Source: Methanomassiliicoccales archaeon LGM-RCC1 (GTDB lineage: Archaea; Thermoplasmatota; Thermoplasmata; Methanomassiliicoccales; Methanomethylophilaceae). Taken from it: a stretch of DNA of 64,000 nucleotides. Shown piece after piece: positions 1 through 64,000 of this stretch. The DNA lies in contig CP115555.1 of NCBI GenBank assembly GCA_030168575.1, positions 1,178,001 to 1,242,000 of the forward strand, written 5' to 3'. The position numbers and the translations under genes are program-made. The notes below the pieces were generated by a model that was given only the letters and a program-made list of their open reading frames with translations, was not told the DNA's origin and did not search any database. Positions within the stretch are counted from its first letter, which is position 1. Each line of letters starts with the position of its first letter.

Positions 1-1
1 T

Positions 2-238
2 CTTGCGATAGCATTCATCACCCCGTTCTGGAAGATCAGCGTGCATGCATGCGGTGTCATCGGACCATCCATGGGATTGGCCGCAGCATTCTGGCCTTAC
101 GGGGCGTTGTACATACTCCTTCTGCCCCCGATCATGTGGAGCCGTTACTTCCTGAAGAAGCACACTCCTCTCCAATTGGTGGGCGGAGCGCTTGTGGGAT
201 TCGTCATAACGTATCTCATTTTCTTCCTGTTGCTCTGA
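2..238 (+). CDS. PAP2-like membrane protein, C-terminal part (5' end outside window)
   Basis: Only the last 78 residues are present; the frame is open to the left edge. The peptide is strongly hydrophobic with at least two membrane segments. A K-x-S-x-H stretch (KISVHACG) and a later W-S-R-Y-F-L-K-K-H-T-P stretch followed by G-G-A-L-V-G resemble the second and third motifs of PAP2 phosphatases, where the histidines form the phosphohistidine and proton donor. Members act on lipid phosphates or diphosphates at the membrane. It ends in TGA and is followed by about 120 bases before upp. The family call is inferred from two degenerate motifs, so the protein may be a non-catalytic relative. Confidence 0.55.
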   Translation, partial: LAIAFITPFWKISVHACGVIGPSMGLAAAFWPYGALYILLLPPIMWSRYFLKKHTPLQLVGGALVGFVITYLIFFLLL

Positions 239-364
239 ATCAAGGGCATCATTCTAGTGGGCAACAATGACCATTATCTTGCTAAAAATCACATTATTGT
301 CGTATGTTAAACGAATCAGTTTTAACTGATACGACCATACAATATTCCCAGAGAAGTGAGTTCG

Positions 365-1003
365 ATGGATTTTTGCCCGAACATTCATGTCCTGGACCAT
401 CCCCTGATACGCCATAAGGTGGCGATGCTCAGGGATGTCAATACTGGTCACAAGGATTTTAGGGATCTGATCACCGAGATCGCTACCCTGATGGTCTACG
501 AGAGCTTCAGGGACGTTCCAACAATGGAGATCGAGGTTCAGACGCCCTTGGAGAAATGCAAGCAGACGGTTGTCAAGGACGACTGCATCGCAGTCATCCC
601 CATCCTCCGTGCCGGATTGGGCATGGTAGAAGGCATCCTGAACATCTTCCCCTCGGCAAAGGTCGGGCATATCGGCCTTTATAGGGACGAGGAGACGCAC
701 CAACCTATCGAATATTACTGCAAGCTTCCGGACCGCATCGAGGAGAAGGTGGTCATCGTCACCGACCCGATGCTCGCAACAGGAGGCAGCGCATCCGAGG
801 CCATCACCATGCTGAAGAAGCACGGATGCAAGAAGATCAAGCTGCTGTCCATCATAGCTGCCCCAACAGGAGCGGAGAGGGTCCACAAGGACCATCCCGA
901 CGTGGAGGTCTATATCTCCACCATGGACAGGGAGCTCAATGAGAACGCATACATCCTCCCAGGTTTGGGGGATGCCGGAGACAGGATCTTCGGAACCAAA
1001 TGA
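365..1003 (+). CDS. upp: Uracil phosphoribosyltransferase
   Basis: Converts uracil and PRPP to UMP in pyrimidine salvage. The 212-residue product starts with the family's N-terminal pattern (HVLDHPLIRHK), has ILRAGLGM in the middle and the PRPP-binding loop VTDPMLATGGSA near residues 130-145, and ends with GDAGDRIFGTK, which binds uracil. Length is normal for Upp. The ATG at 365 gives the usual short N-terminus; a GTG at 356 in the same frame would add three residues. The TATA-like stretch near 330-345 suggests a promoter of its own. A uracil permease gene follows after 28 bases, so uptake and phosphoribosylation are probably co-transcribed. Confidence 0.95.
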   Translation: MDFCPNIHVLDHPLIRHKVAMLRDVNTGHKDFRDLITEIATLMVYESFRDVPTMEIEVQTPLEKCKQTVVKDDCIAVIPILRAGLGMVEGILNIFPSAKVGHIGLYRDEETHQPIEYYCKLPDRIEEKVVIVTDPMLATGGSASEAITMLKKHGCKKIKLLSIIAAPTGAERVHKDHPDVEVYISTMDRELNENAYILPGLGDAGDRIFGTK

Positions 1004-1031
1004 TTCACAAACTCATTAGTGAGAAGATAAC

Positions 1032-2399
1032 ATGTCTGAAGAAAATGGAATGAAATATGATGTGGGGGACAAGCCTCCGTTCAAGGAGAACTTGGTATGC
1101 GCTCTGCAGCAGTTCCTCGCCATCAGTGCGGCCACCATACTCGTACCGCTCATCGTGGACCCCACAGGCGAGTACCTGAACATGGCTTCCGCCCTCATCG
1201 GAGCGGGATTCGGTACGATCGTGTACCTCCTGTTCACGCAGTTCAAGAGCCCTGTCTTCCTAGGAAGCAGTTTCGCATTCATCGGTCCGCTGTTCATGGC
1301 CATCGGATGCGGGTTCTTCGGTCTCATAATCGGAGCATTGGTCGCATGCCTGGTCTACGTCCTCATCGCCGTAATCGTTCTGGCCGGAGGAATCAGGTGG
1401 ATCAACAAGTACCTGCCTCCGATCGTCATCGGACCCACTGTGGCATTGATCGGATTCTTCCTCGCAGGAACCGCCATGACCTATGTGATGTACAACGAGT
1501 ACAACTCCGCATTGCCGACCGCGTCATACAACATGTTCGCAATTATCCTTGGTCTGTTCGCCTTCATGGTGATCGCATACACCTCAGTGAGGGCAAGGAG
1601 CTCCATCAGGATGTATCCCTTCATCGTCGGAATCGCAGTCGGATACGTTGCTGCCCTGATTCTGACAGGAATCGGAATGGCGACCGGCATCCAGGACCTT
1701 CAGCTCATCGACTTCTCGCCGTTCGAGAAGATCGGGGACTTCAACAACTGGATCCCCCAGCTGACCTTCGTCGGACTCTTGGGACAGGATCTCTCTGCCG
1801 TAGATATGTCGAAGATTGTAACCATCATCGTCGCATACTTCGTTACCGCATTCGTCGTGTTCACGGAGCACCTCGGGGACCACAAGAACATCAGTTCGAT
1901 CCTCAAGAGGAACCTGTTCGCCGATCCCGGACTTCACAGGACCCTTGTGGGAGACGGAGTGGGATCGTTCGTCGGAGCTATCTTCGGAGGTGTCCCCAAC
2001 ACCACCTATGGTGAATCGATCGGCTGTGTCGCACTGTCCAAGAATGCATCTACCAAGACCATCCTGCTGACAGCATTCATCTGTATCGTCGTGGCATTCA
2101 TCTACCCCATCGTGGTGTTCGTCGAGACCCTGCCCTGGTGTGTCATCGGATCCACCTGTATCGCACTGTACGGATTCATCTCCGTATCGGGTCTCAGGAT
2201 GCTGTCCGGTGTGGAGCTCATGGACCCCAGGAACCTGTACGTTGTCGCAGCGGTCTTCATCTGCGGTCTCGGAGGATTGTACTTCGATTTCGGCGGAGGA
2301 GTTGTCATCGATTCGCTGGCCCCTGCGCTGATCGTCGGTATCATCACCAATATCGTCATGAAGAACCATCTCATGAACCCCGAGCTCGAAGAAGCTTGA
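1032..2399 (+). CDS. uraA: Uracil/xanthine permease, NCS2 family (UraA-like)
   Basis: A 455-residue integral membrane protein with about 12-14 hydrophobic segments and the NCS2 landmarks: the N-terminal LQQFLAISAATILVPLIV region, the FLGSSFAFIGP half-helix with its polar gap, and the GGVPNTTYGESIG loop, which carries the substrate-binding glutamate in this family. It imports uracil by proton symport. Its place directly behind upp makes uracil the likely substrate rather than xanthine. A strong hairpin with a T tract follows the TGA stop, closing the upp-uraA unit. Confidence 0.92.
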   Translation: MSEENGMKYDVGDKPPFKENLVCALQQFLAISAATILVPLIVDPTGEYLNMASALIGAGFGTIVYLLFTQFKSPVFLGSSFAFIGPLFMAIGCGFFGLIIGALVACLVYVLIAVIVLAGGIRWINKYLPPIVIGPTVALIGFFLAGTAMTYVMYNEYNSALPTASYNMFAIILGLFAFMVIAYTSVRARSSIRMYPFIVGIAVGYVAALILTGIGMATGIQDLQLIDFSPFEKIGDFNNWIPQLTFVGLLGQDLSAVDMSKIVTIIVAYFVTAFVVFTEHLGDHKNISSILKRNLFADPGLHRTLVGDGVGSFVGAIFGGVPNTTYGESIGCVALSKNASTKTILLTAFICIVVAFIYPIVVFVETLPWCVIGSTCIALYGFISVSGLRMLSGVELMDPRNLYVVAAVFICGLGGLYFDFGGGVVIDSLAPALIVGIITNIVMKNHLMNPELEEA

Positions 2400-2407
2400 G
2401 GACAAAC

Positions 2408-2430
2408 GAGGGGATCATCCCCTCTCTTTT
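2408..2430 (+). terminator. Terminator after upp-uraA
   Basis: GAGGGG and CCCCTC are separated by ATCAT, forming a 6-bp GC-rich stem, and are followed by TCTTTT. It begins eight bases after the uraA stop. Confidence 0.7.
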
Positions 2431-2521
2431 AATTGTTCATTTTTATGCAGTAATTCATTCAAATAGGTAATATTGTTCGAATAGGAACATCGTTTAATAT
2501 CTACGATTCTAATACCGGACC

Positions 2522-3019
2522 ATGGACCAGATAACCGTACTGCTCAAGAGGTATCCGTCCCAGCGCAAGGTGGCCAAGAAGCTGCTGGAGTATGGGATCA
2601 GGGTGACGAAAGGTGTCGCATATTGCGGTGACATCGAGCAGACCGATGCTGGTATCGCACGTGCGTGCGAGGTTGACAGGAGAGTGGTCAGGACAACGCT
2701 CGAGCACATCTCCGCAACACCGGAACTGGACCGTATTTTCTCTAAGCTCCAGCCGATGCTGTCCATGGTGGATATGGCTGACGAGATCGGATGCTCCGCC
2801 ATCGTTATCATCCCTACGGACGCGAGGGTCCCCGGAATCATAGCAGATGTCACCACCGTCCTTTACAACTCCGGAATCACGCTCAGACAGGCGATGATCA
2901 GCGACGATGGTGAGAGGGACAGATCCACGCTCCAGTTGGTAGTCGACGGAAAGCTTCATGAGAACGTCATCATGCTCCTGAAGAACTGCCGCGGTGTGTC
3001 CAGCGTCCTGATCAAGTAA
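2522..3019 (+). CDS. ACT-domain regulator with N-terminal HTH
   Basis: The 165-residue protein has a helical N-terminal half (about 1-70) resembling a small HTH (ARACEVDRRVVRTTLEHI) and a C-terminal ACT domain (about 85-165: IVIIPTDARVPGIIADVTTVL, then two further strands). ACT domains bind amino acids or other small ligands. The architecture resembles archaeal COG2061, a predicted allosteric or transcriptional regulator sometimes linked to homoserine dehydrogenase. No homoserine dehydrogenase gene lies beside it; thrB and thrC are 39 kb away. It stands alone with its own AT-rich upstream region (2440-2521). The ligand is unknown. Confidence 0.7.
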   Translation: MDQITVLLKRYPSQRKVAKKLLEYGIRVTKGVAYCGDIEQTDAGIARACEVDRRVVRTTLEHISATPELDRIFSKLQPMLSMVDMADEIGCSAIVIIPTDARVPGIIADVTTVLYNSGITLRQAMISDDGERDRSTLQLVVDGKLHENVIMLLKNCRGVSSVLIK

Positions 3020-3062
3020 GATATTTGTTCTTTCAGTCCATTTAGGATTCAGGCGATTTCAT

Positions 3063-3200
3063 ATGCCGATGTCCAAGAAGCAGTTGGAGAAGAAGCAGCA
3101 GGCCAAGAAGGCAGAGCTGGCCGAGTTGGAGAAACAGGCCGCAGCCGGTGACGGCGAAGCAAAGAAGAAGATTGCAAAGCTGAAGAAGAAGATGAAGTGA
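3063..3200 (+). CDS. Small lysine-rich coiled-coil protein (45 aa)
   Basis: A 45-codon frame begins ATG-CCG-ATG-TCC and ends in TGA. The product is almost entirely Lys, Glu, Ala, Leu and Gln with heptad-like spacing (KKQLEKKQQAKKAELAELEK) and a short glycine break near residue 28, so a basic helical hairpin or coiled coil is likely. It lies 43 bases after the ACT regulator on the same strand. Nothing points to a specific function; a nucleic-acid- or ribosome-associated basic peptide is possible. Strand-consistent codon use and a clean ATG support a real gene, but it is short and low in complexity. Confidence 0.5.
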   Translation: MPMSKKQLEKKQQAKKAELAELEKQAAAGDGEAKKKIAKLKKKMK

Positions 3201-3255
3201 CTTTTCCTCTTGCCAGATGTTATAAACTTCTTTACCGATTTTGATTCCGATCTTT

Positions 3256-3657
3256 ATGGTTAACGCTTGTCCTCCTCAGTCAGATCCCCGTCTGAATGTA
3301 GCTGATTTCATCTCGAACAAGGATAACATGGCCTTGGCAGGCCTAGTGGTCGAAGGTATGGAAGGGCTGCTCGAAGTGGTCCTTAACGAGCTCAGGAAAC
3401 AGGAGCCCGACACGAACATCGTGAAGGTCGACCGTGATTTCCTCTCGGACGAGAACATAACCTTCGCTAGGGAACTTGGGGACTACATCGACAGAAAGCT
3501 CGCCGATGGGAAGAAGCTGAACCTGATCATTGCGGGGGATATCCCTGTAGTGGGGTGGAACCTTCTCATGGAGAAGTACAAGGGGAAAAACATCCAAGTG
3601 TACTACTGCGCCCAGGCATGCCGGCAGGTGCCTCTCTGCACCAAGCTACAGATATGA
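3256..3657 (+). CDS. Hypothetical protein, alpha/beta type (133 aa)
   Basis: Product not recognised. It starts at the ATG of MVNACPPQSDPRLN; an in-frame TTG at 3241 would add five residues. The body alternates predicted helices and strands (helix with GMEGLLEVVLNELRK, strand NIVKVDRDF, helix with FARELGDYIDRKL, strand LNLIIAGDIPVVGWN), suggesting a small Rossmann-like or thioredoxin-like fold. The C-terminal part holds three cysteines (CAQACRQVPLC), a possible redox or metal site. It converges with the next gene with only two bases between the stops. Confidence 0.6.
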   Translation: MVNACPPQSDPRLNVADFISNKDNMALAGLVVEGMEGLLEVVLNELRKQEPDTNIVKVDRDFLSDENITFARELGDYIDRKLADGKKLNLIIAGDIPVVGWNLLMEKYKGKNIQVYYCAQACRQVPLCTKLQI

Positions 3658-3659
3658 GA

Positions 3660-3998
3660 TCAGGCTTCTGAATCGTCGTCGATGAACCTGATGGTCACGT
3701 CGCGTTTGAGACCTAGATCCCCAGCGACCTCTATGGCCTTGACCATGGCCGAAGGCACGGGACATGCTGTGTGAGGTATCGGGGTCTCCTGAGCGAGCTT
3801 GTATACCTCTGATTTGTAGAATTCTGCTTCGACCTCCGAATAGGGGCTGAAGGATTCGAGTCTCCATGACATCTTCAGGATGTCGGGGCAGTCGCTCTTG
3901 ATGTCGAGCTTGACCATCCCCATCTCGTCGGTGGTGGCTGTTATGATCGTCTTCATCTTGCATACGCCGGCATCCACGCATACTTTGCAGTCAGTCAT
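3660..3998 (-). CDS. Small cysteine-containing protein, DUF6951-like (tentative)
   Basis: The 112-residue product begins MTDCKVCVDAGVCKMKTIITA and has a central IKSDCP and a C-terminal HTACPVPSAMVKAIEVAGDLGL. The pattern of an N-terminal cysteine followed by alternating strands, a conserved SDCP and a late CPVP helix recalls a family of small methanogen proteins of unknown function (DUF6951); this is from memory and unverified. The spaced cysteines suggest metal or redox binding. A longer reading from 4028 adds ten residues before this start. It faces the preceding gene tail to tail. Confidence 0.5.
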   Translation of the reverse strand: MTDCKVCVDAGVCKMKTIITATTDEMGMVKLDIKSDCPDILKMSWRLESFSPYSEVEAEFYKSEVYKLAQETPIPHTACPVPSAMVKAIEVAGDLGLKRDVTIRFIDDDSEA

Positions 3999-4080
3999 GT
4001 GAATCGGTTTCGAATGAGGATGCAGCATTATAATGCTATTCGGTGTGAGAATGAATCATAAGGGGTTTCAAGATAGGAAA

Positions 4081-4098
4081 ACGGGGCTCTGGCCCCGT
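4081..4098 (-). terminator. Terminator of the 4103-7584 operon
   Basis: ACGGGGC and GCCCCGT form a 7-bp stem with a 4-base loop. On the minus strand it follows the stop at 4103 and runs into TTTTCCT. Confidence 0.7.
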
Positions 4099-4102
4099 AG
4101 TT

Positions 4103-4972
4103 TCACTGTCTCTGGGCGGGAACCAGGAACTCGGCGATTCCGTATCCGGTGCGACCGTCCATGACAGTCTCCGAGATGGTCTCGATGAGCATCATATCCT
4201 TGCTGCCCTGCATCGGGAGCTGAGCGTGCTTCAGGATCTTCGCCCTCACATCATAGGTCTTTCCGCTCTTTCCGGTCATCTTCATCGTGTATCCGGCGGG
4301 CAGGTTTCCGTTGTATTCCAATTCGACATCGATCTTGATGACGGGATCGTTGGAATCCTTGGTACCTACGAATCCAGCATCGACATCGCCCATCTGGGTG
4401 GAGAGCTTGGTGGCGTTCCATCCGAGGTCCTTGTCGTACACGGAGTTCAGCCAAAGCCACATCTTCGGTGAGCCCCAGTCGCGGACACCTTCGCTCTTGT
4501 CCCTCTCGCCGGTGGCATCCACCTGGCAGGAGTAGTCTCCAATGACGATCTTTCCAGTGGCGACACCGAACTGCTCGAAGTGCTCCGAAGCGGTGTTGGC
4601 GGACATGGTCGCACCCTTCTCATCTACACAGTCATGGTAGTCCATGACGGGGTTGACGGGATTCCAGCAGATGTCCAGTGAGGACATGATGGGAACGGGC
4701 TCTTTGGACATGTCGAACAGAGGGCCGTTGAACGTGATCCTCCATGCGCCGTCCTTCTCATCGAATTTGAGGCATGAGCACAACTTCTTGTTCTCGTCGC
4801 AGGGCTCGGTGTTCCTGAGGCCAAACACGCCGTTCCTGTTCATCACGAAAAGGAAGACGGATTTCTCGTTCCTGTTGGGCTTGTTGCCTATGCGCATGAA
4901 AGCTGTAAGGCCCTCCTTCTTGTCGAAGAAGTTGAAGTAATAGCTCTCGTTCCAATCAAGTTCTGTGCTCAT
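4103..4972 (-). CDS. Lipocalin-like protein (AttH/CrtC-like, DUF7064-like), function unknown
   Basis: The 289-residue product begins MSTELDWNESYYFNFFD; the ATG overlaps the stop of the upstream enzyme gene in ATGA, indicating translational coupling. It is rich in alternating strands with repeated aromatic and polar residues (AFMRIGNKPNR, FLFVMNRNGVFGL, WLWLNSVYDKD), the look of a two-domain beta barrel such as the AttH/CrtC or DUF7064/7065 families, which bind hydrophobic ligands or act as hydratases. There is no signal peptide or membrane segment, so it is probably cytosolic. The tight coupling to a PEP-synthase-like enzyme suggests a shared substrate. The family assignment is tentative. Confidence 0.5.
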   Translation of the reverse strand: MSTELDWNESYYFNFFDKKEGLTAFMRIGNKPNRNEKSVFLFVMNRNGVFGLRNTEPCDENKKLCSCLKFDEKDGAWRITFNGPLFDMSKEPVPIMSSLDICWNPVNPVMDYHDCVDEKGATMSANTASEHFEQFGVATGKIVIGDYSCQVDATGERDKSEGVRDWGSPKMWLWLNSVYDKDLGWNATKLSTQMGDVDAGFVGTKDSNDPVIKIDVELEYNGNLPAGYTMKMTGKSGKTYDVRAKILKHAQLPMQGSKDMMLIETISETVMDGRTGYGIAEFLVPAQRQ

Positions 4973-7584
4973 TTCGATTCCTCCAATATGGTGACCTCTC
5001 CTTTCGTACCGTCGACCAGCACTAGGTCTCCGGTGTGGAGGGTGGTTGAAGCTGATTTGACCGCGGTGACGGCAGGGATCCTGTATTCCCTGGAGATGAC
5101 TGCCCCATGGCATAGGATTCCTCCGGTCTCGGTGATGAGTCCTCCGAGCTTGGAGAACACGACCGTCCATCCGGGGTCGGTGTTGCTGGTGACCAGGATC
5201 TCTCCCTTCTCGACCTCTCCGAGGTCCCTTACGTCCATGATGATGCGCACCTTTCCGCGGTAGCTTCCGGGACTGGACGCAGCACCAACGAGCACGTCTC
5301 CGTGGGAGATGGGGTCGTCGTCGAAGTCCACTCCGTTGAGCAGGAACTTCGGTGGGAGCCTGTCGCGGTACTTCATGAACTCTGCCTTCCTGGGGGCGAT
5401 CAGCGCCTTGATGTCGCCGATGTTCTTTCCGTTGAGGATGTCGATGGCCTCGGTGTCCTCCAGGAAGAATATGTCCTCCCTGTCGTCGATGAGTCCCTTC
5501 TCCGCCATCCTCCTTCCCTGCTCCAGGAAGATTAGCCTGTTCCTGTACATCATGTGGTCGAGGTAGAACCTCTGGTTTTCCCTGAATATGAGGTAAGTGC
5601 GGGCGTACTTCAGGACGGTCATGATGAGCTTCCTTCTGAAGAATCCGAGCCTCTTCTTGATGTCAGTCTCGGTATCCTCCCTGCGCTTGACACCGTTCTT
5701 GAACTCTTCCCTGAGATCCACATCTCCAGCGGCCATCTGCAGCGCGATTCCCATTACGTAGTCGGGATCCTCCGCCCACCTGAGAGCGTTGAGTTCCCTC
5801 GTACCTGACCTGTGGCCGAAGTCCTTGATGAACTTGTTGTACACGTCCTTGAACGGTGCATCGGATGTCTGAAGCCAGGTCACGAACTCGGCCGGAGCCA
5901 TGCTCTCAGCCTTCTTCCTGACATCGGGGTCATTCCTGAGGGCGACTCCCAGGTCGGAGAATCCCTTGTTGGTCTCGATGGTCTTGTTGTCCTCCAGTCC
6001 GGACATGAGCCCGGCATAGATGGAACCGTCATCGTTCATCCATTTGACGCACCAGTTCTTGACCAGAAGGTTGGTCATGATCGAATGGGATACCATTCCG
6101 TAACGGATCAGCTGATAGTGCTTGGTCGATCCCTTGCGGATCTTGTAATACCAATCGGCCAGTTCCTTGTCCTCGAGCTTAGTGAGGTCCAGAGCATCGA
6201 ATTCCTCGCATAGCTTCAGGAATCCCTTAGCCCATTCCCTGTAGACCTTGTCGGTCTTCCAGATCATTCCGTCTCTGTCGCGGATGAGCAGGCAGAGCTG
6301 TGACTTGACCATACCGAGTATATCGTTGGGGTACTTCGAGATCCTCTCCTGCTCGGAGCGGGGGAAATACTCGAGAAGCTCCCTGGAACGGATCAGCTTC
6401 GGATAGTGGGCGAAGATCCTCTCCAGCACGACCGCGGAGAAATATACCCTTGACTTGTGCAGTTTCGTGAGTGGCCCGGACTCGAGGTCCTTGTATCCCA
6501 TCATGTGGGCGCCCTCATGGTTCACGTAATCGGTGAGCAGTTTCCCCATGACAGTGTAGAACATTGGTGTCGTTGCATCCGCCCAATATTCGTCTCCGTA
6601 TCCCCTTGACCATAGGATGTCGTCCTTCTCGGCCATGTCGGGAAGCGTCGTAATGGCCCTGGACTGCAGGATGTACACCTTGCCGTCCTCCACAGCCCAC
6701 TCGATGTCCTGGGGGCATCCGAAGTGGTTTCTGAGTTTCAGTCCCTCGTCCGCTATCGCTTTTAGGATCTTGTCGTTCGCACAGCGTACGTCCCTCTTGT
6801 CCTCGTCGATGTCGATCAGCTTGTTCTCTCCTCCTATGAGGTAGAATCCCTGCTGCTTGGTGTTGACGGTGCAGTCGACGACCTCCCCGTCGTATGAAAG
6901 TATGTATCTGTCCGGGGTGACGAGTCCAGATACTATCGATTCTCCGAGTCCCCATGACGCCTCTATGATGATGTGTCCTTCTCCTGTGACGGGATCTGAT
7001 GTGAACATGACTCCGCTGATGTCTGATTTGACCATTCTCTGTACGACAATCGCCATTCCCTGTTCCAAGTGATTCTTGGAGGCGTCGTGCCTGTACTTCA
7101 TAGCCCTAGCATTCCAGTAGGAGGTCCAGCATTTCAGGACCATCTGGATGATGTCATGCTTTCTCACGTTCAGATAGGTGTCCTGTTGTCCTGCGAAACT
7201 CGCATCCGCAAGATCCTCGGCCACTGCTGAGGATCTGACTGCGAAGTACTCCCCGTCAAGGCTGAAGAAGTTCTTCTTGAGGATGTCGATCTCCTGCTCT
7301 GGAAGGTCCGCTTCGAAGAACATGTTGCGTATCTTCTCCGAGGAGGATTCCAGCGATTCTTCATCATCGAAGTCCGTCGATTCGAGTACCTCTGCTATCT
7401 TGGATCTGAGACCTGTGAGGTCGAGGAACATCTCGTATGCATCCACGGTCACGGAGAGCGCAGGCGGTACGCTGAATCCGCTGGATATCATCTTTGCGAT
7501 ATTGATTCCTTTTCCTCCGACCAAGCTTATGTCTAGGTCGGATGAATCCAGGGGTACGACAGGGCGAGGACTATCTGTTGTCAT
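4969..7584 (-). CDS. PEP synthase / rifampicin phosphotransferase-like enzyme
   Basis: The 871-residue protein has an N-terminal PPDK ATP-binding domain (about 1-320): VGGKGINIAKM, FAVRSSAVAEDLADASFAGQQ and ISGVMFTSDPVTGEG are the ATP-grasp landmarks. A long helical middle follows (about 330-740), then a C-terminal phosphohistidine swivel domain with GGILCHGAVISREYRIPAV, whose His (about residue 826) would carry phosphate. The order ATP domain, middle, C-terminal His domain matches rifampicin phosphotransferase rather than classical PEP synthase, where the His domain is central and a PEP-binding barrel follows; no such barrel is visible. It probably transfers phosphate from ATP to an unknown small molecule. 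ATG 7584 is preferred to the TTG at 7587. Confidence 0.75.
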   Translation of the reverse strand: MTTDSPRPVVPLDSSDLDISLVGGKGINIAKMISSGFSVPPALSVTVDAYEMFLDLTGLRSKIAEVLESTDFDDEESLESSSEKIRNMFFEADLPEQEIDILKKNFFSLDGEYFAVRSSAVAEDLADASFAGQQDTYLNVRKHDIIQMVLKCWTSYWNARAMKYRHDASKNHLEQGMAIVVQRMVKSDISGVMFTSDPVTGEGHIIIEASWGLGESIVSGLVTPDRYILSYDGEVVDCTVNTKQQGFYLIGGENKLIDIDEDKRDVRCANDKILKAIADEGLKLRNHFGCPQDIEWAVEDGKVYILQSRAITTLPDMAEKDDILWSRGYGDEYWADATTPMFYTVMGKLLTDYVNHEGAHMMGYKDLESGPLTKLHKSRVYFSAVVLERIFAHYPKLIRSRELLEYFPRSEQERISKYPNDILGMVKSQLCLLIRDRDGMIWKTDKVYREWAKGFLKLCEEFDALDLTKLEDKELADWYYKIRKGSTKHYQLIRYGMVSHSIMTNLLVKNWCVKWMNDDGSIYAGLMSGLEDNKTIETNKGFSDLGVALRNDPDVRKKAESMAPAEFVTWLQTSDAPFKDVYNKFIKDFGHRSGTRELNALRWAEDPDYVMGIALQMAAGDVDLREEFKNGVKRREDTETDIKKRLGFFRRKLIMTVLKYARTYLIFRENQRFYLDHMMYRNRLIFLEQGRRMAEKGLIDDREDIFFLEDTEAIDILNGKNIGDIKALIAPRKAEFMKYRDRLPPKFLLNGVDFDDDPISHGDVLVGAASSPGSYRGKVRIIMDVRDLGEVEKGEILVTSNTDPGWTVVFSKLGGLITETGGILCHGAVISREYRIPAVTAVKSASTTLHTGDLVLVDGTKGEVTILEESK

Positions 7585-7669
7585 CAATTGACGAATATGG
7601 ATTACAATAAAGGCATTATCGGTTCATATATTCGACAATCAACGTATATTATTTAATTAGAACAAGGGT

Positions 7670-7685
7670 GGGCCCTTTCGGGCCC
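7670..7685 (-). terminator. Hairpin after the YaaH-like gene
   Basis: GGGCCC repeated on both sides of TTTC gives a perfect 6-bp stem just past the stop at 7711 on the minus strand; weakly T-rich sequence follows about 10 bases further. Confidence 0.5.
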
Positions 7686-7710
7686 TAAGAAGGAATAAAT
7701 GCCTTTTTGC

Positions 7711-8196
7711 TTAGAACGCAGGGATCTTTCCCTCGGTTGCCAACGACATTCCGAGGTAGAAGTTGAACAGGAAGTTCAGCGCGGCGACTACTCCGAGTAT
7801 GGTGGTCAGTCCGCCTATGATTCCGTTCAGTCCTGCGAGCAGGAAGACGAACGCAGTGGTTATTAGCAACAGGGTCAACAGTCTTGGTGTTTTCGCCATG
7901 ATCGACCAGATGATGCAGAAGAGGAAGATTATCCCGAAACCTACACTTCCCCAAGAGTCTATTCCATATCCGGTGGCGAACACAGCTGCACCGACCAACA
8001 GGAACACCGTGAATCCGAACGCGCTCTCCGCTCTCCAAGCAGCGACTGCCACGAGCATGATCATCGCACCGATGAGCATGAACAGCTCTGCGGGGATGAC
8101 TGTCTCGACGAAGCATGACAGCGCCAGAGGGAATGAGATCGCAGCGACGAACAGGAGTCCGCATGCTGTCGGGTCTATTGGCTTGAATTCTGACAT
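7711..8196 (-). CDS. GPR1/FUN34/YaaH-like membrane protein (acetate/succinate transporter family)
   Basis: The 161-residue protein has six hydrophobic segments. It starts with NP-like DPTACGLLFVAAISFPLAL, similar to the first helix of the acetate-succinate channel family SatP/YaaH, and has the length of a minimal six-helix member. The ATG at 8196 is chosen because the longer frame to 8235 reads through the mtaB terminator hairpin. Family members move acetate or related small compounds. It lies behind mtaCB but a hairpin separates them, so it may be transcribed partly by read-through. A role in acetate uptake for biosynthesis would suit a methylotrophic methanogen; this is inference. Confidence 0.6.
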   Translation of the reverse strand: MSEFKPIDPTACGLLFVAAISFPLALSCFVETVIPAELFMLIGAMIMLVAVAAWRAESAFGFTVFLLVGAAVFATGYGIDSWGSVGFGIIFLFCIIWSIMAKTPRLLTLLLITTAFVFLLAGLNGIIGGLTTILGVVAALNFLFNFYLGMSLATEGKIPAF

Positions 8197-8223
8197 GAAG
8201 CACAACCTCCGAAAATTGGTGTT

Positions 8224-8243
8224 GCCCGGCATCACTGCCGGGC
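8224..8243 (-). terminator. Hairpin between mtaB and the YaaH-like gene
   Basis: GCCCGGCA and TGCCGGGC form a perfect 8-bp stem with loop TCAC. On the minus strand it follows the mtaB stop by about 20 bases; only a short T run follows, so it may attenuate rather than stop transcription. Confidence 0.55.
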
Positions 8244-8264
8244 TTTAGTTTAAGGTTTTACAAA

Positions 8265-9656
8265 TCAGAGTCCGTAGTTCTTCAGGTCGAAGTTGGGTAC
8301 GTCTGCGTATTTCTTGCAGCAGTACTCGAAGAACTTGTCCTCGTCGTCAGGCAGTGCGGAGAGGTCCTTGATGATTCCCTCGAGGACTTCCCTCTGCTTC
8401 CTGGTGAGCTGGAGCTCTTTGGCGTCGTTGTGGGCCTTGATGAGCTCTGCGGCCTTGAGTCCGGCTGCCTTTGCCCTGAGGTAGTAGTTGTTACCCTCAG
8501 AGACGATCGCCTTTCCGATATCGTAGGCATTGTCGTATGCGAGGATGTGTCCCTCAGGTCCTCTCTCCCTGTCGGTGATCATGTACAGGTCCCTGAGTTC
8601 CTTCTGCTTTCCGGTCTGGATAGCGGTGTTCATCAGAGCGACCTCGTATCCGAGGGATCCCATCCAGCACTGGACTGAGGTTCCTCCGAACTCGGGGTGG
8701 TACTCGATGGACTCGTTGGACCACAGGTCGCAGACCTGAGCCATCAGGTTACCCTGAAGATCAGCGTGTGCGCACTGACAGTTCTTTCCCTCCTGAGCAC
8801 AGGGCTTTCCGGCGATGGCCTTACAGATAGGTCCCTCGTAACCGCAGTCCTTGTCAGGTCCGGATGCTCCCTGCTCCCATGCAACAAGGGTCCTTGCTGC
8901 CGAGATGGCACGGGTAACCGCAGAGTAGGTCCTCTGGACATCCTGGTCCAGCATTCCGCCGGCCATGAACATCGAGGTGTTCGCTCCGGAACAGTTGGTG
9001 TCTCCTCCTGCCACGGTCTTGTTCTTCTTTGCGATGTTGACGAACTCCTTCCACACGTACTCCATATCGATGGATCCGAGGTATCCGATTCCGAAGAGGA
9101 ATGCGACGATATCTCCGTTGGTGGTCGCGTAGTCTCCCAACTCCTTTCCTCCGAGAGTCTCACAGGACAGGACGTCTGCTCCATTCTCACATGCGACTTC
9201 CGCGCATCCGAACAGGTGCTCGGGGTAGCTGTGCTTTCCGCCCATTCCGGGCCTGTATCCCTCCTCAGCCTCACGCTGGTCAGGGATGGTCTGCCTTACT
9301 GCACAGTTGATTCCGTACTCCTCGTGGAACTTCTCACAGATTGCCTTCTGTCCCTCTACGACGGGAGTCGACATCTTGGGGTCTCCCATCTGGGAGATCC
9401 ACTCGGTCTCCAGCTGGACGTCGGGGAATCCGAGTGTTACACACCTGTTGAGGACATCCTTCGAGATGTAGTCAACGTACTCCTTCTTGAGTTTCTCGGG
9501 CGAAGCCTCAGATCCGGGCCTGGGTCCGTAGTTGAGCTCGGGTATGACTCTGCCGGCTCCGACCTTGATTCCGAATCCGTAGGAAATGGGCTCCTTTGCG
9601 TGTCCGAATACCATCTCTTCTGCACTGTCGTATGCCATCTTTGTGTACTTTGCCAT
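8265..9656 (-). CDS. mtaB: Methanol:corrinoid methyltransferase MtaB
   Basis: The 463-residue zinc enzyme transfers the methyl group of methanol to the corrinoid of MtaC, the first step of methanol-dependent methanogenesis. The sequence shows the MtaB landmarks: SCETLGGKE, GGDTNCSGANT and CAQEGKNCQCAHADLQGN, which in characterised MtaB supply the Glu and two Cys zinc ligands. The length matches the family. The start at 9656 (MAKYTKMAYDS) is five bases after the mtaC stop; a longer in-frame start at 9686 would overlap mtaC and is not needed. Codon use is highly biased, as expected for an abundant catabolic protein. No in-frame TAG is present. Confidence 0.96.
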   Translation of the reverse strand: MAKYTKMAYDSAEEMVFGHAKEPISYGFGIKVGAGRVIPELNYGPRPGSEASPEKLKKEYVDYISKDVLNRCVTLGFPDVQLETEWISQMGDPKMSTPVVEGQKAICEKFHEEYGINCAVRQTIPDQREAEEGYRPGMGGKHSYPEHLFGCAEVACENGADVLSCETLGGKELGDYATTNGDIVAFLFGIGYLGSIDMEYVWKEFVNIAKKNKTVAGGDTNCSGANTSMFMAGGMLDQDVQRTYSAVTRAISAARTLVAWEQGASGPDKDCGYEGPICKAIAGKPCAQEGKNCQCAHADLQGNLMAQVCDLWSNESIEYHPEFGGTSVQCWMGSLGYEVALMNTAIQTGKQKELRDLYMITDRERGPEGHILAYDNAYDIGKAIVSEGNNYYLRAKAAGLKAAELIKAHNDAKELQLTRKQREVLEGIIKDLSALPDDEDKFFEYCCKKYADVPNFDLKNYGL

Positions 9657-9661
9657 TTTAC

Positions 9662-10441
9662 TCACGCTCCTACAATGTGGTCCCACTCTTCCCTGATCTT
9701 CTTCCAGTCGTATCCCTCGAGGACCTTGTCAGCGATCGGGGGAGTCTGAGGTGCCTTCTCAGAGTAGATTCCCAAGTCGAATGACTCGGAGAAGTCCCTG
9801 TTAACTGCTCCACCAGCAGCCATGAACGGGATGTTGATGCCTGCTGCGACGAGCTTTGCTGCTGCGCGCGGGAATGCGGTCATAGTAGTGGTCATAAGTG
9901 CGGTACCGGTGACCATGAAGGGTTTGACTTCCTTCACCTTGGCAACGACGTCGTCTACAGCCACATCCTTACCCATGTCAATGACTGTGTATCCGGACGA
10001 CCTCATCATAACAGCAGCGATGTTCTTTCCAATGTCGTGGGGGTCTCCCTCGGCCGCATGCATGACGACAGTTCCCTTGGTGGACCTTCCACCGGGGGTC
10101 TGCTTCTCTGCGAGTGCGATTCCGATCTCCATTGTCTTTGCTGCCATCATAATCTCGGGCAGGTAGTAGATGTGCTCTGCGTACAGTTTCGCGACACACT
10201 CCATTCCAACTACCAGTCCGTTGTTGATTATATCTAATGCATCTTTCGTCTTCAGCGCCTCTGCGACTGCAGGTCCGACGTCCTTGAATTTCATGTAAAG
10301 GACGCAGTCAGCTACCTTGTACAGGACAGGGTCCTTAGGGAGCATAGCCTTGGCGACTGCCTCAGGTGTTGTCTCGTTCTGAGCCTCAACATCGTAGCGC
10401 TTGAGGATCTTCGAGAAGTCGACTTTGCTATAATCAATCAT
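9662..10441 (-). CDS. mtaC: Methanol corrinoid protein MtaC
   Basis: The 259-residue protein carries the corrinoid that is methylated by MtaB and demethylated by MtaA. An N-terminal helical cap domain (about 1-125) is followed by a B12-binding Rossmann domain. The motif GDPHDIGKN (D-x-H-x-x-G) provides the histidine that coordinates cobalt, with VTGTALMTTTM and AAGGAVNRDF later. A strong Shine-Dalgarno AGGAGG lies seven bases before the ATG. The long AT-rich promoter region upstream is shared with divergently transcribed ramA. Order mtaC-mtaB matches Methanosarcina. MtaA is not in this window. Confidence 0.96.
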   Translation of the reverse strand: MIDYSKVDFSKILKRYDVEAQNETTPEAVAKAMLPKDPVLYKVADCVLYMKFKDVGPAVAEALKTKDALDIINNGLVVGMECVAKLYAEHIYYLPEIMMAAKTMEIGIALAEKQTPGGRSTKGTVVMHAAEGDPHDIGKNIAAVMMRSSGYTVIDMGKDVAVDDVVAKVKEVKPFMVTGTALMTTTMTAFPRAAAKLVAAGINIPFMAAGGAVNRDFSESFDLGIYSEKAPQTPPIADKVLEGYDWKKIREEWDHIVGA

Positions 10442-10567
10442 TCTTTTTCCTCCTATTATTTTTCGGAAGCTGCTTGCCCAACTTCCTACAGTTAGTTGGA
10501 TGTGTATAGTACCTATATAACGAGTTGGATGGATGGATGGTTAATCCTACCGAAGTATATAAACTAT
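10442..10567 (-). promoter_or_regulatory. mtaCB promoter with TTGGATG repeats
   Basis: Reading toward mtaC, a TATA-like element lies at 10510-10522 (plus strand CCTATATAA) and a second at about 10556-10563. TTGGATG occurs at 10496-10502 and again at 10526-10532, where it runs into GGATGGATGG. The 12-mer GTTAGTTGGATG at 10491-10502 lies about where transcription should start and recurs upstream of the DUF4443 gene at 62058. The Shine-Dalgarno is at 10449-10454. Confidence 0.6.
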
Positions 10568-10631
10568 GGATAGTATCTTTATATATTATTGACTAAAACA
10601 ACAAAAAAATTGAGCACTCATCATTTCTATC

Positions 10632-10706
10632 CATCCAATGTTATCTGGTTTTATATCACATGAAGAAGATTATCAAAATAGTAGGGCCGGAAACGGCCAG
10701 AAGGAG
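10632..10706 (+). promoter_or_regulatory. ramA promoter and 5' leader hairpin
   Basis: An inverted copy of the same motif (CATCCAA, 10632-10638) precedes a TATA-like TTTTATATC at 10649-10657. The predicted transcript starts near 10682, at a hairpin GGCCG-GAAA-CGGCC (10685-10698) with a GNRA-type loop, and then AAGGAG (10701-10706) five bases before the ramA ATG. Confidence 0.5.
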
Positions 10707-10711
10707 ATAAG

Positions 10712-12328
10712 ATGAGCTACGGAATTTCTTTGGATATCGGTACCAGCGGAACGAGGGGCCACGCAGTAGACCTCTCCACCGGAAAGATCCTGTCCACTTC
10801 GGTCACGGAATGCCATCCGCTGCCCGGAGCCAACATCATGGACCATCTCACTTTCTGCATCAATGCAGGAACCGACACGGCCCACAAGATATTGATGGAT
10901 ACGGTCAACAAACTGATCGCTACGCTCGGTGTGGATCTCAAACAGGTAGAGAGGGTCAGCATCTGCGGTAACCCTATCCAATTATCATTATTCCAAGGAA
11001 TCCCTGTGGATGACCTCGCTTTCGCCGGAGAGAATGCTCACAAGGCCAGAGGGATCGTCGCACAGAAGAGGGATGCGGGAGTGTTCTCAGCGGTCGATGT
11101 CGGACTGAATGTCAAGGACGGATGCGAGCTATGCGTCCCTCCTGCGATCAGGCACGAGATCGGAGCCGACGCCCTAGCTATGATGTACAAGAGCGGATTC
11201 CTAGAGCAGAAGGAGAACTGTCTGGTCACCGATTACGGAACCAACGCCGAGATGGCGCTGAAGATCGGCGACGACATCTATACCGGATCCGCTGCTGCGG
11301 GACCGGCCATGGAGGGGCAGTCCATCAAATGCGGTATGCTCGCAGGACCTGGGGCGATATCCGATCTGGAGTATGATTTCCAATACATCTGTAAGGTCCT
11401 CAATGACGACATAATCCCCGAGAACGGAGACAGGTGCGATTTCGCGCTGGAGACGGTCAAGGAAGAGGGTCCGATGAGCGGAAAGGCCATCGGTATCACC
11501 GGAACCGGAGTCATCGCAGCCGTCGCAGCAGCCTTGGATTGCCACATCTGGAGGAAGGGAAAGCTCACCACCTCCGACGGTAAGATGCATCTCCAGGATG
11601 GCATCTACATCGACTCCCATGACATCTCAGAGGCTATGAAGGCCATCGGTGCCATGAGGGCAGGACACTTCACCCTCCTTGAGCACGCGGGAATCAAGTT
11701 CAGCGACCTCAACATCATGTACATGGCCGGAGCCTCCGGAACCTATGTGGATGCCGTGAAGGCGAGGGAGGTCGGACTCCTTCCGCCGTCATGCAACACC
11801 ATCTATCAGTATGGAAACACCTCGCTGGCCATGGCCACCGATATCCTCAGGGACCCCGAGCTTCTGGACACCCTCCAGGATATCGCCAACGGAATCCGCG
11901 CCAACCATGTCATGTTCGCCGGGGACCCGATCTTCGAGCAGATCTACACTCAGGAGCTCGCCGTCTGCGACGAGGGAATGGGCATGGAGATGTACAACAG
12001 GAACAATGCCATCGCCGGTATCCAGGAGCTCCCCAAGCCGAAGGGAACCCCCACCGTCCACAGAATGGTGCAGCGTGACATCCCCGATCTGGGAGACAGG
12101 GGATTGTTCATCCTCCACGACATCGGTACCGAGCTACGCGGCCACATGGAAGGCTGCATAGGATGCAAGAAGTGCGAGAAGGAGTGCCCCGAGCACGCTC
12201 TCACCGTCACCGATGACAAGGAGATCGTCGTCAAGACTAAGAACTGCCTTGGAACCGCCTGCTACAGGTGTCAGTTCAGCTGTCCGGAGAAGGTCTACAA
12301 GTACGATAACCTCAAGCTCACCTTCTGA
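10712..12328 (+). CDS. ramA: Corrinoid activation protein, RamA-like ATP-dependent reductase
   Basis: The 538-residue protein should reduce oxidised Co(II) corrinoid of MtaC-type proteins to Co(I) using ATP. The N-terminus MSYGISLDIGTSGTRGHAVDL has the phosphate-binding pattern of the ASKHA fold; GTNAEMALKIG and GAGASGTYVDA-like MYMAGASGTYVDAV are further ATPase-type loops. The C-terminal about 60 residues hold two ferredoxin clusters: CIGCKKCEKECP, and CLGTACYRCQFSCP, in which the first spacing is longer than the classical CxxC. This layout is that of RamA of methylamine methanogenesis. It diverges from mtaCB and is followed after nine bases by a COG0523 GTPase, likely in one operon. Confidence 0.9.
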   Translation: MSYGISLDIGTSGTRGHAVDLSTGKILSTSVTECHPLPGANIMDHLTFCINAGTDTAHKILMDTVNKLIATLGVDLKQVERVSICGNPIQLSLFQGIPVDDLAFAGENAHKARGIVAQKRDAGVFSAVDVGLNVKDGCELCVPPAIRHEIGADALAMMYKSGFLEQKENCLVTDYGTNAEMALKIGDDIYTGSAAAGPAMEGQSIKCGMLAGPGAISDLEYDFQYICKVLNDDIIPENGDRCDFALETVKEEGPMSGKAIGITGTGVIAAVAAALDCHIWRKGKLTTSDGKMHLQDGIYIDSHDISEAMKAIGAMRAGHFTLLEHAGIKFSDLNIMYMAGASGTYVDAVKAREVGLLPPSCNTIYQYGNTSLAMATDILRDPELLDTLQDIANGIRANHVMFAGDPIFEQIYTQELAVCDEGMGMEMYNRNNAIAGIQELPKPKGTPTVHRMVQRDIPDLGDRGLFILHDIGTELRGHMEGCIGCKKCEKECPEHALTVTDDKEIVVKTKNCLGTACYRCQFSCPEKVYKYDNLKLTF

Positions 12329-12337
12329 GGCGATCAG

Positions 12338-12931
12338 ATGCACGTGTTCATAATCGGAGGATTCCTAGGAAGCGGGAAGACCACCATGCTGCTCAGCCTG
12401 GCGAAGGTCTATGTGGACAAGGGGATGAAGACCGCGATCATCGTCAACGAATCGGGCGAGGTCGGAGTGGACGGTGCGACCATCAAGGCCGAGGGATACA
12501 GCGCAACGGAGCTGCCCGAGGGGTGCATCTGCTGTACGTTGGTTGGTACCCTTCAGGCGACTCTGAGGAACATCAAGAGGGACATCGACCCCGAGATCCT
12601 GATAATAGAGCCCACGGGTTTGGCGCTTCCTCACAAGGTGAAGCAGTTCGTGCACACGGCCATGATAGACGAGGAGACCTGTTCAATCATAGGGCTGGCC
12701 GACGTGGAGAGGTTCGATTCCCTCCTGGAGAAGAAGGAAGCGTTCTACAAGATGCAGATGTCGGGCTCCGACCTGGTCCTGATCAACAAGGTGGATCTGG
12801 CGCAGCCAGGTCAGGTGGAGCACATCAGGAAGTGGTTCGCGGAGAACTTCCCCGACAAGCCTGTCGAAGCGGTGTCCGCGAAGACCGGCTAGGGAATGGA
12901 CAAGCTCTACGATTTCACACTGTCGCGCTGA
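12338..12931 (+). CDS. COG0523/CobW-HypB-like GTPase with in-frame TAG (Pyl) at residue 185
   Basis: A 197-residue G3E-family GTPase if the TAG at 12890-12892 is read as pyrrolysine; 184 residues if it stops. Walker A is GGFLGSGKTT (about 7-16), the switch region NESGEVGVDG, the COG0523 metal motif GCICCT (CxCC) near residue 65, and NKVD for guanine. The TAG falls inside the conserved SAKTG-x-GMD, where HypB-like proteins usually have Glu, and the frame continues GMDKLYDFTLSR to TGA. That match favours read-through. The C-terminal substrate domain of full CobW is absent. Directly behind ramA, it may deliver metal or help assemble the activase or corrinoid proteins; that role is inference. Its 3' end overlaps the next, convergent gene by 17 bases. 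Confidence 0.8.
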
Positions 12932-13301
12932 CCATATACATCTTCCAGAGGATGGCCGTCAAGCTTCCGACGGTCATCCCCGCCAGAAGCCCCGGACCTA
13001 TGCTCATCCTCCCCATCGGGAAGAAGAGCGGTATGCAGAATAGAATGAAGTGGAATCCCCACATGTAGGTGACGGCGAACATCGCGACGAATCCGATGGC
13101 CATCGCTATGAAGAAGTATTTGTCGAATATGGCTTTCACTATGTCCTTCCCGGAGGTAACTGTGACGTTCTCGTTGCCATTTGGCTGGAAGCCGTCCGGA
13201 CGAACGTCATCGTGAGGGATCTGACGAACCATATTCCCGCATTCGGGACACTGGAATTCATCATCCTTGAGGTACCTTCCGCATCTGGGGCAGAAATCCA
13301 T
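12915..13301 (-). CDS. Zinc-ribbon membrane protein (128 aa)
   Basis: Begins MDFCPRCGRYLKDDEFQCPECGNMV, a four-cysteine zinc ribbon, followed by a polar linker with Asn and Gly and then about three hydrophobic segments (FFIAMAIGFVAMFAVTY, FILFCIPLFFPMG, LLAGMTVGSLTAILW). Such small ribbon-plus-membrane proteins are common in Methanomassiliicoccales, and no function is known to me. The window has a similar but separate protein at 14449. Ends with TGA inside the read-through tail of the convergent GTPase gene. Confidence 0.65.
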   Translation of the reverse strand: MDFCPRCGRYLKDDEFQCPECGNMVRQIPHDDVRPDGFQPNGNENVTVTSGKDIVKAIFDKYFFIAMAIGFVAMFAVTYMWGFHFILFCIPLFFPMGRMSIGPGLLAGMTVGSLTAILWKMYMVSATV

Positions 13302-13364
13302 GATGGTAAGATTTCCCCCTCGTTGATAACCTTTATCGTCGGTTTCTCAGAATTTTTAAGGGTT

Positions 13365-14309
13365 TTAGTCCTCTTTCTCGTTCTCCTTGATTACATCCAG
13401 GTAGAACTTCTCTATGGCCTCTGAGGGTGATAGGCCCTTCTCCATGAGAATCTTTTCGGCCTTGAGCTTGATTATCGGGTCGATCCTAGCGTTCACGACA
13501 GCACCCCTTTCGGACTGCTTGCTGCCGTAGACGACTTCGTCATAGAGGATGGAGATCAGGTTGGCGTACCCAACCCCTCTCTCGCGTGCGACCGCACGGA
13601 CCAGATCGGTGGTGCCTGAGCCGTACTGAGAGGACTTCTTCTTCCTGTCCGCCAGGAACCCGTACCTGAGGTCGCTGGCCACGTCCTTCAGCACCTGCTT
13701 CCTGGAGTCCATGTCCTCGGGAATGAGCGTCTCCGGATCGATCTTCGATATCTCGGAGAGCACACGGTCGTCAAGATAGGGGTAGATGAGCGTCTTTCCG
13801 AAGTAATCTGCGATCGCCTTCTCGCAAGGGACGGAGACGTTCATGAGCCTCTCCACTCCAGCATCCTTCAGAAGCTCGAATTCCTCCCTGGTCTGACCTA
13901 CGTATTTCGCACAACCCATGAAGTATTCGTCCGCCCCCTGGCCGGTGATGATGATCTCCTCCTCGGCCTCCTTGCAGACGCAGAAGAGCTGCAATTCGTA
14001 GGAGATGGTGAACGGATCCGAAACGCCGGTGGCGGTGATGAATTCCTTGATCAGGTCCACGATGGTCGATTTGGATATCTGAGCGTGGACGAAGGGCAGA
14101 TTGAGCCTCTTGGAGAGGTCCTTGGCCATGGACACGTCGAAGGCGTTGGCTGTACCGCAAGTATAGAGCGTGACGGATTCAGCATACTGCTTGGAGAGAG
14201 CGGAGACCAATCCGGAATCCAATCCTCCGGAGCATGCGATGCCCACCCTTTGGCCTTCTGAGGCTTCCTTGATTACCTCAACGAGAGAATCCCTCAATCC
14301 GTCCCACAT
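13365..14309 (-). CDS. Asparagine-synthase-like ATP pyrophosphatase with RelB/DinJ-like C-terminal tail
   Basis: The 314-residue protein has the synthetase half only. The PP-loop SGGLDSG (about 26-32) binds ATP, and later ITGQGADEYFMG and DRKKKSSQYGSGT match the AsnB C-terminal domain. There is no N-terminal glutaminase, so it must use free ammonia, a partner amidotransferase or another nucleophile. Residues about 268-314, starting VVNARIDPIIKLKAEKIL and continuing GLSPSEAIEKFY, look like a RelB/DinJ ribbon-helix-helix antitoxin domain. A paralogue at 52077 shares the catalytic part but lacks this tail. The substrate is unknown. Ends in TAA. Confidence 0.75.
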   Translation of the reverse strand: MWDGLRDSLVEVIKEASEGQRVGIACSGGLDSGLVSALSKQYAESVTLYTCGTANAFDVSMAKDLSKRLNLPFVHAQISKSTIVDLIKEFITATGVSDPFTISYELQLFCVCKEAEEEIIITGQGADEYFMGCAKYVGQTREEFELLKDAGVERLMNVSVPCEKAIADYFGKTLIYPYLDDRVLSEISKIDPETLIPEDMDSRKQVLKDVASDLRYGFLADRKKKSSQYGSGTTDLVRAVARERGVGYANLISILYDEVVYGSKQSERGAVVNARIDPIIKLKAEKILMEKGLSPSEAIEKFYLDVIKENEKED

Positions 14310-14448
14310 GAGTGTACGGAATGCGTCGAGCTTATTATAATGAGCCTGTTCGAGGCGATATCTGGATGTTGCGAGATATCTAAAGATTGCGGGGGGAATT
14401 ATATATCTTTAGAAAATTATCTGCCGTAAAGTAAAAGAGGGGATTAAC

Positions 14449-15150
14449 ATCACATTCTGCGGAAAATGCGGCTATAACAATCCTGAAGAGAGTGACACCT
14501 GTGCTAACTGCGGTGCCAATCTCAAAGAGGCCGTCGGTACACACCAGCAGGAGCCCGTGGAGCGCATCGGCGCCTACGATCCCAACAGGCCGTACCAGGC
14601 GCCTCCTATGAATCCTAACATGAATCCCAACATGAATCCCAACATGCCTCCGTACATGCCCATGCCTCCTGCGACAAGGAAGAAGGACAAGCCCAAGGCT
14701 GAGGGAGAGTACGACCCCAAGGGACGCAGTTTCGCGATCATTCTGTCCGTATGTGCTCTTGCCATCACGATCGTCGCGCTTTTCGCGATCCCCGTGGACT
14801 TCGAGCACTTCGACAAGACCATCCTCAGGGTCGGAATGAACAACCAGACCGCGATCTTCGCTATGACCTTCGTCACTCTTGCGGTCGGAATCGTTGCTCT
14901 CATCGAGCCTCTCATGACAGTGGTTTCCGGAATAAGCCTCATGGCTACAGCAGCTTTGATCTTCACCGCGAACCCTGCATTGGGATTGTCCACGCCCGGA
15001 ATGATCGTATTCATCCTCCTGGCGATCGACATCATCGCTCTTGGAATCGTGTCCATGATCTTCATGAAGAAGTTCATCGCCAACAACATCGAGGGCGTAC
15101 CGATCTTCAAGGCATGCTGGTTCACCTGGACGGGTATCGCTCACCAGTGA
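14449..15150 (+). CDS. Zinc-ribbon tetraspan membrane protein, apparent ATC start
   Basis: The frame opens before 14449 but contains no ATG, GTG or TTG before the N-terminal zinc ribbon TFCGKCGYNN...CANCGANL. A ribosome site GAGGGG (14437-14442) sits six bases before an ATC that would give (M)TFCGKCG, the normal start of such ribbons, and a TATA-like stretch at 14398-14406 fits. A GTG at 14557 would remove the ribbon. After the ribbon come a Pro/Asn/Met repeat (MNPNMNPNMNPNM, about 57-70) and four membrane helices (about 95-220). The 233-residue product may sense or scaffold at the membrane; function unknown. Confidence 0.6.
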   Translation: MTFCGKCGYNNPEESDTCANCGANLKEAVGTHQQEPVERIGAYDPNRPYQAPPMNPNMNPNMNPNMPPYMPMPPATRKKDKPKAEGEYDPKGRSFAIILSVCALAITIVALFAIPVDFEHFDKTILRVGMNNQTAIFAMTFVTLAVGIVALIEPLMTVVSGISLMATAALIFTANPALGLSTPGMIVFILLAIDIIALGIVSMIFMKKFIANNIEGVPIFKACWFTWTGIAHQ

Positions 15151-15397
15151 GCGTACCCTCTCCAAACCCTTTACCCATTTTTCTCATGTCTCTATCCTTC
15201 TTCATAGGATTCTATCACAATCATCACATCGTCAAATATGAACAATAAGACTATACTGGATAATACGTCCAATATGTAGTCATCACTTTCAAAACAACGA
15301 AAACGTGGTACAATTTTTTAATAGAATTTCGCCTAACTTTTCCCTAAATCGGAATGATTGCTGACAACTCCTTATCTACCGATGCAGAGGAAATTTC

Positions 15398-15997
15398 ATG
15401 GGAAAGGATTCCCATCTAACCAAACTGCGGGGCCACATATTTCGTTCCGGAAAGGCGCCCGTTACTTCGGAAAAGGACCACGTCCCATTGGAATGCAAAC
15501 TGGATTACAATCATTATCTGGAAGAGTACGAACGTCACAATCCACTAGACGCGCCATTGTTTCTGGAGTCGGAGGCAGACATAATCGAAGCCGATGACTG
15601 CCGTTATCTCTATGATGCTCAGTGCGAAGATAGGGTTCGTCACGCGAAGGACATGGCGATCAGGCTGTGCCGCAGCGAGTACGGTCCTAATGATTTCTTC
15701 ATCAAGTACTTCACCGCCGATCCCTTGGAGATCAAAGCCATACAGACCATCCTGACGCGCAGCAGGATCGTGAAGAAGATGAGGGAGGCAGCACAGATAC
15801 AGGGAACCTTCGAGGATTGGAGGCCAAGATATGTGATATCATGTTTCCAGAACGATTGTTCCATCTGCAAATTCTGGGATGGGAAAGAATTCGAATTCGG
15901 AAGCAAGGACTCCAAATTCCCTCCGTTCTGCCTGGGGTGTCGGTGCAAGGTTACGTTGGTCCCGGTGGAAGGGATGCGTTACAAGTCTGATCAGTGA
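15398..15997 (+). CDS. Hypothetical protein with C-terminal cysteine cluster
   Basis: The 199-residue product is not recognised. The N-terminal two thirds are charged and mainly helical. The C-terminal 50 residues contain CFQNDCSICKFWDGKEF and PPFCLGCRCKV. That spacing, C-x-x-C-x-x-W/L-x-G-x-x-F then PPx-x-x-x-CRC, resembles the tail of phage Mu F/SPP1 gp7-type minor head proteins, but the usual His is missing and no other phage gene is nearby. A zinc site is likely. GAGG ten bases before the ATG supports the start. It is flanked by AT-rich non-coding DNA on both sides (15151-15397 and 15998-16161), in which I see no gene. Confidence 0.55.
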   Translation: MGKDSHLTKLRGHIFRSGKAPVTSEKDHVPLECKLDYNHYLEEYERHNPLDAPLFLESEADIIEADDCRYLYDAQCEDRVRHAKDMAIRLCRSEYGPNDFFIKYFTADPLEIKAIQTILTRSRIVKKMREAAQIQGTFEDWRPRYVISCFQNDCSICKFWDGKEFEFGSKDSKFPPFCLGCRCKVTLVPVEGMRYKSDQ

Positions 15998-16161
15998 TCT
16001 ACCTCAGATGATACGATAGATCTTCTGCAAGAGGTTGGATTTGTAGGGGGTCTCGACGACCTGAATTGAATCTAGATTGTCCTTGGTCATCCATCCTGTG
16101 TCACGGGACCACTTACATCAATCTTTTTATCGTAAGTCCACAACTATCCACCCGGTCAATC

Positions 16162-17145
16162 ATGAAGGTATTCGTCTACGACTGCAGGACATACGATGAA
16201 TAGGGGTTCTTCAGCGAATTCACTGAAAAACTCGGCATAGAATGGGACTGCACCTCGGATACGCTGGTCCCTGAGATCGTGGACCTTGCAGCCGGATACG
16301 ATTACGTCTCCATCCTCACGACACCGGTCACAGCGCCGATGCTGGACAGGTTCAAGGAGCTGGGGATCAAGATGATAGGCACAAGGTGCATCGGGTTCGA
16401 CCACATCGATATAGCCCATGCAAAGGAGATCGGCATGGTGGTGACCAACATCACCTACGATTCCGACGGGGTGGCGGAATTCACCGTCATGGACATCCTG
16501 ATGGGCGTCCGCAGGATGAAGGAGGTCATGATCAAGACCATGGGCAACGACTTCAGGCTCAACTGCCTTCTGGCCGAGCAGCTCAAGGATATGAACGTCG
16601 GAATCATCGGAGCCGGAAAGATCGGCCTTGCCGTCATGAGGGACCTGACAGGCTTCGGATGCAAGCTGTATTACTGCAACCGCAGCAGGAAGGCAGAGGC
16701 CGACAGGTACGCAGAGTTCATCAGCATGGATGAGCTTCTAAGGACCTGCGACGTCATCTCGATGCATATGGAGCTGAACGAGAAGACATACCATATCCTG
16801 GATGCAGAGGCTTTCGCCAAAATGAAGAAGGGCGTTGTGTTCGTCAACACCGCAAGAGGCGGGCTCGTCGATACCAAGGCCCTCATCGACGCTCTGGACT
16901 CGGGACAGGTCTCCTGTGCTGCACTGGACGTTGTGGAGAACGAGCTCGGTCTGTATTACAACGACTGCAGGGGCAAGGATCTGGAAGGACACTACATCGA
17001 TATCCTGAGGAACATGCCCAATGTCATCTACACGCAGCACATGGCATTCTATTACCGCACAGCTGTCAGGGACATGGTGTCCAACTGCCTTCTCAGCATG
17101 AAACTGCACAACGAAGGGAAGGAGATCCCCCACAGACTGGCCTGA
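16162..17145 (+). CDS. D-2-hydroxyacid dehydrogenase (D-LDH/VanH-like) with in-frame TAG (Pyl) at residue 14
   Basis: The frame from ATG 16162 reads MKVFVYDCRTYDE, TAG (16201-16203), then GFFSEFTEKLG and onward to a 327-residue enzyme. D-lactate dehydrogenase and VanH relatives have Lys or Glu at this point in the YDxxFF motif, so the TAG replaces a surface residue in an intact gene. The NAD domain shows VGIIGAGKIGLAVM; the catalytic Arg is in NTARGG and the catalytic His in TQHMAFYY. It reduces 2-oxoacids such as pyruvate, or the reverse. Stopping at TAG and restarting at 16279 would delete the first strand and helix of the catalytic domain, so read-through is more likely. Stands alone; a TATA-like CTTTTTATCG lies about 30 bases upstream. 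Confidence 0.85.
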
Positions 17146-17189
17146 TCACTCGAATAACCTTTGCGGGTCACTTTTGATGGAATAATGAG

Positions 17190-17264
17190 TGGACAAGGCG
17201 AGATTCGAACTCGCGGCCTCTTCGTTGCGAACGAAGCGATCTAACCGGGCTGATCTACTTGCCC
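17190..17264 (-). tRNA. tRNA-Ala (anticodon CGC)
   Basis: Cloverleaf of 75 bases: acceptor GGGCAAG with CTTGTCC (one G-T pair), D stem GATC/GATC, anticodon stem CTTCG/CGAAG around loop TTCGCAA (anticodon CGC), T arm GCGAG-TTCGAAT-CTCGC, discriminator A. CCA is not encoded. Reads GCG codons. Confidence 0.92.
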
Positions 17265-17318
17265 ATTGAGAAATCCCGGTAAGCCTCCGTAGAGGGGACT
17301 GAGATAAAAACTTTGGTC

Positions 17319-17741
17319 TTATTCAGATGAAGGCTGGGCCCATCTGAAAAGGCTGCGCCAGTCCTTCTCCATTTCATCACCGCACCTGTGGCAGCGGATA
17401 GTGTCCGGAAAGTCCTCAAGGACCTGCATGTACTTCTTGCACCTGGGGCATCTGTGCGGTGTGGAGAAGTAGACCTCCGGTTCAAGGATATCATTGTCAT
17501 GGATCAACAGGGAATCGTAGCTCTTGGTGTAGCCGCAGCCGCATGTGAAGACATCGGTGCGGAAGTGGAACAGGCAGTGCGGATGAGCGGAAAGGGCATC
17601 CTTTGCTTTCTTGCCGTATTTGCAGCCCATGATCTCGCCGTATGACTTCCTGTCACCCCAGCCCTTGCAGTTGTAGTCCCCTATCTGGAGCGCGATCTCG
17701 TGTCCGCAGGAACTGCATCTGTATGTGTACTCCTCGCCCAT
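17319..17741 (-). CDS. Multi-zinc-ribbon protein (140 aa)
   Basis: Starts MGEEYTYRCSSCGHEIALQIG and contains at least three cysteine knuckles: CSSCG near 9, CGCGY in the middle with nearby His residues (HPHCLFHF), and CPRCKK...CHRCGDE near the C-terminus. The pattern suggests two or more zinc sites in a compact cytosolic protein. A longer frame to 17954 overlaps the divergent MMPL gene and its promoter, so the start at 17741 is preferred. Function unknown; ends in TAA close to the tRNA-Ala promoter. Confidence 0.6.
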   Translation of the reverse strand: MGEEYTYRCSSCGHEIALQIGDYNCKGWGDRKSYGEIMGCKYGKKAKDALSAHPHCLFHFRTDVFTCGCGYTKSYDSLLIHDNDILEPEVYFSTPHRCPRCKKYMQVLEDFPDTIRCHRCGDEMEKDWRSLFRWAQPSSE

Positions 17742-17847
17742 GTGATGCTCAGGGCATATGAGTGCACGAATAAATCTTGGCGGGAACAACTGATTCCGTG
17801 TAGTCGCGTTAAAAATATTATTATATGACCGGAGGTTCGTAGAACCT

Positions 17848-20800
17848 ATGATATTCGACCATATTGCCAATGGCATACAGAGGCATGCCAAGGCGATAAT
17901 TGTGATTTGGGTACTGATCCTGTGCCTGTCGGGCTTCCTCGCAATCAACGCCAACAGTGTGATGAGCTACGACATGAACGAGATGGCCCCCGAGAACTCA
18001 GAGTCCATGATAGGGCTCGAGATCCTGACCGACTACTTCCCCACGTCGGAAGCAGATGAGAACACCATGCCGATTCTCGTCCTCTACTTCGAGAACGCCA
18101 CGCAACTGGCCAGGGCCCAGACGTTCGTCGAGGACCTGGATTCATACGCATCCGGCTATGAGCATATAACCGGTGCCATTGCCATGGACCCGATGAAAGA
18201 CGCCTCTGGTAAGGGAATAGTGATGGCATTCATCACTTTGGAGGGGTTGACCCTTACCGAGGTCGCAGCCTTCACGCCCGATGTCCGTGATTTCATCGCC
18301 GATGTGATGGAGGCTACCGGATTCAACGGTGCAGAGTACCTCACCGGAACATCAGCGATGACCTACGACATGGAGCACAACGCACTGGAGGACATATCGA
18401 AGATCGATCCCTTCACCGTGCTGATGATCCTGATTCTCGTTGGACTGTTCTTCAGGTCCTTCGTGTCGTCTGGAATCCCGCCGATGACCATCGGTGTCGC
18501 CTTCGTGGTCGCCATGGCGCTCATCTTTATCCTCGGTCAGTACATGAACATCTTCTACATCACCAACATGATGATCCTTGTGTCCATGATGGGTGCTGGA
18601 TGTGATTACTGTATCTTCATCATTGCACGTTACAGGGAAGAGCTCCGTGCCGGGCTCTCCCATGATGACGCCCTCCACCAGGCTATCGTCTGGGCAGGGG
18701 AGTCGATCACAATCTCCGGAGCATCGGTCATCATCGGTTTCGGAGCTATGTCCGTCTGCAACTACTCCCTCATCTCCACCATGGGAATATGCCTAGCATT
18801 GGGTGTCCTGGTCGCGCTGCTTGCCGCTCTGACCCTGATACCATCGATCCTCCACTTCGTGGGGGACAAGGTCTTCTGGCCCTCCACCATGAAAACGTTC
18901 AAGGAAGGCGGAAAATCGACAAAGGGCTGGTATGCATGGTGCGCGAAGATCGGCGAGAGGTACTTCGACAGATCCGCCAAGTTCTCTCTGAAGCATGCGA
19001 AGGCCATCGTTCTCGCTGCATTGATCGCCACCGCCCCCGCAGCATATCTGGTCATGGAGAACGAGAACTCCTATGATATGATCACCTCCATGCTGAGCGG
19101 TGAATCCGGGGACGGAATGGGATACATCGCCGATTACGCAGACCAGGGTATGGTCATGCCCAACTATTCGATCATCGAGTACAAGTCGCCCATAGCGACC
19201 ATAACCAAGACAGAGGGTCAGCAGATAGGCACACTGTATTGGACCGATAATTGGAACGATCGGGTATCGTCTACCCTGACATCGCTGTATACAGATATGA
19301 TGAAGGATGATAACGTCGCATACGCCAGCGGACCCTTCGTTTGGGAGGACATGCTGGAAGCGATAGAGGCCGCAGGGATAACCGAGACGGATGAAAAGGT
19401 CGCATACATCAAGGCGCATAGCTCGGCCAAGATCGATATGATCTTCAACCAGATGGTCGAGAAAGTGTCAGAGATGGGCATGAGCACAGAGTACTTGTTC
19501 AAAGGCCCCGGAGCGCTCATCGACAGCATCATCGAATCCTACAATATCGATTTCGATTGGGACAAGGAGGTAGCAGCGTCAAAGACGGCCGGTCTCACGG
19601 ATCCCGCAGCCATAGTGGCCGATGTGGAGTCGCGCTTCGCAACGGAGTACCCCTCGATGGCCCAGACGCTCACCGCGATCATAACGCAGATCAAGCAGTC
19701 CGGCGTCACAGACGATATGCTGGTGAACGGTGTCGGATCAGTGGTGGATGCCGCATTCGCATCCGCCGGAATCACCATCGATTGGGATGCCGCGGTCGCC
19801 ACTGCCATATCATACGGTCTCACTGATCCCGATGAGATCGTCGCAGCGATCATCCATTTCATGCCGGAAGCCGCAAGGACCGGAGCCACGCAGATCATCT
19901 CGGGTCTCAACAGCAACGGCCTCACCAATGACATCCTCGTCTACGGGTTCGGACCCGTCATAGACAGTGCGTTCGACAGCATGAGGATTGAGTTCGATTG
20001 GGATGCCGCGGTCGCAGCCGCAAGGGCCGCCGGAGTCACGGACCCTGATGCCATCGTCGCGGCCATCAAAGACCAGGTAACTGCCGAGAATCCGACGGTG
20101 GGACAGATCCTGGCAGCTGCTGTGACTTTCCTCAACGGCTCGGGCATCAGTAACGAGATCCTTGTGTCCGGCACCTTTGCGCCCATTGTGGATTACATCA
20201 TGAACGTCTCCGCCTCGATCCTCGGGGGGCCTTATGCGAAGACCGGCTCAGGCGATGTCACCTACATCAGCATCATCACCGCCACCAACGCACCGGGTAT
20301 GTCAACCAGGTCCATGGAGTCCATCTCCGTCATAGCGGCAGCGGTCTCCGACTATGCGACCAAGAACAGCGCCATCGTCAAGGCCCAGTGGAACACCGGA
20401 AGCGCCGTCATCATGTATGAAGTGTCCGAAGAGGTCAAGAAGGAGTTCGCCTACATCGAGCTCCTGGTGATCGTTCTGATCCTCATACTCCTGTTCGTGG
20501 TGATGAGGTCCTACCTCATCCCGTTCAGGTCGGTGCTGACGATCCTCATGTCCATCGTTTGGACACTGGCAGTCACCCGTCTGGTGTTCGTGGACCTTCT
20601 GGGAGGCGACACGCTGTGGATGATCCCGATCATCCTGCTGGTCATATGCCTCGGATTGGGAATGGATTACGATATCCTGCTGACCACCCGTATCAAGGAG
20701 AACGTGATGGCGTTGGGAATGTCCAACGACGATGCGATCTACCACGCGGTCACCCACACCGGTTCCGTCATAACCATCTGCGGACTGATCATGGGAGGTG

Positions 20801-21021
20801 CCTTCGGTACCCTGATGATCTCCGGAATGAACATGATGCAGGAGTTCGGATTCGCACTGTGCTTCGCCATCCTGGTGGATGCGCTGATCGTCCGTACATA
20901 CATCGTCCCCGCAGTGATGCATCTCCTTGGAGATTGGAACTGGAAGGGACCCGGCGTCAAGTACAAGTCCAAGTCCGATAAGGACGCACCCTCACAGGAA
21001 GACCTCGACGAGTATTTCTGA
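17848..21021 (+). CDS. MMPL/RND-superfamily exporter with repeated extracellular domain
   Basis: A 1057-residue membrane protein with the two-fold RND layout: a first helix (about 14-33), a large outside loop, helices 2-6 (about 185-345), helix 7, a second outside loop (about 400-860) and helices 8-12 (about 870-1040). Conserved GAGCDYCIFIIARYREEL and GLGMDYDILLTTRIKE are the paired MMPL helix-4/helix-10 motifs whose acidic residues carry protons. The second loop contains three copies of a 72-74-residue unit, which is unusual. MMPL proteins export lipids or hydrophobic compounds and some archaeal ones handle polyprenyl or surface lipids. Substrate unknown. A hairpin terminator follows. Confidence 0.85.
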   Translation: MIFDHIANGIQRHAKAIIVIWVLILCLSGFLAINANSVMSYDMNEMAPENSESMIGLEILTDYFPTSEADENTMPILVLYFENATQLARAQTFVEDLDSYASGYEHITGAIAMDPMKDASGKGIVMAFITLEGLTLTEVAAFTPDVRDFIADVMEATGFNGAEYLTGTSAMTYDMEHNALEDISKIDPFTVLMILILVGLFFRSFVSSGIPPMTIGVAFVVAMALIFILGQYMNIFYITNMMILVSMMGAGCDYCIFIIARYREELRAGLSHDDALHQAIVWAGESITISGASVIIGFGAMSVCNYSLISTMGICLALGVLVALLAALTLIPSILHFVGDKVFWPSTMKTFKEGGKSTKGWYAWCAKIGERYFDRSAKFSLKHAKAIVLAALIATAPAAYLVMENENSYDMITSMLSGESGDGMGYIADYADQGMVMPNYSIIEYKSPIATITKTEGQQIGTLYWTDNWNDRVSSTLTSLYTDMMKDDNVAYASGPFVWEDMLEAIEAAGITETDEKVAYIKAHSSAKIDMIFNQMVEKVSEMGMSTEYLFKGPGALIDSIIESYNIDFDWDKEVAASKTAGLTDPAAIVADVESRFATEYPSMAQTLTAIITQIKQSGVTDDMLVNGVGSVVDAAFASAGITIDWDAAVATAISYGLTDPDEIVAAIIHFMPEAARTGATQIISGLNSNGLTNDILVYGFGPVIDSAFDSMRIEFDWDAAVAAARAAGVTDPDAIVAAIKDQVTAENPTVGQILAAAVTFLNGSGISNEILVSGTFAPIVDYIMNVSASILGGPYAKTGSGDVTYISIITATNAPGMSTRSMESISVIAAAVSDYATKNSAIVKAQWNTGSAVIMYEVSEEVKKEFAYIELLVIVLILILLFVVMRSYLIPFRSVLTILMSIVWTLAVTRLVFVDLLGGDTLWMIPIILLVICLGLGMDYDILLTTRIKENVMALGMSNDDAIYHAVTHTGSVITICGLIMGGAFGTLMISGMNMMQEFGFALCFAILVDALIVRTYIVPAVMHLLGDWNWKGPGVKYKSKSDKDAPSQEDLDEYF
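19519..20200 (+). repeat. Three tandem 72-74-residue repeats in the MMPL loop
   Basis: Units begin near codons 558, 632 and 704 with a shared core: D-S/A-x-x-x-S-x-x-I-x-x-D-W-D-x-x-V-A-x-A-x-x-x-G-L/V-T-D-P. The core FDWD/IDWDAAVA and TDPDEIVAAI recurs in each; a partial fourth begins near 20178. At the DNA level the last two are most alike (GATTGGGATGCCGCGGTCGC occurs in both), implying recent duplication. Confidence 0.8.
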
Positions 21022-21064
21022 CCGTGAAACGGGATCCACACATCCCTTAAACAAACAATTTACA

Positions 21065-21101
21065 GGGATGGATGGCATCTTTTGCCACCCATTCCTTTTT
21101 T
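21065..21101 (+). terminator. Terminator after the MMPL gene
   Basis: GGGATGGATGGC pairs with GCCACCCATTCC (one mismatch, one G-T) around ATCTTTT and is followed by six T's. Confidence 0.75.
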
Positions 21102-21137
21102 ATTTGATGACCTAAATGCGCTCGCAGGTGTATTGAA

Positions 21138-22649
21138 TTGGATTTCATGGTACTAATCGCCTTTATCGCCTACTTCGCATTGGTAATCGGTATCGGCTAT
21201 TACTTCTACAACAAATCCCACAATATGGAGCAGTACTTCCTCGGCGGACGTTCTATGAACCCCTATGTGGCAGCGATGTCCGCCCAGGCATCCGATATGA
21301 GCGGATGGCTCCTTATGGGTCTGCCCGGTGCAGTCCTTATGCTCGGTCTGGGCGAGGCCTGGATCGGTATCGGTCTGGCCATCGGATCATATCTCTCCTG
21401 GTTGCTCGTTGCAAAGAGGCTCAGAGTCCACTCCGAGGTCTCGGGCAACGCTATAACCATGCCCGAGTTCTTCTCCAACCGTTTCGGAGACAAGAAAGGA
21501 TACCTCAGGATCATCGCCAGTGTGATCATCCTGTTCTTCTTCGTCATCTACGTCGGATCGGGATTCAAGGCGAGCGGAGGAGTTCTTCAGACAATCTTCC
21601 CCGAGATCAGCGTAATGGTCGCAATGATCATCGGAGGAGTCATCATCGTCGCCTACACATTCATGGGCGGTTTCAAAGCGGTCGCTTGGACCGACTTCTT
21701 CCAGGCCATCCTGATGGTGATCGCAGTCGTCGTCGTTCCCCTTGCAACCATCGGAAACACGACCGGTGGATGGGAGGCGATCGAGGCTGGTCTCGATGGA
21801 CTCGGAACCGAGTTCCTCAACATCTTCTACGACGGCGGAAGCCCGCTCGGAATCATAACGATCATATCCCTGATGGCATGGGCGTTCGGATACTTCGGTA
21901 TGCCCCACATCGCCGTCAGGTACATGTCTGTCAGGGATCCCAAGGAGATTAAGGTCGCAAGGCGCGTATCCCTCATCTGGATCGTCATCGCACTCACATT
22001 CGCGATCCTTGTCGGTGTCGTCGGAAGGGGATACCTCATTGTCAACGGCTACGACGTCGGAACCGTTCTGGACGATCCCGAGCACATCTTCATCTTCCTG
22101 AGCGGTAGCCTGTTCCCGCCACTTCTGGCTGGAATCATCTACGCAGCACTCATGGCCGCGATCATGTCCACTGCGGACTCGCAGCTCCTGGTCTCCGCAT
22201 CGTCGATCACCAACGACATCATCAGCAAGACCAAGTGGGCTAGCCAGCAGGAGAACCTCGACCGCAAGCTCATGTGGATCTCCAGGTCGATCGTCATCGC
22301 GATCGCCATCCTCGGACTCATTCTGGCCATGTTCGGAGGAGACTCGATCATGGGCCTCGTGTCCTACGCATGGGCTGGATTCGGTGCCGCGTTCGGACCT
22401 CTCATGATCCTCTCGCTGTACTGGAAGAGGATGAACATGTATGGTGGAATCGCAGCCATGCTGGTAGGATTCGCCACCATCATCCTGTGGAACACGTTCC
22501 TCTCCGGAACCGGCATCTACGAACTGCTCCCAGGATTCATACTCTCGCTCATCGCAGGAGTCATCGTGTCGCTTGTGACCAAGGCTCCCGAGCAAGAGAT
22601 CCTGGAGGACTTCGACAGAGCCCAGGTCATCGAGAGGGAGTCCCGTTAA
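21138..22649 (+). CDS. putP: Sodium:solute symporter, PutP-like
   Basis: The 503-residue SSS-family transporter has about 13 helices and the family signatures YFLGGRSMNPYVAAMSAQASDMSGW and AGIIYAALMAAIMSTADSQLL, where Ser/Thr residues bind Na+. Similarity to PutP is strongest (SDMSGWLLMGLPGA), so Na+/proline or another amino acid or small acid is the likely cargo. The TTG at 21138 has AGGTG seven bases upstream and is preferred; the ATG at 21147 is a close alternative. A GC hairpin and T tract follow directly, and the YigZ gene begins inside the same short gap. Confidence 0.85.
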   Translation: MDFMVLIAFIAYFALVIGIGYYFYNKSHNMEQYFLGGRSMNPYVAAMSAQASDMSGWLLMGLPGAVLMLGLGEAWIGIGLAIGSYLSWLLVAKRLRVHSEVSGNAITMPEFFSNRFGDKKGYLRIIASVIILFFFVIYVGSGFKASGGVLQTIFPEISVMVAMIIGGVIIVAYTFMGGFKAVAWTDFFQAILMVIAVVVVPLATIGNTTGGWEAIEAGLDGLGTEFLNIFYDGGSPLGIITIISLMAWAFGYFGMPHIAVRYMSVRDPKEIKVARRVSLIWIVIALTFAILVGVVGRGYLIVNGYDVGTVLDDPEHIFIFLSGSLFPPLLAGIIYAALMAAIMSTADSQLLVSASSITNDIISKTKWASQQENLDRKLMWISRSIVIAIAILGLILAMFGGDSIMGLVSYAWAGFGAAFGPLMILSLYWKRMNMYGGIAAMLVGFATIILWNTFLSGTGIYELLPGFILSLIAGVIVSLVTKAPEQEILEDFDRAQVIERESR

Positions 22650-22657
22650 ACCTTTCA

Positions 22658-22682
22658 GCCGTCCTTCGGGACGGCATCTTTT
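22658..22682 (+). terminator. Terminator after the symporter gene
   Basis: GCCGTCC-TTCG-GGACGGC, a perfect 7-bp stem with a UUCG loop, followed by ATCTTTTT. The YigZ start codon is two bases past the T tract, so that gene needs either read-through or a promoter inside the symporter gene. Confidence 0.75.
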
Positions 22683-22683
22683 T

Positions 22684-23334
22684 ATGAACCGCATCACCGA
22701 CTACGATACGATTACGGATTCCTACGAGGACGAGATCACTCTGAAAGGATCCCGTTTCATCGGCATCCTGATGCCTTGTGCTACGGAGGAAGATATATCC
22801 GTATGTCTCGAGACCGTATCGAAGCGCTATGCGAACGCTACGCATTACTGCTATGCAGCGATCTTCAACGGCTCCGAGAGGAAGGAGAAGTCCAGCGACA
22901 ACGGCGAGCCCTCAGGGACCGCCGGAAAGCCCATACTGTTCATGCTCAAAGGTTCTGGACTATCAGATGTCATCTGCATCGTCGTGAGGTATTTCGGAGG
23001 CACCCTGCTGGGGACGGGCGGACTCGTACATGCCTATACAGAAGGATCAAGGATAGCTCTGGAGAAGGCCGAGAAGCACACCAGGACAGCCTGCGCCGTA
23101 TACAGGTTCACTCTGGACTACGGGTATTACAGCGTGTTCGAGAGCAAGTGCAGGGACCTTATGGCGAGGAATCCTCAGTGCGATTACTCGGACAAGGTCG
23201 ACGTCAAGGCTTGGATACGCATCGCGGATGAGGACGAGTTCGTACGCAGGATAACGGATCTGACCGAGAGGCATGTGATGCTCAAGCCTGTCAAGGACGA
23301 GTACATCGACGATGCTTTTCCGTTGAAGAAGTGA
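22684..23334 (+). CDS. yigZ: YigZ/IMPACT family protein
   Basis: The 216-residue protein shows the family's SRFIGILMPCATEEDI, ATHYCYAAIF and the core SDNGEPSGTAGKPIL plus IVVRYFGGTLLGTGGLVHAYT. The C-terminal part forms the usual alpha/beta (DUF1949-like) domain. IMPACT proteins modulate translation through Gcn1 in eukaryotes; the prokaryotic role is not settled. It is cytosolic with no membrane segments. It is crowded against the upstream terminator and converges on the surface-protein gene across a bidirectional hairpin. Confidence 0.88.
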   Translation: MNRITDYDTITDSYEDEITLKGSRFIGILMPCATEEDISVCLETVSKRYANATHYCYAAIFNGSERKEKSSDNGEPSGTAGKPILFMLKGSGLSDVICIVVRYFGGTLLGTGGLVHAYTEGSRIALEKAEKHTRTACAVYRFTLDYGYYSVFESKCRDLMARNPQCDYSDKVDVKAWIRIADEDEFVRRITDLTERHVMLKPVKDEYIDDAFPLKK

Positions 23335-23342
23335 AGAAAGGA

Positions 23343-23366
23343 CCTGCCCTTCCGGGCAGGTAAGTG
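23343..23366. terminator. Bidirectional terminator between yigZ and the Ig-like surface protein gene
   Basis: CCTGCCC-TTCC-GGGCAGG, a 7-bp stem lying between two convergent stops; TTTT follows on the plus side and a short C/T-rich run on the minus side. Confidence 0.7.
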
Positions 23367-23369
23367 TTT

Positions 23370-25625
23370 TCAGCGGCGGTAGTTGTAGTAGTTATTGTAC
23401 ACTACGGCCGGAGGATAGTATCCCGCCGGCGGCTGGGGAGGCTGCTGTCTCCTGTTGTTGCCGTTAACAGCGAACATTCCCTTGAACCCGTTGGCAGACC
23501 TGATGTACAGCGTGATCAGGACGATCAGTACGATGACTATTATCATGAACACGATGAAGACGATGAAGCCATCACCTTCAGGTTTAATGTCATTGTCATG
23601 GAAGAGCACCATGAAGGACGAGCAATGGTTGGTCTCGAACACGACGCAATCATATTCCGAATTGTAGTCGAATTCGCTTACAAGCACCGGGGTTCCTTTG
23701 TCGGGAACGTACGCGACAGCGAGTTTCTCTTTGCTCTCCCCGTCTTTGAGCGTGTATTTGATGGCGACGGTGACATGATCGCCACCGAAGTTGGTCGGTA
23801 CCTTGAGTTCCCCAGAGTATATCGAGACGTCGTACGCATAGTATGGCGCGAACTTGGCGTAAGTATCCGCCAGGGTTGTCGTGTTGACCGAGAATCCGAT
23901 CATGTTTCCTTTGGGCAATTTGCTCATGGCGCCATTGTCTAAGGCCATGCCTCCGAGTTTAAGCTCGATGTGGAGCTCTGCGCCCCTGATGCCCTTGAGT
24001 TTTGTGATAACGTCCGAGGTCATGCTGACGTAGTCGGAGTGGGAAGCATCGATATCAACAATAGGGTTCAGACCTTTTGCTTTGGTCGCTTCGATCTTGT
24101 TCAGCAGTTCGGTCACATTGCCGACGTTACCTTTTCCTCCGGATTCGGTGACGTCAGCTTCTATGGTGTAGTCCTTGGTGACTGTCACTGTTGTCGTGGC
24201 GGTGTGACTGCCTTCCACGGTGGTAACGGTTATGGTGACCGTTCCAGGAGCTTTAGCGGTGATGATGCCGTTTGCGTTGATCTCTACCTTCGTGGAATCG
24301 CTGGAGGCCCACGTTACATTCTTGTTGGTAGCATTGGTGGGAGTGAACTTCAGTTTGGCACTCAAGTCCTTGATCTCGTCCACTTCCAATTCATAGGGAC
24401 CATCCTTGATCTCGACCTTTTGGATGAGAACGGGTTTCACGTTGATCGTACACTGTGCCGTCTTGGAGCCTTCTTTGGTCGTTACTGTGATCGTAACGGT
24501 GCCCTCAGCGACCCCTGTGAGCGTTACCTTGGCGGCAGACACCTCTCCGCTGGGGAGGCCGCTGACCTTTCCAGATGCGCTGGCGGTCCAGGTGACCTTA
24601 TCGTTGGTTGGATAGTGGCTTCCCGTCGTATTATTCAACAGTGGAGTGAGTTCGATAGGATCTCCTACATTTATTTCAGCAGTTGTTTTGTCTAATTCAA
24701 CTGATGTTAGCGGTACAGTAGAAACAGTGACGGTACATGTTCTCGTCTGGCTTCCAACTTTCAAAGTAATCGTGGCTGTACCGGCTCCAACAGCAGTGAC
24801 CTTACCATCATTGCTTACGGTAGCTACAGATGTATTGCTACTCGACCAGTCTCTGTAGGTGATATCAGAGGGAGATATGGTCACACCAATTGTCTTGCTG
24901 TTCTCTGATTCTTTGCTGTTTTTGTACAAATTCAGAGAGGTATCCGATAAAGTAAGGGATTCGACCTTCTTTATGACATTGATGGTGATTGTGTCGGTCT
25001 TTGATTGATTGTCTACGCTTTTAACAGTTATTACTGAAGTACCCACTGCGACCGCAGTGATTGTTCCCGTAGACTGACCAATCGTTGCTACCGATGGGGT
25101 CGCGCTGCTCCATTGCAGGGTTTTAACGGATGCATCATCAGGTGTTACATCCGCATGCAACGTGACTTTTGGTGTAACATCCATCTCTACTGCTACTTTA
25201 GTCTCTCTAATGTCAACTCCAGTTACAGCTTTTTTGACTACCACTGTGCATGTTGCAGAACCTAAAGAACTTGTATGGTCTTCATTTGCATAGACCGTTG
25301 CAGTAATGGTTGCACCAGTTCCTGTTGTTTTTGAAACTCCCGTAACTACGCAGGTGGATGACGCTGTAGTAGAGTAGGACACTGTAGCAGCACTTTGGTC
25401 GGAACTCCAAACTACTGTATTTCCTGAAGCAAGACCGTTTACTGATAAACTGACAGTTCCATTGATGTATATTGTGGCTGTTTCTGGTGAAATCGTGTAA
25501 GGTCCGTCTGCATCTACCTCTTTAACTACAATAGTGGCTGCAGTAAACGACACGATCAACAGAACAACGACGAGCATCAGAGCCTTAGGCCCTCTCCCTT
25601 TCATCGTTGCCTTATCATAATTCAT
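23370..25625 (-). CDS. Surface protein with about five Big_2-type Ig-like domains and C-terminal anchor
   Basis: The 751-residue product starts MNYDKATMKGRGPKAL, then a hydrophobic signal/anchor (LMLVVVLLIVSFTAATIVV). Residues about 40-485 contain roughly five bacterial Ig-like (Big_2) units with repeated V-x-W-x-S-S-x-x-x-V-A-T and G-x-A-x-I-T-V-T patterns. A distinct domain follows (about 490-690) ending in VVFETNHCSSFMVLF, typical of the last extracellular module in such proteins. Then a strong membrane helix (FIVFIVFMIIVIVLIVLI) and a cytosolic tail rich in Gln, Pro and Tyr. It is probably displayed on the cell surface for adhesion. The N-terminal third is visibly more AT-rich than the rest, possibly from domain shuffling. 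Confidence 0.85.
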   Translation of the reverse strand: MNYDKATMKGRGPKALMLVVVLLIVSFTAATIVVKEVDADGPYTISPETATIYINGTVSLSVNGLASGNTVVWSSDQSAATVSYSTTASSTCVVTGVSKTTGTGATITATVYANEDHTSSLGSATCTVVVKKAVTGVDIRETKVAVEMDVTPKVTLHADVTPDDASVKTLQWSSATPSVATIGQSTGTITAVAVGTSVITVKSVDNQSKTDTITINVIKKVESLTLSDTSLNLYKNSKESENSKTIGVTISPSDITYRDWSSSNTSVATVSNDGKVTAVGAGTATITLKVGSQTRTCTVTVSTVPLTSVELDKTTAEINVGDPIELTPLLNNTTGSHYPTNDKVTWTASASGKVSGLPSGEVSAAKVTLTGVAEGTVTITVTTKEGSKTAQCTINVKPVLIQKVEIKDGPYELEVDEIKDLSAKLKFTPTNATNKNVTWASSDSTKVEINANGIITAKAPGTVTITVTTVEGSHTATTTVTVTKDYTIEADVTESGGKGNVGNVTELLNKIEATKAKGLNPIVDIDASHSDYVSMTSDVITKLKGIRGAELHIELKLGGMALDNGAMSKLPKGNMIGFSVNTTTLADTYAKFAPYYAYDVSIYSGELKVPTNFGGDHVTVAIKYTLKDGESKEKLAVAYVPDKGTPVLVSEFDYNSEYDCVVFETNHCSSFMVLFHDNDIKPEGDGFIVFIVFMIIVIVLIVLITLYIRSANGFKGMFAVNGNNRRQQPPQPPAGYYPPAVVYNNYYNYRR

Positions 25626-25726
25626 GCAAAGGGTATCCAACAGCCATAATATACATTTTCCCCCTGTTGGCACATAGGTTACGACGCAATCTAACGTTTT
25701 AGTATGAGCACCTCTTGTCCTGTCTC

Positions 25727-27535
25727 ATGCTGATTAAAGCCCAGTCGATCACAAAGGCATTCGGACCGCAGAAGGTTCTGAAAGATGTCAGTCTCCAGAT
25801 CAACAGGGGTGACAGCATAGGCCTAATTGGTGTCAACGGCGCCGGAAAGAGCACCTTTTTGAAGATCATGCTGGGCGAGATGAAGCCGGATACCGGTGAG
25901 CTCACCCGCAACACGCAGAGGATAGGATATCTGGAGCAGTTCCCAGAATCCTCTCATGAGTACACTGTCAGGGATGTCCTGGGAAGGCCATATGGGCACA
26001 TCGAGAATATCAAGCGCCGCCTAAAGGAGATCGAGGACATCATGACGGCAGGCGGGGACATCGACTGGAATGCTCTGGCCGAGGAGAATGCGAACCTCGA
26101 ATCGCAGCTGTCCAAGTGCGACATGGATGACGAGGACAATCAGAAGAGAGCATTAGAGAAAGTTGGTCTTTCAGATGAGTTCATGGACAGGACTATGGAC
26201 TCTCTCTCCGGAGGAGAGAGGGCCAAGGTCATGCTCTCTAGGATCGTCGTCCAGGCGGAGGAATGCGACCTCCTTGTCATGGACGAGCCCACATCCCATC
26301 TGGACATAGACACGGTCGAATGGCTGGAGGATTACCTTTTAGATTCACACTGCGCGGTTCTGGTCATCAGTCATGACAGGTACTTCCTCGACAAGATCGC
26401 AACCAGGATGCTGGAGATCGAGCACGGCAAGTCCCGTGAATACAAGGGCAACTATTCGGACTTCATTATGAAGAAGATGCTGGACCTCGAGAGGATGCGC
26501 AAGGAATACCAGCGCTACATGACCGAGAAGAAGCATCAGGAGAGCATCGCCAAACAGATGTACATCGACAATCCCTTCCTGACCGTCCACAAGACCAGGC
26601 AGAAGATGATCGACAAGATGGACGAGAAGGAGAAACCCGAGAAGATGGAGGAGATCACCGTCAGGATACAGGCCGCCCATAAGTCTGGTAAGAACGTCCT
26701 CATCACCAAGGATCTCTCGGTCGGATACGGAGACAAGACAATCCTGGAGCATGTGGACATCGACATCCAGAAGGGCGATAAGATCGGTATCTTCGGCGCC
26801 AACGGTCAGGGCAAGTCCACGTTGATCAAGGCAATCCTGGAGGAGATCCCCTCGATAGGAGAGATGTGGATGGCCCCCGGTGCGAAGATCGGATACTATT
26901 CTCAGAATCATGAGGGATTGGACCTCAAGCTCTCGGCTGAGGAGCAGATCCTCACGGTCATCGGAAAGGAGAGAAGGGGCGAGGCCAGGAAGATGCTGGC
27001 AAGGTTCCTGCTCTTCGGGGAGGATGTGGAGCGTCCGATGTCGACCCTGTCAGGAGGACAGAGGGCAAGGGTGGCGCTATGCCTGCTGCTCCTGGATGCT
27101 ACGAATCTTCTGATCCTGGACGAGCCCACTAACTACCTGGACATCCCTGCTAAGCATGCTATCGAGGAAGCTCTGGTGGAATACGACGGAACCGTCATCA
27201 CGGTCACCCACGACAGGTACTTCCTGGACACCGTCTGCACCAAGATGATGGAGGTAAAGGACCACACCGTCAGATGCTACACCGGAACCTATTCCGAGAT
27301 GAAGGGCAGGAAGAACACCAAGGAGATCGTGATGGATGCGGATGAGTACCGTGTTCTATCCTCATTCACGAATTGGGTCACAGGCAAGAAGTATGCAAAG
27401 GGCGACCGTGTGCTCATAGCTCCTGCGGACCAGAAGAGCTTCCAGTGGGCATTGGACCAGGGTAAGCTGAAGAAGACCGGTGGAAGACAGAGGAAGAAGG
27501 TCAATCTGCCTGATCTTCCGAAGCAGAACAATTGA
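25727..27535 (+). CDS. ABC-F family ATPase
   Basis: The 602-residue soluble protein has two ABC domains: Walker A GVNGAGKST with signature LSGGERAKV and Walker B LLVMDEPTSHLD, then GANGQGKST with LSGGQRARV and LLILDEPTNYLD. They are joined by a charged helical linker (about 245-310) and followed by a C-terminal extension of about 85 residues with a basic end. There are no membrane segments. ABC-F proteins act on ribosomes in translation quality control or antibiotic protection. ATG 25727 is preferred to the TTG at 25715. It is transcribed divergently from the surface protein gene. Confidence 0.9.
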   Translation: MLIKAQSITKAFGPQKVLKDVSLQINRGDSIGLIGVNGAGKSTFLKIMLGEMKPDTGELTRNTQRIGYLEQFPESSHEYTVRDVLGRPYGHIENIKRRLKEIEDIMTAGGDIDWNALAEENANLESQLSKCDMDDEDNQKRALEKVGLSDEFMDRTMDSLSGGERAKVMLSRIVVQAEECDLLVMDEPTSHLDIDTVEWLEDYLLDSHCAVLVISHDRYFLDKIATRMLEIEHGKSREYKGNYSDFIMKKMLDLERMRKEYQRYMTEKKHQESIAKQMYIDNPFLTVHKTRQKMIDKMDEKEKPEKMEEITVRIQAAHKSGKNVLITKDLSVGYGDKTILEHVDIDIQKGDKIGIFGANGQGKSTLIKAILEEIPSIGEMWMAPGAKIGYYSQNHEGLDLKLSAEEQILTVIGKERRGEARKMLARFLLFGEDVERPMSTLSGGQRARVALCLLLLDATNLLILDEPTNYLDIPAKHAIEEALVEYDGTVITVTHDRYFLDTVCTKMMEVKDHTVRCYTGTYSEMKGRKNTKEIVMDADEYRVLSSFTNWVTGKKYAKGDRVLIAPADQKSFQWALDQGKLKKTGGRQRKKVNLPDLPKQNN

Positions 27536-27591
27536 ATACTAGTTTTTCAGTTCAATTCTGAAACAGTTGTTATGTGTTCAGATGATACGAT

Positions 27592-27621
27592 ATATACATC
27601 TATGTATGACGATGTCATACA
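27592..27621 (+). promoter_or_regulatory. Promoter and palindromic operator of the RelB/RelE-type module
   Basis: A TATA-like GATATATAC (27591-27599) is followed by TGTATGAC-GAT-GTCATACA (27603-27621), a perfect 8-bp palindrome seven bases before the antitoxin ATG. The position fits autorepression by a ribbon-helix-helix antitoxin. Confidence 0.6.
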
Positions 27622-27627
27622 ACAATT

Positions 27628-27849
27628 ATGGTCTATTCGGTCAGATTTAATGAGCAAGAGCAGACTATTGTTGAGCAGTATGCAAAGCTTCACAATATGA
27701 CAATTTCAGAGCTGTTGAGGAAATCAGTCATGGAGGCTATTGAAGACGAGATAGACATAACCATCTGTCGCAAGGCTCTCCAGGAGTTCAAGAACAATCC
27801 AAAGACCTATACTCACGAGGAAATTGGGAAGGAGCTCGGATTTCTTTGA
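27628..27849 (+). CDS. RelB/RHH-type antitoxin
   Basis: The 73-residue protein starts MVYSVRFNEQEQTIVEQYAK, a ribbon-helix-helix strand plus helix, followed by MTISELLRKSVMEAIEDE. This is the usual DNA-binding and dimer module of antitoxins in the RelB/DUF6290 group; the C-terminal part (EFKNNPKTYTHEEIGKELGF) would wrap the toxin. Its stop overlaps the toxin start by four bases (27846-27849). It probably represses its own promoter through the palindrome just upstream. AT content is higher than in neighbouring genes, in keeping with a mobile toxin-antitoxin module. Confidence 0.75.
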   Translation: MVYSVRFNEQEQTIVEQYAKLHNMTISELLRKSVMEAIEDEIDITICRKALQEFKNNPKTYTHEEIGKELGFL

Positions 27850-28168
27850 AGTACAGTGTGATATACACAGATAAAGCAAGGAAGAATCTGAGGAAGATGG
27901 ATCGTTCTTCAGCAGCAATGATCTACTCTTGGATAACAAAGAATCTGGAAGGTTCATCAGACCCTTATAGGATGGGCAAGTCCTTGAAGGGAGATCTGAA
28001 AAGAGTTTGGAGATACCGCGTAGGTGATTTTAGAATATTCACGGTCATCGAAGGCGATGTTCTTACAATCTTCTGATAGAGATAAGAAATCGTGAACATG
28101 CATACGATGATCCTATCGATTTTGAAGAATATCAGGAAGAGTACCAGAAATTGAAAGAGAGTCCATAA
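27846..28168 (+). pseudogene. RelE/ParE-type toxin with a probable single-base deletion near its 3' end
   Basis: The intact frame gives 76 residues (MKYSVIYTDKARKNLRKMD...LKRVWRYRVGDFRIFTVI) and stops at TGA 28074. RelE proteins normally continue through a last strand with a basic motif. Shifting frame at about 28071-28073 restores this: LIEIRNREHAYDD and then a charged tail to TAA at 28166. One missing base after the ATC codon at 28068 would explain it. The truncated product lacks the terminal catalytic residues of active RelE and is likely inactive. A programmed frameshift or sequencing error is possible; the site is not an obvious slippery heptamer. Confidence 0.55.
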
Positions 28169-28207
28169 TTGGATCGATTCAATCTCTAGGTATTCTTTTG
28201 AGTTTGT

Positions 28208-30844
28208 TTACTCCTCAGCCATCCTTCTCAGGACGTACTGAAGGATTCCGCCGTTGGCGATGTACTCGACCTCTGCCGGGACATCTACCCTGCAGATGGT
28301 CTTGAACTCCAGCTTCTTACCGTCCTTGTAGGCAGTGACGTAGATGTCGCCCTTGGGCTCAAGGTCCGAAAGGTCGATGTCGAACGTCTCCGAACCATCG
28401 AGGTTCAGCGTCTCGCAGTTCTGTCCGGGGAGGAACTGCAGCGGGACGATCCCCATTCCGACCAAGTTGGACCTGTGGATCCTCTCGAAGGACTCCGCGA
28501 TCACTGCCCTGATTCCGAGGAGGAACGGCCCCTTGGCCGCCCAATCCCTGGAGCTTCCGGTTCCGTATTCCTTTCCGGCCAGGACGATCAGGGGGGTCAT
28601 GTCCTCCTCGTACTTCCTGGAGGTCTCGAATATAGTGTCGACGGAGCCATCGGGCATGTATCTGGACTTGCTTCCCTCGCTTCCGGGGACCAGCTGATTC
28701 TTCAACCTTATGTTGGCGAAAGTTCCTCTGACCATGACCTCGTGGTTGGCCCTCCTCGATCCGTAGGAGTTGAAATCCTCCTTCTTGACTCCCTTGGCGA
28801 GCAGGTACCTTCCAGCATCGGAATCGGCGGAGAAGGCTCCTGCCGGTGAGATGTGGTCGGTGGTGATGGAATCGCCGAGCTTGGCGAGGACCCTCGCTCT
28901 CTTGATGTCCTTGATCTCCGGCTCCTCGAATATGTCGTCGAAGAAAGGCGGGTTCCTGATGTAGGTGGAAGCCTCATCCCAGTTGAACAGGGGTGAATCC
29001 GAGCATTCCACGGCATCCCATCTGGCGGAGCCCTTGAAGATGTCCTTGTACTTCGCGACGAAGGTCTCCCTGGTCACGTACTTGTCGGTAATCTCCTGGA
29101 TCTCGGCATCGGTGGGCCAGACGTCCTTCAGGAACACCTCCTTGCCATTCACCGTTGCGAGGGGTTCCTTATCCATGTCGATGTCGACCCTTCCTGCGAT
29201 GGCGAACGCCACGACCAGCGGGGGCGACGCAAGGTAGTTGGCCTTGACCAGGGGATGGATCCTTCCCTCGAAGTTCCTGTTGCTCGATGCGATCGCAGCA
29301 ACAGCGAGGTCGTTGGCGATGATGGTGTTGCTGACCTTCTCCGAGAGAGGTCCGCTGTTACCGATGCATGTCATGCATCCGTATCCGCAAACCTGGAAGC
29401 CCAGTTGCTCCATGTAGGGCAGCAGCCCGGAGTTCTTCAGGTACTCGGTGACGACCCTAGATCCGGGTGCTAGCGAGGTCTTGACGTAGTCCTTTGGTTT
29501 CAGACCGAGCTCTGCGGCCTTCTTGGCCACCAGTCCGGCCGCGATCATCACGGAGGGATTGGCGGTGTTTGTACAGGATGTGATCGAAGCGATGACCAAC
29601 GAGCCGTCTCCGAGCTGGTCGGAGAAGGGCTTCTTCTGTTCCTCGACTCCCAGAGCCTTCAGCGATTCTGTGAACTTCTCCTTCATCTCTGACAGGAGGA
29701 TCCTGTCTTGTGGCCTCTTGTGTCCTGCGAGACAGGGCTGCACTGTTGAAAGGTCCAGCTCCAGCGTGTCGGTGTACTCCGGCTCGCCGTCGTACCACAT
29801 CGTCTGTTCCTTCATGTACTTCTCGATGGTGTCGATATGGGCTTCGTCCCTGCCTGTGAGTTTGAGGTATTCGATGGTCTTCTCGTCCACGGGGCAGAAT
29901 CCCATGGTGGCTCCGTACTCCGGACCCATGTTGGCGATGGTCGCCCTGTCCGCGAGGCAGAGGTTCTTGTATCCTGGTCCGTAGAACTCCACGAACTTGC
30001 CCACGACACCCTTCTTCCTGAGCATCTGGACGACTGTGAGGACAAGGTCGGTGGCGGTGATGCCGGGTCCGAGCTTGTTGGTGAGTTTGAATCCGATGAC
30101 ATCGGGGAGCTTCATGTAGCTGGGCTGGCCGACCATGACAGCTTCTGCCTCGATTCCTCCGACACCCCATCCGACGACTCCGAGTCCGTCGATCTGCGTG
30201 GTGTGGGAGTCTGTTCCGAAGCAGGAATCAGGGTATGCTATGGTCTTTCCGTCCTTCTCCTTGACGTGCACCAGAGGCGAGAGGTACTCGAGGTTGACCT
30301 GGTGGCAGATTCCGTTCCCCGGGGGCACGGCGCGGAAGTTCTTCAGCGACCTCTGGGCCCATTTGAAGAGCGCGTACCTCTCCTTGTTCCTCTGGAAGTC
30401 CAGCTGCTCGTTCAGCTCCTGCGCGTCGTCCCTTCCGGCGTAATCTGTGTTGACCGAGTGGTCTATGACGAGGTCCACAGGGATCATGGGGTTGATGAGC
30501 TCAGGGTCCTAGCCCATGGCCTCAACTGCATTCCTCATGCTGGCCAGATCTGTGATGGCTGCTCCTCCGGTGAGGTCCTGCAGGAGCACCCTTGCGGGGA
30601 TCCATGGGATGTCCCTATCGGTGTTCTCCTTGGGGTTCCATGAAGCTGCTGTGATGACATCCTCATCCGTGATGACGTCCCCGTCCCTCTGCCTGAGCAT
30701 CGATTCCACGATGACCTTGATGGAATAGGGCATCTTGGAGAGGTCCTTGATCACACCCTTGGACTCCAGCTCCCTGAGGCTGTATATGTCCAACTTGCCC
30801 TCTTTGGTCTCAATCGTCTTTACGCACTTTCCGATCTCGGTCAT
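28208..30844 (-). CDS. acnA: Aconitate hydratase (AcnA type) with in-frame TAG (Pyl) at about residue 112
   Basis: Interconverts citrate and isocitrate, probably for 2-oxoglutarate synthesis. The frame is a normal-length AcnA (878 residues) interrupted only by a TAG at 30509-30511, inside the conserved stretch RNAVEAMG-x-DPELINPMIPVDLVIDHS, where other aconitases have Gly or Lys. Upstream lies LLQDLTGGAAITDLASM and downstream the [4Fe-4S] ligands TSCTNTANPS and CGYGCMTC, then the C-terminal swivel domain with YGTGSSRDWAAKG. Neither half is functional alone, so read-through with pyrrolysine is the best reading. Start ATG 30844 is chosen; ATG 30862 would add six residues. It diverges from the regulator-HMG-CoA synthase operon across a shared control region. 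Confidence 0.9.
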
Positions 30845-30910
30845 GCCTCTTCCTCTGTCCATGTTTATCCCTATCCTGTAAAAAAAGATAAGGGGTGCAA
30901 TAAATCGTCG

Positions 30911-30945
30911 ATTGACGAATTGACGATACGTCAATATTAAATATG
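30911..30945. promoter_or_regulatory. Shared acnA / HMG-CoA operon control region with ATTGACG palindrome
   Basis: ATTGACG at 30911-30917 and 30919-30925 is followed by CGTCAAT at 30929-30935; the last two form a palindrome with an ATA spacer. A TATA-like TATTAAATATG (30935-30945) lies about 21-31 bases before the regulator's ATG at 30966, so that transcript is leaderless or nearly so. The HTH regulator encoded there is the obvious candidate to bind. Confidence 0.55.
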
Positions 30946-30965
30946 GACCCTGGCTACACCGAATC

Positions 30966-31661
30966 ATGGTAGAGGAATTCAAACAGAAGATAGCGGGAGA
31001 GATCACGCTGTCGCCTGATCCGGGAAAGACCATAAGGAAATGGAGAGAGGAGTTTGGGCTGTCGCAGCATCAGCTGGCCGACAGCATGGGCATCTCGCAC
31101 TCCGTCGTCAGCGACTACGAGTCCGGGAGGAGGAAGTCCCCCGGTGTAGCGGTCATCAAGAAGATGGTGGAGTCCTTCATCAAGCTGGACGAGGAGAGGG
31201 GCTCACCCATAATCTCCAAGTACATCCCGGACTACAAGCTGGATTGCATACTTGCAACGGACGAGTTCCCTGTCGGGGTCGATATGAAGACATTCATAGC
31301 GGCCATCGGCGGAAGGGACCTCAACACCGAGCAGGTGCCCTCCAAGGTGGTGTACGGATACACCATCGTGGACTCGGTAAAGGCGATCCTCAGTCTGGGT
31401 TCCGAGGATTACATGAAGATGTACGGATGGAACATCGAGAGGGCATTGATCTTCACGAACGTCCACTACGGCCGTTCCCCGATGATCGCCATCCGCGCCC
31501 ACCCCCTTACGCCGGCGGTGGTCGTTTATCAGAAACCTGATGCCGTTGACCCCCTAGCGGTCAAACTGGCGCGTTTGGAGCGCATCCCCCTGGTCACCAC
31601 GGAGTACGAGGTGGATGCGTTAGTAGAGAAGTTGACAGCACTGAAAGAGGTTGAGAACTGA
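30966..31661 (+). CDS. HTH (XRE-type) transcriptional regulator, COG1709/1395-like
   Basis: The 231-residue protein has an XRE helix-turn-helix at about 18-75 ([27 protein letters not shown]) and a C-terminal alpha/beta ligand-like domain of about 150 residues ([38 protein letters not shown]). This architecture is typical of archaeal regulators found upstream of HMG-CoA synthase in many euryarchaea. Its TGA stop overlaps the synthase ATG by one base. It probably autoregulates and controls the mevalonate-entry operon, and perhaps the divergent aconitase, through the palindrome at 30919-30935. Confidence 0.82.
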
Positions 31662-32713
31662 TGGATGTAGGAATCGTGAGTTACGGGGCATATGTCCCGA
31701 GGTACAGGATCAAGCCCGAGGAGATCGGCAGGATCTGGGGAGTAGACGGAAAGGGAATGGGAAAGGGTCTGATGATCAATCAGAAGTCTGTACCTTCACC
31801 TGACGAGGATGTCGTCACAATAGCGACGGAGGCCGCAAGGAGCATGATGGCCAGGGTCCCTGAGGTGGATCCCAAGGACATCGGAGCGATCTATGTCGGA
31901 TCGGAGTCCCACCCCTATGCGGTCAAGCCCACATCGACCATCGTAGCAGAGGCCATCGAGGCCACGCCTAACATGACAGCGGCGGACATGGAGTTCGCAT
32001 GCAAGGCGGGAACCGCCGGAATCCAGGTCTGCATGGGACTGGTCGGATCCGGAATGGTGAAGTACGGAGTGGCCATTGGAGCGGACACCTCCCAGGGAGC
32101 GCCCGGGGATGCATTGGAATACTCCGCATCGGCAGGAGGAGCAGCCTTCCTGATCGGATCCGAGAAGATCATCGCCAAGATCAACAAGACACTGAGCTTC
32201 ACAACCGACACACCCGACTTCTGGAGGAGAGAGGGACAGCCCTATCCTAAGCACGGTGGAAGGTTCACCGGTGAGCCCGCATACTTCAGGCACATCACAT
32301 CAGCCGCGAAGATGATGCTGGAGGCCATGGGAACGAAGCCCGAGGACTACAACTACGCGGTCTTCCACCAGCCCAACGGAAAGTTCCCCACAAGGGTCGC
32401 CGCACAGCTGGGATTCGCCCCTGAGCAGATACAGTACGGACTGCTCACACCCGACATCGGTAACACCTACAGCGGTGCCGTACCCCTCGGACTGTCCAAC
32501 GTCCTGGACCACGCCAAGCCCGGCGACAGGATTTTCGTCACATCGTACGGATCCGGAGCGGGAAGCGATGCATTCGACATCACCGTTACCGATGAGATTA
32601 AGAATTACAAGAGGGACAACGCACCTCTTCTGGAGAAGATATTGGCAGACCCGATCTACCTGGACTACGGCTCCTATGCCAAGTTCAAGGGCAAGATCAT
32701 CATGCCGGAGTGA
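31661..32713 (+). CDS. Hydroxymethylglutaryl-CoA synthase
   Basis: The 350-residue archaeal-type enzyme condenses acetyl-CoA with acetoacetyl-CoA to HMG-CoA, the committed step toward isoprenoid lipids. The catalytic residues are visible: Glu in [11 protein letters not shown], nucleophilic Cys114 in [10 protein letters not shown], His in [11 protein letters not shown], plus [10 protein letters not shown] near the C-terminus. The length is that of the short archaeal form. It overlaps the regulator's stop and is followed after four bases by a thiolase and then a DUF35 protein. In methanogens these three form one complex that channels acetoacetyl-CoA. Confidence 0.95.
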
Positions 32714-32717
32714 TAAC

Positions 32718-33887
32718 ATGAGGGAAGTAGCAATCATTGGAGTAGGAGTCACCAAGTTCGGTGAGCTTTGGAACAAATCTTTCAGGTCCCTCGGTATCGA
32801 GGCCGGTATCAAGGCCATCGAGGACGCAGGACTGTCGGGAAGCGAGATCGACGGACTGTTCATCGGAAACATGTCCGCAGGACGCTTCATCAACCAGCAG
32901 CACATCGATGCCATGGTCGCGGATTACACCGGAATGGCCACCAACCACGTCCCTGCGACGAGGGTGGAGGCCGGAGGAGCATCCGGAGGAGTGGCATTCA
33001 GGGAGGCCGTCATGGCAGTCGCATCAGGAATGCACGACATCGTCATGGTCGGCGGAGCCGAGAAGATGACCGATCTGGACGATGCATCGATCAACTCCGT
33101 CATGGACGCCACCGCAGATTCGGAGTGGGAGGCGGAGATGGGAGCGACATTCGCTTCATTGCATGCCATGATCGCACAGAGGATGATCTTCGAGGGCACA
33201 GCGACACGCGAGGAGATCGCATCTGTCGCAGTCAACAGCCACTACCACGGAGCGTTCAACCCCAACGCGCAGTTCAGGAAGGCAGTCCCCATCGAGACCG
33301 TTCTCAAGTCCGGTCCCGTTGCGACGCCTCTCGGCATGTTCGACACCGCACCCATATCCGACGGAGCGGCATCTGTCGTCCTCTGTCCTCTCGAGGATGC
33401 GAAGAAGTACACCGACAACTACGTCAAGGTCGGAGCGGTCACACAGGCCAGCGACACTCTCGCTCTCTTCCAGAGGCCCGACATCACATCATACGGCGCT
33501 ACCGTGGCAGCCGCCAACAAGGCATACGAGACCCTCGGAATCACCGCAAAGGACATCAGCGTCGCTGAGGTCCATGACGTGTACTCCGTCGGAGGAATCA
33601 TGGCCCTGCAGGACCTCGGATTCTACGAGAAGGGAAAGGCCGGAGCGGCAATGCTCGAAGGCCAGTGTCACTTCGATTCTGGAAAGGTAGCGATCAACAC
33701 CTCCGGAGGACTGAAGGCCCGCGGACATCCCATCGGAGCGACCGGTGTGGCGCAGATCGTCGAGATCGCCCACCAGCTCAGGGGAACCGCCGAGGGAAGA
33801 CAGGTCAAGGACGCGAAGTACGGATTAGCACAGAACGTGGGCGGAATGGGTTCCGCTGTCACCGTGAGCATACTGGAGGCGATCTGA
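32718..33887 (+). CDS. Archaeal thiolase (acetyl-CoA acetyltransferase-like) lacking the nucleophilic Cys
   Basis: The 389-residue SCP2-thiolase-type protein partners HMG-CoA synthase and DUF35 in the archaeal complex. Conserved parts include GVGVTKFGELW, FIGNMSAGRF, SDGAASVVLCP, EVHDVYS and the catalytic His in KARGHPIGATG. At the nucleophile site, where relatives read RVEAACASGG, this protein reads RVEAGGASGG (Gly86-Gly87), so the acyl-accepting Cys is absent. It may be a structural subunit, use another residue, or leave acetoacetyl-CoA synthesis to a different thiolase. The start ATG 32718 follows the synthase stop by four bases; a longer frame from 32475 overlaps the synthase gene and is a shadow. 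Its stop overlaps the DUF35 ATG. Confidence 0.88.
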   Translation: MREVAIIGVGVTKFGELWNKSFRSLGIEAGIKAIEDAGLSGSEIDGLFIGNMSAGRFINQQHIDAMVADYTGMATNHVPATRVEAGGASGGVAFREAVMAVASGMHDIVMVGGAEKMTDLDDASINSVMDATADSEWEAEMGATFASLHAMIAQRMIFEGTATREEIASVAVNSHYHGAFNPNAQFRKAVPIETVLKSGPVATPLGMFDTAPISDGAASVVLCPLEDAKKYTDNYVKVGAVTQASDTLALFQRPDITSYGATVAAANKAYETLGITAKDISVAEVHDVYSVGGIMALQDLGFYEKGKAGAAMLEGQCHFDSGKVAINTSGGLKARGHPIGATGVAQIVEIAHQLRGTAEGRQVKDAKYGLAQNVGGMGSAVTVSILEAI

Positions 33888-34291
33888 TGGCCGGAGTAGC
33901 AAGAGAGTGGAGGGAGATCCCCGGAAGGTACAACCTGAAGGGAACCAAGTGCGGAAACTGCGGAAAGATCTTCTTCCCCGCACGCAGCTTCTGTCCCGTC
34001 TGCCGCAGGGCCAGCATGGGAAAGATGGAGGACTACGATATCTGCAGGACCGGAAAGGTGTTCACCTATTCCATCGTCCACGAGGCACCGGAGTCCAACA
34101 ACCTCCAGAAGCCTTACGCCGTAGCCATGGTGCAGACCGACGACGGCGTGATGATCACCGCTCAGCTGGTGGATGTGGAGTTCGACAAGATCTCCATCGG
34201 AATGCCTGTACGTGCAGTCCTGAGGAAGCTCAGCACAGACGGCGAGTCCGGAGTCATCCGCTACGGATACAAGTTCGTACCGAAAGAGTGA
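33887..34291 (+). CDS. DUF35 OB-fold zinc protein of the thiolase/HMG-CoA synthase complex
   Basis: The 134-residue protein has an N-terminal helix (REWREIPGRYNLKG), a rubredoxin-like zinc ribbon (CGNCGKIFFPARSFCPVC) and an OB fold (about 50-130: GKVFTYSIVHEAP, PYAVAMVQTDDGVMI, GMPVRAVLRK). In methanogens the DUF35 protein bridges thiolase and HMG-CoA synthase and lets CoA pass between their sites. TGATG overlap with the thiolase gene implies translational coupling. A hairpin terminator follows the stop. Confidence 0.92.
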   Translation: MAGVAREWREIPGRYNLKGTKCGNCGKIFFPARSFCPVCRRASMGKMEDYDICRTGKVFTYSIVHEAPESNNLQKPYAVAMVQTDDGVMITAQLVDVEFDKISIGMPVRAVLRKLSTDGESGVIRYGYKFVPKE

Positions 34292-34300
34292 AACTTTTCA

Positions 34301-34327
34301 GGAGGGGCAACCCTCCTTTTCTTCTGA
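34301..34327. terminator. Bidirectional terminator between the DUF35 gene and cgi121
   Basis: GGAGGG-GCAA-CCCTCC, 6-bp stem with a GNNA loop, followed by TTTTCTT on the plus strand; outer TTTTCAG/CTGAAAA pairing extends it, so it can serve both convergent units. Confidence 0.75.
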
Positions 34328-34330
34328 AAA

Positions 34331-34789
34331 TCAGGCTTTGAGAAGCTCGACCATGGCAACATTCTCGACGGCCTGGTCCTCGTAAGGCACCGGCCCATCG
34401 GTCAGTCCGAGCTTATGTGCCTTATCCTTGGTGGGTTCCATCAGAGAATCATCCCTAATCATGCCGATGGCATCCAGTTTGGGGTCCTCGATGTCGATGA
34501 GCAGGGCGACGTATTCGTTCCTGCCATCCTTGGGCTTCATCTTGGATAATGCCTTGGAGATCTGCCTCTCCCAAGCGGAATACAGGATGATCTCGGTGAG
34601 GATGGTCTTGGAACGGTTCGTTCCTTCTGAGAACGATCTCTCCGCATGCATCGCAGCGGAGATGATGTGGTCCTTTCCAACCACCATGTCCGGATCCATC
34701 AGCACGACATCGCCACCCATGGAAGTGAAATGGGATACGATGGAATCGAATGGGGCATCCCCGCGCATGCCGATGACCTAGAAGTCCAT
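34331..34789 (-). CDS. cgi121: KEOPS subunit Cgi121 with in-frame TAG (Pyl) at residue 4
   Basis: KEOPS makes the t6A modification of ANN-decoding tRNAs; Cgi121 binds the Bud32 kinase and tRNA. The body matches the family: VVLMDPDMVVGKDHIISAAMHAERSF, TILTEIILYSAWERQISKAL and a closing ALLIDIEDPKLDAIG. The frame from ATG 34789 reads MDF-TAG-VIGMRGDAPFDS, and the VIG-x-RGD strand is the normal N-terminus. The next Met (34768) would lose part of that strand. Read-through gives 152 residues. This is the weakest of the five TAG cases because a downstream start is available, but the in-frame upstream ATG and conserved strand favour Pyl. Confidence 0.78.
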
Positions 34790-34897
34790 GGTCCGTCTAA
34801 TGCGGATTGTGGTAATTAATGGTTGAGAAAAAGTTGAATCGATGTTGAAAGAAGGTGGGTTGAGCGGATTCCTCCGCCGATGTCTTCCTGGTTTGGT

Positions 34898-35326
34898 TCA
34901 CTTCATGTCCTTGTCGATGAAATCGATCATTTCCTGGAGCATGTTCGCGACTTCACGGCCCTTGTCGGTTATCACGACGACGTTGGTGTTTGTGTGGGCG
35001 GTTTGGTAGACCTTGATCAGCCCCATTCCGATCAGGTCGTCCAGCTTGTCGTTCATCCCCGCGCATCTCGAGATGTGGGTGTGGATGTCCGTCTTGATGA
35101 CGGGTGACATGCTGTTGATGAAGACGATCAGGCTGAGCACGTGCATGCCCTCCAGCATCTCGATCGTCTTGCGGTTCTGCTTGTCCTTGGCCTTCTTGTT
35201 GTTCAGGAATTTCTGGATCTCCGGCGGGAGGTCCTCCAAGGGTATAGGGTTTTTGAGTGCGTTCCCTCTGTCATGCACGGTACCGTTGAGCGGTATGCTG
35301 ATGTGTATATCCGAGCTGTCACTCAT
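34898..35326 (-). CDS. Winged-helix regulator, copy A (beside the giant surface protein gene)
   Basis: The 142-residue protein begins MSDSSDIHISIPLNGTV, has a linker with PIPLEDLPPEIQKFL, and from residue about 60 a winged helix (EMLEGMHVLSLIVFINSMSPVIKTDI, KLDDLIGMGLIKVY, VVVITDKGREVANML). It is paralogous over its length to the protein at 40886. The two flank the 5-kb surface protein gene, so both are candidates to regulate it. The upstream stretch 35327-35500 contains no gene that I can support. The longer frame to 35374 adds a non-conserved N-terminus and is not chosen. Confidence 0.75.
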   Translation of the reverse strand: MSDSSDIHISIPLNGTVHDRGNALKNPIPLEDLPPEIQKFLNNKKAKDKQNRKTIEMLEGMHVLSLIVFINSMSPVIKTDIHTHISRCAGMNDKLDDLIGMGLIKVYQTAHTNTNVVVITDKGREVANMLQEMIDFIDKDMK

Positions 35327-35520
35327 GCTTCGTAATACACAATCTGCATTTAATAAACATGTCTCGTACACCAATTACGTTAAACACATTTTGTGTAACG
35401 GATTGATGGTCGGCTGTGGCCGAAAATTGGAAGTCAAGAAGGATAAGGGAGGATTCCCCGGAGGGAATCCTGTTTGGTTTGTGGTTTTTGGTGTAGTTCA
35501 TCCTTCGATCGTTACCGACT

Positions 35521-38500
35521 TCAGCTCCTGTTGAGCCTGATCGCGACGATGACTGCCATGATGGCGATCAGGATCACGAGGATGACGAGGAGGATGGTGG
35601 TGATGGTCCACTCGTTCTGCTCGACGGGTGAGGGCTCGGGAGTGACGATCTGCTCGGTTCCGTACAACTGGTAGGAGTTGACGAGGTCTTCGAGGTCGGT
35701 TCCGGACACGGTGAACTTCAGGTCCTTGAGGACCGTGTTGTCCATGGTGTACAGCTGTGCGGTTCCCTCGTATCCGTTGTACAGGGTGTACTTTACGGTG
35801 TGGGTTCCTGCCTCGAGAAGGACTCCGAGACCGTGATCCTCATCGTACGAGTAGAAGATGTTGCTCGCTCCGTCACGGATCATCTCGATGTTGTCGATGG
35901 CTACGGATTTGATTCCGGAGTCGGTGATGATGATGACCTGGTAGATGGCGGTCTCGACGATCGCGTACAGGGTCTTGTCGGCGGTGACGGTGATGGTAGC
36001 ACCGGCCTCGGTCGCGGTTCCGGATCCGTCGGCTTTGGTGTTCCAAGAGGTCAGGATCGCATTCTCGACGGGTGCGAACACGGGTGCGGCAACGGTGAAT
36101 CCGTTGTTTCCGTAGACGACGAACCAGGTGGCCTTTCCTGCGATGAAGGTCACTGAGACCTTGTTTTCGAGGGATGCCTTGGCATCGTCGTCGAGGGTAG
36201 CGCTTCCGGAAACGTAAAGGACGGTTGCGTTAATAGGTCCGCTGAGGGAGGCCGCAGCCGCTGTTCCCTTGTCGATGTTGTCCTGGGTCATTCCGATGTA
36301 TCCGGTGGTGACCGTGAGGATTCCCTCTGCAACAGTGGTGGTAGCGGGGTCGACAACGACGGATCCGAGGTCGTTCAGGGTGGTGACCGTGGCCTGCTTG
36401 CCGTTCTCGACGTAGAAGGTTCCGTTGACCGTCAGCGTTCCGTTGACAACGGTGTTGACGGTGTTGGGGACGGATACGATGGCTCCGGATGCGATCTTCA
36501 TGTTTCCGGTGACGGCTCCGAGAGCGACGAAACCGGAATCTACGGTGAACGAGCACTTGGAGGGTATGGTCACTGAACTGACGTACAGGATCTTATCCGC
36601 ACCGTCAGTGTTGAACACAGTAAGCTCGGAGACCTTGGAAGCGGTGACCTTAGCATCGCTGTAGACCAACGATCCGGTGTAGGTTCCGTTGTTGTCGAAG
36701 TTGACGTACGTGAACGAGAGTGTTCCGGAGACCAGCTTGGCCGCCGAGTTGATGGTGAATGTCTTCACGGAGCTGGAGGTTCCGGCCCATGTGACATCGC
36801 CGGTGGTGACCTCTCCGAAGATCTCCATCGAGGAAGCGGCGGTGTTCACTGCGACTGCAACGGGCGATACGTAGTTGTATGCTCCGGTGGAGTCGGCGAA
36901 TGCGTAGTATGCTCCGGGGATCGAGTAGTAGTCGTATTCGACGTCAGCCATGCTCTTGAAGATACCGTTGACAGCGATACATGCTGTCGCAGGATCGGAG
37001 ATTAGGGAAGCGGTGGTGCCGAACACTGCGTCCTCGTAGACGGATGTGTCGACGAGCACGGGCTCAGCGGTCTGGAGAACTCCGTTGACGGTCAGTGTCG
37101 TTCCGGGAGCGACCTTCAGTACCTTGGAGGCGGGCACGTTGAGGGTGACGCCTGCGGGGATGGTGAGGTTGTTCTTCAGGACGGTGACGTCAGCAGTGGT
37201 GGTGACGGTGTCTCCATCGGAGGCTCCGGCGATGGCTGCGTACACGTTGGTGTACTTCTGCATATCGCCGTTCTTCACGTAGACATCGCTGTAGATGGTG
37301 TTCTGCTTGTTGTTCCTGTAGTTCTCGAAGATGAGGGTTCCGTCGACGTTGATCGTCAGATCCTTGACGACCGCTCCGTCCTCAACCGTGACGACGGCGG
37401 TGTTGTCGATGGATCCGATCCAGATTGTTCCGGTAGCGGTGTTCGTCTTAACGGTCATACCTTCGGGGATGGTCATGCTGGTGTCCACATAGTTGTTACC
37501 GTAGACGTAGACCGTGTCCTTCTCCAGGAGAACCGCGGCAGCGATTGCATCCTCGAACGTCGTGTAGACGTTGTAAGATGTTCCTTCGACAGTGATCTTG
37601 TACATGGTTCCATTGACGTAGGGGTCGACACCCGCGAACTTGGTGCTCAGGATGGTGACCGTTCCGTATGCGTTGATAGAGGCACCGGCAGCACCGACAA
37701 TCTGTGAATTCGCCGCGGTGGCGTACAGATCTCCGTTAACGTCGATGTTTGCCGTGGTGTTCAGAGTGACGCTCTCTCCGAGGGCGAACTCGTCGTTGAC
37801 CTGTACGAACTTGGCTCCGGACAGGGAAACTGCCAATTCTGCGGGTTCATCCGTTGCTACTGCGTAGCAGGCGACGATACCGTCGAGGATCATGTAGTTG
37901 CTGTAGTAGGTGTCGGTTCCGTCCACAAATGTGGTAACGTTCTCGCTGATCGTGAATCCTCCGACCACGTTCGCAGCTGCAGAGTTAAAGGTGAAGGTGT
38001 TAGCGTAGGTCGACACGGTATTTGAACCGGTCAGGGCGTCCGTTCCTGCGAACTTCAGTCCGTTATCGGTGATGGTGAATGCATGATTTCCATCGGCGCC
38101 GAGGACACCTACGACGACCTTGGCTCCGCTTGCTGCCTGGTTAATGGTAACATCAGCTTTCATGGTAGCCTCAGGGATGTTGACGGTACCCTTGTTGACA
38201 ATACCGTTGATGCTTATGTTCGAGCGGAGGTTGACAGTTCCGCCTGCGGCGACAGTGAGTCCGCCGTTCAATGCGGTTGAGGTTGCATCATCCTTGATAT
38301 CGATGATACCGCCGCTCTTGACTGTGGTGTTGGGTCCGATAGTGACGGTTCCCTCGGAAACGAGGGATCCTGCGATGTCTACTCCTTTGGCAGCCGTTAC
38401 GGTAAGGGTTCCGCCTTCCTCGACGATGATCTTTCCGTTGACGGTAACCTTTGCGATATCACTGTTGACGACGAGGGTCGATCCGTTCTCGACGGTGAGT

Positions 38501-40578
38501 GTGACTCCCTCGTTGACGATGAGTTCTCCCTTGATCGTCACGGTCGAGTGGTTTCCGATCGAGAGCGATCCGATGACGATCACCTTCTCCGACTGACCGT
38601 AGGTCTTGTCGGCCGCGATGTCCTGGTCTACGTACTGGGTCCTCTGTGCCTGTGAGAGGTCGATGTCTCCGGTTCCAGTGATAGCAACCAATCCGCTGAT
38701 CTGTGCGGTCGCGTAAGCGATGAACTTGGCTTTCACACTGCCGACCTTAGGAACAGTGATCGTTGCACCGGTTCCTGCAACGGTGACATCATCCTCGTCT
38801 ACAGGAACGATGGTTCCGTACACATACATGTACTCGGACTCTGTCGGTGCTGCCGTTCCAACGAAGTATTTAATATTACCTGCGTCAGAGAGCTCAAGAA
38901 CTCCACCGTTGTTGACGACGAAGTTGACGAAACGGACATACGTGTTTGCCTCCACATTTCCGTCTCCGTGGATGGTCAGAGTTCCGTTGAGGGATCCGCT
39001 GATGATGACGGTTGCACCGTCAGCGACCACGATATCTCCACCGGCGATAACACCGTTCACAAGGACGGATCCACTGGAGAATGTCATGGTGCCTCTCAGA
39101 GCAGTTACGGAAACAGTGTCGACACCATTTCCGATAGCGCCTGTGATCGTTCCGGAAGTGATGGTCAAATTACCGTCTGCAACATTGACTGAATCTGCAG
39201 TGAAAATGGCACCTTCTGGCAAGACATGATCTTCCGTCAATACAAGATTGGTTGCTGTGATGTCAGTCGCTCCAGCAGCTATGGCTGCCTCAAAGAGGGT
39301 TTCATTGTCTTCGACATCCAGAGATGTAGCCTCATAAACGCTAGTTTTCAGTGTACTCTTATGATATACATCACCGGATACGTATGTGACATAATCTACA
39401 GCAGTATCGCTGGTAGAGTTAAGGTAGACTGTTCCTCCAGTGACAGAAACTTTGTTATCGTTTGCAGTAAGTGCTGCAGTCTCTGCGTGGAGCGTACCTC
39501 TGACATACATGTTGGATGTATTCGTGAGAGTGAATACTCCTGCTCCTGCGAACGATACAGAAGCTCCCTTGGCGACTGCAACGGCAGCACCGTCGCCAAG
39601 AACGAGGGCTCCGGTACCGTTGACAGTCACAGTTCCTTCGATTGTGACCTGAGTAGCGATGCTGACGTATGCGCCTGTTCCGATGGTCAGGGTGCGGTCT
39701 GCAGGAACATCGGCTCCAAGAACTACCGCCTTATCATCAGCCGCAGTGATAATCTGGACATTTCCTGCAGTCCATGTGCTGACGGTCGCCACATAGGATT
39801 CGGAGTCTGCGATGTTGATGACTCCGGTGAATCCGTCAAGTGTGATCGTGTTCGTGGGTGTTCCGCTTGTATTGATCGTTCCGGTGAAGTTATCGAAGGT
39901 CCAGGTTGCCGCAGCTGCCTGAGCGTTGGTCCAGGTAGCTGACGATTCGCCTGATAGTGTGATCGCGGTAGAAGCAACGTTCACATTGCCTCCGGTTGTA
40001 GAACCGTAGATCATACCTGTGGATGTCGCAACGAGTGAATATGACGTCTGCTCTCCAGCTGCCCAGCCTGTGCTCCTTCCATATTCTGCATATGTGCACT
40101 CTTCGTACGCCTGTCCAGCCAGTATCGATGTGCCGTCGATCCAATCGGATCCGAGAGCCCCATTGACTGTTGTGTAGATGACAGTGCCTGTTCCAGTGGT
40201 CCTCGTAACATTGACGTACGAGGCATAGATTGCAGCTGTTGAATCCGCGTTTCCAGCTGCCGTGATCTGAGTTCCGACTTCGACGAGGATAAGGATCGGT
40301 GACGCATCATCTGCTACTGCGGGCATGGTTACAGATGCACCATTACTGAAATAATAGATCATTCCAGGTTCGAGAGTCGTGTCTGTCGGGTTCTCAATGA
40401 TCGCATCTGGATTCGTGGCTGTCGTCCAGGTAATCTTGTAGCTTGTTGATGACCATGTCAATCCGTCTACCCCCGATACTGCATCGTCCTGCTCAGCAGG
40501 TGCGATGACAGCAACGGCGGCGAACGCCATAGCAAGAACAGCTAGGACTGCCAGGAATTTCATTCCTTTTGTATTCAT
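35521..40578 (-). CDS. Giant beta-helix/adhesin-like surface protein (1685 aa)
   Basis: A signal peptide (GMKFLAVLAVLAMAFAAVAVIA, cleavage probably after APAEQ) leads a very long extracellular region of short strands with repeated T-V-N-G-T-L-T-V and I-x-V-x-x-G-A-x-V-x-V patterns, typical of a right-handed beta helix. Near 1590 a Listeria-Bacteroides (InlB B-type) repeat is visible (LTSWNTKADGSGTATEAGA...KTLYAIV). The C-terminus has a proline/glutamate spacer, one membrane helix (TTILLVILVILIAIMAVIVAI) and a tiny basic tail, so it is cell-anchored. Proteins of this kind are abundant adhesins or S-layer-like proteins in gut Methanomassiliicoccales. A roughly 250-base leader lies upstream, and paralogous winged-helix genes lie on both sides. 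Confidence 0.88.
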   Translation of the reverse strand: MNTKGMKFLAVLAVLAMAFAAVAVIAPAEQDDAVSGVDGLTWSSTSYKITWTTATNPDAIIENPTDTTLEPGMIYYFSNGASVTMPAVADDASPILILVEVGTQITAAGNADSTAAIYASYVNVTRTTGTGTVIYTTVNGALGSDWIDGTSILAGQAYEECTYAEYGRSTGWAAGEQTSYSLVATSTGMIYGSTTGGNVNVASTAITLSGESSATWTNAQAAAATWTFDNFTGTINTSGTPTNTITLDGFTGVINIADSESYVATVSTWTAGNVQIITAADDKAVVLGADVPADRTLTIGTGAYVSIATQVTIEGTVTVNGTGALVLGDGAAVAVAKGASVSFAGAGVFTLTNTSNMYVRGTLHAETAALTANDNKVSVTGGTVYLNSTSDTAVDYVTYVSGDVYHKSTLKTSVYEATSLDVEDNETLFEAAIAAGATDITATNLVLTEDHVLPEGAIFTADSVNVADGNLTITSGTITGAIGNGVDTVSVTALRGTMTFSSGSVLVNGVIAGGDIVVADGATVIISGSLNGTLTIHGDGNVEANTYVRFVNFVVNNGGVLELSDAGNIKYFVGTAAPTESEYMYVYGTIVPVDEDDVTVAGTGATITVPKVGSVKAKFIAYATAQISGLVAITGTGDIDLSQAQRTQYVDQDIAADKTYGQSEKVIVIGSLSIGNHSTVTIKGELIVNEGVTLTVENGSTLVVNSDIAKVTVNGKIIVEEGGTLTVTAAKGVDIAGSLVSEGTVTIGPNTTVKSGGIIDIKDDATSTALNGGLTVAAGGTVNLRSNISINGIVNKGTVNIPEATMKADVTINQAASGAKVVVGVLGADGNHAFTITDNGLKFAGTDALTGSNTVSTYANTFTFNSAAANVVGGFTISENVTTFVDGTDTYYSNYMILDGIVACYAVATDEPAELAVSLSGAKFVQVNDEFALGESVTLNTTANIDVNGDLYATAANSQIVGAAGASINAYGTVTILSTKFAGVDPYVNGTMYKITVEGTSYNVYTTFEDAIAAAVLLEKDTVYVYGNNYVDTSMTIPEGMTVKTNTATGTIWIGSIDNTAVVTVEDGAVVKDLTINVDGTLIFENYRNNKQNTIYSDVYVKNGDMQKYTNVYAAIAGASDGDTVTTTADVTVLKNNLTIPAGVTLNVPASKVLKVAPGTTLTVNGVLQTAEPVLVDTSVYEDAVFGTTASLISDPATACIAVNGIFKSMADVEYDYYSIPGAYYAFADSTGAYNYVSPVAVAVNTAASSMEIFGEVTTGDVTWAGTSSSVKTFTINSAAKLVSGTLSFTYVNFDNNGTYTGSLVYSDAKVTASKVSELTVFNTDGADKILYVSSVTIPSKCSFTVDSGFVALGAVTGNMKIASGAIVSVPNTVNTVVNGTLTVNGTFYVENGKQATVTTLNDLGSVVVDPATTTVAEGILTVTTGYIGMTQDNIDKGTAAAASLSGPINATVLYVSGSATLDDDAKASLENKVSVTFIAGKATWFVVYGNNGFTVAAPVFAPVENAILTSWNTKADGSGTATEAGATITVTADKTLYAIVETAIYQVIIITDSGIKSVAIDNIEMIRDGASNIFYSYDEDHGLGVLLEAGTHTVKYTLYNGYEGTAQLYTMDNTVLKDLKFTVSGTDLEDLVNSYQLYGTEQIVTPEPSPVEQNEWTITTILLVILVILIAIMAVIVAIRLNRS

Positions 40579-40885
40579 TATTCATTTCTCCTTTTCAACG
40601 GCTACTCGGCCACTGAATCGGGTTCCCACCGGATGATGGGTGATGTCGAAAATCCTCGGTCAGTCCTACACGGATCCCAACCCTTTGTCAATGGTTCCGT
40701 GCGGGCCTTTTACCGCTAAGACCATCCTTCTCCCTCAGGCCCCTAATTTCCCTCGGTACGAAAGAATCGGTCGAATACTCTCAATCCCAAGAAGATATTA
40801 AGAAGACAAGGAATCCAAAGCAAAGCATCACAAAGCAGGGTTACCCCATTGCATGCAATCGGGTACACGTTTTCTAAGGTTTACT
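40579..40885 (-). other. Gene-free leader region upstream of the giant surface protein gene
   Basis: No coding frame is supported in these 307 bases. Toward the surface gene there is AAGGAG just before the ATG. CACGGATCC (40671-40679) and GGTTCCGTG pair with one mismatch around a 14-base loop, and further GC-rich complementary patches suggest a folded 5' UTR. An A/T-rich promoter-like stretch (TCTTCTTAATATC on the minus strand) lies near 40790-40805, giving a leader of about 200 bases, long for this genome. Confidence 0.4.
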
Positions 40886-41317
40886 TCAAGAATCGATGGT
40901 ATCGATCATCTGGCGGATGACGGATGCGATCTTCCTGCCCTTCTCCGTGATGACGATGACGCTCATGTTGGTCCTTCCGGTATGATACATCTCTATCAAT
41001 CCCATGTCCCGGAGGCCATCCAGCTTGGAGACGACGTTGGCGGAACGGGATATGCTGTTGTAGATGTCGGATTTGACGACGGGGGACATGGAATCGATGA
41101 AGAGGATCATGCTCATGACATGCTTGCCCTCCAGTTTCTCCAGGGTGTTCTTGGGTTCCGGCCTCGACTTCTTGTCCAGAAGGTACCTCTTCACCTCGTC
41201 GGGGAGGTCCTCGTAAGGTATGGGCTGATTCCAAACATTCGTGCGGCCGTCCACGGCCTTCCCTAATTGGATCGTGAGCCTCCGATCGCTGTTTTTCAGC
41301 CCGTCATCCTCCGACAT
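40886..41317 (-). CDS. Winged-helix regulator, copy B (beside the giant surface protein gene)
   Basis: The 143-residue protein starts MSEDDGLKNSDRRLTIQLGK and shares with copy A the segments PIPxEDLPxE, KLEGKHVMSMILFIDSMSPVVKSDI, LRDMGLIEMYHTGRTN and VIVITEKGRKIASVI. The C-terminal wing and dimerisation helix are intact. ATG 41317 gives a start equivalent to copy A; 41365 would add 16 unconserved residues. It is transcribed toward the surface protein gene but separated by the long leader. DNA-binding role inferred from fold; target unknown. Confidence 0.75.
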   Translation of the reverse strand: MSEDDGLKNSDRRLTIQLGKAVDGRTNVWNQPIPYEDLPDEVKRYLLDKKSRPEPKNTLEKLEGKHVMSMILFIDSMSPVVKSDIYNSISRSANVVSKLDGLRDMGLIEMYHTGRTNMSVIVITEKGRKIASVIRQMIDTIDS

Positions 41318-41457
41318 GATTTCGGTCTCCTTTTTATCGAAAACTCGATTTTTTATGTTTAACAATCAATAAAACGGTATTAATTATTTCCCTTAAATGA
41401 AAGTACTTTAACATTAGTCAAGATTATTAAATTAACTGATATAGTTCTATAAATTGT

Positions 41458-41811
41458 ATGGCAAAGAGGCCGATCAGCGCTTTCGACTCTACATACGTCT
41501 TCCCGATTCTGAAAAGGGTCCTGGTTCAAGGTGAGGTAAAACTGGACGACCTTGTCGATATCGGAAAGTACAACACGCTCTGCCCCAGGATGGACATGCT
41601 GGTTGAAAACGGCATTTTGAACGTCGCATTCAGGAGAACCGGAAGGCAATGCAAGATATACACCCTGACCAGAAGAGGTTTCAATCTGATCAGCGCACTC
41701 ATCCTTTCGGACTCGATATTCAGCGACACGCTCGATATCACGGATTCGGAATTGAAGGAGCTGCTGAAGCCGATCATGAAGCATACGAGGTACGCATCGT
41801 ACGCGGAATAA
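41458..41811 (+). CDS. Winged-helix regulator (117 aa)
   Basis: The small protein begins MAKRPISAFDSTYVFPILKRVLVQGEVKLDDLVDIG and continues with a recognition helix (TLCPRMDMLVENGIL) and a wing (RRTGRQCKIYTLTRRGFNLI). It looks like the same broad MarR/PadR-like winged-helix class as the two flanking regulators but is not a close paralogue. It is transcribed divergently from copy B across a very AT-rich 140-base region with a TATA-like CTATAAATTG 5-14 bases before the ATG, unusually close. It ends in TAA. Confidence 0.7.
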   Translation: MAKRPISAFDSTYVFPILKRVLVQGEVKLDDLVDIGKYNTLCPRMDMLVENGILNVAFRRTGRQCKIYTLTRRGFNLISALILSDSIFSDTLDITDSELKELLKPIMKHTRYASYAE

Positions 41812-41923
41812 CCGTGGACAACGTAACGAGGATTGTCTATCCGTCAGCAAGTCTAACGCTGCATACGCTATGCGTGATGTTTTATCTATGACGACAGGAT
41901 AACCAGCGGACAGTGAGCTTTCA

Positions 41924-42856
41924 ATGAGCGATGAATGGGTCAAGATAGCGGCACCTGCGACGTCTGCCAACATCGGAGCCGGTTTCGATACCTTCGGAAT
42001 GGCCTTCGAAGGTCCCTGCGACATAATCGAGGGAAGGAAGACCGAATCCGGGATCAGGATCGTCGAGGTCAACGGGCCGGGAGCTTCCAGCATCCCGAGG
42101 GATCCCGAGAAGAACTCCGTCAGCATCGCGGCCAAGAAGGCTCTGGAGATGGCCGGAGCGGACTTTGGTATCGATATCAAGATCACCAAGGGCATCAGGC
42201 CCTGCAGCGGCATGGGCTCCTCAGGCGCATCGGCATCGGGAGGCGCATACCTCGGATACGTCCTCACCGGAGAGAAGCTCTCCATGGACGAGGTCATCAT
42301 CGCAGCGGCCACCGCCGAAGGTGTCACATCCGGGGGATTCCATGCCGACAACGTGGCCCCGTGCATCCTCGGAGGATTCACCATCATAAGGTCCAACCAG
42401 CCCCTGGACGTCATGTCCGTAAAGGCACCTGAGAACCTGGGGATTGTAGCGGCACTGCCGGACGTAATGGTCCCCACGAAGGATGCAAGGGCGGTGCTTC
42501 CCAAGGAGGTATCGCTGAAGGACATGGTCTTCCATATCGGACACTCGTCATCCCTTGTCTATGCGATGATGTCCGGCAATATCGACCTCATAGGAAGGTC
42601 CATAGCCGACGCGGTCATCGAACCCGCGAGGCAGAAGCTCGTACCTCACATTAAAGAGGCCGAGGAGGCCGCTATGGCCAACGGCGCGATCTCATCCTGC
42701 ATAAGCGGATCGGGACCGTGCATTCTATCACTCTTCAACAAGGACAACAACGACGGCAAGGCGATAGCCGATGCCGTCCGCAAGGTCTATTCCGACAACG
42801 GTATGGCCTGCGACACCTGGATCACGAACTGCGGTACCGGATGCAGGAGGATTTGA
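41924..42856 (+). CDS. thrB: Homoserine kinase
   Basis: The 310-residue GHMP kinase phosphorylates homoserine for threonine synthesis. APATSANIGAGFDTFG is the N-terminal substrate loop, RPCSGMGSSGASA (about 89-101) the phosphate-binding GHMP motif, and ISSCISGSGPCILSLF the C-terminal motif. The length is standard. The next gene, threonine synthase, starts one base after the stop, so thrB-thrC form a two-gene operon. Confidence 0.93.
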   Translation: MSDEWVKIAAPATSANIGAGFDTFGMAFEGPCDIIEGRKTESGIRIVEVNGPGASSIPRDPEKNSVSIAAKKALEMAGADFGIDIKITKGIRPCSGMGSSGASASGGAYLGYVLTGEKLSMDEVIIAAATAEGVTSGGFHADNVAPCILGGFTIIRSNQPLDVMSVKAPENLGIVAALPDVMVPTKDARAVLPKEVSLKDMVFHIGHSSSLVYAMMSGNIDLIGRSIADAVIEPARQKLVPHIKEAEEAAMANGAISSCISGSGPCILSLFNKDNNDGKAIADAVRKVYSDNGMACDTWITNCGTGCRRI

Positions 42857-42857
42857 A

Positions 42858-44075
42858 ATGGCAGCACACAAAGTAATCTGTTGGGATTGCGGAGCAGAGG
42901 TCGACGACCCGTTCGTCAACACCTGTCCCAAATGCGGCGGTCTCCTGACCGTCAAGATGGATCTGGAGAAAGTCAAGGAGATGAAGCCGGAGGACCTCCG
43001 CAAGGAGCCCATCGGAGTCTGGAGGTACCATCCGTTCATGCCCGTGGACCCCAAGAACAAGGTCTCCATCCAGGAAGGCGGAACACCTCTGTACCCGACC
43101 AAGGCGCTCGGCGAGGCCATCGGTTGTAAGAACGCTTTCGTCAAGTTCGAGGGACTCAATCCCACTGGATCCTTCAAGGACAGGGGAATGACCATCGGAG
43201 TCTCCCACGCGAAGGAGCTCGGAGCGACCACCGTAGGATGCGCATCCACCGGAAACACCTCCGCTGCGCTGGCGGCCTATGCCGCCAAGGCAGGGATGAA
43301 GTGCGCCGTGTTCCTCCCTGACGGAAACGTCGCCATGGGAAAGCTCGCACAGGCCCTGTTCTTCGGAGCCAAGGTCCTGGCGATCGATGGTAACTTCGAC
43401 GACGCCCTCGCACTGGCCAGGAAGATGGCCGACGAGAGGAAGCTGTACCTGCTCAACTCCATCAACCCCTACCGCCCCGAGGGACAGAAGTCAGTCCTCT
43501 TCGAGATCATGGACCAGCTGTCCTACGACATCCCCGACAGGATCATCCTGCCTGTCGGCAACGCTGCCAACATCTGGGCCGTCTACAAGGCATGCATGGA
43601 GCTGAAGGAGGTCGGATGGATCGACAAGGTCCCCATGCTCACCGGTATCCAGGCCGCGGGTTCAGCGCCTGTCGCAAGGGCGTTCGCCGCCAAGAACGAC
43701 AACTTCGAGCCGGAACACAACCCCGAGACCATCGCGACCGCCATCAGGATCGGAAACCCCGTCAGCGGAAGGAAGGCACTCAAGGCCATGTACTCCACCG
43801 GAGGTTACTGCACCACCGTCACCGACGAGGAGATCATCGCGGCTCAGCAGCTCCTCGGAAGGAAGGAGGGAGTCTGCGTGGAGCCCGCATCCGCGGCATC
43901 GGTCGCAGGACTCAAGAAGCTCATCAACCTCGGAGTGGCTGACAAGGATGAGCGTGTGGTCTGCATCTGTACCGGAAACGGTCTGAAGGATCCCAATGCA
44001 ATCATCGACAACTGTGTACCCCCGATCAAGTGCGGAAACTCGGTCGCAGACGTCGAGAGGATCCTCTCCAACTGA
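42858..44075 (+). CDS. thrC: Threonine synthase
   Basis: The 405-residue PLP enzyme converts phosphohomoserine to threonine. The N-terminus is a zinc ribbon (CWDCGAEV...CPKCGG), as in archaeal ThrC. The PLP lysine is in NPTGSFKDRG (about residue 100), the phosphate loop is STGNTSAALAAYA, and the C-terminal GVCVEPASAASVAGL is conserved. The start MAAHKVICWDC at 42858 is one base after the thrB stop; an earlier frame start lies inside thrB and is a shadow. It converges with hel308, with stops two bases apart. Confidence 0.95.
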   Translation: MAAHKVICWDCGAEVDDPFVNTCPKCGGLLTVKMDLEKVKEMKPEDLRKEPIGVWRYHPFMPVDPKNKVSIQEGGTPLYPTKALGEAIGCKNAFVKFEGLNPTGSFKDRGMTIGVSHAKELGATTVGCASTGNTSAALAAYAAKAGMKCAVFLPDGNVAMGKLAQALFFGAKVLAIDGNFDDALALARKMADERKLYLLNSINPYRPEGQKSVLFEIMDQLSYDIPDRIILPVGNAANIWAVYKACMELKEVGWIDKVPMLTGIQAAGSAPVARAFAAKNDNFEPEHNPETIATAIRIGNPVSGRKALKAMYSTGGYCTTVTDEEIIAAQQLLGRKEGVCVEPASAASVAGLKKLINLGVADKDERVVCICTGNGLKDPNAIIDNCVPPIKCGNSVADVERILSN

Positions 44076-44077
44076 TT

Positions 44078-46357
44078 TCAGAAATCGAAGAGGTTGGTCT
44101 GTTTAGGACCATCCTCTTCCACTTTTTTCTTCTCATCTTCAACAGGTTTCTCGTCATCCATCGGGATGTCGAATTCGGCCGCCATCTCATCGAGCATCGC
44201 TTCCTCTTCAGAAGGCGCCATCTTCTCGACGACGAATGTCTTGCCTCCGGCCTGCTCCTTCATCTTGGCAGCGAGCGCAGGACCGATCCTCGGGATGGCT
44301 GCGAGCTCCTCCTCGCTAATCGCAGCGACATCCGATCTGGTGCGGATGCCCTTGTCGAACAGGACCCTGGCCCTGCTCCTTCCGACACCTCTGAACGAGA
44401 CCAGTTCGATGAGTTCCTCTTTCACTCCGTATCTCACGCGGGTCATCAGAGGACGGATCTTCTTCATGGCATCAGGGTTGAACATGTATGCGATCTCGCT
44501 CATGGCGTAGATTATCCAATCCATCATGTCGATCTTGGACCTGATGTCACCGGGACCGATGCCCATGGTCTCGGTCAGGGTGTCCTCGTCCATCTCTTCG
44601 ATCCAATCGTTGATCAGCAGAGCGACCTTCAGGTCGCTGTTCACGAACTCTGGATCGTAATCCTCGATGTCATCGGGATCGACCAGCATCTTGTCCCAAA
44701 TCTCATCCGAGACGGCGTTCAGCCTGTCAAGGTCGGATTTCTTCGGATACATTCCGATGACATCCGGAGTCATGGCCGCCGCAAGGAGGATCTGTATGTT
44801 CTCCGTGTCGTCATTGATGTTCGTGACCGCCTCTCTGAGAATAGATGCTGAAGCAGGGTCGATGTAGAGGTCGGACACACGCTTTCCGAAGGACGTTGCC
44901 CTCAGGACCTCGTTGTGGGACCTGGCCATGTCCTCCTCAATCAGGGACATTACGATGCTGTCCACGACGCCCTCGATGCCGAAGAGCTGTGAGACTGTAC
45001 CGAAGAACGTCTCCTTGAGGAAGTCTATGATTCCTTCGTGACTGTCCGCATCGCCTGTGGCCAGCAATCCGAGCACGTGGCTTCTCAGGACCTTCTCGTT
45101 GAAGAGCTTGGATGTCAGGCGCTCGGTGTCGTGGTCGACGTAGTCCTCCATGAGGTGGTCGAAGTCGGCCTGATTCTTGGCGACCAGGACCGCTTCACCA
45201 TAAGGATCGTAGCCGGGTCTTCCGGCACGACCGCACATCTGCTTGACCTCCATCACTGAGATGGGGGAATTGCCATAGTTCGATTCGTAACGTGAGGTGT
45301 CCCTGACGATGACTCTTCTGGCAGGGAGGTTTATTCCCGCTGCCAGAGTGGGTGTTGCGACTATGCATTTGATGGTTCCGTTGCGGAAGTTATCCTCGAC
45401 GTACTTCCTCTGCTTGTAGGTGAGTCCCGCATTGTGGAATGCGATGCCGCATTTCACGCAGGATGAAAGCTTCCTTCCTGTTGCTGTGGATTCGGAGGAA
45501 TCCCCTTCCAGGACGTAGAGTTCCTGAGGGGTCAGCGTCCTTCCGGCAAGTGCGCTCATGTTCTTGGAGTACTTGACCGCCAGAGCCTCCGTGGATCTCC
45601 TGGAGTTGACGAACACCAGGCTCTGGCCGCCGTCCTGGACGGCCTGCTTGACAAGGCTCCATACTTCTTCTCCGTCAGAGGGCACTTCCCTGGACGTCCT
45701 GTCGTCGAACTTGATCATGCCGTCGTAGTAGACTCCTTCCTTAAGCGGGATGGGTCTCCAATCGCTCTCGACCAGTTTGGCGTGAAGCCATTCCGCAAGG
45801 TCGAACGCATTGGACATCGTGGCGGACAGGGCGATGATCTGGAGATCCCTGTTCCTTCTCATGAACTTGGTCAGTGCGACCTCAAGCGTAGGCCCCCTTC
45901 CGGGGTCGTGTATCATGTGGATCTCATCAGCTATCACAAGGCCGACGCTCTCGATCCACTTGCTCCCGTGGCGTATCATCGAGTCCGCCTTCTCGGACGT
46001 CGCGACTATCACGTCGGCATCCTCCAGACCCTTATCATCCGAATCCAGGTCCCCGGTGCTCATATGCGCCTTTATGCCCAGATGTGAGAACTTGTCGAAA
46101 TCCTCCTTCTTCTCGGAGGCCAGTGCTTTTAACGGCACGATGTAGAGGACCTTCTTCCCCTTCTGGACCATCATCTCCAGAGCGGGGATGTATCCTATGA
46201 GCGACTTTCCGCTCGCCGTAGGTATGGCAGCCACAAGGTTGTGTCCCTATAGCGCTATGGGGATGGCCTGCGCCTGGGGAGGGTGAAGATTGACGAAGCC
46301 TGCCTCCATGAGGGCCTCGGCGACCCTATCGCAGACCTCAAGCTCGTCTACCCTCAT
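44078..46357 (-). CDS. hel308: Hel308-type DNA helicase with in-frame TAG (Pyl) at residue 37
   Basis: The 759-residue superfamily 2 helicase acts in replication-fork repair. The frame from ATG 46357 (MRVDELEVCDRVAEALMEAG) passes the Q-motif LHPPQAQAI, then a TAG at 46247-46249, and immediately GHNLVAAIPTASGKSL with Walker A. Relatives have an acidic or basic residue followed by G-K/H-N at this point. Later motifs are intact: ADEIHMIHD (DExH), the SAT motif (ALSATMSN), TLAAGINLPAR, QMCGRAGRPGYD, and a C-terminal HhH (FRGVGRSRARVLF). Without read-through the protein would lose its Q-motif. It is the last gene of hypA-hypD-unknown-hel308. Confidence 0.92.
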
Positions 46358-46362
46358 TCGGA

Positions 46363-46926
46363 TCACTGCTTGCACAATTCCCTTATGATCTCCTCGATGC
46401 GGTCCGCATTGTCGTTGCCGACGCGCGCACCCTTCCTCTCGAGGTAGATCCAATCCCTCTTCTCGCATTCCTCTTTGAATTCGGGATTGGTGACTGCGAT
46501 GAGCTTGCCCTTGCCGATCTGGTCGGCCTCAAGGAACAGCCTGAAGAGCTCCTTGGGCATGCAGAAGATGACCTTGTCGAAGGCGTTGGCGATGTAGGAG
46601 ACCTGCTCCACGTATCCTTTGTTCTGGTCCACCGCTTTGAATTCCTCAGCGGTGTCCATGGTCTCCTCGTATCCTGTGACCATGTAGTTGCCGGGCACGA
46701 ATCCGTAGCGTGCGCTTATTACACCGTACGAAACGTCGCAGATCTTCCTGTCCTTATCGTCCGTTGCGGTGTCCAAGCGTGCGACCAGGTTCTTGACCTC
46801 GGTCGCCCTTCCCTCGAACATCTCGAATGCCGACAGCAGCTTGCTCTTGTCCTTGAACACCTTGGAGTCGTTGGTGACCACGAGGATGCGCTTGTTCATG
46901 TGGAGGTCCGTCATCAGTTGCGTCAT
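46363..46926 (-). CDS. Hypothetical protein between hypD and hel308
   Basis: The 187-residue product is not recognised. It begins MTQLMTDLHMNKRILVVTNDSKVF; the Met at residue 10 is an alternative start. Alternating strands and helices (RILVVTNDS, KLLSAFEMFEG, KVIFCMPKELFRLFLEA, KLIAVTNPEFKEECEKRD) suggest a Rossmann-like nucleotide- or phosphate-binding domain. The start is one base after the hypD stop and the stop is five bases before the hel308 ATG, so it is in the operon. Three cysteines, none in a metal-like pair. The context gives no clear role. Confidence 0.65.
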   Translation of the reverse strand: MTQLMTDLHMNKRILVVTNDSKVFKDKSKLLSAFEMFEGRATEVKNLVARLDTATDDKDRKICDVSYGVISARYGFVPGNYMVTGYEETMDTAEEFKAVDQNKGYVEQVSYIANAFDKVIFCMPKELFRLFLEADQIGKGKLIAVTNPEFKEECEKRDWIYLERKGARVGNDNADRIEEIIRELCKQ

Positions 46927-46927
46927 G

Positions 46928-48016
46928 TCAAAGCCTCTTGTTTCCTAATCTGTATGCGATGCTGCAGTTACCTTCCGCGGACACCATGCAGGGGCCCATC
47001 GGGTTGGTGGGCTTGCAGACCTTTCCGAACATCGGGCACTGCTCCGATTTGATGAGTCCCCTGAGGACGTCGCCGCACTTGCATCCCTTAGCCTCCGCCT
47101 CGACAGAGGGAGTGGTCTTCAGGATGTCCTCGTGCACCTTGGTGGCGTCGTGGTCCGCGAACTGGGGCTTGAGCGCCAGTGCGGACTTGGGCACGTTGGG
47201 GAATCCCCTCCAGTAGCGGTCCACCGGGGTGAACGTGTCTTCAATCAGCTTCATAGCTATGGGGTTGCCCTCGGTCCTGACAAGCCTTGTGTACTCATTC
47301 TCCACCTCATGCCTTCCGTCCTTGATCTGCTTGCACAGCATGTAGACGGACATCAAAAGGTCGAGGGGTTCGAATCCGGAGACCACCTGAGGCATGTTGT
47401 AGGGCCCTTCCGAGAATGGTTTGAACATCTCAGTTCCCGTGACGACGGCTACGTGTCCGGGCTCGATGAGTCCTTGGATGTTGGTCTCGCCGAGGTCGAA
47501 TATGGTCTTGAGCACAGGGGGGCAGATCCTGTGGCAGCTGTACACGCTGAAGTTCTCGGGGCAGTCGTCCTTGTGGAGGGGGACGCAGGTGGAGGGGGCG
47601 GTTGTCTCGAATCCGACCCCTACGAAGACAAGGGGCTTGTCGGGCTGGTCCCTGGCCATCTGCACGGCATCGTCTATGGAGTAGACGATCCTCACATCGG
47701 CTCCTTCGGACTTCGCCTGGAAGAGCGACCCGATCGTGGTGGGCACCCTCATAAGGTCGCCGAAGGCCGTGACGGTGACGCCGTTCTTGGCTAGCGTGAT
47801 CGCATCCGCTATCTCTTGGCTGGTGGTGACACACACCGGGCATCCAGGCCCCTGAGCGATCTCTATGCCCACGTCGTTCAGCATCTGCTCCAGACCGAAC
47901 CTGACGATGGTGTCCTGGTGCGTTCCGCAGATATGCATGAACTTGGCCTTCACTCCCATGTCCTTGATCCCGTTCAGGATCTTCTTGGCCGTCTCCTCGT
48001 CCCTGTACTTGAACAT
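46928..48016 (-). CDS. hypD: Hydrogenase maturation protein HypD
   Basis: HypD is the iron-sulfur scaffold on which HypC and HypE build the Fe(CN)2CO unit of NiFe hydrogenases. The 362-residue sequence has FMHICGTHQDT, GPGCPVCVT, the central VGVGFETTAPST, and the [4Fe-4S] Cys set in GCKCGDVLRG...CPMFGKVC. ATG 48016 overlaps the hypA stop as TGATG; a longer frame from 48181 would run through hypA. Together with HypA it indicates that this organism makes NiFe hydrogenases. Confidence 0.95.
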   Translation of the reverse strand: MFKYRDEETAKKILNGIKDMGVKAKFMHICGTHQDTIVRFGLEQMLNDVGIEIAQGPGCPVCVTTSQEIADAITLAKNGVTVTAFGDLMRVPTTIGSLFQAKSEGADVRIVYSIDDAVQMARDQPDKPLVFVGVGFETTAPSTCVPLHKDDCPENFSVYSCHRICPPVLKTIFDLGETNIQGLIEPGHVAVVTGTEMFKPFSEGPYNMPQVVSGFEPLDLLMSVYMLCKQIKDGRHEVENEYTRLVRTEGNPIAMKLIEDTFTPVDRYWRGFPNVPKSALALKPQFADHDATKVHEDILKTTPSVEAEAKGCKCGDVLRGLIKSEQCPMFGKVCKPTNPMGPCMVSAEGNCSIAYRLGNKRL

Positions 48017-48396
48017 CACTCTGCCTCCTCGATGTCCATGCATTTCACTATGCATGACTGTCCCTTTATGACATCCACCGCACCGCCGCATTCGGGGCAT
48101 GCAAGGACCGGGATTGAATGAGAATCGAAATCCGGGTCCGTGAGCACCTTGGCTGGGCCGGTGAAGCCGCATGATTTGCATTTCAGTTCGATAGGCTCGT
48201 GCTCCACAATGAACTCCGAACCCTCAAGGATCGTCCCGCGGGTCACGATCTCGTATGCGAAGCTCATCTGCTCCTCACCGAGGTTGGTGAGGTCTCCGAT
48301 TATCACGGTGACGCTATTGACCTTTGTCACCTTGTATTTCTGGAGTTCCTTGATGATCGCATCGACCAGTGTGGCTACGACTGAAACCTCGTGCAT
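48016..48396 (-). CDS. hypA: Hydrogenase nickel insertion protein HypA
   Basis: The 126-residue protein carries the N-terminal MHE nickel site and a zinc loop with two CxxC pairs (CKSCGF and CPECGG), as in all HypA. It hands nickel to hydrogenase. A TATA-like TTATATGC sits about 25-32 bases before the ATG, suggesting a promoter and a short leader. It leads the operon with hypD. nikR is 4.6 kb away on the other strand. Confidence 0.93.
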   Translation of the reverse strand: MHEVSVVATLVDAIIKELQKYKVTKVNSVTVIIGDLTNLGEEQMSFAYEIVTRGTILEGSEFIVEHEPIELKCKSCGFTGPAKVLTDPDFDSHSIPVLACPECGGAVDVIKGQSCIVKCMDIEEAE

Positions 48397-48505
48397 CTAA
48401 GTCGGTTATAGCTGGGGAGCATATAAGTTGATGGCCCACAGAAGCGGGATTACTCAAGGTATGCCTATGAGGCAACGAATGATGTCGCTGATGTTCTGAC
48501 AAGCA

Positions 48506-49171
48506 TCATTTCTTGACCGATTTTCCGTGCTTGCAGTATTTGATGACCTTGCACCTCTCGCAGTGCGGATGGTTCGGAAGGCACACCACCTGGCCGTGCC
48601 TGACCATGTACCTGTTGATATCCGACCAGCGTTCCCTTGGAGTGATGTCCATGAGGGCGAATTCAGTCTCCTCGGGATTCTTCGTATCCACAAGCCCCAT
48701 GAGGTTCGAGATCCTGTGCACATGCGTGTCCACGCAGATAGACGGGATGTCCATGGCATAAGACCTCACACATGCAGCCGTCTTCCTTCCTACCATCGGC
48801 AGTTTCATCATCTCGTCGGTGTCGGAGGGCACGACGCAGTCGTACTCGTCCCTGAGAATCTTGCAGCATTCAACGATCGCGGTCCCTTTCTGCCTGGGGA
48901 ATCCGGCAGAGTGGACTAGCTGTATGACGTCCTCCACATCGGCATCCGCGATCTCCTCCACGGAATCATACTTGTGGAAGAGATTATCCGATGCCTTCCT
49001 GGTGTTGTCGTCCTTGGTGCGCTGGGAGAGGATCGTGGCGATCAGCACATGGAACGGATCGCACGGCCACTCGGGATTCAGTCCTTCTGAGTTCCTTCCG
49101 GGATAGGCTCCCTTGTTGTAGTCCTGCGACAGTATGTCCAGTATCTCGCTCACTTTGTTCTTTCCAGCCAT
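48506..49171 (-). CDS. nth: Endonuclease III
   Basis: The 221-residue base-excision repair glycosylase/AP lyase has the HhH with catalytic Lys in LPMVGRKTAACV, the catalytic Asp in CVDTHVHRISN and a C-terminal [4Fe-4S] loop (CLPNHPHCERCKVIKYC). It removes oxidised pyrimidines. Its ATG lies within the folC coding region (22-base overlap), so it is translated from the same transcript. Confidence 0.94.
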   Translation of the reverse strand: MAGKNKVSEILDILSQDYNKGAYPGRNSEGLNPEWPCDPFHVLIATILSQRTKDDNTRKASDNLFHKYDSVEEIADADVEDVIQLVHSAGFPRQKGTAIVECCKILRDEYDCVVPSDTDEMMKLPMVGRKTAACVRSYAMDIPSICVDTHVHRISNLMGLVDTKNPEETEFALMDITPRERWSDINRYMVRHGQVVCLPNHPHCERCKVIKYCKHGKSVKK

Positions 49172-50397
49172 CTAAGACAGTCCTCCGCGGTCCTGAAGGA
49201 ACCCGTCACCAGAATGGTTCCTCCGTCATTAATTGCTTGCTCCACAGCATCTCCTACGGTCTGACAGACCGTCACATCGCTGTGGTGCCTTCTGTAAATC
49301 GATCCAAGATGATCCTTGTCCGCCGCTCTTGGGGAATTCGGTGAGGATACGTAGATCTTCGATGCTATCGGAGACAGCAACTCCGCCACACCGTCCAGGT
49401 CCTTGTCGCTGAGCATCGCTGAGACAAGGATGACCTTGCCGTAGATCTGTTCTATGTCATCCCTAAGGCACTCCGCTCCTTTCTTGGTATGGGTGACATC
49501 GAGGATTATCGGCAATCCTTCCAGCTTCTGCATCCTCGCGGGCCAGCAGGCGCAGTCCAGACCTATTGGGACGAAATGCATGATCCTGCTGTAATCCTTA
49601 AGCGAGCGCACCGCTTCGATCGCCAGAGCGGCATTGCGGCCCTGGAATCTTCCAGGCAGACCGACGCGATAGTTGCTTTCGCAGTAGCGCATAATGATGT
49701 GGTCCGATGCGTTCTCGAGGACTTCAACTTCCTCGGGGTCGATGACCGTGAGGGAGCATCCGAGCCTCTCCGAGTTCTCGGTGATTACGTCAAGAGCCTT
49801 TCCTGTGTTGATTGTGACGCAGGGAATGTCGGGCTTCATGATGCCTGCCTTCTCGGATGCGATCTCCTCGAGAGTGGAACCCAGATATCTGGTGTGCTCC
49901 ATGCTGATGTTGTTGATCACAGTGACCTCCGGCTCCACCAGATTGGTGCAGTCGAGCCTGCCTCCCATGCCGACCTCGACGATAGCGATGTCCACTCCCT
50001 CTTCACGGAATGCCGTGAGGGCACATGCGGTCAGGGCCTCGAAGTTGGTGCATTGGCATCCGGATCCTTCGGATGCCCTTTTGACCTTGGACAGGCAATC
50101 TTCCAGGAGATCATCGGAGATATCATCTCCGTCAATGCGGATGCATTCGTTGACCTTCAGAATATGAGGTGATGTGAACATCCCCACTCTGTAACCAGAA
50201 GCGATGAGGATCGATTCAAGCATGCAGCAAACAGAACCCTTGCCGTCGCTGCCCGCAACGTGTATGGTCCTAAGGCCCTTCTGCGGATCATTAAGTGCTC
50301 CCAGCAGGGCTGTGATGCTCTCAAGTCCGGGCTTTATCCCGCGGACGTTGAGTCCATCCAACCATTCGACGTTCGGACCGCTCATGCTCAACCCCAT
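49150..50397 (-). CDS. folC: Folylpolyglutamate synthase / dihydrofolate synthase-like Mur ligase
   Basis: The 415-residue ATP-dependent ligase of the Mur family has the P-loop HVAGSDGKGSV, TSPHILKVNECIR, VEVGMGGRLDCTN and ISMEHTRYLG, all typical of FolC. In an archaeon the substrate may be tetrahydrofolate or another pterin such as tetrahydromethanopterin or coenzyme F420-like glutamylation targets; the sequence cannot decide. ATG 50385 is an alternative start four residues in. It overlaps nth downstream and diverges from the ATP-grasp pair. Confidence 0.85.
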   Translation of the reverse strand: MGLSMSGPNVEWLDGLNVRGIKPGLESITALLGALNDPQKGLRTIHVAGSDGKGSVCCMLESILIASGYRVGMFTSPHILKVNECIRIDGDDISDDLLEDCLSKVKRASEGSGCQCTNFEALTACALTAFREEGVDIAIVEVGMGGRLDCTNLVEPEVTVINNISMEHTRYLGSTLEEIASEKAGIMKPDIPCVTINTGKALDVITENSERLGCSLTVIDPEEVEVLENASDHIIMRYCESNYRVGLPGRFQGRNAALAIEAVRSLKDYSRIMHFVPIGLDCACWPARMQKLEGLPIILDVTHTKKGAECLRDDIEQIYGKVILVSAMLSDKDLDGVAELLSPIASKIYVSSPNSPRAADKDHLGSIYRRHHSDVTVCQTVGDAVEQAINDGGTILVTGSFRTAEDCLRWLERTK

Positions 50398-50438
50398 AGA
50401 AGGTAGTCATAAAAACATGAGCGTCCCTTCGACAATCG

Positions 50439-51299
50439 ATGAGAGGAGCTGTAGTCATCAACGGGCACCTTTGCAACGATTCCTTCAGGGAACCTGCCGA
50501 TATGATCGTCCAGGCAGGATCAAGGGCGGGCATCCCGATAGAGGTCTTCCACAACACCGATCTGACCGTTCCCATTGGGGATGAGGAGGCGTTCCATGAG
50601 AAGCTCGGCGATTGCGATTTCGTCGTATTCTGGGACAAGGATGTGAAGCTCGCCAAGAACCTGGAGGTGTGCGGATATCCGGTGTTCAACTGCTCTGAGT
50701 GCATCAGGGTATGCGACGATAAGTCCCTCACCCATCTCACATTGGCAGATTACGGCATCCCGTCCATCAGGACTCTGGCCTCCCCGATGACTTTCGGACA
50801 GCCCCTCGGGGATTGGGTGAAGACCGCCCAGGACATCCTCGGCTATCCGATGGTCGTCAAGGATTGTTTCGGCTCCTTCGGGGAGCAGGTGAGGCTCATC
50901 GTCGATGAGACCGACCTAATGAACGAATCATCGGATCCAGTTCCGAAGATCTTCCAGGAGTACATCGAATGCGATGCCGAGGACATAAGGATAGAGGTCG
51001 TCGGAGAGAAGGTTGTCGCATCAGTCAAGCGCAAGGCCGCAGAGGGTGATTTCAGGGCCAACGCCAGCAACGGAGGCACCATGACCAAGTACGTCCCGAC
51101 GGAGGAGGAAGCGATCCTCGCAATAGATGCTGCAGCGGCGGTCCAGGCGGACTTCGCCGGAGTGGACATCATCAATTCGCCGGAAGGCCCAGTTGTATGC
51201 GAGGTGAACTCCAACGCTCACATCACTAATCTGAAGAACGCTACCGGCATCGACGTCTCCGACCACATCATCAGGCATATAGTCAACCTCATACAGTGA
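50439..51299 (+). CDS. RimK-like ATP-grasp ligase A
   Basis: The 286-residue protein has a pre-ATP-grasp domain (about 1-95), then the ATP-grasp core: DKSLTHLTLADYGIP, MVVKDCFGSFGEQVRLI (with the nucleotide-binding Lys and the flexible loop), DIRIEVVGEKVVASVKR, FRANASNGGT and the metal-binding end VCEVNSNAHI. This pattern is that of the RimK/LysX group, which joins a carboxylate to an amine through an acyl phosphate. The substrate is unknown. Five bases separate its stop from the second ATP-grasp gene, so they probably act together. Confidence 0.8.
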   Translation: MRGAVVINGHLCNDSFREPADMIVQAGSRAGIPIEVFHNTDLTVPIGDEEAFHEKLGDCDFVVFWDKDVKLAKNLEVCGYPVFNCSECIRVCDDKSLTHLTLADYGIPSIRTLASPMTFGQPLGDWVKTAQDILGYPMVVKDCFGSFGEQVRLIVDETDLMNESSDPVPKIFQEYIECDAEDIRIEVVGEKVVASVKRKAAEGDFRANASNGGTMTKYVPTEEEAILAIDAAAAVQADFAGVDIINSPEGPVVCEVNSNAHITNLKNATGIDVSDHIIRHIVNLIQ

Positions 51300-51303
51300 T
51301 ACT

Positions 51304-52098
51304 TTGAGATGCTGGATTCTCTATGACAGGACGGACCTGGAGTCCAATACGTTCTTCGCCGAACGTCTAAGGGATTGCGGCAACGAGCTGGGCATGGATT
51401 GTTCTATCGTTACCACTGATACCATGGACATCGAGGACGCTCCCGAGATAGTCATCTCGCGCATAAGGGACAGCGATCTCGTCTCACAGCTGGAGGATTA
51501 CGGGAGCACCGTGTTCAACAAATCCTCTGTCTGCAGGATATGCAACGACAAGTCATTCACATACTCCTTCGTGAAGAGCCTGGGGATACCGATCCTTCCT
51601 TTCTCGTTCCCTGGGCAGCAGCTTCCGCCAGGTCCTCCTTGGGTGGTCAAATCATGTATAGGCCACGGAGGGTCCGAGGTCTTCAAGGCTGAGAACGAGA
51701 AGGAAGTATCCGAATACTGCGACAGACTGGACGGAAGGAAGCCCATAGTCCAGCAATTCGCATCATCCCCTGGCAGGGATCTGCGCGTCTATGTCCTCGG
51801 AGGCAGGATAATCGCATCGGTCATGCGCTCGTCTGATTCGGATTTCAGGGCCAATTTCAAGCTTGGCGGGAAGGCAGAACTGGTCGAGCCTCCAGCAGAG
51901 GTCGTCGATATTGTGAGAAGGATAGTCCCCGAACTCATGGCCGATTTCATCGGCATAGACTTCGTGTCCGGGGACGGTAAGGTTTACCTGAACGAGATTG
52001 AGGATGTGGTGGGCACCAGGATGCTCTACTCGCTCACGGATCTCGATCCGGCGAGGATGTACATGGAGTACGTCGCTCACTCGAAGATGTCCTTGTAA
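51304..52098 (+). CDS. RimK-like ATP-grasp ligase B (TTG start)
   Basis: The 264-residue protein is a divergent relative of the preceding ligase: NDKSFTYSFVKSLGIP, WVVKSCIGHGGSEVF, DLRVYVLGGRIIASVMR, FRANFKLGG and the metal end YLNEIEDVVG. In the last motif the usual N-x-N is replaced by N-x-I, with Glu retained. The start is TTG (MRCWILYDRTDLESN) just behind the first gene; no ATG or GTG exists in frame before the conserved region. The ends overlap: its last 22 bases are shared with the convergent AsnB-like gene. Substrate unknown. Confidence 0.78.
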   Translation: MRCWILYDRTDLESNTFFAERLRDCGNELGMDCSIVTTDTMDIEDAPEIVISRIRDSDLVSQLEDYGSTVFNKSSVCRICNDKSFTYSFVKSLGIPILPFSFPGQQLPPGPPWVVKSCIGHGGSEVFKAENEKEVSEYCDRLDGRKPIVQQFASSPGRDLRVYVLGGRIIASVMRSSDSDFRANFKLGGKAELVEPPAEVVDIVRRIVPELMADFIGIDFVSGDGKVYLNEIEDVVGTRMLYSLTDLDPARMYMEYVAHSKMSL

Positions 52099-52871
52099 AT
52101 GCTGTCGACGAGCTCCGCGTAGGTCATGCCCTTGTTCTCGGCCACCTTGCGGACGAGGTCCATGGTTCCGGATCCGTACTGGGCCGCCTTCTTCTTCTTT
52201 TCAGCGATGAAGGGGTATCCGAGGTTGGTTGCAACCTGCCTGAGGAGTATCTTCCTGTGATCCGCATCGGCGGGCTTCAGCTCGTTGAGGTCCAGTGCGT
52301 TGACCTGCATGGTGACGATGGAATCCATGTAGGGGTACAGGACCTTCCTTCCGAAGTGGTCAGCGACCTTGGTCTCGTGAGGGATGGTAGAGGAAATGAG
52401 CTTTCCTAGGTCCGCCTTCCTCATCCTGTCCAGCTCATCGATGGAGAGTCCGATGTACTTCGAGTATCCGGCGAAGAGCTCGTCAGATCCCTGTCCGCTC
52501 AGCACGTACTTCTCGCGGACGGTCCTGCATACGAAGAACAGCGGGAGCTCGAACGAGAGGGTAAGAGGGCTGGAGGTCCCGGTAATCGAGATCATCTCCC
52601 TGAGCCTGGCCTCGATGTTATCCTCGGTGAGGGGGATGTGAAGCCAGGGTAGGCCGAGCCTCTCTGACATCTCCTGTGCCATGACCACGTCGTATGACTG
52701 GTCCTTACCGGACGTGTACAGGGTCACGGATCTTGCGTACTCTTTCGCTATCGCGGCCACGAGGCCGGAGTCCAATCCTCCGGAGAATGCCACAGCGATG
52801 TCCTCGCCCTGGACTTGGCTCTTGATTGCCGAAACGAGCGCGTTCTGGAGATTGTCGATTTCAACGGACAT
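52077..52871 (-). CDS. Asparagine-synthase-like ATP pyrophosphatase (no glutaminase domain)
   Basis: The 264-residue paralogue of the protein at 13365 keeps the PP-loop SGGLDSG, LSGQGSDELFAGYSKY and the C-terminal EKKKKAAQYGSGTMDLVRK. It has no glutaminase domain and no RelB-like tail. It should adenylate a carboxylate and transfer an amine. It converges on the ATP-grasp pair with overlapping ends, so the three genes are inherited together although on opposite strands. ATG 52871 is used; a longer frame to 52934 adds an unconserved leader. It lies upstream of nikR in the divergent direction. Confidence 0.78.
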   Translation of the reverse strand: MSVEIDNLQNALVSAIKSQVQGEDIAVAFSGGLDSGLVAAIAKEYARSVTLYTSGKDQSYDVVMAQEMSERLGLPWLHIPLTEDNIEARLREMISITGTSSPLTLSFELPLFFVCRTVREKYVLSGQGSDELFAGYSKYIGLSIDELDRMRKADLGKLISSTIPHETKVADHFGRKVLYPYMDSIVTMQVNALDLNELKPADADHRKILLRQVATNLGYPFIAEKKKKAAQYGSGTMDLVRKVAENKGMTYAELVDSIYKDIFE

Positions 52872-52956
52872 GTGACTGTGATTGCTGAATGACCTTAAAT
52901 AACGTGCCATGCGGGACCAGAGAATCTGACACATAGTCCGTCATGAATATCGAACC

Positions 52957-53010
52957 AGTGTTATCGTAAACGCTGTTTTTTACGCTATCAGTAACACTAT
53001 TTATATTTAG
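52957..53010 (+). promoter_or_regulatory. nikR promoter with palindromic operator
   Basis: AGTGTTA (52957-52963) and TAACACT (52992-52998) are inverted, and inside them CGTAAA (52965-52970) and TTTACG (52979-52984) are inverted too. A TATA-like ATTTATATTTAG (52999-53010) follows, and the nikR ATG is 18 bases further, implying a leaderless transcript. GTGTTA...TAACAC half-sites resemble the NikR recognition sequence reported for other prokaryotes, though the spacing here is longer. Confidence 0.55.
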
Positions 53011-53027
53011 AAATAATAACAAAACTC

Positions 53028-53468
53028 ATGACAGGCGTCACCCGTATCGGCGTATCACTCGAGCCCAATCTTTTGGAAGCTTTCGACGCGGATATCGCGA
53101 AGAAAGGATACAGCAGCAGATCAGAAGCATTGCGCGATCTGGTCCGCGATTCCCTCGCAGAGAACGAGTGGAAGAACGATGACGAGTGGATGGTCGGTAC
53201 AGTCGTGATCGTCTACGACCATACGGCTTCCGCGGTCGGAGAGAAGATCACAGACCTCGAGCACCATCACCAGGGGCTCGTGAAGACCTCTGTCCACATA
53301 CACCTGGACGATTCCAAGTGCATGGAGATCCTCATCTGCGAGGACAAGCTCGCTTCCCTCAAGGAGTTCGCCTCCGAGATCACAAGCCTCAAAGGCGTCC
53401 TAAGGGGAAGGCTCACCATGGTAGCGCCCTCCTCGGGCAACATGCACCACATCGGCCACAGGCACTGA
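53028..53468 (+). CDS. nikR: Nickel-responsive regulator NikR
   Basis: The 146-residue repressor has an N-terminal ribbon-helix-helix (TRIGVSLEPNLLEAFDADI...SSRSEALRDLVRDSL) and a C-terminal ACT-like nickel domain. The nickel ligands are visible in order: His in LEHHHQG, His-x-His in SVHIHLDDSKC and the Cys of that motif. When loaded with nickel it represses nickel uptake genes. It appears to control itself through the palindrome that abuts its TATA box. No nickel transporter is in the window; hypA and hypD are the nearest nickel genes. Confidence 0.92.
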   Translation: MTGVTRIGVSLEPNLLEAFDADIAKKGYSSRSEALRDLVRDSLAENEWKNDDEWMVGTVVIVYDHTASAVGEKITDLEHHHQGLVKTSVHIHLDDSKCMEILICEDKLASLKEFASEITSLKGVLRGRLTMVAPSSGNMHHIGHRH

Positions 53469-53552
53469 TCTTTTTCACACTCATCGGCCCGGGCGGCCAC
53501 CCGACTACCCAGGCCAATCAATTTATACCATCGGGCCAGTTTCTGAAAGGCA

Positions 53553-55841
53553 ATGAGGAAATTGATCATCACCGAGAAAGCGAACGCCGCCAGGAGGATC
53601 TCCACCATCCTTTCGGACGGAAAATCGCAGTCTTCTTCAGCTAACGGTGCCACCGTCATCAAGTTCACGGCCGGAGGCGACGACTACAACGTAGTGAGCC
53701 TCAGGGGGCACATCATAGAGCTGGACTACCCCAAGGAGTACAACGACTGGGGTGCAATCAAGCCTGCCGAGCTGGTCTACGCCCCGCAGGTCAAATCGGT
53801 GCGTGTGAAATCCATCCTCAACACTATCAAGGACATCGCCTCCGAGTCGGACGAGATCATCATCGCTACCGACTATGATAGGGAGGGAGAGCTCATCGGT
53901 ATGGAGACCGTCAAGGCCATCGGTGCCGATATGAGCAAGGTCAAGAGGGCCAAGTTCAGCGCCCTCACCAAGGGAGAGGTGGAGGCAGCATTCAAGAACC
54001 TCACCGACCCCGACGAGAAGCTCGCCGATGCCGCAGAGGCAAGGCAGATCGTGGATCTGTCCTGGGGAGCCGTCCTCACAAGATTGATTTCATTGTCATC
54101 CGGACAGGTTGGGAACAACTTCATGTCCGTGGGAAGGGTCCAGAGCCCCACGCTCAAGCTCCTGGTCGACAGGCATGAGGAGATCGAGAACTTCGTCCCC
54201 GTCCCCTATTGGAACCTGGTGGGCAAGTTCGGCATGCTAGCTTTCAAAGGAGAGCACGAGGACAACCCCTTCTGGAAGAAGGAGGAGGCGGAGGCCGTCC
54301 TCTCGAAAGTCAAGTCAACAAAGACCGGTACCGTCGCCAAATACTCCTCGGAGATCAAGGAGGAGTACAGGCCGGCGCCGTTCGACACCACGATGATGCA
54401 GGTGGAGGCCAACAAGATCGGTATCCCTCCAACCACGGCCATGAAGCTGGCCGAGGACCTGTACACCGGAGGTTACATCTCATATCCGCGTACCGAGAAC
54501 ACCGAGTACCCGAAGAGCCTCAACCTGAGGTCGGTGCTCGATAAGCTCAAGGACTCGGAGTTCAAGGCAGAGGTCAACGAGATCCTCGCCCAGGAGAAGA
54601 TCTACCCCTCCAAGGGAAAGAGGAGCACAACGGACCATCCGCCTATCTACCCCACGGCAGGGGCCACGCAGGACAAGATGAAGGGCGACAAGTGGAAGCT
54701 CTACGAGCTCATCGTCAGGAGATTCCTGGCAACGGTCGCACCCAACGCCAAGGCCGAGGTCACCAAGTGCGTGATCGAGGTGGAGGGAGAGAACTTCCTC
54801 TCCGACGGATACGTTCTCACGGATCCCGGCTGGAAGAAATACTACAAGAAGTACCTGCCCGCGAACGAGAGCAGGCTCCCGGTCCTGAAGGAGGGCGAGG
54901 AGGTCGACGTGAGGTCCATGGCCATCGTCGAGTCCGAGACCAAGCCCCCGTACAGGTACAACCAAGGTTCGCTCATCCAAGAGATGGACAGGCTGCAGCT
55001 CGGTACCAAGAGTACTAGGCACGACATCATCGGCAAGCTGTTCTCAAGGAACTATGTCCAGGGCAACTACATGATCCCCACTCCCAGCGGAATCGCGCTC
55101 ACGAAATCGCTGGAGAAGCACGGCGGAGGTATCACGGAGCCGGACATGACCGCGAAGCTGGAATCGGACATGCTCAGCATCTCCGAGGGAGCACGCACAT
55201 TGGATTCCGTCGTCAAGGAATCGCAGGACATGCTCCACGATGTGGCGGTCAAGATCTCTGAGGAGTCCGACGACATCGGAAAGGAGATCAAGGACGCGCT
55301 GCACTCTCAGCAGCATATCGGCGTCTGTCCGTCATGCGGGAACAACATGTCCGTCAAGAGGTCGAAGAACGGTAACTTCATCGGATGCGACGGATACCCC
55401 GAGTGCAAGCGCGCATATCCGCTCCCCAGGGGAGCTTTGGTGCAGACTGTGGATTCCAAATGCCCTGTCTGCGGCCTTCCTCAGCTCAAGATCATCAGAA
55501 AGGGCAACCCGCCCTCTGTGCAGTGCATCGACCCCAAGTGTACGAGCAACGTCGCTCTCAACGACTTGGGACTCTGCCCTACCTGCAACAACGGTCACAT
55601 AAGGGTTATGTTCTCCAAGGCCGGCAGGAGGTTCGCAGGATGCTCTTCGTGGCCCACATGCACTCAGACCTACCCTCTCAGGCCGAGAGGAGTCATCACT
55701 CCCCTAGGCAAGCCCTGTGCGATCTGTAAGGCACCCATGGTCAAGGTAGGAAATCTCGAGGAGTGCATCAATCCCGACTGCCCCGGAAAGAAGAAGGCAG
55801 CTCGCACGACTAAACCCGCTAAGAAGACCGCCTCTGAATGA
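53553..55841 (+). CDS. topA: DNA topoisomerase I (archaeal type IA)
   Basis: The 762-residue enzyme relaxes negative supercoils. The Toprim domain (LIITEKANAARRI; ATDYDREGELIG) is followed by the catalytic region with the active-site Tyr in GGYISYPRTENT (about residue 310) and YRYNQGSLIQEMDRLQLGTKSTR. The C-terminus carries four C4 zinc ribbons (CPSCGNNM, CPVCGLP, CPTCNNG, CAICKAP) and a basic tail. The length is normal for archaeal TopA. It lies 84 bases behind nikR and ends before an inverted repeat. Confidence 0.95.
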   Translation: MRKLIITEKANAARRISTILSDGKSQSSSANGATVIKFTAGGDDYNVVSLRGHIIELDYPKEYNDWGAIKPAELVYAPQVKSVRVKSILNTIKDIASESDEIIIATDYDREGELIGMETVKAIGADMSKVKRAKFSALTKGEVEAAFKNLTDPDEKLADAAEARQIVDLSWGAVLTRLISLSSGQVGNNFMSVGRVQSPTLKLLVDRHEEIENFVPVPYWNLVGKFGMLAFKGEHEDNPFWKKEEAEAVLSKVKSTKTGTVAKYSSEIKEEYRPAPFDTTMMQVEANKIGIPPTTAMKLAEDLYTGGYISYPRTENTEYPKSLNLRSVLDKLKDSEFKAEVNEILAQEKIYPSKGKRSTTDHPPIYPTAGATQDKMKGDKWKLYELIVRRFLATVAPNAKAEVTKCVIEVEGENFLSDGYVLTDPGWKKYYKKYLPANESRLPVLKEGEEVDVRSMAIVESETKPPYRYNQGSLIQEMDRLQLGTKSTRHDIIGKLFSRNYVQGNYMIPTPSGIALTKSLEKHGGGITEPDMTAKLESDMLSISEGARTLDSVVKESQDMLHDVAVKISEESDDIGKEIKDALHSQQHIGVCPSCGNNMSVKRSKNGNFIGCDGYPECKRAYPLPRGALVQTVDSKCPVCGLPQLKIIRKGNPPSVQCIDPKCTSNVALNDLGLCPTCNNGHIRVMFSKAGRRFAGCSSWPTCTQTYPLRPRGVITPLGKPCAICKAPMVKVGNLEECINPDCPGKKKAARTTKPAKKTASE

Positions 55842-55907
55842 TGCGTTCGAGCGGTAATTTTCATTTTTTACTTACTATATTTTAAAGCTAACTTTGCCGT
55901 TTTATAT

Positions 55908-55945
55908 AGTAACACTATAGGAAATTTCGTGTTACTTTCTTAGTT
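55908..55945. terminator. Inverted repeat between convergent topA and a small zinc protein gene
   Basis: AGTAACAC (55908-55915) and GTGTTACT (55929-55936) form a perfect 8-bp stem with a 13-base loop, flanked by T-rich DNA on both sides. Placed between two stops, it is best read as a bidirectional terminator even though the half-sites resemble NikR half-sites. Confidence 0.5.
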
Positions 55946-55952
55946 TTTAAAA

Positions 55953-56219
55953 TTAGTAACTTTCCTCGTCGATCAAGCCGTCGTAGAGGTTGTTGAGGAA
56001 GTCAATTTCTTCCGAGATTCTGCGGTTGCGGCACTCGGTGCATTGGAGCTCTTTGCCAAGTGATAACTTCAACTGCATTTCGGACCTATCGAGGGCGACG
56101 ATACGGCCGCAGGCGCAGTACACGCACATCTCGTTCTCGAGATCCAGCCTGTCCAGACGAATGCTGGATGGCTTACGGCGCGCGTAGCTGCCGCATTCCT
56201 CAGTCTTTTCATCGCTCAT
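55953..56219 (-). CDS. Small zinc-ribbon-like protein (88 aa)
   Basis: The charged N-terminus leads to CVYCACGRIVAL and later CTECRNRR, a likely four-cysteine zinc site, then an acidic helix (EEIDFLNNLYDGLIDEESY). The pattern looks like a small regulator or RNA-polymerase-associated ribbon, but I cannot name it. An AT-rich region with TATA-like boxes lies upstream. It ends in TAA next to the inverted repeat. Confidence 0.6.
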   Translation of the reverse strand: MSDEKTEECGSYARRKPSSIRLDRLDLENEMCVYCACGRIVALDRSEMQLKLSLGKELQCTECRNRRISEEIDFLNNLYDGLIDEESY

Positions 56220-56485
56220 ATTACGAGTCCCCCAACCTGTGAAGATATCGGAGTTGATTGGTCATAATTGCCCGATTTCTTCTACAGATAGGGCTACGCA
56301 AACACCCCATATAAACCCTTAGTTTAGGGTCTATAGATTAACGACGTTAGTTCGTTTAGACCGACAATTTTTGTACGTTTTTGGATAGTTAGTTTTATAT
56401 ATAGGAAATGTGGGATATTTCGCTCATCCAAGCGTATATAAAGCAGATAGATGGAACGAAATTCGTAATTCCGCCACGGAATTCG
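56220..56485. other. AT-rich intergenic region with several TATA-like boxes and dyads
   Basis: No gene found. Three TATA-like stretches (about 56308-56318, 56394-56403 and 56433-56442) exceed what the one minus-strand gene needs. GGTCTA and TAGACC enclose an inner TAACG/CGTTA pair near 56330-56364. AATTCCG-CCA-CGGAATT at 56471-56487 overlaps the pncB stop and may terminate it. A small RNA is possible. Confidence 0.35.
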
Positions 56486-57925
56486 TTACTGCCTAGATTG
56501 GTTAATCAGATCGTTACGGACGTTCCATAACTTCTCCGACATATCGACATAATATTGATGAGGGTTGGAGAAACGCTTGACCTCGTCCCAAAGGGTATCC
56601 GTCTCCTCGGCACAGTGTTTCCTGATATCCTCCAAGGAGGGGAGATCGTACACAAGCTTTCCGTTCTCTATGACTTTGACCATGAGTTCCTTGACGGAGT
56701 AGTTCTCTAGGGTCTTCCTCTTCCAAGTCGCGGAGGGGTCGAAAAGCTCCAACGGCGCATCCGTGTCGATGGTCTCGTCGTAAACGCAGATCTGATCGGC
56801 AATGGCCATGCCTTTGTCGTCATAGACCCTGTAGACTTTCTTGAAATGGGGTGTGGTGATTTTCTCTACGTTGTCGGAGATCTTGATCTTAGGAACTATC
56901 TTGCCGTCCTCCTCCATGGCGACGAGCTTGAACACACCGTTCAGCACAGGGTCGCTGTGGGAGGTGATCAGATTGTCGCCTACACCGAAAGCGTCTATTA
57001 CGGCACCCTGGTTGAGCAGATCCTTGATCAGATTCTCATCGAGGGCATTGGATACGACTATCTTGCAGTCCGTGAGACCGGCATCGTCTAGCATCTCCCT
57101 TGCCTTCTTGGTGAGGAAAGCGAAGTCACCAGAATCCAGGCGGATGGCGCATTTGGTTATCCCCTTGGGGATGAGCACCTCCTTGATCGCTTTTATGGCA
57201 TTGGGGATTCCGCTGTTGATAGTATCGTAGGTATCCACCAGGAGGGTGGCGTTGTCAGGATACAGCTCGCAGAACGCCTTGAATGCCTCGAGCTCCGAAT
57301 CGAACATCATCACCCAAGAGTGGGCCATGGTCCCGCTCGCGGGCACTCCGAAAAGCTCATCGCTCACAGTGCATGCCGTTCCGCCGCATCCGGCGATGTA
57401 TGCTGCCCTAGCACCCAATATGGCCGCATCGGTTCCCTGGGCCCTTCTGGAGCCGAACTCCAGTACGGTCCTGCCCTTTGCAGCCCTCACAATACGGTTG
57501 GCCTTGGTGGCGATAAGGGATTGATGGTTTATCGTCAGGAGAGCGAAGGTCTCCAGGATCTGTGCTTGGGCAATGGGTGCCCTGATGGTGATGAGGGGCT
57601 CTCCGGGGAACACAGCCGTTCCTTCGGGTATCGCCCACACATCCCCGGTGAAATGGAAGTCCTTGAGGAAATCCAGGAACTTCTCCCCGAACGTTCCCTT
57701 GGAGCGCATGAACTCGATGTCCTCCTCGGTGAAACGGAGGTTGGTGATGTAGTCCATCAGCTGCTCCAAGCCTGCGAACACCACGAATCCGCCCTTGTCG
57801 GGTACCGTCCTGAAGAATATGTCGAAGTAGACCATGCGGTCTCCCAGACCTTTCTCCAGGTACCCGTTGGACATCGTGTACTCATAGTAGTCGCACAGCA
57901 GGGGGATGTTCCTTTGGTAATCCAT
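56486..57925 (-). CDS. pncB: Nicotinate phosphoribosyltransferase
   Basis: The 479-residue enzyme joins nicotinate to PRPP (ATP-stimulated) for NAD salvage. It begins LCDYYEYTMSNGYL, and has EFGSRRAQG (PRPP and substrate contacts), the loop GTMAHSWVMMF with the autophosphorylated-type His, LVDTYDTINSG and AIRLDSGDF. The length fits the family. It lies nine bases after enolase in the same orientation, so it is likely co-transcribed. It ends in TAA. Confidence 0.94.
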   Translation of the reverse strand: MDYQRNIPLLCDYYEYTMSNGYLEKGLGDRMVYFDIFFRTVPDKGGFVVFAGLEQLMDYITNLRFTEEDIEFMRSKGTFGEKFLDFLKDFHFTGDVWAIPEGTAVFPGEPLITIRAPIAQAQILETFALLTINHQSLIATKANRIVRAAKGRTVLEFGSRRAQGTDAAILGARAAYIAGCGGTACTVSDELFGVPASGTMAHSWVMMFDSELEAFKAFCELYPDNATLLVDTYDTINSGIPNAIKAIKEVLIPKGITKCAIRLDSGDFAFLTKKAREMLDDAGLTDCKIVVSNALDENLIKDLLNQGAVIDAFGVGDNLITSHSDPVLNGVFKLVAMEEDGKIVPKIKISDNVEKITTPHFKKVYRVYDDKGMAIADQICVYDETIDTDAPLELFDPSATWKRKTLENYSVKELMVKVIENGKLVYDLPSLEDIRKHCAEETDTLWDEVKRFSNPHQYYVDMSEKLWNVRNDLINQSRQ

Positions 57926-57934
57926 CTCTAGTCC

Positions 57935-59200
57935 TCAGATGTGGAATTTCTTGATTCCGGGGAAGACAGCCTTGGATCCCAGCTCCTCCTCGATCCTGAG
58001 AAGGCGGTTGTACTTGGCAGTCCTCTCTCCCCTGGCGGGAGCTCCGGTCTTGATCTCTCCGGATCCCCATCCGACCGAGAGGTCGGCGATGGTGGTGTCC
58101 TCGGACTCTCCGGACCTGTGGGAAACGACGACGTTGTATCCGTGGTCGAAGCTCATCTGCGCAGCCTCTCCGGATTCGGTGATGGTTCCGATCTGGTTGA
58201 CCTTCAGCAGGAGTGCGTTGGCAGCTCCCTGCTTGATTCCCTTGCAGAGGCGCTTGGAGTTGGTGACGAACAGATCGTCACCTACGATCTGGACCTTGTT
58301 GCCGACCTTCTTGGTGAGCTCGGCCGTGGTCTCGAAGTCATCCTCGAAGAACGGGTCCTCGATGCTGATGAGCGGGTGGTCCTTGGTGAGCTGCACATAG
58401 TGGTCAGCGAGCTCTCCGGCAGAGAGCTTCATTCCGTCGACGTCGTAGACGCCGTCGCTGAAGAACTCTGAGGAAGCAGCGTCGATCGCAAGGAACACGT
58501 CCTTTCCGGGGGTGTAGCCTGCATCGGATACTGCGGATACGATGGTGGACAGGGCCTCGTCGACCGTATCGAGCGGGGGAGCGAATCCTCCCTCGTCGCC
58601 GATGTTGATGGCTCCTACCCCGTACTTCTTCTTCAGTATGGATTTGAGATGCATGTAGACCTCGGACGACATCTGCAGACAATCCGAGAACGATTTGGCT
58701 CCGGCGGGGATGATCATGCATTCCTGAATCTTCAGGTTGCCTCCGGCGTGCTTTCCGCCGTTGATGATGTTGAGCATGGGCACAGGGAGCGTGACGTGGT
58801 CCTTCCCGATGTGCTGGTAGACGGGGATGTTGTTGCACATGGCACCGGCCCTGGCGACTGCGAGGGACACGGCCACAGTGGCGTTTCCGCCGAGGTTGGT
58901 CTTGTTCTCGGTGCCGTCGAGCTCGATCATTGCCCTGTCGATTCCTTCCTGATCGGTAGGGTCCATGCCGGTGATCCTCTTGGCGATGGGTCCGCGGACG
59001 TTCTCTACCGCCTTCAGCACTCCCTTTCCGCCGTACCTGTTCCCGCCGTCGCGGAGCTCGTGGGCCTCCCACGATCCCGTAGATGCTCCGGAGGGAGCGA
59101 TGGCGGATATCTTCTGGCCGCCGACTGTGATCTCTGCTTCTACCGTGGGGTTGCCTCTGGAATCCAGGACTTCCCTTGCCCATACCTTCTCTATCTGCAT
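57935..59200 (-). CDS. eno: Enolase
   Basis: Interconverts 2-phosphoglycerate and phosphoenolpyruvate. The 421-residue sequence includes LDSRGNPTVE, PSGASTGSWEAHELRD, the metal ligands in FLAIDAASSEFF, SIEDPFFEDD and GDDLFVTN, the catalytic lysine region LLLKVNQIGT, and SHRSGESEDTTIADL. All catalytic parts are intact. It sits between a response regulator gene (upstream, ten bases) and pncB (downstream). Confidence 0.97.
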   Translation of the reverse strand: MQIEKVWAREVLDSRGNPTVEAEITVGGQKISAIAPSGASTGSWEAHELRDGGNRYGGKGVLKAVENVRGPIAKRITGMDPTDQEGIDRAMIELDGTENKTNLGGNATVAVSLAVARAGAMCNNIPVYQHIGKDHVTLPVPMLNIINGGKHAGGNLKIQECMIIPAGAKSFSDCLQMSSEVYMHLKSILKKKYGVGAINIGDEGGFAPPLDTVDEALSTIVSAVSDAGYTPGKDVFLAIDAASSEFFSDGVYDVDGMKLSAGELADHYVQLTKDHPLISIEDPFFEDDFETTAELTKKVGNKVQIVGDDLFVTNSKRLCKGIKQGAANALLLKVNQIGTITESGEAAQMSFDHGYNVVVSHRSGESEDTTIADLSVGWGSGEIKTGAPARGERTAKYNRLLRIEEELGSKAVFPGIKKFHI

Positions 59201-59209
59201 TTCTCTCCC

Positions 59210-60178
59210 TCAGTTGGAGTACTCGGACATGTCCCCGAGCAGGATGTTGCGGTCCTTCGTCGTGAGGATCGAAGGATCGACGGAGACCACGAAGGTGGTC
59301 TTCTTGTCATTGATGTTGGCCTTCACCAGCTGGTGCAGGAACACTAGGCTGTGGTTGAGGCCGTTGTTATCGATGATATCTGTGAAATTCTCGATCATGA
59401 CGATAGGTCTGTCATGATTTCTGATGTAGTCCTTGATGAACACCGTGAGAGTTCCCAGCGCATTGATGTCCAGGGATCTTCCCCTGACACCGGCCGAGAG
59501 TGTGGCGACCTCGAGGTTGTCCTTCCCATAGTTCTGCTTCACGGCCTTGGAGTTCTCCGAGGATATGACCAGAATGTTGTAGTCGGAAGGGTTGAAGATG
59601 TCTAGGAAATCGAAGATCTTGGAGGGTTCCTTCTCGAAGAACACGTAGGACCTTCCGTACATCGGACCTTCAGATGAGATGTACTCTGCGATGATCGCTG
59701 AATCGTTGGTGTCGATGTGCTCCGAAGAAGCGGGAGCCGATGCAGGCTGCTGCTTCCTCTTTCTGAAGCCGAACAGCCCCTTCTTGGGTTTGGCGCTGGT
59801 TGCCGCCTCTACCATCTGGGCCTCCTTGGTCGCGACCAATACAGATAATGCGGCGGAGATGTCCAGGGATTTGAATGGCTTGTTGACTATCGCCTTGATG
59901 AACGAGTTGTCCGTGGGAGCTTCATCATTGACTCCCTTGATGAGAACAGCGTTGAGATCGACATCGTGATCCTGCTCGTGGGCACGGACCAGTACCTGCA
60001 GACCGTCCTCATCGTTGATGACGGCATCCAGAAGGATGGCGTTCGGTCTGAATTCCAGTATGGAATCGACGGCCTCGTCTATGGAACCGGCGATCCTTAC
60101 GACGTGCCCCTCTTGAATGAGGATGTCCTTCAGGATCTCTTGAATCGCAATGTTGTCATCGACTACCAGGACCTTCAT
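59210..60178 (-). CDS. Response regulator receiver with DUF835-like C-terminal domain
   Basis: The N-terminal about 120 residues form a CheY-type receiver: MKVLVVDDN, the phospho-acceptor Asp in AILLDAVINDEDG and the conserved Lys in IVNKPFKS. A basic, proline-rich linker (about 135-160) leads to an alpha/beta domain (about 170-322: GRSYVFFEKEPSKIFDFLDIF, ILVISSENS, FVVSVDPSILTTKDRNIL) like DUF835, common in archaeal signalling proteins. No kinase is adjacent. ATG 60178 is chosen; a TTG three codons earlier is possible. It probably heads the transcript with eno and pncB. Confidence 0.8.
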   Translation of the reverse strand: MKVLVVDDNIAIQEILKDILIQEGHVVRIAGSIDEAVDSILEFRPNAILLDAVINDEDGLQVLVRAHEQDHDVDLNAVLIKGVNDEAPTDNSFIKAIVNKPFKSLDISAALSVLVATKEAQMVEAATSAKPKKGLFGFRKRKQQPASAPASSEHIDTNDSAIIAEYISSEGPMYGRSYVFFEKEPSKIFDFLDIFNPSDYNILVISSENSKAVKQNYGKDNLEVATLSAGVRGRSLDINALGTLTVFIKDYIRNHDRPIVMIENFTDIIDNNGLNHSLVFLHQLVKANINDKKTTFVVSVDPSILTTKDRNILLGDMSEYSN

Positions 60179-60232
60179 CCTTAGCAACTCCGTTCGGGAT
60201 ACCGACTACAGGGTATTTGACACTCACGATAA

Positions 60233-60285
60233 ATGGCCGGCCGGTACCTTGCATAGCTAACGCTAAACCGAAGGTATCCGGCCAT
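60233..60285 (-). terminator. Long hairpin between L40e and the response regulator gene
   Basis: ATGGCCGG plus TACCTT (60233-60250, with a 4-base CCGG bulge) pairs with AAGGTATCCGGCCAT (60271-60285, one-base bulge), giving about 14 base pairs around a 20-base loop. It lies just upstream of the response regulator and downstream of L40e on the minus strand; terminator or leader structure. Confidence 0.45.
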
Positions 60286-60315
60286 TAGGCCGTAAAAATC
60301 AATACGAAGCAGTAA

Positions 60316-60465
60316 TCACTGCTTCCTGCTCTCTTTGGCTTTGGGCCTGAGGTTGCTGTATCCGCACTTCCTGCACTTGGTTGCCTTCTTGGGGTTTGTA
60401 GCATAGCAGTTCATGCATACAGTCTTGTCAAGGAGCCTGGCCTCAGCCTCTTTGAAACGTGCCAT
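60316..60465 (-). CDS. rpl40e: Ribosomal protein eL40 (L40e)
   Basis: The 49-residue protein [20 protein letters not shown]...[20 protein letters not shown] has two CxxC zinc pairs (CMNC and CRKC) and the basic C-terminal tail of eL40 in the large ribosomal subunit. The size and motif spacing match archaeal L40e exactly. It is encoded alone on the minus strand with an AT-rich promoter (TTTTTATATAGT) about 20-30 bases upstream. Confidence 0.95.
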
Positions 60466-60521
60466 TCGATATTCCTCTGAATTCCCGATTAGGGATTTAC
60501 TATATAAAAATAAGGAGAGAA

Positions 60522-61460
60522 TCAGAGCAGGGACCTCTGCTGAGCGAAGTCATCCAGAGGATTATGGCCGTGTCCCGGCAGCTCGTGGATCACCAGTTCA
60601 GGCTGTATGGCCTCGATCAGCTCTCTGCAGCGGGGATCCGAATAGGGCAGATGCTGGTCCAGGGTATTGATGTGATGGTAGCATCCGTTGATGAAGTCGG
60701 TTATTGGTCCGCCTGTGTACTCCTTCTCCTCGAAGGATTCGCGGTACTTGGCTGAAGCGCTGTAGTGGAAGTGCATCGCCCCTATGGCGTCCTTGAGGTC
60801 TTGGCTGTAACCGTCGAATATCCTCAGCAAAGCCTCTATCCCGTCCTGCTCGGTGTAGATTCCTGGCAGGCAGTTCATGAGGTGACCCGTATCAAGGCAG
60901 ATTCCCCAGTTCTCGAACTCCAGGTGCTTCTCGAGAATGCGGTAGTCAGAATCATCCTTCAGTCTGAGCCCCGGCCACCAGAGGTTCTCGAAGGCCAGTT
61001 TCACCGGGGGCTCTCCCTTCGGGAATCCGGAGATCGCCGTATTGATCATCTCGCAGAACTTCAGCAGGATGTCCCTGCAGTCCCCGGAATAGTTCCTCTT
61101 GCAAAGGTCGGGGATGTTTACGTTGCAGGCATGGATCACGCCGTGGGCCGGTTTGAGCGGTGCAACGCAGTCGATCATGTTCCTGACGGTCTCGCAGACG
61201 GACTCCTTGTCCTTGCCGTACATGTAGTATCTGGCGAAGTGGTCGGACATCTCATACGGTCTGCCCTCCCAAGCCGCCAGCCAATCCGTGGTATAGGGGA
61301 GGTGCACCGATACGGTGTACTGAGAATATCTGGGGTCGACGGGTTCGTGGGAGGTCAGGAGCTCCAGGCCATCGCATCTGAGGCCTTGGAGTATAGCTCC
61401 CAAATCCTTCCCTAGGTCGTCCAGTTCCTGATAGACGGAATAACTGAACAGGTGCTTCAT
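60522..61460 (-). CDS. TIM-barrel protein, xylose-isomerase/AP-endonuclease-2-like
   Basis: The 312-residue protein has the alternating strand-helix order of a TIM barrel: [66 protein letters not shown] and [10 protein letters not shown]. The His and Glu residues at strand ends (HLP, IHA, FENL, DTGH, HFH, HEL) are the metal-binding pattern of the sugar isomerase/endonuclease IV superfamily. The substrate is unknown. Its ATG overlaps the stop of the DUF4443 gene, so the two are coupled and may share a pathway. Confidence 0.75.
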
Positions 61461-62044
61461 CAGAACAGCTCTAGGGCTGCGGACACCGCGGCCACGATGG
61501 CGGACTGCTTGGTGTTGCCTCCGCCGATGATCATGGCGTCCTCTGGCTTCATGCCGTACTCGTCACGGATCTTCTTGGCGACGTCGGGTCTCTCTGTGTC
61601 GAGGTTCCAGTCCGGCGGGATGCAGAGCGCTCCGTCCCTGTAGACGATCGTGGTGCATCCTTCGGCTCCCACCTTGATTCCGGCATCTCTCTGCTCCATA
61701 CCGTTGTTCACCTTGTTGGCGACACCCTTGACGATGACTCCCTGCTGCTCCTGTCCGATGACGGAGCCCTCGAGGAAGATGTCAACAGGCTGGATGGGGA
61801 TCTGGTCCAAGAAAGTCTGACCAGCCTTGGTGATCATGATGCCTGTCTGCTTGATGGAGATGTAGTCCCAATCCTGGAGCGTGTCCAGGATCCTGCGCAT
61901 GCTTCCCTCTCCGATTCCGACTTCGTCGGCCAGTCTTTTACGGCCTATGCGTTTTCCGTTCGATAGGATGTACATAGTCCAATAGACGTTTGCGTCATTG
62001 AACCTGAACATAGGGCCGAACTGAGGTGCATCAATTATCTTCAT
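61460..62044 (-). CDS. HTH regulator with DUF4443 domain
   Basis: The 194-residue protein has an N-terminal winged helix (about 15-75: NVYWTMYILSNGKRIGRKRLADEVGIGEGSMRRILDTL) and a C-terminal domain (about 80-194) with VIGQEQQGVIVKG, GCTTIVYRDGALCIP and MIIGGGNTKQSAIVAAVSAALELF, matching archaeal DUF4443. The C-terminal glycine-rich loop may bind a small ligand. Its own promoter has the motif GTTAGTTGGATG shared with mtaC, so it could repress itself and possibly the methanol genes; this is inference. It is followed by the coupled TIM-barrel gene. Confidence 0.75.
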   Translation of the reverse strand: MKIIDAPQFGPMFRFNDANVYWTMYILSNGKRIGRKRLADEVGIGEGSMRRILDTLQDWDYISIKQTGIMITKAGQTFLDQIPIQPVDIFLEGSVIGQEQQGVIVKGVANKVNNGMEQRDAGIKVGAEGCTTIVYRDGALCIPPDWNLDTERPDVAKKIRDEYGMKPEDAMIIGGGNTKQSAIVAAVSAALELF

Positions 62045-62057
62045 CTATACCACCAGC

Positions 62058-62070
62058 GTTAGTTGGATGG
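62058..62070 (-). promoter_or_regulatory. GTTAGTTGGATGG motif upstream of the DUF4443 gene
   Basis: The plus-strand 12-mer GTTAGTTGGATG is identical to 10491-10502 near mtaC. Here it lies 14-26 bases before the ATG, between a TATA-like TATTTAAATAG (62079-62089) and the start codon, the usual place for a repressor site. Confidence 0.55.
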
Positions 62071-62100
62071 GTTTAAATCTATTTAAATAGTGATGAAAAA

Positions 62101-62117
62101 GGGGGGCTATGCCCCCC
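62101..62117 (-). terminator. Terminator of the S-adenosylmethionine synthetase gene
   Basis: GGGGGGC-TAT-GCCCCCC, a perfect 7-bp stem; on the minus strand it is followed by TTTTT, 15 bases past the stop. Confidence 0.8.
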
Positions 62118-62131
62118 AGGGGTTTAGAAAA

Positions 62132-63361
62132 TCAGAAGGTCTTGACCTTGCCTTCGATGATCATGTTGGAGACTTTGTCGACATTGTCGAGCCAATCGCA
62201 AGCGATGGCGTCGGCCTCCTTGGACCACTTCTTGAGGTTGGGGTTCTTGTCCGCGTTGGGGAGCACGATCTGAACGGAACAGTTCAGGGGCTGCGACACG
62301 GGCTTTCCGATCTGCGAGAGGATCCTGACCCTGACCTCTGCCTCGTTGGTGACCTTCTTCGCGACGTCCTCAGCGATGAGCTTGGACATGACGTTGTAGA
62401 TCTTTCCGATGTGGGTGATGGGGTTCTTTCCGGAGGTAGCCTCCATGGACATGGGCCTGTAGGGTGTAATCAGACCGTTGCACCTGTTACCCCTTCCGAC
62501 GGATCCGTCGTCTCCCATCTCCTGGGAGAGTCCGGTACAGGTCAGGTAGTAGATTCCCTTCTTGTAGTTGTCACCGGTGTTGATGTCCAGCTTGAACTTG
62601 ATGTCATCCTTTCCGATGATCTTCAGGGCGTTGTCAGTGACGAGGTCGTACATCTGCTCGATGGCGGACTTGTATGCGTCTGCGTCGGGGATGTACTTGT
62701 CGACCATTGCACAAGCGATGGTCATTGTGACCTTGTTGTCGATCCTGGAGCACATGACCTTGACGTCCTGTCCGGTCTCGGGCAGCTTCTTCTTCATTGC
62801 GCCGTTGATGTACTTCTCGGTCTCGAGTGTGAGCTTGTCAGTGACGGAGTAGGGTGCGTATCCGACACCGAAGGAGGTGTCGTTCGCGAGGATACCGGAT
62901 GTTTTGTAGACGCCGGTGAGGTCGTCGGATCCCATTCCGATCTTCGCATCGAGGATGACCTCGGAGTCGACATCGAGGTTGGGGAAGGTCTTCTTCAGGT
63001 ACTTGCGTGCTGCTGCCAGAGCTGTGGGCTTGCAGGGCAGGTCCTTGACAACCTTTCCGTCGTCGATGAATGTGGTGGCACGGCCGACCAGGAGCATGTA
63101 AACTGGGTCGATGATGTATCCGCCGCCGAACTTGGGTGCGGCGTTACCGGCTGCGAGCTGTGTCTCGTCGGTGTTGTGGTGGAGAACGTGTCCGACCTCT
63201 TTGATGTACATCTTGCAGAGAGCCTTTGAGACTTCCTCTCCGAGAGCGTCAGCGACGGAGTCGGGGTGTCCGATTCCCTTCCTCTCGACGATCTCGACTT
63301 TCTTCATAGGTGCGGGGATCTCGTTGAGTCCCTCTACATAGACGTTTTTAGCTTTAGCCAT
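62132..63361 (-). CDS. mat: S-adenosylmethionine synthetase, archaeal type
   Basis: Makes S-adenosylmethionine from methionine and ATP. The 409-residue protein is of the archaeal family, unlike bacterial MetK: VERKGIGHPDSVADALGE at the N-terminus, HHNTDETQLAAG, GGGYIIDPVYMLLVGRAT, DAKIGMGSDDLTG and LTCTGLSQEMGDDGSVGRGNR. AdoMet supplies methylation reactions, including corrinoid and tRNA modification. A TATA-like box (CATATATAAATAAG) is about 25 bases before the ATG, shared with the divergent HTH-CBS gene. A strong terminator follows. Confidence 0.95.
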   Translation of the reverse strand: MAKAKNVYVEGLNEIPAPMKKVEIVERKGIGHPDSVADALGEEVSKALCKMYIKEVGHVLHHNTDETQLAAGNAAPKFGGGYIIDPVYMLLVGRATTFIDDGKVVKDLPCKPTALAAARKYLKKTFPNLDVDSEVILDAKIGMGSDDLTGVYKTSGILANDTSFGVGYAPYSVTDKLTLETEKYINGAMKKKLPETGQDVKVMCSRIDNKVTMTIACAMVDKYIPDADAYKSAIEQMYDLVTDNALKIIGKDDIKFKLDINTGDNYKKGIYYLTCTGLSQEMGDDGSVGRGNRCNGLITPYRPMSMEATSGKNPITHIGKIYNVMSKLIAEDVAKKVTNEAEVRVRILSQIGKPVSQPLNCSVQIVLPNADKNPNLKKWSKEADAIACDWLDNVDKVSNMIIEGKVKTF

Positions 63362-63436
63362 AAAAGGCCGATTATTTTCTTATTTATATATGTTATTGAT
63401 GATAATATTCTTATAGGAATATTTTATCGTCCGTGC

Positions 63437-64000
63437 ATGAACTTCCCCCCGGCTACGGACATCCGCAAGATCAGGATCGGAATGGATATAACCCAGTCCG
63501 AGCTGGCTGCAAGGTCCGGCATCAGTCAGAGCACCATAGCGAAGATTGAACGCGGGAAGATCTCTGCAAGCTACGAGACCGTGGTCTCTCTTTTCAACAC
63601 CCTGGAGGCCATGAGGCACGACATCGGTAAGGGACTCACCGCCGCCGATGTGTGCTCGAAATCAGTGGTCTCCATCCAGAGCGATGAGACCATCCAGTCC
63701 GCAGCGCGTCTGATGGAGGAGACGGGGTATTCGCAGTTCCCCGTGTTCAACGGCACCAATCCCGTGGGAAGCATCTCCGAGAGGGACATCTTCGACCTGA
63801 TCAGCAGCGGAAGGATGATCGATGAGGTCTACAGGCTCACAGTATCTAATGCAATGGGGGATTCGTTCCCTGTAGTCTCCGGTACCACGCCCATCTCCAC
63901 GGTGGCGGGTATGATGAGCAGCTGCAATGCCGTCCTGGTCTCCGATAAGGGATCGATAAAAGGAATGATTACCAAGGCAGACATGCTGAAGCTGATATGA
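63437..64000 (+). CDS. HTH (XRE) plus tandem CBS-domain regulator
   Basis: The 187-residue protein has an XRE helix-turn-helix at about 8-62 (IGMDITQSELAARSGISQSTIAKIERGK) and two CBS motifs (about 70-125 and 130-187: SIQSDETIQSAARLMEETGYSQFPVF, SISERDIFDLI, GMITKADMLKLI). CBS pairs bind adenosine compounds such as AMP, ATP or AdoMet, so the divergent AdoMet synthetase gene is a natural target. The ATG at 63437 is preferred to longer frames that run into the mat gene. It ends exactly at the window edge with TGA, so it is complete. Confidence 0.85.
   Translation: MNFPPATDIRKIRIGMDITQSELAARSGISQSTIAKIERGKISASYETVVSLFNTLEAMRHDIGKGLTAADVCSKSVVSIQSDETIQSAARLMEETGYSQFPVFNGTNPVGSISERDIFDLISSGRMIDEVYRLTVSNAMGDSFPVVSGTTPISTVAGMMSSCNAVLVSDKGSIKGMITKADMLKLI

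Follow-up and report, generated by a model that had tools for sequence, protein, structure and literature searches.

A strain-specific in-frame TAG, probably decoded as pyrrolysine, in an archaeal Hel308 helicase gene

The Hel308 gene of Methanomassiliicoccales archaeon LGM-RCC1 is crossed by one in-frame TAG, which very probably represents a recent, tolerated CAG-to-TAG change at codon 37 that is decoded as pyrrolysine (Pyl; the 22nd amino acid), so that full-length Hel308 would still be made. The change would be specific to this strain and would lie in a functional gene of a gut-type methanogen and Pyl decoder of the Methanomethylophilaceae, in which PylS would charge tRNA-Pyl(CUA), Pyl would be inserted at codon 37 and the ribosome would yield the complete protein. 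The TAG is most likely Pyl because the codon is sense in relatives, the genome carries the Pyl cassette and TAG is nearly absent as a stop. We infer the insertion of Pyl, its efficiency and its neutrality.

The Hel308 gene and its product

The region analysed is a 64,000-nucleotide stretch of contig CP115555.1 (hereafter the window), and the features discussed are listed in Table 1. Translation of the minus strand gives a reading frame from ATG 46357 to TGA 44078 (760 codons, the TGA being codon 760) that contains no frame breaks and a single stop ahead of the TGA, namely the TAG. The initial annotation had placed Hel308, with a TAG at residue 37, at exactly these coordinates, and its statement that no frame damage or further stop follows was confirmed, with 722 sense codons downstream rather than 720. 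Codons 1–36 (MRVDEL...LHPPQAQAIPIAL) align from residue 1 with full-length Hel308 relatives in the family and are read as part of the same protein as the rest; the context of residue 37 in the predicted full-length product is AIPIAL-Pyl-GHNLVAAIPTASGK. Termination at the TAG had been expected to remove the Q-motif and nearly all of the helicase. The helicase would indeed be lost from Walker A onward, but the motif LHPPQ, which we take to be the Q-motif from what is known of SF2 helicases, precedes the TAG and would be kept in the 36-residue piece; its loss would be a consequence of restart after the TAG, not of termination there.

Table 1. Hel308 features and other genes with in-frame TAG codons (positions are those of the window unless a locus is named)
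Feature	Position	Strand	Remarks
Hel308 (Hjm/Ski2-type) DNA helicase gene	44078..46357	−	759 codons, one in-frame TAG, stop TGA
In-frame TAG, codon 37, predicted pyrrolysine	46247..46249	−	CAG in same-species genome G054
Q-motif LHPPQ, codons 24–28	46274..46288	−	Upstream of TAG
Walker A (motif I) PTASGK, codons 46–51	46205..46222	−	
GTG (Val42)	46232..46234	−	Sole in-frame restart possible between TAG and Walker A; GTG not conserved
PIP-box-like QTNLFDF, Hel308 C terminus	44081..44101	−	Present in most genus members
Gene upstream of Hel308	46363..46926	−	Stop TGA 46365–46363; similar junction in nearest species
CobW/HypB/UreG-type GTPase, TAG codon 185 of 197	12338–12931	+	GAG in G054
D-2-hydroxyacid dehydrogenase, TAG codon 14	16162–17145	+	TAG also in G054
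Aconitase, TAG codon 112	28208–30844	−	Lys (AAG/AAA) in seven relatives
Cgi121-like protein (KEOPS subunit family), TAG codon 4	34331–34789	−	CAG in G054
RecB/UvrD-like helicase-nuclease, TAG codon 411	L125:5270–8155	+	Also at L164, L168, L169
RFC large subunit, TAG codon 466 of 481	L125:14846–16291	−	GAA in G054
Uncharacterised ~250-residue protein, TAG codon 23	L109:3484–4233 = G000:C1 about 1,283,483–1,284,229	+	Near mtmB/pyl methylamine cluster

Sequence, profile and fold evidence identifies the protein as a Hel308 helicase. The Pfam domains over cut-off were DEAD (PF00270), Helicase_C (PF00271), archaeal helicase domain 4 (PF21280) and HhH (PF14520), and the best NCBIfam models were those for ATP-dependent DNA helicase/Hel308 (NF002654, 803 bits against a cut-off of 887; the score for NF040935 was 569 against 1200), both high scores that fall short of the curated equivalog thresholds. 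Searches with phmmer returned 2zj2 (E = 4e-152), 9b15, 2p6r and 2va8 as the best PDB matches over nearly the full length, and the AlphaFold model (mean pLDDT 83) gave Hjm/Hel308 structures as top Foldseek matches, with TM scores of 0.78–0.91. The archaeal Hel308/Hjm proteins of PDB entries 2P6R, 2ZJ8 and 2VA8 share the sequence family and fold of the window protein but have a standard residue at the equivalent of codon 37, where the window gene has TAG. The C-terminal QTNLFDF resembles a PIP box and is putatively PCNA-binding; the tail ahead of it is variable across relatives and modelled with low confidence. A Hel308 relative was present in all 102 family genomes searched, the few partial or weak matches possibly reflecting incomplete assemblies.

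Codon 37 across relatives and constraint on the gene

The TAG at codon 37 is private to the window strain (G000). The same-species genome G054 has CAG (Gln) at this position, and the 28 further family genomes have sense codons for Q, E, S, R, D or T; in the next nearest species the codons are CAG, CAA, AGA, CAG, GAG, CAG and GAT, and more distant relatives encode E, S, T and R. Among the matches listed in the family search, no other Hel308 relative had TAG. The earlier suggestion that the TAG is read through as sense is thus supported, as sisters carry a sense codon at the site, but the closest relatives have CAG or CAA (Gln) instead of the TAG, AAA or GAA that had been anticipated. CAG is likely ancestral, because CAG and CAA are the commonest codons in the nearest species, and TAG is likely derived in the window strain. 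The two strains differ at two adjacent bases (CTG CAG in G054, CTA TAG in G000). Avoidance of a PstI site as the cause of the CTGCAG-to-CTATAG change was ruled out, as the two regions contain 26 and 25 copies of CTGCAG.

Column 37 of the alignment varies freely between a Leu that is nearly invariant and a Gly that is invariant. In the AlphaFold model, residue 37 is the first of the turn that joins helix 26–36 to strand 41–44, the strand preceding Walker A. Since residue 37 lies at a variable site in the turn that leads from the Q-motif helix to the Walker A strand, Pyl would be tolerated there, probably without a special role. Residue 37 lies nine residues ahead of Walker A, and a functional Pyl that changes the ATP site, or that couples the supply of Hel308 to Pyl (methylamine) metabolism, might be envisaged; this is scarcely credible, given that the TAG is absent even from the same-species genome and the column accepts Q, E, S, R, D or T. 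A Pyl site that a protein needs for its function, such as that of MtmB, would be expected to keep its TAG across orthologues, which the Hel308 site does not. A conserved functional Pyl site was therefore ruled out, the TAG being private to one strain; conservation gives the site no support, and the variable column and strain-private TAG gave no indication of a functional role. That Hel308 synthesis needs Pyl by selection and not neutrally, which would link DNA repair, through the Pyl cassette, to methylamine metabolism, is similarly very hard to credit.

Translation could instead end at the TAG and restart at GTG 46234 (Val42), an in-frame codon four codons ahead of PTASGK, to yield a Hel308 without the Q-motif. 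This is very unlikely, as the position of the GTG is GTT, GTA or GTC in several relatives, such that no start codon is conserved there, and GTG 46234 was ruled out as an alternative start on these grounds. Further against a restart, ATG 46357 begins 5 bases past the TGA of the upstream gene and this junction (TGA, with ATG a few bases later) is retained in the nearest species, the protein encoded by codons 1–36 is identical in G000 and G054, and TAG almost never serves as a stop in the G000 genome. The situation named beforehand as fatal to read-through, a conserved start after the TAG with loss of the Q-motif in sister genomes, was not what the sisters displayed: they use the same ATG and keep the motif.

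Across the whole gene, G000 and G054 differ at 70 codons, 65 synonymously and 5 non-synonymously with the TAG among the 5, and from this ratio Hel308 is under constraint. A young pseudogene, in which a nonsense mutation broke Hel308 in the window strain, would account for the TAG being private to that strain. It is nevertheless highly improbable: the 65 synonymous changes are accompanied by only 4 other non-synonymous changes and no frameshifts, a relative occurs in every family genome searched, and similar TAGs occur in aconitase, Cgi121, the RFC large subunit and further genes of the genome, whose joint inactivation is unlikely. The preferred reading remains a CAG-to-TAG substitution in a working gene, most likely young and neutral or slightly harmful.

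Pyrrolysine machinery and TAG usage in the genome

The window genome is a single contig of 1,664,211 bases (98.8% complete). Two mtmB genes, both carrying TAG at codon 202 as called, are found about 44 kb beyond the window; after them come tRNA-Pyl (anticodon CUA), pylS, pylB, pylC and pylD, which form a complete cassette. The genome also encodes one aRF1 and one Pelota, and with this set and the Pyl cassette the cell is equipped to decode UAG as pyrrolysine. The nearest PDB match of its PylS is 8IFJ and 6JP2, which we take to be the PylRS of M. alvus, is clearly more distant; the genome belongs to a lineage other than M. alvus, and PylS lends no support to its identity with M. alvus Mx1201. 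According to PMC10094482, 8IFJ is the PylRS of ISO4-G1. Three features expected of a Pyl protein are found for Hel308, with tRNA-Pyl(CUA), PylS and PylBCD encoded by the organism, homology on both sides of the TAG and TAG avoided as a terminator in the genes sampled.

To count TAG codons, genes were called with TAG as sense using our own simple codon-usage model, in a sample of the genome made up of the window (55 genes) and eleven 20-kb stretches (193 genes). TAG was a plausible true stop in at most 1 of the 248 sampled genes. Within the window, TAG was needed as a stop in none of the 55 genes and was found in frame in five, encoding Hel308, the CobW-type GTPase, the D-2-hydroxyacid dehydrogenase, aconitase and Cgi121, for which the G054 codons are CAG, GAG, TAG, AAG and CAG, respectively. 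The eleven further stretches contained six in-frame TAGs, two of them in mtmB; one in-frame TAG outside the window (codon 1320 of 1328) is a possible real end. A called gene at window positions 17848–21021 ends in a TGA that aligns with CGA in G054, and the two strains may not share the same end for this gene.

Comparison of 17,260 window codons between G000 and G054 gave 4 at which one strain has TAG and the other a sense codon, with TAG always on the G000 side, against 311 non-synonymous differences. Roughly 3,460 codons of the window can reach TAG in a single step. By rough arithmetic from the mean non-synonymous rate of the window, treating TAG as an average replacement predicts ~9 changes involving it and treating it as lethal predicts 0; 4 were seen. 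CAG–TAG differences numbered 2, compared with 2 for CAG–CAC and 1 each for CAG–AAG and CAG–GAG. TAG/sense differences arise at close to the ordinary rate of amino-acid replacement. A general excess of TAG in G000 over G054 was unsupported, the sampled stretches having 3 in-frame TAGs in 173 genes of G000 and 7 in 176 genes of G054.

As only two neighbouring bases separate the G000 and G054 sequences at the site, misreading of CAG as TAG during sequencing or assembly could be proposed. An error of this kind is most improbable, since the assembly is single-contig and nearly complete and in-frame TAGs recur in the same way in G000, G054 and G050.

The RFC large subunit provides independent evidence of read-through because a stop at its TAG would remove a conserved PIP box, QASLFDF (QATLFEF in one genome), which directly follows the TAG and is present in 8 of 8 genomes compared. 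These patterns support TAG being in effect a sense codon in such archaea. Separate TAGs were observed in the RFC large subunit of G058 (position 402) and the aconitase of G050 (position 593), and the TAG of the RecB/UvrD-like helicase-nuclease is common to G000, G054, G050 and G062, with sense codons in the other aligned relatives.

In one clade, 11 of 13 genomes have TAG at codon 23 of the uncharacterised ~250-residue protein and the other two encode Glu; an NCBIfam search with the protein gave no match. Identity among its relatives (L193–L205) is about 40–99%, and the residues around the TAG vary. The tree requires three state changes at codon 23, most simply one gain and two losses. Unlike Hel308, this protein looks like a candidate for a long-kept Pyl site outside the methyltransferases; it is of greater interest than the Hel308 TAG and merits its own study.

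Relation to known pyrrolysine decoders

Pyl in non-methyltransferase proteins of the Methanomassiliicoccales is already published, and Hel308 is a further case. Sixteen such proteins were predicted in Ca. Methanomethylophilus alvus, in which TAG accounts for 1.6% of stops (PMC4153887); Hel308 is absent from that list (Table 7, PMC4153887). The two genomes share the order, the Pyl cassette, the rarity of TAG stops and in-frame TAGs where homologues lack one. The same 2014 study proposed that constitutive Pyl decoding makes an in-frame TAG a stable mutation (PMC4153887), which fits the CAG-to-TAG change envisaged for Hel308. In the rumen methanogen ISO4-H5, a member of the same family as the window genome, 46 genes have in-frame amber codons, several of them housekeeping, with no helicase named in the main text (PMC5011839). 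In the literature searched, no paper mentioned pyrrolysine together with Hel308. Heinemann (2009, cited in PMC4153887) reportedly attributed Pyl in tRNA-His guanylyltransferase to neutral evolution; that case resembles Hel308 in placing Pyl in a housekeeping protein without need, but concerns a different gene and order. A 2025 paper in Science is said to have used proteomics to find that some archaea consistently read TAG as Pyl, an archaeal code in which all TAG is pyrrolysine.

The Hel308 TAG looks like neither a broken gene nor a new mechanism. Codon 37 offers a clean CAG/TAG pair within a species, and in genomes of this kind, gene calls made under the standard code will give truncated versions of Hel308, aconitase and others. 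With Hel308, a universally kept helicase joins the housekeeping proteins predicted to contain pyrrolysine.
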